From Methanomicrobia archaeon (GTDB lineage: Archaea > Methanobacteriota_B > Thermococci > Methanofastidiosales > NM3), in the NCBI GenBank assembly GCA_030603445.1, contig JAUVXU010000004.1, positions 1 through 42,655 of the forward strand: a DNA stretch of 42,655 nucleotides, read 5' to 3'. Each line of letters starts with the position of its first letter. The first letter of the stretch is position 1. Below the pieces are notes generated by a model. It was given only the letters and a program-made list of their open reading frames with translations, made no database searches and had not been told where the DNA came from. The translations under genes were made by a program, and so were the position numbers. This document shows, piece by piece, positions 1-42,655 of this stretch.

Positions 1-22
1 TCATCATTCTCACCTAAATCCA

Positions 23-1084
23 TCATTTTTCAATCACGTGCAGAGCCGTTGCCTTAAACAACACCTCTACGTTCTTTCCTGGCTCAAGCCCTAATGAGTC
101 TACTGAGCGCCTCGTTATCGCTGCTACCACCGGAAATCCGCAATCTACGCGAACCATGTAATAAAAACCGCATTTTTCTAGAGAGACTACCTTACCTAAA
201 AAGGTGTTACGGGCGCTTGTCACTTGTCCATGACCTAAAATAATGTCTTCTGGACGTATTATCACCCTAACTTCACTGCCTTTTTGTACCTTGATAGGGG
301 GGGCTACGAGTTCCTTATCCCCTATGCGTAGCAGCATCGCCTCCTCATCTCTTGTTACAACTCTTGCTTCCCACACATTCTCGATCTTTACAAATCTTGC
401 CACGTCCACTGAGGTCGGTTTGTAAAATATTTCCTCCGGTGTGCCTACTTGCACGATGCGCCCCTCCATCATTATGCCGATGCGATCAGCAAGCAGCATG
501 GATTCCTCCTGGCTATGTGTTACATGGATTATGGTTGCCTTTTCCCTTGAATGGATATCTTTCATTTCATGAATAAGGGCATGTTTTGTATTCTCATCAA
601 GTGAGGAAAATGGTTCGTCAAGCAAGATAACGTCCGGACGATAAGCCAGCGCTCGCGCAAGCCCTACTTTTTGCTGCTCACCGCCGCTAAGCGTCTTGAC
701 ATCGCGATCCATAAGATGCTCAATTCCTATTATGTCAACAAGCTCTTTTATTCGCGAATCTATGAACTCTTTTGACATTTTGCGCACCCGAAGCCCGTAT
801 TCAATGTTCTTTCTAACATTGTAATGGGGGAACAAATTGTAATCTTGGTATAGGAAACCAACATTTCGATGTTCTGGTGATTCTGTTGTAACATCTTTTT
901 TTCCTATATCTATTCTTCCACTATCAGGTATATGGATCCCCGCGATAAGCTCAAGAAGAAGGGTCTTGCCTGAACCAGATGGCCCAAGCACCACAAAATA
1001 CTCTCCCTTTTTTATGTCGAGTGATATGTCCTTAAGGGAGAATATCCCGTCCCAATCGTTGTTGAGGTGTGTGACACTTATCAT
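23..1084 (-). CDS. wtpC: Tungstate/molybdate ABC transporter ATP-binding protein
   Basis: 353-aa ATPase of a tungstate/molybdate importer that drives oxyanion uptake at the inner face of the membrane. The Walker A motif GPSGSGKT, the ABC signature LSGGEQQ and the Walker B motif VILLDEP are intact. A C-terminal regulatory region of about 120 residues follows, as in ModC/CysA-type ATPases (TOBE-like, inferred). I place the start at 1084 because GGAGG lies about 10 bases upstream of that ATG. An alternative in-frame start at 1129 would overlap the permease gene. It is the last gene of wtpA-wtpB-wtpC, with a 4-base gap after wtpB. WtpC rather than ModC is inferred from the neighbouring WtpA-like binding protein. 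Confidence 0.9.
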   Translation of the reverse strand: MISVTHLNNDWDGIFSLKDISLDIKKGEYFVVLGPSGSGKTLLLELIAGIHIPDSGRIDIGKKDVTTESPEHRNVGFLYQDYNLFPHYNVRKNIEYGLRVRKMSKEFIDSRIKELVDIIGIEHLMDRDVKTLSGGEQQKVGLARALAYRPDVILLDEPFSSLDENTKHALIHEMKDIHSREKATIIHVTHSQEESMLLADRIGIMMEGRIVQVGTPEEIFYKPTSVDVARFVKIENVWEARVVTRDEEAMLLRIGDKELVAPPIKVQKGSEVRVIIRPEDIILGHGQVTSARNTFLGKVVSLEKCGFYYMVRVDCGFPVVAAITRRSVDSLGLEPGKNVEVLFKATALHVIEK

Positions 1085-1088
1085 GAGA

Positions 1089-1901
1089 TTATCGCCTCCT
1101 CTTCCTTGAAAAATACCTAAATAACGCAAATGTCAAAAAGCATATCAGTATCAAAAGCACTGCTATTGGTTGGGATTCCTGCAGGCCCCCTGTGTTGAAT
1201 CTGTAAAATATCATTGTTGATGCGATCATTGGATAATACGCTATTACAACGACCGCGCCAAATTCGCTTATCCCTCTGGCCCAAGACATTATGGCGCCAG
1301 ATACTATGTGTGGTGAAGCCAGAGGAAGTGAGATGTTATAAAATGACCTCCATTGTGAAGCTCCCAGCGTCCTTGCAACACGCTCCAGATTTGGATTGAC
1401 GCTTGCAAATCCCTCCTTAGCAGCATTCACAAAAAAAGGATAGCTTACAAAAAGCATTGCGACAACTATCCCCCATAAGGAATCCTGAAAGACGATGCCT
1501 AGGTTCTCAAAAACAGAACCCACCGTTCCTTTCCTCGTCAACAATGAGAAAAGGGCAATACCGGCCACTGTATGGGGGATTATTATTGGTATATCTATAA
1601 AAGCCTCCAGTAGCTGCTTTCCAAAAAAATCATGACGGGCCATAAAATATGCAAGCGGGATGCCAAGTACCACTGCTATTAACGTTGCTAAAAAGGAGGC
1701 ATAAAGGGTCAACCATATTGATCTAAGAACCATTGAATCAGTAACTATGGAAAAGAAGTTCCCCGGGTCTAAAAGAAGCTGCTTATACAACAGATTAAAC
1801 AACGTTATGAAGACAAAAAGGACTATAACAAGCCCCATCAATATGAAAATGAAAGATAATGGATTTCTTTTAATCCATAGTTTAGAATTACACACGTTCA
1901 T
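1089..1901 (-). CDS. wtpB: Tungstate/molybdate ABC transporter permease
   Basis: 270-aa integral membrane permease of the binding-protein-dependent type. About six hydrophobic segments are visible. The loop that contacts the ATPase (EAA-type, containing ARTLGASQWRSFYNISLPL) is present around residues 177-195. It forms the channel for the oxyanion delivered by the WtpA-type lipoprotein. Its start codon abuts the stop of wtpA with no gap and the ATPase follows 4 bases downstream, so the three genes are almost certainly one operon. The length is normal for WtpB/ModB. Substrate choice between tungstate and molybdate cannot be read from this subunit. Confidence 0.88.
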   Translation of the reverse strand: MNVCNSKLWIKRNPLSFIFILMGLVIVLFVFITLFNLLYKQLLLDPGNFFSIVTDSMVLRSIWLTLYASFLATLIAVVLGIPLAYFMARHDFFGKQLLEAFIDIPIIIPHTVAGIALFSLLTRKGTVGSVFENLGIVFQDSLWGIVVAMLFVSYPFFVNAAKEGFASVNPNLERVARTLGASQWRSFYNISLPLASPHIVSGAIMSWARGISEFGAVVVIAYYPMIASTMIFYRFNTGGLQESQPIAVLLILICFLTFALFRYFSRKRRR

Positions 1902-2936
1902 TTATATCATCATGACAAGTTCTCTTAGGCTTAAAGGCATTTTGTCATAGTCCATGGTTTTTGCAGGAATGATTGGCGGTTGGCCTTTTTCCTCAAATAC
2001 AGTTTGCCCCTCGCTGTTGATGACATACTTCAAAAATTCTGCTGCCATCTCCGCATTCGGGGCGTTTTTTGGGATGGTGATGCCATAGACTATTGGTTTT
2101 GCAACCTTTACATTTCCATCAAATGTCCTTATTGCAACTGTTTTGTATGCATCCTCAAAATCTATTGAGCTTAGATTTATCGCATTAGGAAGCGTGACAT
2201 AATTAAGGTCGTTTTGTTTTGCAACAGATAAGTATTCCCAGGCATAGTCGATTCCGCCTTCCTTTAGCATTGATGCTAGTTCAACAGACTTGTCGCGCAC
2301 TGTAACATGGGATGTGTTTGGCGCAAGGTCTTCTGGGCAGTCGATAACATAAACGCCATTTTCAAGTCCTACTGAGATGTTGCTTTGTGATGAAATGAGA
2401 TCCTCAAATATCATATCATCCCCATATACGGCCTCTGATAACATGATGACAAGAGTGGTCCTGTAACCACAAGGGTCTAGATTTGGATTTGAGAATGCCC
2501 AAATAACATCATCCCTCCTAAGTATATCAAACCAGTTATCTGCATTGATCTCATCTGAATATTTGCTATTATCAGAATATGCAAGCACCATCTCATTAGT
2601 AGCGAACATAACGTACCAGTCTGCATATTCTGGCATCATCATGGATGGTATTAGGCTGTAATCTGCTGATGCAAGAATATCTGCCTCAATCCCAATATCT
2701 GTTATCTTCTTTATGCAAGAAACGCTTCCGGCAGGTTCTAGCTGAACTTCCACATTAGGATATTCGGACTCAAATATTGCTTTTATGCCCTCCATTGGAG
2801 ATGTCAAGCTCCCTGCATGCAGTACTTTTAATGTGACCTGTTCATCGTTAGAATCAGAAGTTATACATCCCGAAAATAAAGAAATAAATACTACTACAAT
2901 GAAAGCTATCAATGTTTTTCTTTTGAAGCTATACAT
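1902..2936 (-). CDS. wtpA: Tungstate/molybdate-binding lipoprotein
   Basis: 344-aa extracytoplasmic binding protein. The N-terminus is a lipoprotein signal (basic MYSFKRK, hydrophobic stretch, lipobox LFSGC with Cys24). The mature part starts with the family's LKVLHAGSL segment and continues with the WtpA-like blocks ASADYSLIP, ATNEMVLAY and NPNLDPCGYR. WtpA proteins of archaea bind tungstate and molybdate, with tungstate preferred in the Pyrococcus protein. It is the first gene of the operon. A TATA-like element near 2982-2990 and a ModE-operator-like palindrome at 2948-2971 lie just upstream, so metal-responsive repression is likely. The ATG at 2936 has only a weak upstream GATGAG. Confidence 0.9.
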   Translation of the reverse strand: MYSFKRKTLIAFIVVVFISLFSGCITSDSNDEQVTLKVLHAGSLTSPMEGIKAIFESEYPNVEVQLEPAGSVSCIKKITDIGIEADILASADYSLIPSMMMPEYADWYVMFATNEMVLAYSDNSKYSDEINADNWFDILRRDDVIWAFSNPNLDPCGYRTTLVIMLSEAVYGDDMIFEDLISSQSNISVGLENGVYVIDCPEDLAPNTSHVTVRDKSVELASMLKEGGIDYAWEYLSVAKQNDLNYVTLPNAINLSSIDFEDAYKTVAIRTFDGNVKVAKPIVYGITIPKNAPNAEMAAEFLKYVINSEGQTVFEEKGQPPIIPAKTMDYDKMPLSLRELVMMI

Positions 2937-2947
2937 ATTTTCTCATC

Positions 2948-2971
2948 CGTTATATTTATTATAACATAACG
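2948..2971. promoter_or_regulatory. ModE-like operator in the wtpABC promoter
   Basis: A 24-bp near-palindrome with outer arms CGTTAT and ATAACG and CGTTATATT as its left nine bases. From memory, the ModE site of the E. coli modABCD promoter has the same 9+6+9 layout, an identical left arm and a right arm differing at one base (AACATAACG here). The TATA-like element (first T near 2987) predicts a transcription start near 2958, inside the palindrome, consistent with repression. No ModE gene is visible in the window. Confidence 0.7.
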
Positions 2972-3093
2972 CAAATGAGGACATATAAAAAGTTTTTGGT
3001 TTTCAAACAATTTCATAGATGGCGGCATGTTGTATTATTATAACCAAGCTTTGATAGTTACTTGATCTATCTCCTTTTTTTTAAAACACGCTT

Positions 3094-3648
3094 TTATACC
3101 GTTTCGGGCTTGCTTGTTCTCCTATCGTCCCATATTATTATTTTCTCTATCAAGAGTCCCATGATTATCACGAAGATAATTGTCAATGTCAACCGTAATA
3201 ACATGAACGAAAATCCAAGAAATTGAAACTCTACTATCTCCTGTGGTAGTTTTATGCATGCCCATGTTGAAATAAAAATGACGATATTTGATATTTTAGC
3301 ACCTTTTTTTATCAAGGCAGCAGCTATTGGAAAAGCTATATAAAGCGGCCCTGTTGGTAATGTGCCAAGGAATATGGCAAAAATGATGCCTTTTATTCCT
3401 GATGTTTTTCCAAGATATTTTACAATCAGGTGTTTAGGCACCCATACCCCAAAAAGACCCAGCATCACCATCACGGCAGGAAGTATGTACATGACCTCAA
3501 TGAAAAAATCCCACGATATGCTAACTACCGATTCTTTTCTGTCAGGAAAAACAAACAAAAGAATTATTGCAATAAACAAGATTAACGCTAAAAGGCCCCA
3601 GCTTAGTAGTTCATCTCCCTGTTTTCCTTTTACATTCTCTTTTATAAT
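3094..3648 (-). CDS. Membrane permease half, second gene of a split pair
   Basis: Hydrophobic protein of about 184 aa with four to five membrane segments, resembling half of a DUF318/ArsP_1-type permease; the family assignment is by pattern. The block KYLGKTSGIKG followed by a GP...P.AAAL..G segment mirrors KFIGEQSGIGG and its downstream region in the gene just upstream, so the two products are homologous halves. There is no in-frame ATG or GTG upstream of the first membrane segment. The only canonical start, TTG at 3579, falls inside that segment. I therefore propose ATT at 3648 (or ATA at 3645), overlapping the stop of the upstream gene, just after GGGGG. Substrate unknown. Confidence 0.65.
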   Translation of the reverse strand: MIKENVKGKQGDELLSWGLLALILFIAIILLFVFPDRKESVVSISWDFFIEVMYILPAVMVMLGLFGVWVPKHLIVKYLGKTSGIKGIIFAIFLGTLPTGPLYIAFPIAAALIKKGAKISNIVIFISTWACIKLPQEIVEFQFLGFSFMLLRLTLTIIFVIIMGLLIEKIIIWDDRRTSKPETV

Positions 3649-4124
3649 ATCGCCCCCATTATAAGAGCGATCATTATTGCAATGACAAAACTCATCCCAT
3701 TCCTAAGAAGTGTCACTTTCTTTCCAAGTTCTTTTATTTCTAGTGGCAATGTCGATATTCCTATCATTGTTAGCGTAGTAATAAAAGCGGCAACTGCAGA
3801 GACGGATGCACCATGTTCTAGTAAAGATGCTGCCAGAGGAAATGATATGAGTGCAGGGATATGCATTACTGCGCCAACAACCCCAACAAACAAGACGCCG
3901 CCAATCCCTGATTGTTCGCCTATGAATTTTGACAATTGGGAAGGAGGCACAAAACCCAGAAGCAACCCAATAAAAACGACTATAACTAATACCATTGGAA
4001 TCATTTTGATAAACGATTTTCCCGCCATTTTAATAGACTGTATCGCTTTATTTCTATCTTTAACAAATGCTATCAAAAGACCAATTACGGCTATAAGATT
4101 TATTATAATAACAGTAACGTTCAT
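3642..4124 (-). CDS. Membrane permease half, first gene of a split pair
   Basis: 160-aa membrane protein with about four to five hydrophobic helices, resembling one half of a DUF318/ArsP_1-type permease. The central block KFIGEQSGIGG followed by a proline-containing SFPLAASLLEHGA stretch recurs in the gene immediately downstream, so the pair probably assembles as a pseudo-symmetric transporter. A TATA box (first T near 4153) lies 29 bases before the ATG, which suggests a leaderless start, although GGTGA also sits 4 bases upstream. The gene is divergent from the GMC oxidoreductase. Substrate unknown. Confidence 0.7.
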   Translation of the reverse strand: MNVTVIIINLIAVIGLLIAFVKDRNKAIQSIKMAGKSFIKMIPMVLVIVVFIGLLLGFVPPSQLSKFIGEQSGIGGVLFVGVVGAVMHIPALISFPLAASLLEHGASVSAVAAFITTLTMIGISTLPLEIKELGKKVTLLRNGMSFVIAIMIALIMGAIL

Positions 4125-4232
4125 TTGTTCACCAAAGTAGGCTGTAATTTATAATGCTTTTTCCATTTGAAACCCAAATGTTTATTTTTATAACTTTATA
4201 TATGTATATACAAATAGTCAAGTGATGCCTTT

Positions 4233-5498
4233 ATGACCCATAAACATTATGAATTTGTTGTTGTTGGTTCTGGTGCAGGCGGGGCAACCATTGCTTATGA
4301 ACTGGCAAAAAGAGAGAAGAGCGTCCTAATCATAGAAAAAGGGAGATATGAGCAGCCCATAGGAGGTGCTGCAAACTCTGTTCGGTACATCAATACTGTC
4401 CAATCGATTGGAGGCATAAGGATAATGCGCGCCATAATGGCCGGCGGTACGACCGTTATATCTGCCGGATGCTCACTGCGCTGCCTTGAGAATGAACTCG
4501 CATCCTTAGGGATAAATCTGGAAAATGAGTTTAGGGAAGCAGAATACGAAATAGGGGTAGCGCCGCTTCCCCCTTCACTTATGTCCAATAGATCGTCGGT
4601 CTTACAAAAAGCCGCCCTCAAAATCGGTCATAACTTGGAACCAATGCCAAAATGCATCATAGCCGAAGAGTGTGACAAGTGCGGGGTTTGCATGACGGGA
4701 TGCCATAGAGGGGCAAAGTGGACTGCACTAAATTACTTGGATAAAGCCATCAAGTATGGCGCAGATGCTATGTACTCGACAGCCGTGACCGAGGTGCTGC
4801 ATGAAAAAGGAAGCGTAACTGGGGTTGTTGTAAATGATAATAATTGCAAGTCTACTATAAGAACAAAAAATGTTATACTATCCGCAGGCGCTTTAGAATC
4901 TCCCGTAATTCTTCAAAATTCCAAAATACGCGCAGGCAGGAAGCTTTCAGTAGACCTGTTAAAACACGTATATGGATTTGTACATAATGCAAATTTTTCA
5001 AATGAACTTCCAATGCCATTAGTTGATATGAGCTTTCTCTCCGATAAGGATTTTATTCTTTCGCCAAACGTAAACTACTCTGCTGTTAAGAAGCATATTG
5101 CAAAAGAGGAATTGAACTCTCTTGTGTCTCCTGATAATGTTTTAGGGCTTATGATAAAAATAAAAGACGAATCTACCGGCGCTGTACACCCAGATGATTC
5201 TGTATCAAAAGAGGTAAGTGAAAGAGACTTTCGCATCTTTGATTTTGCCACAGGAGTAGCAAAGGACATACTAATTGCAGCAGGCGCAGATAGTGCCCTT
5301 CTTTTCGATACCCCAATAAACGGCGCCCATCCCGCATGCAGCGCGGCCATAAACGATGTTGTCGATATTAACCTTCAGACAGAGATTGAAGGATTATACG
5401 TATGCGACGCAAGTGTCTTTCCCACAGCCCCGGGGCTTCCCACGATCCTAACAATTGTGGCACTTGCAAAAAGGCTAGGCAAGATGTTAGGGGAATAA
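4233..5498 (+). CDS. GMC-type FAD oxidoreductase with a 4Fe-4S cysteine motif
   Basis: 421-aa flavoprotein. An N-terminal dinucleotide fold (GSGAGGATIAYELA, residues 12-25, then VLIIEKG) binds FAD. The C-terminal block HPACSAA...GLYVCDASVFPTAPG...PTILTIVALAKR is the usual GMC-family end. Between them four cysteines, Cys147, Cys150, Cys153 and Cys157 (C-x2-C-x2-C-x3-C), form a ferredoxin-like motif that classical GMC alcohol and sugar oxidases lack, so electrons could pass to ferredoxin rather than O2 (inference). At 421 aa it is shorter than the usual 500-600 aa. A TATA-like stretch at about 4196-4204 precedes it. The substrate, presumably an alcohol or polyol, cannot be told. Confidence 0.8.
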   Translation: MTHKHYEFVVVGSGAGGATIAYELAKREKSVLIIEKGRYEQPIGGAANSVRYINTVQSIGGIRIMRAIMAGGTTVISAGCSLRCLENELASLGINLENEFREAEYEIGVAPLPPSLMSNRSSVLQKAALKIGHNLEPMPKCIIAEECDKCGVCMTGCHRGAKWTALNYLDKAIKYGADAMYSTAVTEVLHEKGSVTGVVVNDNNCKSTIRTKNVILSAGALESPVILQNSKIRAGRKLSVDLLKHVYGFVHNANFSNELPMPLVDMSFLSDKDFILSPNVNYSAVKKHIAKEELNSLVSPDNVLGLMIKIKDESTGAVHPDDSVSKEVSERDFRIFDFATGVAKDILIAAGADSALLFDTPINGAHPACSAAINDVVDINLQTEIEGLYVCDASVFPTAPGLPTILTIVALAKRLGKMLGE

Positions 5499-5543
5499 CA
5501 TTTGTGGATATACGAACTTTCGCATTTTCTTTATTTATCATTT

Positions 5544-5819
5544 TTATTCTTCTCTCTTTTTGCCAGTCATTCCCTCTAATATCATATTTACAAAGTTTAT
5601 AAAAAAATAAGCTACGGCATTTATTACTGTTATATAACACCTTATTATCGCCCCCGTCGTAGCTTCTCCTAATTCGTCCTTATGTTCATTATCGTCTTCA
5701 TCTTCATCATCAAAATCATAATTTCTTATTTTATGTAAACAATTTTGGCAAACGTATAAATCTTCCTTTATAAAAACAACATTAGAAGAATCGCAATTGG
5801 GACATTTAATTTTTTCCAT
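5544..5819 (-). CDS. Small zinc-ribbon membrane protein
   Basis: 91-aa protein of unknown function. The N-terminus is a zinc ribbon (CPNCDSSNVV, then CQNC, residues 6-29). A very acidic linker (DDEDEDDNEHKDE) follows, then one hydrophobic segment (about residues 55-80) that could anchor it in the membrane, and a basic tail. A TATA-like element about 35 bases upstream supports transcription with a very short leader. It is oriented like the larger zinc-finger gene upstream and both begin with a CPxC ribbon, so they may be related. No enzymatic motif is visible. Confidence 0.6.
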   Translation of the reverse strand: MEKIKCPNCDSSNVVFIKEDLYVCQNCLHKIRNYDFDDEDEDDNEHKDELGEATTGAIIRCYITVINAVAYFFINFVNMILEGMTGKKREE

Positions 5820-5892
5820 AATACACCAATATTAATGCATGTTTTCATACTATAAAAATAATCCGCTTAATGGACAAATAGTATTCATGTCA

Positions 5893-6462
5893 TTATTCAT
5901 CATACAATATAACGCCACAAAAAGGACAAGATACTATAGTGCGTGTTTTTCTTCGAAAAATACCTCTTTTTTCTACTTCTTCTACGTTTACACAATCTTC
6001 ACAGATATATTTCTCACAATTGTAACATAATCCCATTTTATATCCTCTAGGCAGTATGCTAGAAGACCAAATTGCATTTTTTTTACATTTACTGCAAAGG
6101 ATAATATCATCATTTTGATCTGCGGAGGCATCTGCCGAATAATTTACAAAATACAGTGATTTACTTATGCAATCAAAACACAGCGTTGATTCGGTATATT
6201 TTCCGGTGATAATTTTACGCATATGCTCTGCACAAATATTTTCTCTGCCACACCCATGACATTTATGTGTGCGTTGCCCCAATGTATCAATACCACAAAT
6301 AGGACAAAAAAGTCTTGGAATGTTATGATTATTATTGGAAATATTAGATAAGTTTGATTCGTTAGGGGGGGTAACATGAAATATTTTTTCACAATCTTTG
6401 CAAATAAATGTGTTCTCTTTTATCGATTGTGTATCAAAAGAGTTACAATATGGACATTTCAT
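5893..6462 (-). CDS. Multi-zinc-ribbon protein
   Basis: 189-aa protein packed with CxxC pairs: CPYC/CKDC at the N-terminus, CPICG/CHGCG near residues 53-74, CSKC around 120, CYNC/CEDC around 150 and CPFCG near the C-terminus. This spacing suggests three or four zinc knuckles. There is no catalytic motif, membrane segment or signal peptide. GGAGA about 9 bases upstream of the ATG supports the start, and a TATA-like TTATAG element lies near 6504. Codon use is AT-rich. The function is unknown; protein or nucleic-acid binding is a guess from the zinc knuckles. Confidence 0.6.
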   Translation of the reverse strand: MKCPYCNSFDTQSIKENTFICKDCEKIFHVTPPNESNLSNISNNNHNIPRLFCPICGIDTLGQRTHKCHGCGRENICAEHMRKIITGKYTESTLCFDCISKSLYFVNYSADASADQNDDIILCSKCKKNAIWSSSILPRGYKMGLCYNCEKYICEDCVNVEEVEKRGIFRRKTRTIVSCPFCGVILYDE

Positions 6463-6654
6463 TACAGTATCTCCATTTTATATGTAATGCTTTAATTAAC
6501 TATAAATTCTATGATTTTAACATTTCAATTATCCTACATTAATCTTTCCCCAAACTATTACAAAAAATAAAATGTTGGATAAAATCGATTTAAAAAGTGT
6601 CGGAAATAAATTAAATAAAAAATATAATATGCACATACAACTAATAGGAAGGCT

Positions 6655-6684
6655 TATAAATAGTATGCAACTACAACTATTTAT
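6655..6684 (+). promoter_or_regulatory. TATA box and inverted-repeat operator of the MarR-MATE operon
   Basis: The TATA box TATAAATAG begins at 6655. A 9-bp inverted repeat (ATAAATAGT at 6656-6664, ACTATTTAT at 6676-6684, 11-bp spacer) runs from the TATA box to the ATG at 6683. It would block both TBP binding and initiation, which is typical of autorepression by a MarR-family dimer. Confidence 0.6.
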
Positions 6685-7165
6685 GAAATTATGCTCCAAC
6701 AAGAAAAATTCCGATGATATTTCCAAAATGCCCATTAACAGAATGATAGGCGGCATAAGCAGATACGGTCACTCTTACTTGAAAAGGGAGCTTAGAACCT
6801 ACAAGATGGGGGGGCAGCAGTACCACATACTCCACGAGCTGCTACGTGCCGGATGCTTGAACCAGGACACTTTTTACAAAAAGTACAATGTTGACAAGAC
6901 AACGATCACAAGAACACTAGCCAAACTAGAAGAAAATGGATATATAAAAAAAGAGAAAGACCTTGATGACAAAAGAGCATACAGCATATCACTAACAGAG
7001 AAAGGGCTGGATGTTTGTGCCCATACCAAGGATAAGCTTGAAGAGCTTAACAAAATACTCCTAACTGATTTTACCGATGAAGAGAAGAAAACATTTGCCG
7101 TCCTATTGGGAAAGGCATACAAAAACATCCTTGATGTACAGAAAACAACAGAGGAATCCATATGA
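6683..7165 (+). CDS. MarR-family transcriptional regulator
   Basis: 160-aa winged-helix repressor. The recognition region YNVDKTTITRTLAKLEENGY followed by the wing DKRAYSISLTEKG is the MarR signature. I choose the ATG at 6683 because a TATA box starts 28 bases upstream (leaderless), and because starts at 6572 or 6629 would lie upstream of that promoter. ATG 6728 is a further option. The gene overlaps the MATE transporter by 4 bases (ATGA), so the two are co-translated. The inverted repeat over the promoter suggests autoregulation and control of efflux by a small effector, as in other MarR-efflux pairs. Confidence 0.85.
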   Translation: MKLCSNKKNSDDISKMPINRMIGGISRYGHSYLKRELRTYKMGGQQYHILHELLRAGCLNQDTFYKKYNVDKTTITRTLAKLEENGYIKKEKDLDDKRAYSISLTEKGLDVCAHTKDKLEELNKILLTDFTDEEKKTFAVLLGKAYKNILDVQKTTEESI

Positions 7166-8562
7166 GCACATCTTCTCTTGGGGATGTTCTTTCGGATCCT
7201 ATTGACAACAAGACCAAAGGCGTAAAAACGCTTCTTGGCGACCCGAAAAAAGCCATTATAAAGCTTTCGATACCCATGGTAATTGCAATGTCTGTTCATA
7301 CCATCTACAACTTCGTGGATGCAGTATGGGTATCTGGACTGGGGACCGATGCGCTTAGTGCAGTTGGTTTCTTCTTCCCTTTCATGTTCTTTTTGATGGC
7401 CATATCAAATGGCATTGGTATAGGGGGAAGTTCTGCAGTATCTAGGATGATAGGGGCAAACGACAAAAAAGGCGCAGATAATGTTGCAGAGCACTCCATG
7501 ATATTTTCTTTAGTAATAGCAATTGTAATCACAATCCCTGCCGTGATATTTGCTGAGCCTATTTTCAGTGCACTTGGGGCAGGAGAGATAGCCCCTCTTT
7601 CTGCAAGCTATGCCCGAATAATGTTTGGGGGAAGCACCATACTCTTTTTCACAAATGTTTCCAACGCCCTTTTGCGCGGTGAGGGCGATACAAAAAGGGC
7701 CATGTATGCCCTGATACTTGGATCAGTGTTAAACATTATCTTAGACCCTATTTTCATCTACACCTTCGGCCTTGGTGTCGCTGGTGCTGCCTGGGCCACC
7801 CTTATCTCCATGGCCACGTCCTCAATTTTACTCTTTTATTGGCTCTTTGTCAAAAATGATGCGTATGTTACGATAGATATACACAATTTTAAGTACGATA
7901 AGGCAATTACAAAAAATATTTTAAGGGTGGGATTGCCTGCGACAGTTCAGCATATGTCAATGTCCTTGATGATGCTTCTGATAAACGGGATTGTTGTTAC
8001 AGTTGGAGGAACTGACGGAATTGCTATATTTTCCACAGGATGGAGGGTAGTGACTCTTGCGGTCCTGCCTCTTGTTGGAATAGCCACGGCCCTTACAGCT
8101 GTTGCAGGGGCCGCGTATGGACAAAAGGCATACGACAAGCTAAACGTGTCCCATATGTATTCTGTGACAACAGGTATCAAAGTGGAGCTTATACTAGCCG
8201 CCCTGACATTCATTTTAGCCCCTCAAATAACATCTATCTTTACCTATACAGGAGACACCATAAGAATAGCTAGCCAATTGACATCATTCTTAAGGATCAT
8301 ATGTGTATTTTATCCTTTTGTTGCATTTGGTATGCTCTCCTCATCGGTTTTTCAGGGAACCGGACACGGGGAAAAGGCGCTTGTCGTGACAATTTTTCGC
8401 TCCATTTTAATGGTCGTGCCGCTGGCTTATCTTTTTAGCATACCATTAGGCATGGGTTTAACAGGGGTGTGGACAGGTATATTAGTGGGCAACATAATAG
8501 GTTCGCTTGCAACTTTCGTTTGGGTTAGGATATTTATCAAGAAACTAGAAACCAGACTTTGA
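7162..8562 (+). CDS. MATE-family multidrug/Na+ antiporter
   Basis: 466-aa polytopic protein with about twelve hydrophobic segments in two homologous halves, as in the MATE (NorM/DinF-like) family. Segments such as FVDAVWVSGLGTDALSAVGF, GGSSAVSRMIGA and LRGEGDTKRAMYALILGSVLNIILDP are family hallmarks; the second half carries GTGHGEKALV. It exports cationic drugs or metabolites in exchange for Na+ or H+. The first about 25 residues are soluble. It is translated from an ATG overlapping the stop of the MarR regulator, so it is probably induced by that regulator's ligand. No obvious terminator follows. The substrate cannot be predicted. Confidence 0.9.
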   Translation: MSTSSLGDVLSDPIDNKTKGVKTLLGDPKKAIIKLSIPMVIAMSVHTIYNFVDAVWVSGLGTDALSAVGFFFPFMFFLMAISNGIGIGGSSAVSRMIGANDKKGADNVAEHSMIFSLVIAIVITIPAVIFAEPIFSALGAGEIAPLSASYARIMFGGSTILFFTNVSNALLRGEGDTKRAMYALILGSVLNIILDPIFIYTFGLGVAGAAWATLISMATSSILLFYWLFVKNDAYVTIDIHNFKYDKAITKNILRVGLPATVQHMSMSLMMLLINGIVVTVGGTDGIAIFSTGWRVVTLAVLPLVGIATALTAVAGAAYGQKAYDKLNVSHMYSVTTGIKVELILAALTFILAPQITSIFTYTGDTIRIASQLTSFLRIICVFYPFVAFGMLSSSVFQGTGHGEKALVVTIFRSILMVVPLAYLFSIPLGMGLTGVWTGILVGNIIGSLATFVWVRIFIKKLETRL

Positions 8563-8661
8563 GATTTTAATATTGAAATGATGGTCTTTGATTGTTGATG
8601 TGTTTAAATGTGAGAAGAAAAGAGAAAATGTAAAAGTTAGATCATTAAAAATAAATATTCT

Positions 8662-10971
8662 CTAACTTTGTAATATTTGTAACAATAACTTCATTGCTAT
8701 GTTAAGTTCATTCGCTTTGTATATCCAATTTACACCTTTAGAAGAATTTGCTATATGCAAATTTACTTCGCCCATTATTGAATCATAATGATCCATATTT
8801 TTTCCTTCATTTTCAGCTTCTAACATTTTTTCTAAAGTTAATTTTTGAGTAGTATTAATAGACTTTAACACATTTATATATAATGGAAATGTAGATGTTG
8901 CAGCACCAGAACTTTGTCTAATTATGTAATTTACATCATAATCAACTTTAGTTTGTTGGTTGTGAGATGGAATATAATTAATTATTAATACTCCTCCATT
9001 TTCCCCAAGATTTCCTGATAAGTTGCCTAATTCATTTTTATCGTTAACATATAGTGGAACTATGGTTCCATATGAATTAGAAATATATGTTATGTCGAAG
9101 TCTACATCATGCCCAAAAATTATATCAGAACCTATCCAATTAGATAAATCATCACAACTATCAAAGAATATATTTTTGCTTCCATCATCAACAGAGATAT
9201 CATCTATAAACCATCCATCATACGTTGTGTACCAGTCTGTCATATATCTAAATGATAATAAGATTATTTCACCATTATACTCAGATAAGTCGAATGTTTC
9301 TTCCGTCCACATAATATTACTGCCTGTGAATCCAGGAAGGTTGCTAAATATATCTGGATGCAAATTAGGATTTGGTATTATTTGAGTGTGTTCATTTGAT
9401 AGAGATTGCCATGTAACCCCATTGTCTAATGAAACTTGTACAAAACCATAATCCCAACCTTCTTCTATGTTATAATATGATCCAAATGTTAGTTCTGGGG
9501 AAATTGTATCTACTAAATTTAACTCCATAGCTATAACATTGTCTGTTAAATTCAGTGTGCCTGACCAAAAGGTAGATGAATGTCCTGTAGCAGTACCATA
9601 CATCGTATCATAGTTTGCCAGTTGCCATAAATGTCCGGGCATATCCTGGCCATCAAACCATAATTGAAGTAAATCTGCTGGAAATGTTGAATCTATTTTT
9701 ATATAGTCTGTTCCCCATGGACATAATTCAAAAATTCCGGTTTGGTATCCCTCTAAAGTAATAGTTTCCCCCAATTCTATGCCCCTAAATTTTTCATTTG
9801 GGGCATTGTGTATATTTACTTGGTCTAGGAGAGACATATCAAATGAATTATAATTATATGCTCCATCCCCATTTCGAAGTAGATTTGCTATTGTCCAATT
9901 ATGAAAAAGTTCTCTAAATGATATATTATAGCCTCTATTATATAATGTATCCTGTATTCCTTCAATTCCATTTAATAGATTATTTGCTAATTCTGAAATA
10001 AAAAATGCCCCACCATAATGGTCGTTCAAATACATCATGAATAAATATGCTTGACCGTAATCTGCAAGAATATTAATATCTCCTTGATCGCCCCATATTG
10101 TCAAGGAATTGTCTGGAGTAAAAAAGAAGTGATTGGATACGCTTTCTTGAAATCCATAACCACAAAGTGTTTCTGCATACATAGAACATCCTTCATTTAT
10201 CCACGTATCCTCATCAGGATCTATATCGTTATGTATTAAATGTTGGAATTCGTGAGCGACTACTCCTTCATATACATAATTGGGGTCCCCTAATCTTTGG
10301 TCCCATTCATAACAATCAATACTAATTATATTTCTGTCGAAATAATATACAAAATCAGGAGAAAAAAATCCAGCAATATAATACGGATAACTAGAATCAT
10401 AATAATTTTCATCACGAATATTTGATACTAGAATTATATATCTCCCTGTTGAATCTACATAATAACTAGGAGGGACATCCCCCCATACTACATCAAGCCA
10501 TGAATAACTCCCGTCCCTGTAGTAGGGAGTTCCAAAATATTGTATTTCAGTAGGCAGAATGTTATTAGTAAATTCATTCAAAATATAATTGGATTGAACA
10601 TCAGTTATTATTGGTAAATTACGTGGATCTCCCGGCACCCAACTTAAATCATTTTGTACCCACACTTGTGCAACTGAATTTTCAGCTCTACATGTAAATT
10701 CATCAAAAAAATAAGATCCATAATACTCATCTAATGCGAACCAATTTGCTGTATCACCTACCGTCCAATCCACACCGATACTTGGACCCATATCTAATAA
10801 ATCTATAGGGTCCCCAACTATCGGAAAATGATTGCTCCTTATTTTAAGACCTTTATCGATGGGTATAGCATCTGCTATATTTTCATTTTGTGAATTATTG
10901 GCACTAACAATACTAGCAAATAATGATACAAATAAAATGTATAATACAATGGTCGCATATATTTTTTTCAT
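8662..10971 (-). CDS. Secreted M6/immune-inhibitor-A-like metallopeptidase
   Basis: 769-aa exported protein. A signal peptide (MKKIYATIVL...SIVSA) starts at the ATG 10971, preceded by GAGAGG; a TTG 15 bases further upstream is less likely. The zincin motif HEFQHLIH with a downstream NEG (WINEG) gives two His ligands, the catalytic Glu and a third Glu ligand. The C-terminal part has the TYDGWFIDDISV pattern of jelly-roll/MAM-like domains that follow immune-inhibitor-A peptidases. It probably degrades extracellular protein. It is AT-rich and stands alone, convergent with the MATE gene. The family label rests on the motif and the C-terminal pattern, so another gluzincin family is possible. Confidence 0.75.
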   Translation of the reverse strand: MKKIYATIVLYILFVSLFASIVSANNSQNENIADAIPIDKGLKIRSNHFPIVGDPIDLLDMGPSIGVDWTVGDTANWFALDEYYGSYFFDEFTCRAENSVAQVWVQNDLSWVPGDPRNLPIITDVQSNYILNEFTNNILPTEIQYFGTPYYRDGSYSWLDVVWGDVPPSYYVDSTGRYIILVSNIRDENYYDSSYPYYIAGFFSPDFVYYFDRNIISIDCYEWDQRLGDPNYVYEGVVAHEFQHLIHNDIDPDEDTWINEGCSMYAETLCGYGFQESVSNHFFFTPDNSLTIWGDQGDINILADYGQAYLFMMYLNDHYGGAFFISELANNLLNGIEGIQDTLYNRGYNISFRELFHNWTIANLLRNGDGAYNYNSFDMSLLDQVNIHNAPNEKFRGIELGETITLEGYQTGIFELCPWGTDYIKIDSTFPADLLQLWFDGQDMPGHLWQLANYDTMYGTATGHSSTFWSGTLNLTDNVIAMELNLVDTISPELTFGSYYNIEEGWDYGFVQVSLDNGVTWQSLSNEHTQIIPNPNLHPDIFSNLPGFTGSNIMWTEETFDLSEYNGEIILLSFRYMTDWYTTYDGWFIDDISVDDGSKNIFFDSCDDLSNWIGSDIIFGHDVDFDITYISNSYGTIVPLYVNDKNELGNLSGNLGENGGVLIINYIPSHNQQTKVDYDVNYIIRQSSGAATSTFPLYINVLKSINTTQKLTLEKMLEAENEGKNMDHYDSIMGEVNLHIANSSKGVNWIYKANELNIAMKLLLQILQS

Positions 10972-11071
10972 AAGCCTCTCTTCCAACTAATTCTTTATGT
11001 TATTTAAAGTTTTTTTATTAATTCAACCAATGAGATTAAGTAGATTAACAAAAAAAGAAATAAAAATAAAT

Positions 11072-11389
11072 TTATTCTACCTTTTCCACTTCTATTGTGC
11101 ACTCTGTAAGCAGTGCTGCTAAAGCGCCAAGGGCAGCAAGTGTCGGAGCAAGCAACATGCCAACAACACCGACAGAAAGAGGAATCTCAAGAAGGACCTT
11201 GTCCTTTTGTTTCACTTTGATGCTGCGTATATTTCCTTCATTCACAAGTTGTTTTACCTTGCTTACAAGCTCTTCACCATTTACCTTAAACTCTTCTTTT
11301 ATTGTCCTTTTTGTTCCTACTCCCTTCCCACAGTATGGACAATAATTAGCAGAGTCTGGCACTTCCTTACTACAATGTTGGCATTCCAT
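11072..11389 (-). CDS. Zinc-ribbon DUF4342 protein
   Basis: 105-aa protein with an N-terminal zinc ribbon (CQHC...CPYCG, residues 3-20) and a DUF4342 body: EEFKVNGEELVSKVKQL, then LLEIPLSVGVVG and a hydrophobic alanine/leucine segment ending LLTECTIEVE. DUF4342 proteins are widespread, small and uncharacterised; the hydrophobic part suggests membrane association. GGTGAT five bases upstream supports the ATG at 11389. An AT-rich promoter stretch lies at about 11405-11440. Transcription runs away from the HTH regulator that follows. No function can be assigned. Confidence 0.75.
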   Translation of the reverse strand: MECQHCSKEVPDSANYCPYCGKGVGTKRTIKEEFKVNGEELVSKVKQLVNEGNIRSIKVKQKDKVLLEIPLSVGVVGMLLAPTLAALGALAALLTECTIEVEKVE

Positions 11390-11644
11390 ATCATCACCGT
11401 AATTATACCTATATTGTATAAGTAATAAATATAAGCTTATCGTTTCTACATGTTCTAAAACTGCGATCTTAATGAATTAATGACTTGCTTGAAATCATTT
11501 TGAAAAACAAAACAACACACTATAAGTAATATACTTACCAAAAAATCTTTGTGTTTGATATATTTTAACTTCATCTATTGTTATTTTGGGGTAAATCTTT
11601 TATTCTAATACATATATTTGTTGGTACTGACGGACTGGTGTTTT

Positions 11645-12166
11645 ATGAAATCATACAATAACATCATTGAGTTGAAAAATGACCTTAACAATAAAACACA
11701 ATTTTTGATATTGATTTACATAATGCTATTTACCCCTGTGCGCCTAAAAGACCTTGCTGATTTCCTAAAATCGAACTTTGGTCTTACCAAAGGTGCAATT
11801 TATCAAAACCTAAACTTCCTCATGGAGAATAAATTCATTATGCGTATGTCTGACATAGAGGCACTTAAGTTCAGATCAGAAAACAGAAGGATAATCCCAT
11901 CCATCTTCGAGAACAGAACAGAGATAAAGGACATGGGGCCTTTTGACGATGCGCTTATGAAAAATGAGGAAAACGTAAAACTCTTAATGGAGCTTGCGTT
12001 AATCTCCCTTAACAAAGAAGAGGCACTAACGATGTGCTGGAACACATTGTGGTTCCTATCCGCCATAAAGGGAAAAATATATGATAAGGATAAGGTCGAA
12101 GATATATCACAGTACTTCAGAGACCTAAGAAGAAGCATTATAGATGAAAAAATGGTATTTGATTAA
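11645..12166 (+). CDS. Winged-helix transcriptional regulator
   Basis: 173-aa protein. Residues about 20-70 form a helix-turn-helix (VRLKDLADFLKSNFGLTKGAIYQNLNFL, here described rather than matched) resembling ArsR/PadR-like regulators; the C-terminal half is helical and unassigned. I choose ATG 11645, which lies about 32 bases after a TATATTTG box starting at 11613 (leaderless); a TTG at 11618 would fall inside the promoter. The next gene, encoding a V4R protein, starts 38 bases downstream in the same direction with its own TATA box. The two could form a sensor-regulator pair, but this is inference from position only. Confidence 0.7.
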   Translation: MKSYNNIIELKNDLNNKTQFLILIYIMLFTPVRLKDLADFLKSNFGLTKGAIYQNLNFLMENKFIMRMSDIEALKFRSENRRIIPSIFENRTEIKDMGPFDDALMKNEENVKLLMELALISLNKEEALTMCWNTLWFLSAIKGKIYDKDKVEDISQYFRDLRRSIIDEKMVFD

Positions 12167-12204
12167 CAAAAAATATAAAAGTTCATAAGCATATGGTGAA
12201 GCTA

Positions 12205-13107
12205 ATGACAGATAAGAACACTAGAGAACTGCATAAGTATATTGATGATTTTTTCAAAGGCAAGGCACCTTATGTTCCACATATTAGTTTTCTTGATATT
12301 AACAAAAGTGCGGACAACAACAACAGGTACTTTGTTGTTGCGTTGCTAAAAGATAACAATAACTCACTTTTACCGCTTATTAAGGCATTTCAAGACACGA
12401 ACTTGTCCATCCTGTCGTTCCATATAGAGCAGTATACCGATAATACTATAGCGTACGTAATAGCGGAAAAATCATCGGATGATAAGAATTCACCCTACAG
12501 TTTGGATAAAGCGCTAAAGGGTGTTGATGAAATAATTGATTACCGCTACAAGAATCTCTCTTCTTTTGAGCAGAACCCATTTACTTACCCTATAACTACT
12601 AAAAAAGGCGAACAGATAAACACCGTAGATCTTGTCTACGGCCTCTACCATGCGATGACAAGGATAATTCCCAACACGCTGGGAAGTGGCGGTGATTACA
12701 TCCTGCATATGGTTGGGATAAATGCCGCACAGTTCATCTGGGACTATTATGAAGTTGCCAAAATAGACGATTCTGACGAACAGTTCGCACTTATGGAAGA
12801 CATTTTGCGCACAATAGGATTTGGGATAGTAACATTTGAAGATCTCGATCCATTGAGAAGCAAAGGGCGCGTAATAGTTGAGAACTCGCTGGAATCATGC
12901 AAAGTTGAAGGATGCCCCCATTGGAACATATGCGAAACGGGCAAGATCTATGAAGCTCGCGGCACGGCCTGCACCTTCACGAAAGGACTGCTTATTGGAA
13001 TACTTCACCGCATCTTTGAGGACAATCTCATAGGGCTTGTGGAAACGTCATGCATAACTAAAGGGGACAGATACTGCATATTCGAACTCACAAGCGCTCG
13101 CGGATGA
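12205..13107 (+). CDS. V4R-domain protein
   Basis: 300-aa cytosolic protein. The C-terminal third is a V4R (4-vinyl reductase) domain: the cysteine-rich CKVEGCPHWNICETGKIYEARG, then GLLIGILHRIF and a final CITKGDRYCIFEL. V4R domains bind small hydrophobic ligands or metals and occur in archaeal sensors and bacteriochlorophyll enzymes. The N-terminal about 100 residues form an alpha/beta region I do not recognise. ATG 12205 lies 31 bases after the TATAAAA at 12174 and 5 bases after GGTGA. The ATG at 12193 is too close to the TATA box. It sits between an HTH gene and the prenyl synthase; a role in sensing isoprenoid-like molecules is speculation. Confidence 0.72.
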   Translation: MTDKNTRELHKYIDDFFKGKAPYVPHISFLDINKSADNNNRYFVVALLKDNNNSLLPLIKAFQDTNLSILSFHIEQYTDNTIAYVIAEKSSDDKNSPYSLDKALKGVDEIIDYRYKNLSSFEQNPFTYPITTKKGEQINTVDLVYGLYHAMTRIIPNTLGSGGDYILHMVGINAAQFIWDYYEVAKIDDSDEQFALMEDILRTIGFGIVTFEDLDPLRSKGRVIVENSLESCKVEGCPHWNICETGKIYEARGTACTFTKGLLIGILHRIFEDNLIGLVETSCITKGDRYCIFELTSARG

Positions 13108-13167
13108 TTTGGCCTAATTCTGTATTCATCCGCATGCTATGTTAACTCCTTTGTATTAAAGGGAAAA

Positions 13168-13176
13168 GTATAAATA
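13168..13176 (+). promoter_or_regulatory. TATA box of the prenyl synthase gene
   Basis: GTATAAATA, preceded by an A-rich BRE-like stretch, has its first TATA T 29 bases before the ATG at 13198. No Shine-Dalgarno sequence precedes that ATG, so the transcript is predicted to be leaderless. Confidence 0.7.
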
Positions 13177-13197
13177 GAGTTAATCTATGCTACAAAT

Positions 13198-14310
13198 ATG
13201 GCTTTTTTAGATAGTTATTTGCCTGTTATCAACCAAGTGGAAGAGGAAATAAATAGTTATCTGAATGAAAATATAGCTAAAAATAAAAATCCCATACTTG
13301 ATGAATTTTACAGATTAGTGAAAAAGAATATCCTATCCGGCGGGAAACGGTTGCGCCCACTAAGCATGATAATGGCGTACCGGTGCTTCAAGAACGATGA
13401 TAAGATAATCAAATCCTCCATATCCCCCGAACTTGTCCATGCCTCCTCCTTAATCCTTGACGACGCTATGGATGAGGACGTATTACGGCACGGAGAACCC
13501 ACATTTAATGCAGTGTATGCTGACAAGTTCCTCGATGTAGTTGGTTTTGACCTGTCAAAATATTCAAAAGGAAGATACTGGGTACAGCGCGACACCCTAA
13601 AGAGCCTCTTTTTTGCCCAAAGGGCAGTGTCTCGCTACAGCTATGCCCTTTCAGTACTTGGGTCTAATATCATATATTCAATGTCATTAGAAGCTCTGCT
13701 TAGAAGCCCCTTTGGCCCTAAGGAAAAAGCGGCTGCAATAGAGCTTCACAGCAGGATGTATCAAAAACTAAATGAAGGCCAGCTAATGGACATACTCTAC
13801 GAGTCCCATCACGCAAACGAGGAAGAGTATCTTGAGATGATACAGAAAAAAACAGGCATTCTCTTCATTTACCCCCTAAGGATAGGCCTGACGTTTTGTG
13901 GTGCTGAAGATATCCATATTCTTGACGATTATGCAAAGGCCATGGCAAAGGCATTCCAGATACATGACGATATACTCGGAACGTTCGGGTCAGAGCAGGT
14001 GACAGGCAAGCCGTCCTATTCTGACATCACGGAAGGAAAACGGACCCTCATGGTGATAAAAGCCTTTGAAAATGCGGATGCCCGGCAAAAAAAGCGCCTC
14101 GAAAGCGTGCTTGGATACGAACACGCGTCAAAGGAGGATGTCATTGAAGTACGCGATATTTTCAAAGACACCGGCGCATACGAATATTGCAACGATCTTG
14201 CCCGCTCTTTTGTTGAAAAAAGCAAGGCCTTCGTCCCAGAGGACATTCCAAAAGAACCACGGGAATTCTTTATGGGCCTATCTGATTTTGTAATATCCCG
14301 GGATTATTGA
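13198..14310 (+). CDS. idsA: Polyprenyl (GGPP-type) diphosphate synthase
   Basis: 370-aa all-helical trans-prenyltransferase that condenses isopentenyl diphosphate onto an allylic diphosphate to build archaeal lipid side chains. Visible motifs are GGKRLRP (48-54), the first Asp-rich motif DDAMDED (88-94) followed by RHGEPT, and the second, HDDILGTFG (255-263), followed by GKPSYSDITEGKRTL. Small serines five and four positions before the first Asp-rich motif (Ser83, Ser84) favour a product of C20 or longer. An extra segment near residues 113-135 makes it longer than the usual 320-330 aa. It has its own TATA box and a leaderless start. Chain length is inferred. Confidence 0.88.
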   Translation: MAFLDSYLPVINQVEEEINSYLNENIAKNKNPILDEFYRLVKKNILSGGKRLRPLSMIMAYRCFKNDDKIIKSSISPELVHASSLILDDAMDEDVLRHGEPTFNAVYADKFLDVVGFDLSKYSKGRYWVQRDTLKSLFFAQRAVSRYSYALSVLGSNIIYSMSLEALLRSPFGPKEKAAAIELHSRMYQKLNEGQLMDILYESHHANEEEYLEMIQKKTGILFIYPLRIGLTFCGAEDIHILDDYAKAMAKAFQIHDDILGTFGSEQVTGKPSYSDITEGKRTLMVIKAFENADARQKKRLESVLGYEHASKEDVIEVRDIFKDTGAYEYCNDLARSFVEKSKAFVPEDIPKEPREFFMGLSDFVISRDY

Positions 14311-14359
14311 AAGTCCTGCTAATGGCGCGATATGGTATTCCTGTGATAATCTTTATGCA

Positions 14360-17083
14360 TTAACACGTTCTAGCTTCCCTTCTCCTTAAGATATACTTTC
14401 TTCCTTCCTCCGCAACAAAGAGCAGCACGGCAAAGGGTATCAAAAAGGCCCATTCCTTTAAGCCAAGCGCCTGGGTTCCAAGTATGGACTGAACAGATGG
14501 AACATAGACCATCATTAAGATAAGCACCACTTCTATTGCTATTCCAACTAGGATCTTCTTATTTGAAAAAAATCCCTGTTCAAATATGGAGAGCCTTGGG
14601 CTCCTTACAACAAAGACATTGGCTATCTGGCATATGATAATTGAAGTAAGGCATATCGTAGTTGCCTTCTGGTAAAGCGGATCTGTAAATGGGAGATCGC
14701 CTCCCAGCCATCCGCCCTGGGTAAGGACCCAAAAGAACGCCAGTATCCCTGCCGCAGCCTCTATGGGGCCAACAAAGCCATAAGAGCGAAGAAGCGTGCT
14801 TTTCTTTAGCAGGCGTTCTGTTCGGGGGCGGGGCTTTCTCTTCATTACACCTGGTTCAGGCGGCTCGGCCCCGATGGCTATTGCGGGGGCCAGGTCCGTT
14901 CCCAGATCAACAGCCAGTATCTGTATCACCGTTAAAGGGAGGGGCACTCCTGCAAGAACGTAGATGATAAAAGGCACTATCTCGGGTATGTTCGAGGTCA
15001 GTATGTATGATATGAACTTGCGTATGTTATCAAACACCGCCCTGCCCTCCTCAATAGCGCTTACGATGGAATCGAAGTTGTCATCCACAAGTATCATGTC
15101 AGCGGCCTCTTTTGCCACATCTGTTCCTGATATCCCCATAGCAACGCCGATGTCAGCGGCCTTTAGTGCAGGGGCATCGTTGACGCCATCGCCGGTTACC
15201 GCAACGACCTCTCCTAGCTCTTTTAGCGCAAGAACAATTCGCATCTTGTGCTCAGGCGTTGCGCGCGCAAATATTATCTCTTTGTTTTGAAATACCTCTA
15301 GAAGTTCTGCCTCGCTCATCTTGTTTATCTCTTGGCCCGTAACTATCCTCACATCGTCCGTTTCCACGACCCCTGTGTCCCTTGCTATGGCAGATGCGGT
15401 CTGCGGATTGTCCCCTGTGATGATAATTACCCTTATGCCGGCCGTTTTGCACTTTTCAATAGCTCCCCTCACTTCCATGCGGGGCGGGTCCATCATGCCG
15501 ACCAGGCCGATAAACACCAGCTCAGACTCGACTTCGCTTTGGGCGTATGATCCCTCAAGTTCCCTGTAGGAGAGGGCAATTACCCTTAACGCCCTGTCTG
15601 CGAGGGATTTTATGGCACGCTCTATCTCCTCGCGGACCGTATCGGTCAGCGGCTCGGCCTTGCCATTTACCAAAATGGAGGAAGAATAAGGGAGAATCGC
15701 TTCTGGTGCGCCCTTTGTATATAGCATGCGCCCGCATGAGGATTCTACAACAACGCTCATGCGCTTTCTTTCAGAATCAAAGGGTATCTGATCTATGCGC
15801 TTCCCATCAGGGCGTATGACATCTTTCAGTTTTGCAGAAAGCACTTTTAGCGCCCCTTCTGTCGGGTCGCCTATGATTCCGGGGATTCCGTCAATATCAG
15901 ACAAGGACGAATCATTGCACATATCCGCACAGGCGATAAGATGGCTCAATTGCCCGATTCCCTGTTTGTCAAGGGGAGTTTCGTCAAACAGTATGCCGCC
16001 ATGCGGGTCGTATCCCTTGCCGCTTACGCTGTAGTTCTTGTTATTTGCATAGACTGCCTTTACGGTCATCTGATTCTGGGTAAGCGTTCCTGTCTTGTCC
16101 GTGCAGATGACTGTTGTTGAACCAAGGGTCTCAACGGAATTGAGTGATTTTATTAGGGCGTTTCGCTTTGCCATGCGCTGGCTTCCAAGGGATAGCGTGA
16201 GCGTGACTGTCGGAAGCAGGCCTTCGGGAACGTTTGCAACTATTATTCCTATAGCAAAAATAAATGAAGACCAAAACGTGTTTCCTATCACAAGGCCTGT
16301 TGTAAAGAACACTGCCCCAAGAACTATGGCAATAGCAGAGATTATCTTGATGAACTTGGAAATTTCCTTTTGCAGCGGCGTGATGGTCTCCTCTATGTCT
16401 GATGTAAGGTCGGCGATGCGGCCAAATTCCGTGGCCAACCCTGTGGCGTAGACAAATGCAGTTCCTGTCCCGGAAACGATAGTTGTCCCTGAAAAGATTA
16501 TGTTGTTAGATTCGGAAAGGTCTCCCTCGGTCGGTTGGGCCGCGCGCAGCTGTGGTTCTGATTCTCCGGTAAGGATGGAATTGTTCACTTTTAGATTATA
16601 AGCTTCTATAAGGCGGGCGTCTGCAGGCACGCGATTTCCCTCTGCAAGCTTTATGCAGTCGCCTGGAACGATGTTATCCCCGGTAACTTCCAGTTCCTTC
16701 CCGGAACGTATCACAACAGCGCTAAAGGCAAGCAGCTTTTGCAATGCCTCAACAGCTTTTTCTGCCTTGTACTCCTGATAGAATGTGAACATCCCGTTGA
16801 TGAGGATTACGGCAATTAGTGCCAGGGCCAAATTAAGCATTCCTTCTCCAGGCGACAATATGTCCCCAAGAATTGCCATAAAGGAGGCCGCCCATAGGAG
16901 AAGCGCAAAAAAATTGGTAAGCTGTTTTAGGAACTTCCTCCAAAGCGGTGTGCCTTTCTTTTTCTTGATCTCGTTCTTCCCAAACTTCTCAAGCCTTAGT
17001 GCTGCTTCACTCTCGCTTAATCCCTGTTTTGATGTTCCGAGCTCATCGCACAACTCCTTGATATCTAATCTATGAACTTCCAT
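14360..17083 (-). CDS. P-type cation ATPase, Na,K-ATPase-like (P2C)
   Basis: 907-aa P-type ATPase. It has an N-terminal cation-ATPase domain, TGES (172-175), the phosphorylated DKTGTLTQ with Asp329, KGAPEAIL, TGDNPQTA and GDGVNDAPALK. Helix M4 reads NVPEGLLPTVT and M6 reads ILAVDLGTDLAPAI, patterns typical of Na,K/H,K-type (P2C) pumps rather than SERCA-type pumps (IPEGLP). It probably exports Na+ or exchanges monovalent cations. I choose ATG 17083, five bases after the stop of the UspA gene; an in-frame start at 17125 would overlap that gene. The two genes form an operon, so pump level or activity may be tied to a nucleotide-binding Usp protein. Confidence 0.88.
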   Translation of the reverse strand: MEVHRLDIKELCDELGTSKQGLSESEAALRLEKFGKNEIKKKKGTPLWRKFLKQLTNFFALLLWAASFMAILGDILSPGEGMLNLALALIAVILINGMFTFYQEYKAEKAVEALQKLLAFSAVVIRSGKELEVTGDNIVPGDCIKLAEGNRVPADARLIEAYNLKVNNSILTGESEPQLRAAQPTEGDLSESNNIIFSGTTIVSGTGTAFVYATGLATEFGRIADLTSDIEETITPLQKEISKFIKIISAIAIVLGAVFFTTGLVIGNTFWSSFIFAIGIIVANVPEGLLPTVTLTLSLGSQRMAKRNALIKSLNSVETLGSTTVICTDKTGTLTQNQMTVKAVYANNKNYSVSGKGYDPHGGILFDETPLDKQGIGQLSHLIACADMCNDSSLSDIDGIPGIIGDPTEGALKVLSAKLKDVIRPDGKRIDQIPFDSERKRMSVVVESSCGRMLYTKGAPEAILPYSSSILVNGKAEPLTDTVREEIERAIKSLADRALRVIALSYRELEGSYAQSEVESELVFIGLVGMMDPPRMEVRGAIEKCKTAGIRVIIITGDNPQTASAIARDTGVVETDDVRIVTGQEINKMSEAELLEVFQNKEIIFARATPEHKMRIVLALKELGEVVAVTGDGVNDAPALKAADIGVAMGISGTDVAKEAADMILVDDNFDSIVSAIEEGRAVFDNIRKFISYILTSNIPEIVPFIIYVLAGVPLPLTVIQILAVDLGTDLAPAIAIGAEPPEPGVMKRKPRPRTERLLKKSTLLRSYGFVGPIEAAAGILAFFWVLTQGGWLGGDLPFTDPLYQKATTICLTSIIICQIANVFVVRSPRLSIFEQGFFSNKKILVGIAIEVVLILMMVYVPSVQSILGTQALGLKEWAFLIPFAVLLFVAEEGRKYILRRREARTC

Positions 17084-17088
17084 ATGCT

Positions 17089-17907
17089 TCACGCTTTTTT
17101 GGGTTTCCACAATATTACATTGCACTCTGAGCTCTTCATCACTTCAATGGCAAAGTCCTTATGTATGAAGGAGGATAACCCTCCTGGCGTGATTTGCAAG
17201 AACAGCAGGTCGTGCCTGTTCCTTTTAAGAAAATCAATGACCTCTCCCTTTATAGAATAACATATCTTAGTATAGAGGCGCACCGGAATGCCGTCTTCCT
17301 CAAGCCCGCCCTTAAGCGGCGCCATGTATGCCCTCATATTTTTTTTGAATTTTATTTCCTCGTGTTCTGTTAGGAACCTGTCCGGTTGTATCTTGGTGCA
17401 GCGCAGCAAGGATACCGACAAGCCATAGAATTTGGCAATCAATCTAAGCGCATAAACCCGCTCTTCAAGAGAGGGGGTTATAACATCAACAGGATAAAGC
17501 AATTTGTGGTGCACGCGTGCTGTAGTCGCCTTTACCGACTTTATGATAAACACCGTCTGTGGCATTGTCTTTATCATTTCGTAGGCGATGTTTCTTGAGA
17601 ACAGGCCCCGCTGCTTTACCTTGCCCCCGGAAGATGCGACAACTACGTCGGCCCCGATATTTTGCGCAACAGACCGTATCTGGTCCAGGCGGTCCCCTGT
17701 AGCTGTTATGATATCATATTTGAGCCCCCGTCTCTTGGCGATCCTTTCAAGGCGGCCCAATGATTCACGGGGGATGGACGTCGCCCCGTCATTTACATTA
17801 AGGATAGAAAATTGTGCATTGGACTGAATGGCTATGCCCATGGCATACTTTGCTGCAACCTCGCTATCGTATGAACCATCCACACAAGTTAGGACATGGA
17901 AATACAT
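17089..17907 (-). CDS. Tandem UspA-domain protein
   Basis: 272-aa cytosolic protein with two universal-stress-protein folds. The first (1-125) starts HVLTCVDGSYDSEVAAKYA and has the GADVVVASSGGKVKQRGLFSRN nucleotide-loop region; the second (about 135-270) starts LLYPVDVITPS and ends with a degenerate loop and ECNVILWKP. Double Usp proteins commonly bind ATP or AMP and modulate transporters. It is the first gene of a two-gene operon with the Na,K-type ATPase, five bases apart. A TTTTAATCC element about 27 bases before the ATG and the lack of a Shine-Dalgarno suggest a leaderless mRNA. Confidence 0.82.
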   Translation of the reverse strand: MYFHVLTCVDGSYDSEVAAKYAMGIAIQSNAQFSILNVNDGATSIPRESLGRLERIAKRRGLKYDIITATGDRLDQIRSVAQNIGADVVVASSGGKVKQRGLFSRNIAYEMIKTMPQTVFIIKSVKATTARVHHKLLYPVDVITPSLEERVYALRLIAKFYGLSVSLLRCTKIQPDRFLTEHEEIKFKKNMRAYMAPLKGGLEEDGIPVRLYTKICYSIKGEVIDFLKRNRHDLLFLQITPGGLSSFIHKDFAIEVMKSSECNVILWKPKKA

Positions 17908-17965
17908 AGTGTGGTATCTGCAGGAGGATTAAAATTCTTTTCTGAAATATTCATGCGGTCGATGG

Positions 17966-19999
17966 TCATATTATCACGTAGGCATACTCCTGGCCAGGAG
18001 GCACGCTTCCAAAACAATATGTTACAAATGAATAGTGCCCATCATAGGCTGCGCCCACTATGTTGAAGTTGGTGGTGCTGCCATTTTCCCACTCCACATA
18101 TATGGGGCTGTTTTGGTGTATGTGGCCGCTAAAGACGTAAGGGACGTCGTATGCCATGCAGAGCTCCAGGAAAGGGCCTATATTATATGACACAGTATCA
18201 TAAGCATATACGACGGGATAGTGGCAGTAAATGAGATTTGTTGTATTATTCCATGCCCTGAAAAACGCATCCAGCTCTTCTATCTGGCTAGTGTAAAAAC
18301 CAGAACCATAGGCAGATTTTCCAATGCTCTCTATTATTGAGGAATAGAGGGGTGCATTTCCCAAAGCCGCATATATCTCATCATAGTTTTTTGTGTTTTT
18401 TATAAGAAATGGCAGTATCTGGTTTTCAAGGGGGTTTGTATTTATGGGGTTGTCATGTCCTGTGTTTAAGAGCACGATATTTATTGGATCTACGCATTGC
18501 ATGCCCAGTGCTTCTGAAAGGTCTATTGTTGTTAGGGGCGAATAGTTCATAGCTTCTATAAATTGCTGCCCTATGCCTTCATCATCCAGCCACGTCCACA
18601 GATAGAATGGGTGTTCACGATAGTCGTGATTGCCTACAGTATCATAAATCGGGACATTGCCAAATTCAGTTTGCAGCAATGACTTGAACGCCTCGTAACC
18701 AAGATATGTCCTTTCCCATTCCGGGTGCACTTCCTCCTGCCACAGGATTGTCTTGTAGCTGTCGCTCTCCGTTGCCCAGTTGACCATATCCCCGGTTACC
18801 ACTATGGCGTCTGTTACTAGGCCCAAACCCATAATATGGCCATTTATGCCTTCCACGAACCCGGCGGCATTATCCCAGATGTAAGTGTCATAGGCCTTTC
18901 CATAAAGGATGTCATCCCCTAATGGTGCCAGAAGGTGTAGATCTGAAAGCTGCAGTATAGTTACCCTGCCAGACTCATAAGCGCCGCAGTCAAATTCCTT
19001 TCCCTGCGGGCGCGGCACGCCGTTGCAATCGTTTACGACCTGCCCCGGGTAACGGGTCGTGGCGTCTATGCCGGCATCGATGCACGGGGAGTATATTGTG
19101 AGCCTATAGTCCCCATTTCCTGCAAATAGCGGGTCCTTGGACATATTTCCATCTGTTTTGGTAAGGTCGGCATAAGCATAGTTCCCTAAACTGTTGCCCC
19201 ATACGTTGTTATGTGAGAATATGTTGTTAATGCCATAACCATCAATGCCATGCCCCTCATTTGATGTAATTATATTGTTTGTTGCCATCATGTCAAGGGA
19301 GGCGCCAAATAAGGTGCGCCACACTATCCCCGTTCCGCTGTTATTTGAGATGGTGTTGTTTGTCGCAACGACTATCGTCTCAGATTTTTGCAGGGAAAAA
19401 GAGCTAATGCCATTTCCGCTGCCAGATATCAATGTGTTTGTGCATGTAACAGCAAGCGATGTTTTGCAAATCGACATTGTGATTATGCCGTTGCCATTGT
19501 CCAGCAGCTTAGCTGACGCAATGTCTGCCCTGGCGTCCCCAAAGACGCTTCTTGCGATGATCCCTACGTAGGAGTTGCCCGCTATCGTAACATGCGAAAA
19601 TAAGGCAGCAGCATCCATTATGTGCACACCAACAATCCCCCCTGTAATAGTGCAGCTATCCAGATGCATAATTGCGCCGCTTTTAACCACAAAAACTGCA
19701 CTATCGCTCCCTGTGGCATCGATAGTTACGCCACCTTCAATGAACATCTCCTTTTCCCTTACATATATTGGGAACTCTTGTGTGCTACAATCATAAATCC
19801 CTGAAAGAAGATGAATTGTGCAAAGTTCACCTGCACTATCTATGGCATCCTGGACAGATGAGAAGTGTGTAGTTCCCCACCCGCTTACGGACGGATCAAA
19901 CATTGGATTTACATACAGGTCTTGGGGTTGGGCAAATGACGTGGTGGGCATTAAAGTAATTACCAGCAGCAGGGACAGTGCAATTAAAAGCAGACGCAT
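17966..19999 (-). CDS. Secreted beta-helix/metallophosphoesterase fusion
   Basis: 677-aa exported protein. A signal peptide (MRLLLIALSLLL...SFAQ) precedes a right-handed beta-helix region (about 35-330) with many NN..S/G..GI repeats typical of NosD/pectate-lyase-like folds. A calcineurin-type phosphoesterase follows: SDLHLL, VTGDMVNW, VGNHDYREH, YCHYP and SGHIHQ supply the usual di-metal ligands. It would act outside the cell on an unknown phosphoester or polymer-bound phosphate. The combination is unusual, since beta-helices normally bind or cleave polysaccharide. A TATATAT element starts 32 bases before the ATG, so the transcript is probably leaderless. The phosphoesterase identification is firm; the substrate is unknown. 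Confidence 0.82.
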   Translation of the reverse strand: MRLLLIALSLLLVITLMPTTSFAQPQDLYVNPMFDPSVSGWGTTHFSSVQDAIDSAGELCTIHLLSGIYDCSTQEFPIYVREKEMFIEGGVTIDATGSDSAVFVVKSGAIMHLDSCTITGGIVGVHIMDAAALFSHVTIAGNSYVGIIARSVFGDARADIASAKLLDNGNGIITMSICKTSLAVTCTNTLISGSGNGISSFSLQKSETIVVATNNTISNNSGTGIVWRTLFGASLDMMATNNIITSNEGHGIDGYGINNIFSHNNVWGNSLGNYAYADLTKTDGNMSKDPLFAGNGDYRLTIYSPCIDAGIDATTRYPGQVVNDCNGVPRPQGKEFDCGAYESGRVTILQLSDLHLLAPLGDDILYGKAYDTYIWDNAAGFVEGINGHIMGLGLVTDAIVVTGDMVNWATESDSYKTILWQEEVHPEWERTYLGYEAFKSLLQTEFGNVPIYDTVGNHDYREHPFYLWTWLDDEGIGQQFIEAMNYSPLTTIDLSEALGMQCVDPINIVLLNTGHDNPINTNPLENQILPFLIKNTKNYDEIYAALGNAPLYSSIIESIGKSAYGSGFYTSQIEELDAFFRAWNNTTNLIYCHYPVVYAYDTVSYNIGPFLELCMAYDVPYVFSGHIHQNSPIYVEWENGSTTNFNIVGAAYDGHYSFVTYCFGSVPPGQEYAYVII

Positions 20000-20101
20000 T
20001 ACGTACAGATAATAATCTAAAAGGATATATAATTTGTTATATCAAAAAACAAAGGAAAAATGAGAATGGCAATCTAAAAAAAAACGGCATTCTCGATAAT
20101 C

Positions 20102-21190
20102 TTACTTCCTAAGAGCATCCAAGGTCTTTTTCAGGCATTCCAATGTGGCGTATATCTCTTTTTCCCCAACAATTCCCATGTGCCCTATGCGGATAATGCT
20201 TTTCTTGAGGTGCGCCTGCCCCCCTGCAATCACTATGCCGTACGTGTCAAGCATTGTTTTTCTTATTGCCGCAGGATCGATGCCATCAGGGACCTTTAGT
20301 GCAGTAACAGTGGCTGAGCAAACTTCCTCTGATGCAGGGAAAATCTCTAGTCCCATTGATTTGGCCTCCTTTCTGACAATTGTCGCCAGGCGCCTGTGCC
20401 TCTCATTACGCTTTTCAAGCCCCTCTTCCTCTATTATGTCTAGTGATTCCTTTAGTCCGTATATAAGCGATACAGGGGGCGTGTATGGCGCATGCGCCTT
20501 ATCATCCTTATACTGCTTCAGATTAAGGTAGTAGGTAATGCTATCTGTACTATCTATAGCTTTCCACGCCTTCTTGCTTACGGATATAAAAGCAAGTCCC
20601 GGGGGCATGGCAAAGCATTTCTGGGAACCTGCTGCACATATATCCACATTCCAGCCGTCCGTATCAAACTCATCTCCTGCCAGGGCGGATATTGTATCAA
20701 CTATAAAAATAGCATTTGTGTTCTTTACTATCTCGCCTATCTCTTTCACAGGATTTCTAACACCAGTAGATGTCTCGTTGAAGACCATTGTGACGGCCTT
20801 TATGTCCGGATGCTCCAAGAACGCTTCCCTCACTTTTATGGGGTCGATTGCTTTTCCCCATTCAAACTCTAGAACTATTGCCTTCGCCCTAAAGTTATCT
20901 GCGATCTCCTTGAACCTTTCTGAAAACTTCCCATTTACAAGGCAAAGGACCTTCTCGCCTTCCCCTACAACGTTTGCAAGCCCGGCTTCCATAGCTGCAG
21001 TGCCTGACCCGCAGAGTATAAAGACATCATTTGATGTGCGAAATACTTTTTTGAGTCGCTCTATCTGCTGCATGTACATCTCCGAGAACACCTTTCCTCT
21101 ATGGGGAAGTATAGGCGCGCTCATCGCACGTACAACACGTGAAGGCACTATTGTGGGACCGGGTATCATAAGTAACAGTTCGCCAGTCAT
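20102..21190 (-). CDS. Class V aminotransferase (alanine-glyoxylate/aspartate type)
   Basis: 362-aa PLP enzyme. The start block MIPGPTIVPSRVVRAM, the IFIVDTISALAGDEF segment (PLP Asp) and GSQKCFAMPPG with Schiff-base Lys191 are typical of the alanine-glyoxylate/serine-pyruvate aminotransferase family, whose archaeal members include broad-specificity enzymes acting on alanine or aspartate. I choose ATG 21190 because GGTGA lies 5 bases upstream and a TATAAAAAG box starts at 21239. ATG 21202 and 21244 are alternatives but fit the promoter less well. It is monocistronic. The exact amino donor cannot be inferred. Confidence 0.85.
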   Translation of the reverse strand: MTGELLLMIPGPTIVPSRVVRAMSAPILPHRGKVFSEMYMQQIERLKKVFRTSNDVFILCGSGTAAMEAGLANVVGEGEKVLCLVNGKFSERFKEIADNFRAKAIVLEFEWGKAIDPIKVREAFLEHPDIKAVTMVFNETSTGVRNPVKEIGEIVKNTNAIFIVDTISALAGDEFDTDGWNVDICAAGSQKCFAMPPGLAFISVSKKAWKAIDSTDSITYYLNLKQYKDDKAHAPYTPPVSLIYGLKESLDIIEEEGLEKRNERHRRLATIVRKEAKSMGLEIFPASEEVCSATVTALKVPDGIDPAAIRKTMLDTYGIVIAGGQAHLKKSIIRIGHMGIVGEKEIYATLECLKKTLDALRK

Positions 21191-21371
21191 GTGATTCACC
21201 ATAAAAATACCTTGTCGATGCATTATAAATCTTTTTATAGCCACCTCTTACTCAGCTCTAAAGTTAACTTTTTAACTTTATAAAAATGACAATGGCTTTA
21301 TAACACTTCTTTTCACGTGTTTTTGTCAAATTCAGGTTATTATTCTTTTATCAATCTATTTTTGATTTTTA

Positions 21372-21422
21372 TTTTGAAAAATGAAAGAGGGGAATTAAAG
21401 AGGTGAACTTCATTTTTCAAAA
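21372..21422 (-). other. Long hairpin with anti-Shine-Dalgarno-like loop
   Basis: Perfect 14-bp inverted repeat (TTTTGAAAAATGAA / TTCATTTTTCAAAA) around a 23-base loop, 7 bases after the stop of the small HNH-like gene. On the minus strand the loop contains UUCACCUCUUU and CCCCUCUUU. The first is close to the archaeal 16S rRNA 3' end (AUCACCUCC). It is not followed by a U-run, so it may be a 3'-end stabiliser or a small RNA rather than a terminator. Confidence 0.45.
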
Positions 21423-21429
21423 CTCCTTA

Positions 21430-21666
21430 TTATATTTTTCCTTTCTTTGCTCTGTTTTTATGGATTTGTTTATGTTTAGCCTTTGTTACAACTCTAGTAT
21501 TTTTCTTTGTAGTTTTCCCGCCTTCGGCAACTGGTTTTACATGATGTAACTCTTTACCTTTCGGAAGTTTACCTTTGGCATATCCTTTTTGTTCAATTAC
21601 TTTTGCAACCTTTTTAGGATTACGCTCTTTTTTGACGGCTGTTTTTGATACTGTTCTTTTTTTCAT
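21430..21666 (-). CDS. Small basic HNH-like protein
   Basis: 78-aa strongly basic protein (about a third Lys/Arg). The segment ELHHVKPVAEGG, then TTKKNTRVV and KHKQIHKNR, has the His-His, Asn and His order of an HNH (beta-beta-alpha metal) endonuclease core, but without CxxC zinc pairs and with no other domain. It may be a minimal HNH nuclease or a nucleic-acid-binding relic. GGGGAGAG a few bases upstream of the ATG is a strong ribosome binding site. A long hairpin follows the stop codon. It stands alone between an aminotransferase and an ECF-like gene. Confidence 0.6.
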   Translation of the reverse strand: MKKRTVSKTAVKKERNPKKVAKVIEQKGYAKGKLPKGKELHHVKPVAEGGKTTKKNTRVVTKAKHKQIHKNRAKKGKI

Positions 21667-21739
21667 ACTACTCTCTCCCCGTTTTTGGTGTTGTATTAAA
21701 ATAAAATAAATGTTTCTGTGAAAAGGAGAGATTAAGAAA

Positions 21740-21835
21740 ATGCGCTCTGGAATTCTAGTTTACTTAATTCCATATTTATCTTTCTCATTTTGTGTTTATG
21801 ATATTAACTTTTTCCATCCGCCTTTTCTTGCATGA
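21740..21835 (+). CDS. Possible 31-aa hydrophobic peptide
   Basis: Short reading frame preceded by AAAGGAGAG, 9 bases before the ATG. The product is hydrophobic (GILVYLIPYLSFSFCVY in the first half) and could insert in a membrane. There is no family match I can make. The strong ribosome-site match is the only evidence for translation, and the region is AT-rich enough for such a frame to arise by chance. Confidence 0.2.
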   Translation: MRSGILVYLIPYLSFSFCVYDINFFHPPFLA

Positions 21836-21962
21836 AAAATGTGTGACCCCAAATTGCTTTGATCTTACAAACGGAGTAATATACTGATTTAGAAGTATGA
21901 TATACATTTTGTTAGAAGATTATACACAAATATTATAAAGTATCGTTTTTTCTATGAAAATT

Positions 21963-22436
21963 ATGAAAAGAACACTTCAAATAACTATAGCCGCAGTGTT
22001 TGCAGCATTGGCTTTTATTTCGCGAGCCTATCTTCCTGCAATACCTATAATCCCTCCGATAGTATTTGATTTCAGAGGTTTCTTTGTGTTCTCTGGTGCA
22101 GCACTTGTGTCACCGCCTTTTGCTCTTCTTATAGGCCTTTTCTCTGGCATCCCCGCAGCACTGCCCTATGTCGACATGACTGCATTCGGGCTTGCGGCAG
22201 TTACTGTAAGCATACTGGCGATTAAACTCAAATGGTGGGCAATACCTTTTGGACCAGTTGTTGGGGTCTTAGCAGCAGCCGCCATATTGAGCTACAACGG
22301 CTTAATGCCATTTAAGGTTGCCATCACAGCGCTTGCGCCAAGGGTTGCCATAAATACTGCTCTTTCGATCGCATTTGTGTGGTATATGCATAAAAATAAG
22401 CAGATATCATCGATGCTTGAACTGCGCCACAAATAA
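21963..22436 (+). CDS. ECF-transporter S-component-like membrane protein
   Basis: 157-aa protein with about five hydrophobic helices. It opens QITIAAVFAALAFISRAYLPAIPI, a pattern common to substrate-binding S components of energy-coupling-factor vitamin transporters. No ATPase or T component is in the window, so it may share a module encoded elsewhere. The TATAAAG box starts at 21934, 29 bases before ATG 21963, which I take as a leaderless start; an in-frame ATG at 21954 lies nine bases earlier. Substrate unknown. A different small membrane-protein family is possible. Confidence 0.62.
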   Translation: MKRTLQITIAAVFAALAFISRAYLPAIPIIPPIVFDFRGFFVFSGAALVSPPFALLIGLFSGIPAALPYVDMTAFGLAAVTVSILAIKLKWWAIPFGPVVGVLAAAAILSYNGLMPFKVAITALAPRVAINTALSIAFVWYMHKNKQISSMLELRHK

Positions 22437-22604
22437 TAAAAGAAAATATCTGACTTTAAAATTATTTCTTTTTTTTCATATTATCTATTTATACCCCTAA
22501 TTTCCATTCTGCATACAGGCATTTAACGCCTCTTCATGAATAAAAACGCATATACCATAAGATTTATAAACATACTACAAAATTGGAAAACTGGAGGGAA
22601 TTTC

Positions 22605-22928
22605 ATAGCATGGACATCAAGGAAATTCATACCGATAAGTGAAGAGGAACAAATTTCGCGAATAAGAATGCCAAAGAACGACGAGGTCATCGGCGTTATC
22701 GAGCAACGAATGGGCTTTGGAAAGATGAGTGTACAATGTCTTGACAATAATACGCGCCTATGCAGGGTTAGAACAAAAAAGAAAGGCAAGACATGGATAA
22801 TAGAGGGCGACGTGGTCCTTGTCAAACCATGGGAACTACAAAGCCACATACGCGGCGACATAATATTCAAGTACACAAAAGCACAAAGCAACTGGTTGCG
22901 CAGGAAAGGAATTTTAGATTTTGAATGA
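22605..22928 (+). CDS. eif1A: Translation initiation factor aIF1A
   Basis: OB-fold factor that helps position initiator tRNA in the archaeal ribosomal P site. The body SRIRMPKNDEVIGVIEQRMG, the CLDNNTRLCRVR strand, WIIEGDVVLVKPWE and the C-terminal YTKAQSNWLRRKG are diagnostic. The start is problematic. A TATA box (first T 22565) predicts transcription from about 22594, where GGAGGG lies, and the only in-frame start with good spacing is ATA at 22605, giving 107 aa, the usual family length. Alternatives are ATG 22536 (130 aa, needing an earlier promoter), or ATG 22610 with a +1 shift at the in-frame TGA after MDIKEIHTDK. Confidence 0.85.
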   Translation: MAWTSRKFIPISEEEQISRIRMPKNDEVIGVIEQRMGFGKMSVQCLDNNTRLCRVRTKKKGKTWIIEGDVVLVKPWELQSHIRGDIIFKYTKAQSNWLRRKGILDFE

Positions 22929-22975
22929 ATTTCACAATTAATTTATTATATCTAATTTTATTTTGTGTTTGTTAT

Positions 22976-23049
22976 GCCTCGGTGGCTTAGCCTGGTATAG
23001 CGGCCGCCTCGTAAGCGGCAGGTCGGGGGTTCAAAGCCCCCCCGGGGCT
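22976..23049 (+). tRNA. tRNA-Thr(CGT)
   Basis: 74-base cloverleaf. Acceptor stem GCCTCGG/CCGGGGC with one G-T pair, anticodon stem GCCGC/GCGGC with loop CTCGTAA (anticodon CGT, threonine ACG codons), and T stem GGGGG/CCCCC with loop TTCAAAG. The discriminator base is T and no CCA is encoded. No intron is present. Confidence 0.95.
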
Positions 23050-23090
23050 CTAACTATAAGATCCTCATGACATTTTACAGAGACTTGACT

Positions 23091-23312
23091 TTATTTGCAT
23101 GTGCAATCAGCATTCTCGACAAGTTTTGCAAGAGAGTTCTTGTTCCCGCAAGAAAGGCATATCAGGTAGTAGTGATGGGGGCAGCCTTTCTTGTGCATGG
23201 TTTCCTCATATATTGTGGCATCTGAAAAAGTTTCCTTACAATATATGCAAAATCTGCTTTTAAGAGTAAAATCCTCTATACGCTTTTTTGATACTATCGG
23301 GGAGAGGGCCAT
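23091..23312 (-). CDS. Small zinc-ribbon protein
   Basis: 73-aa soluble protein with two CxxC pairs, CIYC at residues 22-25 and CLSCG at 52-56, separated by a His-rich stretch (MHKKGCPHHYYLI), and a C-terminal CTC. This suggests one zinc-binding treble-clef or ribbon fold. A TATATAATT box starts about 31 bases before the ATG, so it is probably leaderless. It is divergent from the phenylacetate-CoA ligase gene. Function unknown. Confidence 0.6.
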   Translation of the reverse strand: MALSPIVSKKRIEDFTLKSRFCIYCKETFSDATIYEETMHKKGCPHHYYLICLSCGNKNSLAKLVENADCTCK

Positions 23313-23461
23313 AAATAATAATGGTGCCTTTGTAATTATATATCTTTACTATTTGATAGAGCAGTCATGGAACATGAAAAAGAAAAATAAACATTTTGCT
23401 TTATAAAATATACAAAATATTATATGGGTTAAAAACATGACAGACATAAGGTGTTTAGGAT

Positions 23462-24721
23462 ATGAATGAGAAAGAACAGTTCACACTACTTAAGAAAAAT
23501 TTAACATATTGCTACAAACATGCCCCCCATTATAAAAGATCCTTTAACGAGGCGGGCGTTTGTCCTGATGATCTAAAAAGCCTAGAAGATCTCTCAAAAG
23601 TTCCTTTTCTACTCAAAAAAGACCTGCGTTCATACTACCCGACAGGCATCCTGGCAGTAAACAAGAGAAGCGTGGTGCGCTACCATGCCTCATCCGGCAC
23701 AACAGGCAGGCCAACTGTTGTGTCCTACACAAAGGCTGACATAGATATATGGGCGGATATGGTGGCGGATTGCCTCAAAATAGCAGGCGTACATGACGGG
23801 GATATTATACAAAACTCATATGGATACGGCCTTTTCACGGGGGGTCTTGGGCTCCATTACGGGGCTGAAAAGCTTGGTGCTTCTGTAGTGCCCACAAGCG
23901 GCGGCAATACAGCAAGGCAAGTGCAGATAATGAAAGACTTCAAAGTGGATGTTTTGTGCTGCACCCCCTCTTATGCGCTTTATCTGTCTGAAGTCGTAGA
24001 ACAGTCCGGCACGGACCCAAAGGAGCTTCCGCTAAGGACAGGGATATTCGGGGCAGAACCCTGGTCCGATAGTATGAGAAAAAAAATAGAGGATGCATTT
24101 GATATCAAAGCTTATGACATATACGGCATGAGCGAGCTAGGCGGGCCTGGTGCAGGAATGGAGTGCACATTGCAAAACGGGCTTCATATCTGGGATGATA
24201 AATACATTGTTGAGGTCATAGACCCGAAAACTGGTGAAACGCTTCCTCCAGGGAAAAAAGGCGAATTGGTGTTCACATCATTATGGAAAGAGGCATCGCC
24301 TGTCATAAGATTCAGGACAGGGGACATATCATATATGTATGAGGACGAATGTTCCTGCAAAAGCAGCGTACAACGCATTGGAAGATTGTTAGGAAGAACG
24401 GATGATATGCTTATCATACGCGGCGTCAACGTCTTCCCGAGCCAGATAGAGCACGTTCTCTCAAACATAAAAGGCGTTAGCGGGCACTACCAAATCTATG
24501 TGGAAAGAAAAGGCATGCTGGATGAAATGGAAGTATTCGTTGAGGTAACAGAGGAAATATTTAACGATTCGATGGGCGACATACTAGAACTGCGCCATGC
24601 CATCGAGGATAAGATGTACGCCGTGCTCAACATACATGTCAAAGTAACGGTTGTAGAGCCAAGCACCATTCCCCGAAGCGAGGGAAAGGCAAAACGAATA
24701 ATAGACAAGAGGTTGATGTAA
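23462..24721 (+). CDS. paaK: Phenylacetate-CoA ligase-like enzyme
   Basis: 419-aa adenylate-forming enzyme that activates an aryl acid to its CoA thioester through an acyl-AMP. The AMP-binding loop SSGTTGRP (77-84), the YDIYGMSELGGPG block and the C-terminal hinge GRTDDMLIIRGVNVFPSQIE are PaaK hallmarks. In archaea it is thought to interconvert arylacetyl-CoA and the free acid, often with ATP formation, downstream of indolepyruvate or phenylpyruvate oxidoreductases. AGGTG lies 8 bases upstream of the ATG. It lacks about 15 residues present at the N-terminus of many homologues. The next gene encodes the tandem ACT protein commonly found beside archaeal paaK, two bases away. Confidence 0.85.
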   Translation: MNEKEQFTLLKKNLTYCYKHAPHYKRSFNEAGVCPDDLKSLEDLSKVPFLLKKDLRSYYPTGILAVNKRSVVRYHASSGTTGRPTVVSYTKADIDIWADMVADCLKIAGVHDGDIIQNSYGYGLFTGGLGLHYGAEKLGASVVPTSGGNTARQVQIMKDFKVDVLCCTPSYALYLSEVVEQSGTDPKELPLRTGIFGAEPWSDSMRKKIEDAFDIKAYDIYGMSELGGPGAGMECTLQNGLHIWDDKYIVEVIDPKTGETLPPGKKGELVFTSLWKEASPVIRFRTGDISYMYEDECSCKSSVQRIGRLLGRTDDMLIIRGVNVFPSQIEHVLSNIKGVSGHYQIYVERKGMLDEMEVFVEVTEEIFNDSMGDILELRHAIEDKMYAVLNIHVKVTVVEPSTIPRSEGKAKRIIDKRLM

Positions 24722-24722
24722 A

Positions 24723-25154
24723 ATGGTCTTTCAGATCTCAGTATTTTTGGAGAACAAGCCAAACAGGCTGTATAGCTTTACGAAAGTATTGAATGAGGCA
24801 GATATAAATCTCCGCGCAGCAATGATAGCCGAAACAGGCGAATTTGGAATAGTGCGCGCAATAGTTGACGATCCTGATGCAGCATATGATGTGCTAAAGA
24901 AAAACAACTTCACAGTGAAAAAAACACAGGTCGTGGGTGTGGAAGTAGATGATGCCCCCGGCAACTTGTCAGAAATAGCGCGCGTGTTGGGCGATGATGG
25001 AATAAACATAATATATATCTACGCGTTTAGTATATCCGGGCAGAACAAGGCATTCCTCATACTAAAAACAGACAACATAACCCGCAGCAGAGATGTGCTT
25101 GCAGACAAGCTGGGACTTCGGATAATAACACAAGAGGATATTATCAAACTGTGA
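24723..25154 (+). CDS. Tandem ACT-domain protein
   Basis: 143-aa protein made of two ACT domains: residues 1-70 (SVFLENKPNRLYSFTKVLNE) and 71-143 (GVEVDDAPGNLSEIARVLGDDG). ACT domains bind amino acids allosterically. Stand-alone pairs like this recur next to archaeal phenylacetate-CoA ligase genes, suggesting aromatic-amino-acid control of that enzyme or its genes. It starts one base after the paaK stop, so the pair is translationally coupled. No catalytic domain is present. Confidence 0.88.
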   Translation: MVFQISVFLENKPNRLYSFTKVLNEADINLRAAMIAETGEFGIVRAIVDDPDAAYDVLKKNNFTVKKTQVVGVEVDDAPGNLSEIARVLGDDGINIIYIYAFSISGQNKAFLILKTDNITRSRDVLADKLGLRIITQEDIIKL

Positions 25155-25256
25155 ATGTGAAAAATAACTATTTGGATAAAGTAAGTTCATAGGCCTAGAA
25201 ATGCAACGTTAAGTAACCAAGGGACTTTGCACATGATAATATTGCCTAAAAAAATA

Positions 25257-25388
25257 TTATCTCATACAAATACCTGATAATATTCCGCCTGTCATAAGTC
25301 CAAACATCAAGGCGAAGTTGTACATTCCCATCAAAGTCCCTGATGAGCGTTGTGTTGATGCCTTGGACACGAACGACAAGTTCAGTTA
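25257..25388 (-). pseudogene. Decayed MFS transporter C-terminal fragment
   Basis: Between two in-frame stops on the minus strand lies a peptide of about 42 residues that includes STQRSSGTLMGMYNFALMFG and LMTGGILSG. This matches the late-helix signature of major-facilitator transporters (ERGTxMGLYNFAxxLG...GP..GG). There is no start codon and nothing homologous upstream, so it is a relic of a lost gene at the left edge of the AT-rich island. Confidence 0.55.
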
Positions 25389-25436
25389 AGCAAGAGAATA
25401 TACCATGCACACTTACTGCACATTTAAATATGTTTT

Positions 25437-25586
25437 TCACAAACCTAATTTGTACATTATGCTCAAATTGAAGAGTTGTAATTTGTCTATTACACGGGCT
25501 TTTTTTATGCTTTTCTCAATAGCTTCATCTGCTAACTCAACAAAATCAATTAGCTTATCTAAAACCTTTCTGAGTGATGAATCCAT
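25437..25586 (-). CDS. Unannotated 49-aa leaderless small protein
   Basis: Complete 49-codon frame from ATG to TGA. The product is charged and helical (KVLDKLIDFVELADEAIEKS, then KKARVIDKLQLFNLS), with leucine/isoleucine spacing of an amphipathic helix and no cysteines. A TATATTA box has its first T at 25617, 31 bases before the ATG, the same promoter-to-start geometry as other leaderless genes here. It lies between the MFS relic and the SAP-repeat nuclease gene, on the opposite strand. Function unknown; a small regulator or antitoxin is only a guess. Confidence 0.4.
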   Translation of the reverse strand: MDSSLRKVLDKLIDFVELADEAIEKSIKKARVIDKLQLFNLSIMYKLGL

Positions 25587-25825
25587 TAATTATTTTTTTA
25601 TCTTGATTTTTAATATATTTTTTCTCGAATTTTCTGAACACGTATTTTTTGTGCAAAGTCTGAAAAAAGGGAATAAATTTAAGAATATTTAATCTGTATT
25701 TATATTAATTTTTAAAAATAATTAAAATAAAGCAAAGAAATATGTATTATGGCCCATTAGAATCTTTCAAAAGGGATGATTCTAATTAAAGAAATTTTCC
25801 TTAAAATAAGAGGGTGGAATACTAA

Positions 25826-27616
25826 ATGAAAAATTTTGAAATATTGAGTCAATATAATAGAAGAGATTTAAGAAAATTGGCCAAAGGAAAAATATCAGAA
25901 ATCGTTGGCATAAATTCTGAAAAAGTATTAATCAACCTCAGTAAAATATTGGGCAACTATGAGAGCATTAGAAATAATATTGAATTTAGAAAACCTCCGG
26001 CGCATACAATTCTCGAAGTCTTATTTGATGCCCCAAATCGTCTTGTAAAGTTTGAGGATTTGAAGCCAATAGTTATAAAAAAAATCAAAGAATACCAAAA
26101 ATTATCAAAAGATATGGATTTTGATGACTCAGCTAAAAATTATCATTTGTATGCTAAAGTATTGAATACTGCTTGGGAGTATGAAGGAGATTTATTGCCT
26201 GCCGAGGCAAATATATTAAGAGTGCTTAGAAAAGAATTGAATATTTCAAAAAAAGATCATCAGTATATTATGGCTCATCCCAAAATCAATAGACTAATTT
26301 TTAACGAAGATATGTATAGGAATGAAATAGAATATTTATCAAGAGAAGGCATAATTCTGATTTACAAAAAAGATAATGATGATTATTTTGTTTTATCTGA
26401 AGAGACAGTAGAGAGTCTCAATGAATTATGGGGAATAGAACTTGAACCTGATCAATTTTTAAGATTATTAAATATATTTAACAATATCCAATTGTCTAAA
26501 ATATTGAAATCATTTGAGTTACCTTGTTATGGTAAACAAGAAGAGAGGATTAATCGAATTTTTTCTAATGAATTAAAACCCAGCAAGATATTATACTCCT
26601 TATCTAATGAGAACTTATCCTCTTACTTGAAAATAATTAATCTTCCCCCATATGGAAAGAAAGAGGAAAGAGTATTAAAAATAATTGACCATTTCAAATC
26701 CAACAAAGATTTAGAAAAACCAGAACCAGAGAAGAAAAAAGAAGTAGTAGTTGAAGAGAAATTATTATCCGAGGAAAAGCGAATAGACTTGTTGTCAAAC
26801 TTAAACGTTGAACAACTGTACACAATAGTAGAAAAACTAGATCTCCCAAAATCGGGTCCAAAAAAAGTTCGCATTGATAAATTAGTTAACAGTCGATACA
26901 ATATAAGGACTATTTTAAATTGTCTTAAGATAGATGATATAAAAGATATATCCAATAAAATAGAAGCAAAATCTTATGGACCTAAATCGGATCAAATTAA
27001 TAACTTGATTTCTTACTACCGAGAGATAATCACTAAAGAAAGTACGTTGCCTACCAAACAATTATTTAATCATTACGACGAATTAAGCTGTCAAGACAAA
27101 CGAATATATCCTAAAGAAGACAATTTGGGGGAAATAAATACAGCGACAATTGCAATAGACTTTGAAAGAGTGACTAAGTATATATTCAAAAACATTTTCA
27201 AATTAGAAACGAAAACCCAAAGGTTTGGAAAGGAAGAACCTGATGGTACTATCATAGATGATGAAGGAAATATTTTTTTCTATGAGTGCAAAACGGTGTT
27301 AAATCCACCCTACACTCTGCCAATCGCTCACAGATTACAAATTAGGAATTATATTCAGAAAATTTCAGGAACAAAATATGAAGAAAATTTCAAGGGTTAC
27401 ATTATAATTTCGCATAGTTTTTCAGATAATATCAGAAAAAAACTTCAAGAAATAGAATCCCCCATAGATGTTCCAATAAGTGTTATTGAAGCAAATGATT
27501 TGGCTGCTTTTGCTTCTAAATGGAAAATAGATTATCCAACAGATACATTTCCAATTAAACAAATCGTAAAAAATTGGAAAATTGCCACTAGAGATTTTGA
27601 AAAGGTTTTACGATAA
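25826..27616 (+). CDS. SAP-repeat protein with PD-(D/E)XK nuclease domain
   Basis: 596-aa protein I cannot match to a named family. Residues 1-210 contain a helical N-terminus and a region like a winged helix (about 122-200). Four SAP-like repeats of about 30 residues follow (about 223-250, 263-290, 329-357, 371-400), each with an L...L.LP.YG.K..R pattern; a charged linker (300-315) separates the first and second pairs. The C-terminus holds a restriction-endonuclease core: Glu447 in a helix, PDG (472-474), YECK (Glu487, Lys489) and Gln505. This suggests sequence-tolerant DNA binding plus cleavage. AGGGTGG 8 bases upstream supports the ATG. AT-rich codon use and island position suggest transfer or defence. 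Confidence 0.7.
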   Translation: MKNFEILSQYNRRDLRKLAKGKISEIVGINSEKVLINLSKILGNYESIRNNIEFRKPPAHTILEVLFDAPNRLVKFEDLKPIVIKKIKEYQKLSKDMDFDDSAKNYHLYAKVLNTAWEYEGDLLPAEANILRVLRKELNISKKDHQYIMAHPKINRLIFNEDMYRNEIEYLSREGIILIYKKDNDDYFVLSEETVESLNELWGIELEPDQFLRLLNIFNNIQLSKILKSFELPCYGKQEERINRIFSNELKPSKILYSLSNENLSSYLKIINLPPYGKKEERVLKIIDHFKSNKDLEKPEPEKKKEVVVEEKLLSEEKRIDLLSNLNVEQLYTIVEKLDLPKSGPKKVRIDKLVNSRYNIRTILNCLKIDDIKDISNKIEAKSYGPKSDQINNLISYYREIITKESTLPTKQLFNHYDELSCQDKRIYPKEDNLGEINTATIAIDFERVTKYIFKNIFKLETKTQRFGKEEPDGTIIDDEGNIFFYECKTVLNPPYTLPIAHRLQIRNYIQKISGTKYEENFKGYIIISHSFSDNIRKKLQEIESPIDVPISVIEANDLAAFASKWKIDYPTDTFPIKQIVKNWKIATRDFEKVLR

Positions 27617-27773
27617 GAAACAATCCATGAAAAATATTAAGAAATTCAATTTATTCACACTTTTTACTGCATTAGCTAAGATAAGCACTTCTTAGTTTTA
27701 TGAAGCTCTTACATTTTTTCATATTTTCAATGCATTGTGATATCCTCTACCCACAGCAGTTAACAATGTTTAC

Positions 27774-28358
27774 TTGTATTACATTTTTAATTATTCCGGA
27801 GAATATAACGAGTTATTTCCGGGGGTAATGATGGCTTTCGTTGTCGCTATTTTCTTTTATGTATTTAAGGAATATATTAATGCACCAGATATATTATTAA
27901 GAAAAGATTTTATTTATTTACTAAATAATGGCAAATATGCTATAAAATTGGAGGCATTGCCTATTAGAGATATTATTCTCCTAGATGTAAAAATATATTG
28001 TTTTAAAAACATTAATCAAGAAAAATCTTTTAAAAAAAGAATTAATTCAATCTTAAAAAAAGACACATATCATACAGACCAGATTTATCAAATCCCAGTA
28101 ATACTACAAGATAAATACATAGTCTTAGATAGAGAATCTGTATATTATGAACATTACTTAATTATTGATATTAATATTAGTAGTAAAATTGATTTAATAT
28201 CTTATTTAAAAGAAAAAAAGAATATTGATACCTTAAAAATTACAATTATTTTCACTAATAACAACAGTAATATATGCCATAAATCATATTTTATAAATTT
28301 AAATGACACTGAAATTAAAAAAATAGCTAAAGATATTAAATCAATACATTTAATGTGA
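27774..28358 (+). CDS. Membrane-anchored protein of unknown function
   Basis: About 194 aa. One hydrophobic helix near the N-terminus (PGVMMAFVVAIFFYVF, about residues 17-32) is followed by a cytosolic or exposed domain rich in Lys, Ile and Asn with alternating hydrophobic strands. No motif is recognisable. The start is uncertain: TTG 27774 is the longest choice, while ATG 27828 or 27831 follow a GGGGGT ribosome-site-like run but would trim the helix. It follows the SAP-nuclease gene by 157 bases in the same direction, so it could be a partner. Codon use is extremely AT-rich. Confidence 0.5.
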   Translation: MYYIFNYSGEYNELFPGVMMAFVVAIFFYVFKEYINAPDILLRKDFIYLLNNGKYAIKLEALPIRDIILLDVKIYCFKNINQEKSFKKRINSILKKDTYHTDQIYQIPVILQDKYIVLDRESVYYEHYLIIDINISSKIDLISYLKEKKNIDTLKITIIFTNNNSNICHKSYFINLNDTEIKKIAKDIKSIHLM

Positions 28359-28499
28359 TAGTAATATTAGCTATTTTTTAAATAAAGATTTTTTGTTCAA
28401 ACTTTCCAATTAAATGCACGAGATGTAATTAATGTGTAAAACTCAATCAAAGATTAAATTTTTATTTATTAGAGATATAAAAAACTAGGAGGGGATAAA

Positions 28500-29420
28500 A
28501 TTAAGAAAAATACCACCATAATAATAATTATTATAATATTGTGCCTTTCTGCTGTTTGTATCGGTACAGATAGCGATAACGATAATGAGACCACTACAAC
28601 TACACCCCCAACGACGACGATTGTTCCAACTACGCCTTCTGAACATATGTATTACTCTCAATTAGATATAACAAGTGTAACATCTAATAATAACAAAATA
28701 ACTATTGAAGGAACAACAGACCTTCCTTCAGGTTCAACTTTGATTGTAGGTGTAAAACTAGCAAATCTCGAACCAGAGGACACCTGGGTTGGTGTAGATG
28801 CACATGCAGAAGTTTCCAATGGAAAGTTTTCTGTAACTATGGATACCATCACAAACCCTGCTTTTGCAAAAGGCCCCTATGTTGCTTCAGCATTTTTTAC
28901 TCCAAAGAATCAGGAGCAAAATGTTATTGACTGCGTTGGAGAAAATGGAGAATATTTGACTGGTGAGCATCTTCTTTTTGGAAATTGGAATATGTTGGAA
29001 GTAGAAGTTACTGTAGATTCACTAAACCTAAATATTCAAACTGAATACCCTATGGTAAAAGCTATAAATTATCCTTCTCACTCTGCGGAACGTGCTTTAG
29101 CCGAGTTTTTAATTTCGTGGCAAAATGAAGATTGGGAAAGAATGGCATCTTTCACTCAAAAAACGTGGAAACATGGTGAAGACGATCCCAATGATATAAT
29201 GTGGGCATGGTTTGGATTCATGGAGTTACAAGGAGTTGAGATAAATAGTGTGGTTCATACTAGTGAATGCGTAACTGATATTTCATTCACAATGTATTAT
29301 ATAATATTTAATGATGTAAAATCTGAAACGAGAGTAGCTCGGGTGATATGCGAAACAGAACCATATACACCAGACCCCTCTGGTGAATGGGGTGTTAATC
29401 CAATCTCAATATTGTCATAG
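28500..29420 (+). CDS. Secreted lipoprotein with ATT start
   Basis: 306-aa exported protein of unknown function. The N-terminus KKNTTIIIIIIILCLSAVC is a basic-hydrophobic lipoprotein-like signal, although the residue before Cys is Val rather than Gly/Ala/Ser. A Thr/Pro linker (TTTTTPPTTT) and an immunoglobulin-like beta segment (ITIEGTTDLPSGSTLIVGVK) follow, then a C-terminal domain containing FLISWQNEDWERMASFTQ that resembles NTF2-like folds. No ATG, GTG or TTG precedes the signal. The frame opens at ATT 28500, five bases after a perfect AGGAGGGG, so a non-canonical start is proposed; a TTG at 28539 would remove most of the signal. Confidence 0.62.
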   Translation: MKKNTTIIIIIIILCLSAVCIGTDSDNDNETTTTTPPTTTIVPTTPSEHMYYSQLDITSVTSNNNKITIEGTTDLPSGSTLIVGVKLANLEPEDTWVGVDAHAEVSNGKFSVTMDTITNPAFAKGPYVASAFFTPKNQEQNVIDCVGENGEYLTGEHLLFGNWNMLEVEVTVDSLNLNIQTEYPMVKAINYPSHSAERALAEFLISWQNEDWERMASFTQKTWKHGEDDPNDIMWAWFGFMELQGVEINSVVHTSECVTDISFTMYYIIFNDVKSETRVARVICETEPYTPDPSGEWGVNPISILS

Positions 29421-29431
29421 AATGAACAAAA

Positions 29432-29464
29432 AAATATTGGGATTATCCCAATATTTCTTTTTTT
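29432..29464 (+). terminator. Intrinsic terminator after the lipoprotein gene
   Basis: Perfect 11-bp stem (AAATATTGGGA / TCCCAATATTT) with a TTA loop, followed by C and seven T. It begins 12 bases after the lipoprotein stop codon. Confidence 0.8.
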
Positions 29465-29748
29465 CCGTGTCATTAATACAAAGGTCATAAGTAATTTTTT
29501 TAAATAGATCCCCAGAATCATGATGGATTTTCACAAAAATTAGATATAATACTTCTATTCCTAAAAATGTTTTTTTATATGGGTAATTGTTTATATTACA
29601 TTTTTTATTGTCTCCAAATGTTAATATGCGGGTTCTAATGCAGTTGATCTACTAACCAACTTTTAATTTCTATCTATTTTTCGTAAATTAGATTTTAGAA
29701 AAACAAATATATTACTAGCGCCCTTCATAAAACATTTCTATAGGCAGA
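29465..29748. other. AT-rich spacer with no gene seen
   Basis: About 280 bases between the terminator and the sppA promoter. I see no plausible reading frame, RNA gene or repeat. The last part (TTAATAAG near 29750) is the likely promoter of sppA. Confidence 0.5.
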
Positions 29749-29778
29749 TTTAATAAGAATGCCCACAGTCATTTTCAT

Positions 29779-30732
29779 ATGAAAATTCAAAATATTTTGG
29801 CAATAGCAGTCGTCTGCTCACTGCTTCTTATCTCAGGATGTATTATAGAAGGGGACGCTGCAGAAGAGTGCGCTCCGTGTGATGTTGAAGTAAAGATACT
29901 TGAATCCTCCGCCTTTGACAAGCAGACCATAGCAGAGCTAGAATCACAAATTGAAGCCCTTAGAACACAATCACTTGACCCTGACGGCAATATAGCCCTA
30001 GTGCGCCTCTACGGCGTTCTTGGGCAAGAGGACGTCGGCACTTTCAGAGAGTTATTAGTCCATATCGGTGATAGCAATAAGTATTCTGCTGTTGTTCTCT
30101 GGATAGACTCCCCCGGAGGAGGGGTCGGCACTACATCTGAGATGTACAAGGAAATACTAAAGCTAAAATCAAAGAAACCTGTGGTCATATTCTCAGGGGA
30201 TATGATAGCATCAGGCGGCTACTATCTGGCATGCGCAGGCGATGTTATAATCGCTGATGCAGACTGCCTTGTAGGAAACATTAGTGTCATCTATACGCAC
30301 ACAGACGCATCACAATACTATAGGGACTTCGGTCTAAAGATAACTGTCATAAAAACAGGTGAGTACAAGGACATAGGCGCCGACTGGCGGGCACTTACCC
30401 AAGAAGAGTACGACTGGATAGAAGGGATGGTGTATGACGAATACAACAGATTCGTTCGCGTTGTTGCAATGGGGCGAAACATTACCCTCGAAGAAGCGCT
30501 AAAGCTATCTGACGGGAAGATATGGACCGCAGAAAATGCGCTTAATGAAAGCTTGATCGATAGTGTCGGCGATCTTGAGGCAGCAATAAAAATGGCAGAG
30601 GATCTAGCGGGGCTTATAAAAGCAGAAGTGGTACCGTTCGAAATGTGGGACGAAGGCTCAGTAAAGTCAGCCGAGTACTACAATCCTCTTCGGTACCAGT
30701 GGGAAGCAACGCTGAATAACCCATTTAACTAG
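29779..30732 (+). CDS. sppA: SppA-like signal peptide peptidase lipoprotein
   Basis: 317-aa S49-family serine protease anchored by a lipoprotein signal (LLISGC, Cys21), acting on the outer face of the membrane to degrade cleaved signal peptides. WIDSPGGGVG (109-117) is the oxyanion region. The nucleophile is Ser145 in DMIASGGYYLACAG, and the general base is Lys197 in TGEYKDIGADWR, as in the SppA dyad. A TTAATAAG element has its first T 29 bases before the ATG, suggesting a leaderless mRNA. Its 3' end overlaps the convergent FKBP gene by 8 bases. The length matches short archaeal SppA proteins. Confidence 0.88.
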   Translation: MKIQNILAIAVVCSLLLISGCIIEGDAAEECAPCDVEVKILESSAFDKQTIAELESQIEALRTQSLDPDGNIALVRLYGVLGQEDVGTFRELLVHIGDSNKYSAVVLWIDSPGGGVGTTSEMYKEILKLKSKKPVVIFSGDMIASGGYYLACAGDVIIADADCLVGNISVIYTHTDASQYYRDFGLKITVIKTGEYKDIGADWRALTQEEYDWIEGMVYDEYNRFVRVVAMGRNITLEEALKLSDGKIWTAENALNESLIDSVGDLEAAIKMAEDLAGLIKAEVVPFEMWDEGSVKSAEYYNPLRYQWEATLNNPFN

Positions 30733-31381
30733 AAAATTCTACTTCCTCGAGTTCGGGGAAGTACTTCCCTACTTCCTCTTTCAATATTGTTCGTATGGCT
30801 TCCTCAAGCTCCTTCTTGATGCCGGGCACCTTTAAGACAGCCTTGCCTTCCTCTATTGTTATGGTGGTCTTCGGGTTATAATATCCCATGTGCAGCTCAA
30901 GGAGTGCCTTAAGCTTGTTTTCGGTCCCTTCTATAACGGACAATATCTTCACAGTGTACTCAAGTGTTCTTCCTGCCAGAGAATGGTTAAAGTCTATTGT
31001 AACACGGCCAGAGGATACGCTCTTTACAGTTGCCCATTTTCCCCCTATGTCCATGCTTAGGCCAGGGCGCGGCATTACGCCTTGTCGTGAGAATTCCCTC
31101 ATAGGGACTGTTGTTACTAGTTTTGGGTCACGCTTTCCAAATCCAAGGTCAGGAGTCACTCCTATAACCCTTTCCTCTCCGATCTCCATCTCCAGAAGCG
31201 CCATGTCAAGGCCTTCTATTACATGCCTTGCCCCGACAATGACCTTGACGGGCTTGTAAATCCTATTCTTCTCATACAGGCCGTATTCCTTTGCCTTCTC
31301 TTCGTTTGTAACATCGAAGTACTTTCCTGTGTTCTTGTTCTTTGAGATATAATCAATCTCGACAAAATCTCCTTCTTTCAT
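30725..31381 (-). CDS. FKBP-type peptidyl-prolyl isomerase (SlyD-like)
   Basis: 218-aa chaperone-isomerase. The FKBP core (MKEGDFVEIDYISKN at the start, then VIEGLDMALLEMEIGEER) is interrupted by an insert-in-flap domain and resumes at DFNHSLAGRTLEYTVKI, the usual archaeal long FKBP arrangement. A C-terminal extension of about 70 residues follows. ATG 31381 has GGTGA 5-6 bases upstream; the longer in-frame start at 31432 would overlap the preceding gene. It is the last gene of YkgJ-NIP7-FKBP and overlaps sppA tail to tail. Confidence 0.87.
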   Translation of the reverse strand: MKEGDFVEIDYISKNKNTGKYFDVTNEEKAKEYGLYEKNRIYKPVKVIVGARHVIEGLDMALLEMEIGEERVIGVTPDLGFGKRDPKLVTTVPMREFSRQGVMPRPGLSMDIGGKWATVKSVSSGRVTIDFNHSLAGRTLEYTVKILSVIEGTENKLKALLELHMGYYNPKTTITIEEGKAVLKVPGIKKELEEAIRTILKEEVGKYFPELEEVEFSS

Positions 31382-31428
31382 CAATTCACCTGCATGAAGT
31401 TTATGGATGCAGTTTAAAAATATAACGC

Positions 31429-31908
31429 TCATTCATATTTTCGCAGATATGCGCCCTTATCAATGATATTTGCAAGCAGTTTTCCATTGAATACGGCAAA
31501 TCCAAGGAACTCACCATCAGACGATCCAACTAGCTTTCTGCCCAGCGATTCGCCTTTCGGGAGGTTCTCTTTGAATATGTCGCGCCCGTACAAAAAGAGC
31601 TGCGAAAGCTTTTCGTCAAGAACTATCGTATTTTTTTGTGCAGCGGGGTAAATTATCGTCCCAAATTCCAGGGATGATCGAAAAGCCCCCTTTACAAGCT
31701 CACCTATCTTTATGCCCTCATAAATGGGCAAAAGGTGTAAATCCCCCAATATCTCCTCCATTAGTTCTCCTGGCAAAAAGACCTCTCTAAAGCGGCCTTC
31801 CAAAACAATGGCACCTCCAAATGGCAGGATGTCATTTGGCACCATAAAATAATCAAGTACTGCATATAGTTTCTGCAGCTCATGTTCTGTTATTTTCCTT
31901 ACCTTCAT
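31429..31908 (-). CDS. NIP7-like PUA-domain protein
   Basis: 159-aa protein resembling archaeal homologues of the 60S biogenesis factor NIP7. The C-terminal PUA part has the conserved QLFLYGRDIFKENL and GFAVFNGKLLANIIDKGAYLRKYE. The N-terminal domain (KITEHELQKLYAVLDYF) is weaker. It is likely to bind RNA in ribosome maturation. I choose ATG 31908, the first Met of the conserved part; an earlier ATG at 31935 is possible. Either way the gene overlaps the end of the YkgJ-family gene, indicating co-translation. Confidence 0.72.
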   Translation of the reverse strand: MKVRKITEHELQKLYAVLDYFMVPNDILPFGGAIVLEGRFREVFLPGELMEEILGDLHLLPIYEGIKIGELVKGAFRSSLEFGTIIYPAAQKNTIVLDEKLSQLFLYGRDIFKENLPKGESLGRKLVGSSDGEFLGFAVFNGKLLANIIDKGAYLRKYE

Positions 31909-32368
31909 AGAAAAACCGTGTGAGTGCCATTTCAAGGCGGATGCGCTGTATCAAGGGGATAAGCCATGCTGGCATCGGTGCCTTTTCTGTAGTTTCTACC
32001 CCCGGGCACGCAGTATCGATATAGATGTAAACTATGGTGCCGTCCGGAAGCTTATATGCGTTATTCGTGCTCCCATCAAATGGTTTTGGGTATGATGCAA
32101 ATGGGAACAATCTGCACACGACAGGTTTTTGGTCGTGTATGCTGCATTTCATGTCGTTTTGCAAAACGCATCCGCCGTCCCACTCGCGATGGGAAAGCAC
32201 AAAGCTCTGAATGTTAATAAGATACTCTGCAAAGTCCATGTCCCCGACAATACGCTGCAAACGGTCCAGATCGTTTTTTGTAAGCGGAATAATCCTGTTA
32301 TGGCAGCATTCTCCGCAAACCTTGCATTCATACTTTTGGCCAGTATAGGGCACAAGATGTTCTTTCAC
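31880..32368 (-). CDS. YkgJ-family cysteine-cluster protein
   Basis: 162-aa protein of the YkgJ/CxxCxxCC family. The N-terminal CKVCGECC (Cys15, 18, 21, 22), the central GGCVLQNDMKCSIHDQKP and VCRLFPF give the eight-cysteine pattern thought to bind an iron-sulfur cluster or zinc. The role is unknown, though members are often near protein or RNA modification genes. The start is GTG 32368. A T-rich element about 29 bases upstream may serve as promoter just after the oxidoreductase operon ends. It overlaps the NIP7-like gene downstream. Confidence 0.8.
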   Translation of the reverse strand: MKEHLVPYTGQKYECKVCGECCHNRIIPLTKNDLDRLQRIVGDMDFAEYLINIQSFVLSHREWDGGCVLQNDMKCSIHDQKPVVCRLFPFASYPKPFDGSTNNAYKLPDGTIVYIYIDTACPGVETTEKAPMPAWLIPLIQRIRLEMALTRFFYEGKENNRT

Positions 32369-32407
32369 AATAAATAATAGAAAAGAAAAAGATAAAAAAG
32401 GTTTTGT

Positions 32408-33355
32408 TTAAAGCTCCGAAAGTTTTACAAGGCGTTCCCAGCGCTTGTCAAGCTCTGTTTGGATGCTGTCAAGGAATTCCTTGTTCTTTGGTGCCAGCAA
32501 GTGCTTGAATCTTCCCTGTGTCTTAATATAGTCTACTAAGGGTATCTTCTCCTTCTTGCCTGCTGCAATGAGCTTCGACTGCCCGGTAAGCGAGTATTTG
32601 TCATCAACGACCTCATATAACGGCCAGAAACAACAGTCCACTGCAAGCTTGGCAACTTTTATGGCCGCATCGTTAGGATGCCTCCACCCTCTAGGGCACG
32701 GAGCCAGCGTGTTCATGAACTTTGGGCCCTCTATCTCCATTGCTTTTTCTACCTTTTTTATTAGGTCCATGTAGTAGCCAGGGGATGCCTGTGCCACGTA
32801 TGGCAAGTGGTGTGCCGCCATTACCTCTGTTAGGTCTTTTGGATACTCCTTCTTACCAGGAATGACCGTCCCTGCAGGAGACGTCGTGGTAGCCGCACCC
32901 ATGGATGTTGCGGATGACCGCTGGATACCTGTGTTCATGTATGCCTCGTTGTTGTAGCACACGTAAAGCATGTCATGGCCTCTTTCCATTGCTCCGGAAA
33001 GCGACTGTATGCCTATGTCGTACGTACCGCCATCGCCGCCAAATGCTATGAACTTTATCTTCTTGTCAGCAGGGATCTCGCCGGTGCGCTTACGTGCTCG
33101 AAACATTGCTTCAGCACCGCTTATCGTCACAGCCGAGTTCTCGAACGCGTTGTGTATGAACGGATTCTTCCATGCAGTGTATGGGTAAAGCGTCGTTGAC
33201 ACCTCAAGACATCCTGTGGAGCAAGATGCTACAACAGGGTAGTTGGTCGCCAGCAGTATCTGCCTGACTATTATAGACGCCCCGCATCCTGCGCAAAGCC
33301 TGTGTCCGCCGGTGAGGCGCTCCTCTCTTTCTGAAAGCTGTTTTAGATTTGCCAT
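32408..33355 (-). CDS. 2-oxoacid:ferredoxin oxidoreductase beta subunit, set 2
   Basis: 315-aa thiamine-diphosphate-binding subunit. GDGGTYDIGIQSLSGA followed by YNNEAYMNTGIQRS is the TPP and Mg2+ site; LCAGCGAS provides cluster-ligand cysteines. With the alpha, gamma and delta subunits it oxidises a 2-oxoacid (pyruvate or a branched-chain analogue) to acyl-CoA and reduces ferredoxin. ATG 33355 is preceded by GGGGTGA. It begins one base after the alpha stop and closes the eight-gene operon. Pyruvate versus 2-ketoisovalerate specificity is not resolved from sequence alone. Confidence 0.9.
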   Translation of the reverse strand: MANLKQLSEREERLTGGHRLCAGCGASIIVRQILLATNYPVVASCSTGCLEVSTTLYPYTAWKNPFIHNAFENSAVTISGAEAMFRARKRTGEIPADKKIKFIAFGGDGGTYDIGIQSLSGAMERGHDMLYVCYNNEAYMNTGIQRSSATSMGAATTTSPAGTVIPGKKEYPKDLTEVMAAHHLPYVAQASPGYYMDLIKKVEKAMEIEGPKFMNTLAPCPRGWRHPNDAAIKVAKLAVDCCFWPLYEVVDDKYSLTGQSKLIAAGKKEKIPLVDYIKTQGRFKHLLAPKNKEFLDSIQTELDKRWERLVKLSEL

Positions 33356-33356
33356 A

Positions 33357-34535
33357 TCAATCACCCCTCACTCCAAGGTACTGTATGTCACCAATCATCT
33401 TGTCAGGTGCACTGATCAGTTTGTTAAATACTCCTTCTATTTGGTCTGCGCTAATATCTCTTCCGCCAAGGCCGTATACATAACCAGTTATGCCTGGCTT
33501 GTCGTTAACATCGTAAAGCGCGTTGCGCACTTCTGTGAACAGCGGCCCGCCAAAGGCCCCGAATGATTCCGACCTGTCCAGGACGGCTATCCTCTTGACT
33601 CCGGCAAGCTGCTCTGCTATCTGCTTTGCAGGGAAAGGCCTAAACAGCCTAAGCTTAAGAAGGCCCACTTTCTTGCCTTGTGCACGCATCCTGTCCACAA
33701 CGAACTTTGTGGTTCCTGCAGTGCTTGACATACAGATGATAACATAGTCTGCATCATCAAGATGATAAGATTCCATTATGCCATATTCGCGTCCAGACAC
33801 TTTGCCATATGCCTTCATTTCCTTTTCTATGATAGGCAGCGCCTTTTGCATCGCATCCACTTGCTGCCTCTTGTGCTCGAAGTAGTAGTCGAATAGGTCA
33901 AGCGGACCGTAGGTAAGCGGATTGTCAACATCAAGGAGCGGATACATCGGCTCGAACTTGCCTATATAATCCTGCACGACATCATCATCCAGAACATCTA
34001 CGCGCTCTACCTTATGTGATGTAATAAATCCATCAAAGTTCACCATCACCGGGAGTTTGATGTCCTTGTGCTCTCCTATCCTGCATGCCTGGAACATCGT
34101 ATCATAGACCTCTTGGGCGTTCTCATTGAACACTTGTATCCATCCGGAGTCCCTGACGCCCATCGCATCAGAGTGGTCGCAATGTATATTTATCGGTCCT
34201 GAAAGTGCCCTGTTCATGACGCACATCGTCATTGGAAGTCTTAGTGATGCTGCGATGTACACTACCTCGAACATGAGGGCCAGGCCGTTTGCGGCTGTGG
34301 ATGTTATTACCCTTCCTCCTGCTGCGGCAGCGCCGATGCAAGCACTCATTGCAGAGTGTTCCGACTCCACACAAATAAGCTCGGTGTCGACCTCGCCATT
34401 TGCAACATACTCGCTGAACTTCTCCATCATCAATGTCTGCGGGGTTATTGGATAGGCTGCAACAATGTGTGGGTTTATCTGTTTTGTAGAGTATGCGGCC
34501 GCGAAGTTTCCTGAAATTGCCATTGGTTTTGCCAT
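33357..34535 (-). CDS. 2-oxoacid:ferredoxin oxidoreductase alpha subunit, set 2
   Basis: 392-aa subunit with AAYPITPQTLMMEKFSEYV, the N-terminal pyrimidine-side TPP fold, then HCDHSDAMGVRDSGWIQ and LFRPFPAKQIAEQL (domain II). It builds the 2-oxoacid binding cavity with the beta subunit. NIHCDHSD at the active-site loop resembles methanogen/Pyrococcus POR-type alpha chains, so set 2 is the likelier pyruvate enzyme (weak inference). It abuts the delta gene with no gap. Confidence 0.88.
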   Translation of the reverse strand: MAKPMAISGNFAAAYSTKQINPHIVAAYPITPQTLMMEKFSEYVANGEVDTELICVESEHSAMSACIGAAAAGGRVITSTAANGLALMFEVVYIAASLRLPMTMCVMNRALSGPINIHCDHSDAMGVRDSGWIQVFNENAQEVYDTMFQACRIGEHKDIKLPVMVNFDGFITSHKVERVDVLDDDVVQDYIGKFEPMYPLLDVDNPLTYGPLDLFDYYFEHKRQQVDAMQKALPIIEKEMKAYGKVSGREYGIMESYHLDDADYVIICMSSTAGTTKFVVDRMRAQGKKVGLLKLRLFRPFPAKQIAEQLAGVKRIAVLDRSESFGAFGGPLFTEVRNALYDVNDKPGITGYVYGLGGRDISADQIEGVFNKLISAPDKMIGDIQYLGVRGD

Positions 34536-34823
34536 TTATTCATCCCCTCCTTCCTGCACCATCTCTATTGCATCAAAAGGACAGACCTCCATGCAGATGC
34601 CGCATCCCTTGCAATAATCGTAATCTATCCCTATTACCTTCTTGTCTTTGATTATCATAGATGTGTCAGGGCAGCATATCCAGCAGAAGAGGCATTGCTT
34701 GCACTTGTCCTCATGAAATATTGGTCGCTCTGTACGCCAATCTCCTGTAAGGTACTCTGCCGCATTGCCTGCCTCAAGGATAAGACCGCCCATAGGCACC
34801 TCTTTCCATGTCTTCTCACTCAT
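34536..34823 (-). CDS. 2-oxoacid:ferredoxin oxidoreductase delta (ferredoxin) subunit, set 2
   Basis: 95-aa protein with two 4Fe-4S motifs: CKQCLFCWICCP (C-x2-C-x2-C-x3-CP) and CKGCGICMEVCPF. It carries electrons from the thiamine centre to external ferredoxin. It overlaps the gamma subunit gene by 4 bases. The length and the preceding GDWRTERPIF region are normal for the family. Confidence 0.9.
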   Translation of the reverse strand: MSEKTWKEVPMGGLILEAGNAAEYLTGDWRTERPIFHEDKCKQCLFCWICCPDTSMIIKDKKVIGIDYDYCKGCGICMEVCPFDAIEMVQEGGDE

Positions 34824-35383
34824 TGTTCCACCCCATTGTAAGCGGCCATAATTGCTTCCTTATTTGCCAAAACGGCCTTTTCTGGAAGCTTTTCCTTAAA
34901 CTTCTCCACTGTAGCAGCAAGGAAATTGTCAATTCCAACTAGTCCTGTGATCTTTACCAGTGCGCCAGCACATGATGTGTTTGCAACAGGCCTGCCTATC
35001 TTCTCAAGTGCCAGCTTAGTGGCATCTAGAGCATAGACCTTTCCCTTGAATTTTAGTATCTTTTTTAGGGATTCTAGATCCTTGGAATAGTTTACAAGAA
35101 TTATCCCGTCATCTGACAATCCTTCTGTAACGTTTACCTGCCCCAGCAACGTCGGGTCTAGCACGACCACGATATCGGGGGTGTATACATGACTGTGGAT
35201 TGTTATTGGTGCTTCGCTTATCCTGGTAAATGCCTTAATCGGCGCACCCATTCTCTCTGGGCCAAACTCAGGGAATGCCTGTATATAGTTTCCTTCAAGC
35301 ATCGAAGCTTCAGCAAAAAGCTCTGATGCAGTAACTACACCCTGGCCCCCTCGTCCGTGCCACCTAATTTCAATAAGTCCCAT
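34820..35383 (-). CDS. 2-oxoacid:ferredoxin oxidoreductase gamma subunit, set 2
   Basis: 187-aa subunit starting MGLIEIRWHGRGGQGVVTASELF, the hallmark of POR/VOR gamma chains, with FPEFGPERMGAP and a VLDPTLLG strand. It helps bind CoA. It lies directly after the beta gene of set 1 (no spacer), so the two sets are transcribed together. Confidence 0.9.
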   Translation of the reverse strand: MGLIEIRWHGRGGQGVVTASELFAEASMLEGNYIQAFPEFGPERMGAPIKAFTRISEAPITIHSHVYTPDIVVVLDPTLLGQVNVTEGLSDDGIILVNYSKDLESLKKILKFKGKVYALDATKLALEKIGRPVANTSCAGALVKITGLVGIDNFLAATVEKFKEKLPEKAVLANKEAIMAAYNGVEQ

Positions 35384-36292
35384 TTATATCTCCTCTCCAA
35401 AGCATTTTTCCTTCTTCTTCAAAAGCTCCCATTCAGCATCCACAGATGATTGTATCTGCTGAATAGTTGTTTCATCGAGTTTTCTGAATCTGCCTTGTGT
35501 TCTAAAGTAATCTATTATATTCTTCTTTTTATCATCACGAATTCGTTTGTTTATTTTATATTTTCCGTCCGTTACTTCGTATATCGGGAAAATACACGTC
35601 TCAGTTGCAAGACGAGCAATTTCTATTGTTTTCTCTGGAGGGTATTTCCAGCCTGTAGGACATGGGGCCAAAATCTGCATATAGCAGGGGCCCTCAATCT
35701 CTTTCATCTTCACTGCTTTTCGTATAATGTCTTCAGGGTATGCCACTGAAGCAGTGCAAGTATAGGGTATCTCATGAGCTACCATGATCTCGACAATATT
35801 TTTCTTTGGCGTCTGTTTCCAGGCCTTTGTTGAGCCAACAGGTGTTGTTGTTGTCCATGCGCCACGGGGTGTTGCAGATGACCGCTGGATGCCAGTGTTC
35901 ATATATGCTTCGTTGTCATAGCAGACATATTTGACATCATGGCCCCTCTCAACTGCTCCTGATAGAGCCTGAATACCTATATCCGCCGTTCCTCCGTCGC
36001 CGGCCCATCCGACAACTGTTGTCCCATCTTTTTTTCCTTTTGCCTTTAGGGCCGCTTCAATGCCGGATATTGCGGCACCGGTAACCTCAAATGCAACATA
36101 TTGCAAGGGAATATCCATGCATGAATAAGGATATACGCCAGGTATTACTGCCCAGCAGCATGCAGGCAAGGCTATTATCGTTTTCTCGCCAAGGCCCTTT
36201 AGAAGGTATCGCATTGCATGGGCGCCACCACATCCCAGGCACGCCATATGCCCTCGCTCCATATATTCTTCCTGGGGAATTGTATGTTTCAT
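35384..36292 (-). CDS. 2-oxoacid:ferredoxin oxidoreductase beta subunit, set 1
   Basis: 302-aa thiamine-binding subunit. HMACLGCGGAHAMRYL, GWAGDGGTADIGIQALSGA and YDNEAYMNTGIQRSSATPRG are the cluster and TPP motifs. It is clearly paralogous to the beta subunit of set 2 yet differs throughout, so this is an old duplication. ATG 36292 has GAGGTG 7 bases upstream; a longer start at 36319 would overlap the alpha gene. Acyl specificity unresolved. Confidence 0.88.
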   Translation of the reverse strand: MKHTIPQEEYMERGHMACLGCGGAHAMRYLLKGLGEKTIIALPACCWAVIPGVYPYSCMDIPLQYVAFEVTGAAISGIEAALKAKGKKDGTTVVGWAGDGGTADIGIQALSGAVERGHDVKYVCYDNEAYMNTGIQRSSATPRGAWTTTTPVGSTKAWKQTPKKNIVEIMVAHEIPYTCTASVAYPEDIIRKAVKMKEIEGPCYMQILAPCPTGWKYPPEKTIEIARLATETCIFPIYEVTDGKYKINKRIRDDKKKNIIDYFRTQGRFRKLDETTIQQIQSSVDAEWELLKKKEKCFGEEI

Positions 36293-36294
36293 AT

Positions 36295-37464
36295 TCAGCA
36301 CCTCTTCAAATCCACCCAAGTGTCAACTGGGCCTTTTATTTCTGGGTTATTGGAATCATTTATTATATTTATTAGGGAATTTCTGGTAACGTCGCGTCCT
36401 CCAATGCCAATCACATATCCCCTGACTAAAGGGGGATTGTCAATGCCATACAATGCCGCTTTTATCTCGGTAAAGAATGCACCTTCATACCCGAAGCAAA
36501 AGCTTCTGTCAAGCACGCAAATTGTTCCAACTTTCGCAGCAAGGGAGCGAAACTCCTCAGCAGGGAACGGCCTAAACACGCGCAAACGCGCAAAGCCGAC
36601 CTTTGCCCCGTTCTCCCTTAGTTCGTCCACTACAACGCGTATCGTGGATGACATTGAGCCGGCAGCGACAAGCACGATATCTGCATCATCACACCTGTAC
36701 AAATCAAGCATCCCGCCATACGAGCGCCCAAATATCTTTCCATACTCTCTGTCCACCTCGACGATCTTCTTTCTTGCCTCCTCCATTGCCAAGGCTATCT
36801 TGTACCTGAACTCCATATACCACTGGTGCGGCATGGACAACGAACCGAAGCTGTGCGGGTTCTCTACATCCAGCTTATAAGGGGGATCAAACTTCCCAAG
36901 AAAAGTGTCTACGGCGTCTTGGTCGGGCATGTCTACTGGCTCTGACGTATGGGAGAGATAAAATGCATCCTCAGATAGCATTGCAGGCAACAAAACGTCA
37001 TTATCTTCACATATCTTATACAACTGTATCGTTGTATCCATGACCTCCTGGCAGGACTCACAGTAAAACTGTATCCATCCAGTGTCGCGCTGTGCTATCG
37101 AATCGCTTTGATCCGCCCATACGTTCCATGGGGGAGCTATCGCCCGATTTATATTCACCATAACTACAGGTGTACGGGAACCAGAAGCCCAATGAAGCAT
37201 TTCATGCATCAACAGCAGGCCCTGGGACGATGTCGCCGTAAACGTTCTTGCGCCCACAAGCGAAGCGGATATGGCTGCAGCCATTGCCGAGTGCTCAGAC
37301 TCCATCTTTATAAATTGTGTATTAAACTTGCCATCTGCGATAAGGTCTGCTATCTTTTCCACTATCTTGGTCTGCGGCGTTATGGGATATGCAGGTATGA
37401 CCTCTGCGCGAGCTATCATAGAAGCGTATGCCGCCGCCTCGTTGCCTGAAAGTACCATCTTCAT
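36295..37464 (-). CDS. 2-oxoacid:ferredoxin oxidoreductase alpha subunit, set 1
   Basis: 389-aa subunit. AYPITPQTKIVEKIADLI and FTATSSQGLLLMHEMLHWA are family blocks. The active-site loop reads PPWNVWADQSDSIAQRDTGWIQ, unlike the HCDHSD form of set 2 and nearer to VOR/indolepyruvate-like chains with WNDQQDS, so a branched-chain or other bulkier 2-oxoacid is a reasonable guess. The gene overlaps delta by 4 bases and stops three bases before the beta start. Confidence 0.86.
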   Translation of the reverse strand: MKMVLSGNEAAAYASMIARAEVIPAYPITPQTKIVEKIADLIADGKFNTQFIKMESEHSAMAAAISASLVGARTFTATSSQGLLLMHEMLHWASGSRTPVVMVNINRAIAPPWNVWADQSDSIAQRDTGWIQFYCESCQEVMDTTIQLYKICEDNDVLLPAMLSEDAFYLSHTSEPVDMPDQDAVDTFLGKFDPPYKLDVENPHSFGSLSMPHQWYMEFRYKIALAMEEARKKIVEVDREYGKIFGRSYGGMLDLYRCDDADIVLVAAGSMSSTIRVVVDELRENGAKVGFARLRVFRPFPAEEFRSLAAKVGTICVLDRSFCFGYEGAFFTEIKAALYGIDNPPLVRGYVIGIGGRDVTRNSLINIINDSNNPEIKGPVDTWVDLKRC

Positions 37465-37763
37465 TCCAAGTCCTCCTCAAGCATAGTTATCGCATCAAAA
37501 GGACACTCGTTGGCGCATATGCCGCAACCTTTGCAATAATCATAATCAATCACAGGGTATTCATCAACCTCATAAATGGACATGTCAGGACAAAATTTCC
37601 AACAAAAGCCGCACTTCTTGCATTTCTCCAAGTCTATCTTGGGTTTCATCGTCCTCCAACTGCCGGTCTTGAACACAAGCGACTTGCCCATCGTCACGGG
37701 TGCTGGCTGCAAATCATCATAACAGGTTATCTTTATTTCATGCTCATCTGACAAGTCACTCAC
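37461..37763 (-). CDS. 2-oxoacid:ferredoxin oxidoreductase delta (ferredoxin) subunit, set 1
   Basis: 100-aa two-cluster ferredoxin subunit with CKKCGFCWKFCPD and CKGCGICANECPF. It overlaps the gamma gene by 8 bases and the alpha gene by 4, consistent with coupled translation. The N-terminal ATYPxxxx-like region preceding GSWRTMKPKIDLEKC is typical of family delta chains. Confidence 0.9.
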   Translation of the reverse strand: MSDLSDEHEIKITCYDDLQPAPVTMGKSLVFKTGSWRTMKPKIDLEKCKKCGFCWKFCPDMSIYEVDEYPVIDYDYCKGCGICANECPFDAITMLEEDLE

Positions 37764-38307
37764 CTGCCTTTAATGAATCATAGGCTTCTTGGGCAGCTTT
37801 TGCATTTTCCTCAGCCTTTGCTGGAGCTTTGTAGCGAATTGATTTAAGCAAATCCTTAATTGCCACAACACTTGTGGCACGCACTACTGCTCCTAATATT
37901 GCAGTATTCACGATAGGTGCATTCTTTGAGCCCAGGCCATACTTACGGGCTATATGGGTGGCATCGACAGTACCGATATGCGGGTGTTTAATTTCAAGTT
38001 CAGATGGATGTTTCATCGTGTTGACTATAAGCCAACCATCATCCCTTAATCCTTCGGTCACATCAACGACGTCAATCAATGTCGGGTCCATGACGACAAC
38101 GTGATTTGGGTTGTATATGTTAGTTCTCATGCGTATGGGTGTAGAGGATATTCTTGTGTATGCAGTAACGGGTGCACCCCTACGTTCCACTCCAAAATAA
38201 GGAAATGCTTGTACATGCTTTCCTTCACAAAAGGCGGCTTCAGCAAGTAGTTGTGCACCAACTACAGACCCTTGGCCCCCTCTTCCATGGAATCGAATCT
38301 CTATCAA
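37756..38307 (-). CDS. 2-oxoacid:ferredoxin oxidoreductase gamma subunit, set 1
   Basis: 183-aa gamma chain: LIEIRFHGRGGQGSVVGAQLL, FPYFGVERRGAPVTAY, then VVMDPTLIDVV. I place the start at TTG 38307, five bases after GGAGGAG; a longer frame reaching 38382 begins upstream of the likely transcription start. It is the first gene of the eight-gene operon (gamma-delta-alpha-beta twice). The leader upstream has a 7-bp inverted repeat and a TATA box at about 38384-38393. Confidence 0.88.
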   Translation of the reverse strand: MIEIRFHGRGGQGSVVGAQLLAEAAFCEGKHVQAFPYFGVERRGAPVTAYTRISSTPIRMRTNIYNPNHVVVMDPTLIDVVDVTEGLRDDGWLIVNTMKHPSELEIKHPHIGTVDATHIARKYGLGSKNAPIVNTAILGAVVRATSVVAIKDLLKSIRYKAPAKAEENAKAAQEAYDSLKAGE

Positions 38308-38329
38308 TAAATCTCCTCCTATCCGGCAC

Positions 38330-38393
38330 AAGGCACAAAAGGGTAACAGGTGCCTTTTGCCTGCAAACAAACATGAAAACATCGATTTATAAA
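38330..38393 (-). promoter_or_regulatory. Promoter and leader hairpin of the oxidoreductase operon
   Basis: TTTATAAATC (first T of TATAAATC at 38391) predicts a transcription start near 38362. Within the leader, AAGGCAC and GTGCCTT (38330-38336 and 38350-38356, 13-base loop) form a perfect 7-bp hairpin ending 11 bases before the Shine-Dalgarno GGAGGAG. A role in mRNA stability or control is possible. Confidence 0.45.
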
Positions 38394-38617
38394 TGTTTCT
38401 CTATAATTATAATTCTACATGTTTAAATAGTTTAATAAAATAACATTTATTACTATTTTTTGTCATAATGAACAACTATTTTAATCATATATGAAAGAGA
38501 CTGCTAAATTTTAAGACATAAAATAATTATAAGAAAATATCAACTGCATTGAAAAAAAGAGAAAAAATAAAAAATATGGGTAAAAGCGAATAATATTCCG
38601 TATAATAAACTAATAGA

Positions 38618-38790
38618 TTAATACCGTTTATCCGCTTGCTTTTTATCCAGTACAAAAAACGATGACTTTCTTACGGTCCTCAGGACTGGGACCATTATAA
38701 CGGCAGATGCCAACCCAAGAACGATCCTCTCAATAGGATATATAAAAAGCACGCTCTTGTACATACCGGCCGAAAGATCAAATATGGGGT
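38618..38790 (-). pseudogene. Truncated copy of the ECF S-component gene 3' end
   Basis: Encodes IFDLSAGMYKSVLFIYPIER and the following 30 or so residues of the downstream ECF gene almost unchanged, then diverges at the last codons (QADKRY instead of HDK). No start or N-terminal part exists. It is one copy of a 149-bp direct repeat and is a dead fragment. Confidence 0.85.
38637..38785. repeat. 149-bp direct repeat, copy A
   Basis: Matches 41502-41650 with two mismatches by eye (147/149). The offset is 2865 bases in the same orientation. The interval between copies holds the beta-helix surface protein gene. Confidence 0.9.
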
Positions 38791-38887
38791 TGAGGTATAA
38801 GCAAGATAAAGATGTCAAAAATAGATTAAATAAATAAAAAATAAATAAAAAAAAAGAGAATTTATTTTGGCTATTTGCATAGAAGCC

Positions 38888-41182
38888 TTATGCTAATCCT
38901 GGATTGTTTATCCATGCTTCTGCCAAGTGTATGAGCAATCTTGCCATGTCCTCTCCGATATCGTCCTCTCTGTCTTCAACATTGTTGATAAATGCATTTA
39001 GGATATTTTCGAATGGCTTTATCTTTCCTTTTTCAAGCAGCATTTTGGCATTTTCTAGCTTTACTAAGAGACTTTTCTCTAACCCCTTGTTATCCAACGT
39101 ATCGATAAGATCCTCAAGCGTATCGGATACAGGTGGTAAGATTGTCCATGGATTAAAGTCAACGTTGTCACTTACTGCGTCTCCCATACCTAAAGGATTT
39201 AAGGATAGGTTATACGGCCCAGTATTGTGGCCCCACCAATTATTGGTGGCGTCAATCGAAACACCAGTATAATTGTAGCAACCGTAGCCAGTGTTTCCAT
39301 AAATACTATTATTGTGCAAAGTGATGTTGGAAGGTGTGCCATTCCATATTCCAACACCGTTACCGGTTCCGTTGTATCCATTCCATGTGCCACTATTGTT
39401 ATAAATTATGTTGTTGGTGGCGATGACATTAGAACAATTGCCTGTTAGACTGAGAGCTCCTGCACTATATCCTTCGCCGGCTACATTAGTTATAACATTA
39501 CCTGAAATTATAGCGGTATCGCTAGCAACAAAGCTGATTCCGCCTTCACGAGCGCCATCAACAGTGTTATTTGTGATGGTAGCGTTTGGACAAGAAGGTC
39601 CGCACCAACCGCTGCCACCCACCCATATGCCGTGGTCTCCTGAGTTAAGGACTGTGTTTCCCATAATTATCGCGTCGCTAGATCCCTTAGCAATGAACAT
39701 GCCATCGCTGAGGTTGTTTTGAATGAGGCAGTTCTGAACGGTCAAGTGTGTGTTGCAGAGCGCATACATCGGGTAGCAGTTGTTCTGTGACTTGACATTC
39801 TCCACCATGCAACCTGTGTAGTAGACAAAGCCTTCACTTTCGGCGTCATGAGCATAGTCGCGAAATACAATTCCGTATCCCCAATAGCCTGGCGCGCCGA
39901 AGTTCTGAACAGTAAGATTCTTTATGGTAACATTGTTGGCTGTAACGTGGATGCCTTTGGCCCAGCCAATGGTGCTAGTGCCTGTGCCATCGAGAATAAC
40001 GCTATCACGGCCTTCACCAATCAGAGTCAAATTATCAGTGGTGATTCTGACAAAAGGGCTGCTGGTAGCGTTATAAGTTCCTGCCGCCACACTAATGGTG
40101 TCGCCAGGACTGGCAGAATCAATAGCGGACTGAATTGAGGGGAATGGGCCATCTGCGGTGGCATAGCCTATAGCATAGTTACCACTTGCATCTTTTCCTG
40201 AGAACCACATCTTATAGATATTTCCATCTTTAATTACTCTTGGCGTATAGGCTCTATTAGTTCTCCATGATACGCCGTCATCCTTATGGAATAGAGGATT
40301 ATTGGCATCTTTAGTCCATGATAGGCCATCAGCCGAATAGGCATAACCTATCCCATAATTGGCGTTTGGCCCGCCACAAAACCACATATGCCAGATCCCC
40401 TCAGCATCTTTTATCACTGTGGGATAACCGACAGACCTATAATCCCACCCCACCATTGGATCGTTTGCTTCTGTACATGGGTTCAACACAGGATCATTGC
40501 CATATCTTTTCCAGTGCGTGCCATTTGCTGAATAGCCAATGCCAATATATTCATTATTACCATTAGTTGCCATGTAGTACATAACGTATTTATTATTCCA
40601 AATATCGCCATCATCCAGAATCTCAGCCCCGCCGGGGTTATAGATTAAATCACCCGGGCCATAAGAGCCACGATTCCAGCCAGTACCAGCACCTGTGACC
40701 AACTTATAAGAATCATCTTGTGTGAGGGCCTGGTCCTCACTCCAATTGATGCCATCGGTAGATTCAGCATACCTTATCGCCCCGACGGAATATATGCTCG
40801 TGCCGGAATTCCAGTACCATATTTTGAATTTGCCATCCATATACTGAACGAGGGAGTGATTTGCATTTGTCAGGCCATTGACCGGATTGGATATTTCACT
40901 CCATACCAGGCCATCTGACGATGTGGCATACCCAACCCCCGAACTTGAGCCGTACCACATTCTATAGTCGTTATCAGAAACCTTAACAATTGTTGGGTAA
41001 TATGCTTTTAAAGCTGAAGCACTTCCAAATATTGGATTCCCTACACCCTCTGTCCATTTGCTTACATGTAGGGTTGCCGGACTTTGTGCCTCCACCACTT
41101 CCCCAATTGGCATTATCACTAACAAAGACATCAAAAACATCGTTGCTATCGTTAAGCTTGTTAATTTTTTCTTTTTGTTCAG
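38888..41182 (-). CDS. Secreted beta-propeller/beta-helix surface protein with CTG start
   Basis: About 764 aa. A signal peptide (NKKKKLTSLTIATMFLMSLL...VVEAQ) is followed by tandem YRMWYGSSSGVGYATSSDGLVWS-type blades (here shortened: MWYG...GYA.S.DG..W) of a five-bladed propeller as in GH43/GH32-like proteins (about 30-370). A NosD-type right-handed beta-helix (about 375-660) and a helical C-terminus (SLLVKLENAKMLLEKGK...NAFINNVE) resembling the FIMAH domain follow. It probably binds or modifies extracellular polysaccharide. No ATG/GTG/TTG fits: GGGAGGTGG sits 6 bases before CTG 41182, exactly where LNKKKK begins. GTG 41194 overlaps the ribosome site. Confidence 0.75.
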   Translation of the reverse strand: MNKKKKLTSLTIATMFLMSLLVIMPIGEVVEAQSPATLHVSKWTEGVGNPIFGSASALKAYYPTIVKVSDNDYRMWYGSSSGVGYATSSDGLVWSEISNPVNGLTNANHSLVQYMDGKFKIWYWNSGTSIYSVGAIRYAESTDGINWSEDQALTQDDSYKLVTGAGTGWNRGSYGPGDLIYNPGGAEILDDGDIWNNKYVMYYMATNGNNEYIGIGYSANGTHWKRYGNDPVLNPCTEANDPMVGWDYRSVGYPTVIKDAEGIWHMWFCGGPNANYGIGYAYSADGLSWTKDANNPLFHKDDGVSWRTNRAYTPRVIKDGNIYKMWFSGKDASGNYAIGYATADGPFPSIQSAIDSASPGDTISVAAGTYNATSSPFVRITTDNLTLIGEGRDSVILDGTGTSTIGWAKGIHVTANNVTIKNLTVQNFGAPGYWGYGIVFRDYAHDAESEGFVYYTGCMVENVKSQNNCYPMYALCNTHLTVQNCLIQNNLSDGMFIAKGSSDAIIMGNTVLNSGDHGIWVGGSGWCGPSCPNATITNNTVDGAREGGISFVASDTAIISGNVITNVAGEGYSAGALSLTGNCSNVIATNNIIYNNSGTWNGYNGTGNGVGIWNGTPSNITLHNNSIYGNTGYGCYNYTGVSIDATNNWWGHNTGPYNLSLNPLGMGDAVSDNVDFNPWTILPPVSDTLEDLIDTLDNKGLEKSLLVKLENAKMLLEKGKIKPFENILNAFINNVEDREDDIGEDMARLLIHLAEAWINNPGLA

Positions 41183-41262
41183 TTTTTCCACCTCCCAATA
41201 AAAATAAGCATAAACAATTTGTCGTTTTTTGTTATAAATATTGTGCCGGAACCGACAAAATA

Positions 41263-41409
41263 TCAAAATAAAAAGAATAAAAAGTTATAAAATGCCGTAT
41301 TTGCATGATATTTCCCTTTTACAGATTTTTCTGTGCACCCTATGCCAAATATAGCCTTGTAAACCTCTCGTGCAGCGTGCTTAGCGTTGCTATCTTCAGC
41401 ATCCTTCAT
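41263..41409 (-). CDS. Doubtful 48-aa frame
   Basis: ATG-to-TGA frame with plausible composition (MKDAEDSNAKHAAREVYKAI then FGIGCTEKSVKGKY) in a stretch with higher GC than ordinary spacers. I see no ribosome site or TATA box at the expected distance and recognise no family. It may be a relic of a gene lost when the direct repeat formed. Confidence 0.2.
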   Translation of the reverse strand: MKDAEDSNAKHAAREVYKAIFGIGCTEKSVKGKYHANTAFYNFLFFLF

Positions 41410-41491
41410 ATCCAGAAAGAGGCATTTTTATCAAAAAACCATTTTCTTGCGCAACGTTCTGCTCTGTGGTGAAATGCCCCAAATTTCACAC

Positions 41492-42184
41492 TTACTTATC
41501 ATGCTTTTTATCCAGTACAAAAAACGATGACTTTCTTACGGTCCTCAGGACTGGGACCATTATAACGGCAGATGCCAACCCAAGAACGATCCTCTCAATA
41601 GGATATATAAAAAGCACGCTCTTGTACATCCCGGCCGAAAGATCGAATATAGGAATAGCAATAATTGACCCAACTAGCTGATCGCAAAGCAATCCGGAAA
41701 TACAACAAATTGCAACAGCAGCAAAATGCTCCTTTCCGTCACCATCCAACCATCTTTTCATATATGGGGAGACAATTACCAATAATACAACTACTATTAA
41801 ATGAACATAAGGGTAGTACCAAACAGCACGCCCCACCGGAAACATGTACCATGCGCAGATTACAATAGCAAAGAAAGCCAGACCCTCTCGCAACCTGCCC
41901 CATGCAAGAAGTCCCGTCACTATTGCACCTGCAGTCGCAGGTACGAACATCGGAAATGAACCACCCTGTCCAGTAAGGAACTGGCCGGCAAACGAGCCTA
42001 CCAGTGTGGTGATCCCCCCAAGGATGGGGCCGAGTATGAACGCCACCACATGTATGGCCACAGATCCCATTGAGAATTGGTATGTTGTCCCTATAATCGA
42101 ATATGGGAGTTTGATATAACCTGCCACGATGATAACCGCCGACAGGACCCCAATAATTGCTACATCGCTACCACGAAGTTTCAT
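41492..42184 (-). CDS. ECF-transporter S-component-like protein
   Basis: 230-aa membrane protein with about six helices. VAIIGVLSAVIIVAGYIKLPY, GSVAIHVVAFILGPILGGITTLVGSFAGQ and a late IPIFDLSAGMYKS are typical of S components that bind vitamins or metals for energy-coupling-factor transporters. GAGG lies 6-9 bases before ATG 42184; the longer in-frame start at 42274 would run through the operator region. Two palindromes lie in its leader and an HTH regulator is divergent, so repression by that regulator is likely. The gene's 3' end is duplicated at 38637-38785. Substrate unknown. Confidence 0.72.
   Translation of the reverse strand: MKLRGSDVAIIGVLSAVIIVAGYIKLPYSIIGTTYQFSMGSVAIHVVAFILGPILGGITTLVGSFAGQFLTGQGGSFPMFVPATAGAIVTGLLAWGRLREGLAFFAIVICAWYMFPVGRAVWYYPYVHLIVVVLLVIVSPYMKRWLDGDGKEHFAAVAICCISGLLCDQLVGSIIAIPIFDLSAGMYKSVLFIYPIERIVLGLASAVIMVPVLRTVRKSSFFVLDKKHDK
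41502..41650. repeat. 149-bp direct repeat, copy B (inside the ECF gene)
   Basis: Original copy: encodes the C-terminal 50 residues of the intact ECF S-component. See the copy at 38637-38785 for the comparison. Confidence 0.9.
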
Positions 42185-42196
42185 TTTAAATACCTC

Positions 42197-42234
42197 AATG
42201 TAACTTATTACATTCCTATGTAAATAAGTACATT
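42197..42234. promoter_or_regulatory. Twin palindromic operators between ECF gene and HTH gene
   Basis: AATGTA-N6-TACATT (42197-42214) and TATGTA-N6-TACATT (42217-42234), centres 20 bp apart, i.e. two helical turns. A third AATGTA half-site follows at 42242-42247. They cover the predicted transcription start (near 42230) and leader of the ECF gene. Confidence 0.7.
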
Positions 42235-42253
42235 CGATATGAATGTAGAATAG

Positions 42254-42263
42254 ATATTTAAAT
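42254..42263. promoter_or_regulatory. Shared bidirectional TATA element
   Basis: ATATTTAAAT reads as a TATA box on both strands. The plus-strand first T (42255) is 29 bases before the ATG of the HTH gene; the minus-strand reading places the ECF transcription start near 42233. Confidence 0.55.
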
Positions 42264-42283
42264 CTTTCCTCCAACTAATAACC

Positions 42284-42655
42284 ATGGTTGAACAATCTAT
42301 TGTGTTTGACAAAATAGATGGAGAGGTGTTCCCATATGTCTTGTTCCTGCCTACAAACAGGGAGCAGTTGGTGGCCATGCTAAATGGTGTTTTCGGAAGC
42401 GAAGTGAAGATAACAATTCTTAAGCACATACCTGCATGCGAAGACGCTAGGATATATCAAAAAGACCTTGTCGAGGCCCTGCCATACTCCAACAAGACCG
42501 TTCTTAAGAATCTAAAGGAGCTTTGTCGCTATAAGGTACTACACGAAGGCATGGAGAAGCAGACCGGGAAAAAGGACGTATGGGTGAAATACTATACAGT
42601 CGACGACAAGATGGCATGGTTGATACTCCTGTTCAAGGACCCATCCGAGCTTGAC
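42284..42655 (+). CDS. Winged-helix regulator, truncated by the window end
   Basis: At least 124 aa, open at the right edge. ITILKHIPACEDARIYQKDLV and ALPYSNKTVLKNLKELCRYKVL form a helix-turn-helix and helix; WVKYYTVDD is the wing. This resembles ArsR/MarR-like archaeal regulators. It is leaderless (29 bases from the TATA element). Divergence from the ECF S-component and the twin palindromes between them suggest it controls that transporter and itself in response to the transported vitamin or metal. The C-terminal sensing domain is outside the window. Confidence 0.7.
   Translation, partial: MVEQSIVFDKIDGEVFPYVLFLPTNREQLVAMLNGVFGSEVKITILKHIPACEDARIYQKDLVEALPYSNKTVLKNLKELCRYKVLHEGMEKQTGKKDVWVKYYTVDDKMAWLILLFKDPSELD

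Follow-up and report, generated by a model that had tools for sequence, protein, structure and literature searches.

The question raised by this locus is what kind of DNA-cutting enzyme is encoded by a long open reading frame at positions 25826 to 27616 of the window, the whole 42,655-nucleotide stretch from a Methanomicrobia archaeon that was analyzed, and which DNA it would act on. With a probability of roughly 0.55, the protein is predicted to be a stand-alone restriction-like DNA endonuclease that was acquired horizontally. The grounds for this reading are the architecture of the protein, the genomic interval in which its gene lies, and the comparison with other explanations.

The gene and its AT-rich interval

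The open reading frame starts with ATG and encodes a protein of 596 aa. A ribosome-binding site of the archaeal type can be read directly 8 nt 5' of the start codon. At the base composition of the island, the probability of 596 open codons arising by chance is ~7e-24, and a frame that stays open for so long is therefore regarded as a real gene. The gene and the features around it are as follows.

25272..25382, minus strand: MFS transporter remnant of 37 codons (tblastn with the intact transporter gene of relative G003: 54% identity, E 2.6e-8)
25810..25817, plus strand: ribosome-binding site GAGGGTGG (direct sequence reading)
25826..27616, plus strand: gene for the predicted SAP-repeat/FokI-like nuclease, 596 aa (ORF, start codon, ribosome-binding site, open-frame probability)
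27774..28358, plus strand: short ORF whose product has a single membrane segment predicted at its N terminus, at most a candidate partner of the nuclease (ORF, hydropathy, no informative family match)

The nuclease gene (~29% GC) is located in a 29% GC interval (25155-29778) between the genes for an ACT-domain protein and SppA. The GC content is 28-30% across this AT-rich interval against ~45% on both flanks, and GC3 is 0.25 in the nuclease gene against 0.47-0.49 in the nearby PaaK-like, ACT, and SppA genes. In the relatives G002 and G003, the same ACT-SppA interval holds peroxiredoxin and MFS transporter genes, and in G004 it holds peroxiredoxin alone. In the window it contains the transporter remnant, the nuclease gene, the one-helix membrane ORF, and a lipoprotein-like ORF (28539-29420) with a Thr-rich stretch after its signal region. 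Because the interval holds a transporter with peroxiredoxin in two relatives, only peroxiredoxin in another, and the nuclease island here, genes may have been replaced at this site repeatedly. The earlier note on this DNA had described an AT-rich gene in an island with a gene relic, followed by a membrane protein; the low GC content and the relic are confirmed, the relic is now identified as the transporter remnant, and the downstream ORF has one predicted membrane segment. The lipoprotein-like ORF has no relative among 115 genomes of the phylum, and the membrane ORF has one marginal PHROG match of unknown function (E 0.005) and otherwise no family match.

The nuclease itself had no relative in protein searches of the 115 genomes of the phylum, nor in plasmids or phages, and viral contigs gave no match in seven scans with the nuclease protein and one with the FokI domain. 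Two narrow pattern scans of 84,980 species genomes revealed no homologue either. The species-genome scans and two of the viral scans were performed with degenerate alignments whose extra rows had been invented by varying the query; these rows are patterns, not relatives, and they were used as search patterns only and entered no comparison. The species-genome misses are weak evidence of absence, since few patterns were chosen and some were poor, as in the first genome scan. Scans with Pfam, NCBIfam, PADLOC, and PHROG gave no match above cut-off for the nuclease, and PADLOC models gave none at E up to 1 for it or its two downstream neighbors. The nuclease is thus an orphan in the searched data; orphan status in nature is a separate matter.

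SAP-like repeats and a FokI-like cleavage domain

On one polypeptide, the domain order is an N-terminal region (residues ~1-206), four SAP-like repeats, and a C-terminal FokI-like PD-(D/E)XK domain. The parts of the protein are placed as follows.

26150..26269, plus strand: ENT-like helical stretch, residues 109-148, tentative (sub-cut-off Pfam ENT)
26462..26569, plus strand: SAP-like repeat 1, residues ~213-248 (pairwise scores against shuffles; joint profile to PDB 2rno)
26585..26692, plus strand: SAP-like repeat 2, residues ~254-289 (pairwise scores, joint profile; closest to repeat 1)
26789..26893, plus strand: SAP-like repeat 3, residues ~322-356 (sub-threshold Pfam SAP; pairwise scores, joint profile)
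26912..27019, plus strand: SAP-like repeat 4, residues ~363-398 (pairwise scores, joint profile; most divergent of the four)
27146..27520, plus strand: predicted FokI-like PD-(D/E)XK cleavage domain, residues 441-565 (hhalign against the FokI family; controls against shuffles, unrelated ORFs, Mrr, and Cas4)
27239..27292, plus strand: catalytic motif P472-D473-G ... E487-C-K489 (aligned to FokI D450, D467, and K469)

The four repeats within residues ~213-398 are mutually similar: for all six pairs, the observed repeat-versus-repeat score was reached by only 0-3 of 500 shuffles. Their conserved Gly residues are spaced by 41, 67, and 41 residues, which indicates that the array consists of two close pairs, and a Lys/Glu-rich linker divides it into ~213-289 and ~322-398. 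Single repeats all stay under the Pfam SAP cut-off, with a sub-threshold match for repeat 3 alone, and the best match of the query to PF02037 is 16.7 bits against a gathering cut-off of 23.9. When the four repeats were joined into one profile and compared with 177,635 PDB sequences, the top match was the solved SAP domain 2rno (E 3.1e-5), with SIZ1 (2rnn) and DEK (2jx3) weakly behind. The profile match indicates that the repeats have the helix-turn-helix-like SAP sequence pattern in common, and the assignment of four SAP-like repeats in the earlier note is upheld by this ranking together with the shuffle test. Genome searches with the Pfam SAP and TerB models yielded nothing of use; the SAP model had no match even in the control genomes and gives no information on the note's remark that SAP repeats are rare in archaea.

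Upstream of the repeats, no clear relative was found for residues 1-206, and the N-terminal half has no Pfam match to FokI. A Pfam ENT match at residues 109-148 lies under cut-off (E 0.0045 with the whole protein and 1.9e-4 with a 57-aa fragment), and residues ~162-200 could, by eye, form a small winged element.

The catalytic core was likewise read correctly in the earlier note, which had called its PDG, ExK, and Gln apparently intact: the residues are PDG 472-474, ECK 487-489, and Q505 (within LQIRNY), and the numbering of Asp473 and Glu487 is correct. The spacing from E487-C-K489 to Q505-x3-Y509 is also reminiscent of RecB-like nucleases. As this likeness came with no family name from Pfam, candidate nuclease families were compared. 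A FokI family profile was aligned from the FokI cleavage domain, checked against PDB 1fok/2fok and PF09254, and five plasmid relatives. With hhalign, residues 441-565 match this family over 121 columns with E 3.1e-4, and FokI D450, D467, and K469 fall over D473, E487, and K489 of the query. The score is 31.1, while 200 shuffles gave a mean of 13.1, an SD of 2.6, and a maximum of 23.3; under other hhalign settings, the query scored 27.7, above each of 300 shuffles (≤20.4) and each of 144 other ORFs (≤19.0). Two rival families from the same phylum were rejected, as the Mrr profile (11.9) and the Cas4 profile (13.1) score at chance level against the query. Individual Mrr or Cas4 proteins reach ≤16.4 against the FokI profile. 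Since the FokI score exceeds those of shuffles, other ORFs, Mrr, and Cas4, the cleavage domain is, judged by its sequence, FokI-like and not a generic PD-(D/E)XK domain.

The probability reported by hhalign itself for the FokI match is only 19-39%, and it is consequently the controls with shuffles and rival families that carry most of the assignment. The identity of the domain to members of the FokI family is 15-21%. PF09254, the Pfam family of the FokI cleavage domain, gave no match to the query even at an E limit of 10, against 215.9 bits for true FokI. The pair D483/R487, known from the zinc-finger-nuclease literature, stabilizes the FokI dimer; it is not conserved in the query, which has L504 and N508 at the aligned positions, and the WWK insertion of FokI is absent. 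AlphaFold predictions without homologues gave a mean pLDDT of 36 and 39 in two runs; the order of secondary structures fits PD-(D/E)XK, and the models are too poor to serve as proof. The kinship with FokI adds to the earlier account and, by sequence comparison, places the nuclease more precisely as FokI-cleavage-like.

A separate observation was made on a FokI-domain enzyme of Weissella confusa plasmid p1 (L031:2001-2486). At the positions of FokI D483 and R487 it apparently has R and D. The charges of the salt bridge would then be exchanged, reminiscent of the engineered obligate-heterodimer variants of FokI.

The proposed function and its alternatives

The proposal of a stand-alone restriction-like endonuclease is supported by the SAP profile match and by the FokI-specific match with D473, E487, and K489 aligned. 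Horizontal acquisition is supported by the AT-rich interval, which replaces the transporter and peroxiredoxin genes of relatives, and by the absence of the gene from the rest of the phylum. Against the restriction-like reading stand the lack of a homologue, of a PADLOC match, and of an adjoining methyltransferase or defense gene, the lack of conservation of D483/R487, and the 15-21% identity. As no homologue was found, conservation, neighborhood pattern, and a reliable model are all missing as support for a function. The earlier interpretation thus stands in its architecture, SAP repeats with an apparently intact PD-(D/E)XK core, and in its island setting, while the same three gaps (PADLOC match, homologue, adjoining methyltransferase or defense gene) leave the defense effector, or the modification-dependent or single-component restriction enzyme, at the level of inference.

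In the proposed mechanism, the N-terminal region and the SAP array would hold double-stranded DNA, and the tethered nuclease domain would, as in FokI, form a short-lived pair with the same domain of another molecule. One active site per chain and transient dimerization are described for FokI and many Type IIS enzymes (PMC4081073). If the query likewise has one active site per chain, two molecules would be expected to cut together, severing both strands near the bound site with a divalent metal. Foreign DNA would be the most likely target, in a presumed role in defense. Since no methyltransferase adjoins the gene, other ways of sparing host DNA are invoked: the host may lack target sites or marks, a distant methyltransferase may protect it, or several bound molecules may be needed for cleavage.

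The protein could instead belong, as the restriction half, to an ordinary Type IIS-like system that has lost its methyltransferase or encodes it at another place in the genome. The FokI-like domain fits this explanation, solitary restriction genes do occur, and a search of the genome for the D12 and N4/N6 families found one N4/N6-type methyltransferase, on another contig, C41. However, a Dam-family methyltransferase adjoins all four annotated FokI-domain plasmid genes, whereas neither a methyltransferase nor a recognizable defense gene adjoins the nuclease, and no methyltransferase occurs among the window genes scanned. The genome has no match to a D12 methyltransferase, the N4/N6 gene sits among other genes of its own, and the N-terminal half of the nuclease is unlike FokI at the Pfam level; a Type IIS half is accordingly considered unlikely. 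A nuclease that serves a mobile element instead of cell defense, by homing, by transfer of the element, or in competition with other elements, would agree with AT-rich genes that lack relatives in the phylum and lie in a horizontally acquired interval. Yet genes for an integrase, a transposase, or replication were not recognized, neither a tRNA junction nor a convincing flanking repeat was seen, and plasmid, phage, and viral collections gave no match, so that such a role appears distinctly improbable. A role in host repair or recombination, as a structure-specific nuclease whose SAP repeats read DNA shape, is very unlikely. SAP domains are indeed used by the SLX1-SLX4 endonuclease to recognize structures (PMC8287910), but the gene is absent from every other searched genome of the phylum, its acquired AT-rich interval is not expected of core repair genes, and the cleavage domain is of the FokI type.

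The N4/N6 methyltransferase locus has features of its own. At C41:33580-37575, the putative DNA methyltransferase (372 aa, with a TSPPY motif) is convergent with the gene for a 246-aa protein, a 715-aa protein is encoded before it, and pyrimidine biosynthesis genes adjoin. It is possibly a separate defense locus.

Comparison with known DNA-targeting systems

The annotated plasmid FokI-type cleavage domains examined here come with a neighboring methyltransferase. If the stand-alone restriction-like reading is true, a SAP array on a FokI-type domain without a methyltransferase would widen the range of DNA-targeting modules, and the nuclease would offer a compact repeat-plus-cutter protein. Literature searches found no paper describing a restriction or antiphage protein that combines SAP repeats with a nuclease. 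With a single copy and no homologues, the finding is a lead, not a discovery.

Among SAP domain proteins (PF02037), such as SIZ1 and DEK, the likeness is that the joint profile of the four repeats ranks a solved SAP domain first; the difference is that in the query a single nuclease chain carries four sub-cut-off copies, grouped as two pairs. FokI and the Type IIS enzymes with PF09254 share with the query a C-terminal PD-(D/E)XK domain, with 121 aligned columns and matched catalytic residues, and a separate DNA-binding part that is N-terminal, as predicted in the query. In contrast to these enzymes, the query has Glu for the second Asp, shows no Pfam-level match, and has neither the WWK insertion nor the dimer-contact residues D483/R487; it carries SAP repeats where FokI has its recognition domain, and no methyltransferase adjoins it.

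The designed zinc-finger and TALE nucleases resemble the query by analogy only, in that a repeat-built DNA-binding array is joined to a FokI-type cleavage domain. Base-by-base reading of a sequence is not known for SAP repeats. It is a long shot that the protein is a natural counterpart of these designer nucleases, in which a tandem SAP array would place a FokI-type cleavage domain on DNA chosen by sequence, modification, or structure, as a single-protein defense without a methyltransferase. Unlike the zinc-finger and TALE nucleases, the query is a natural protein.
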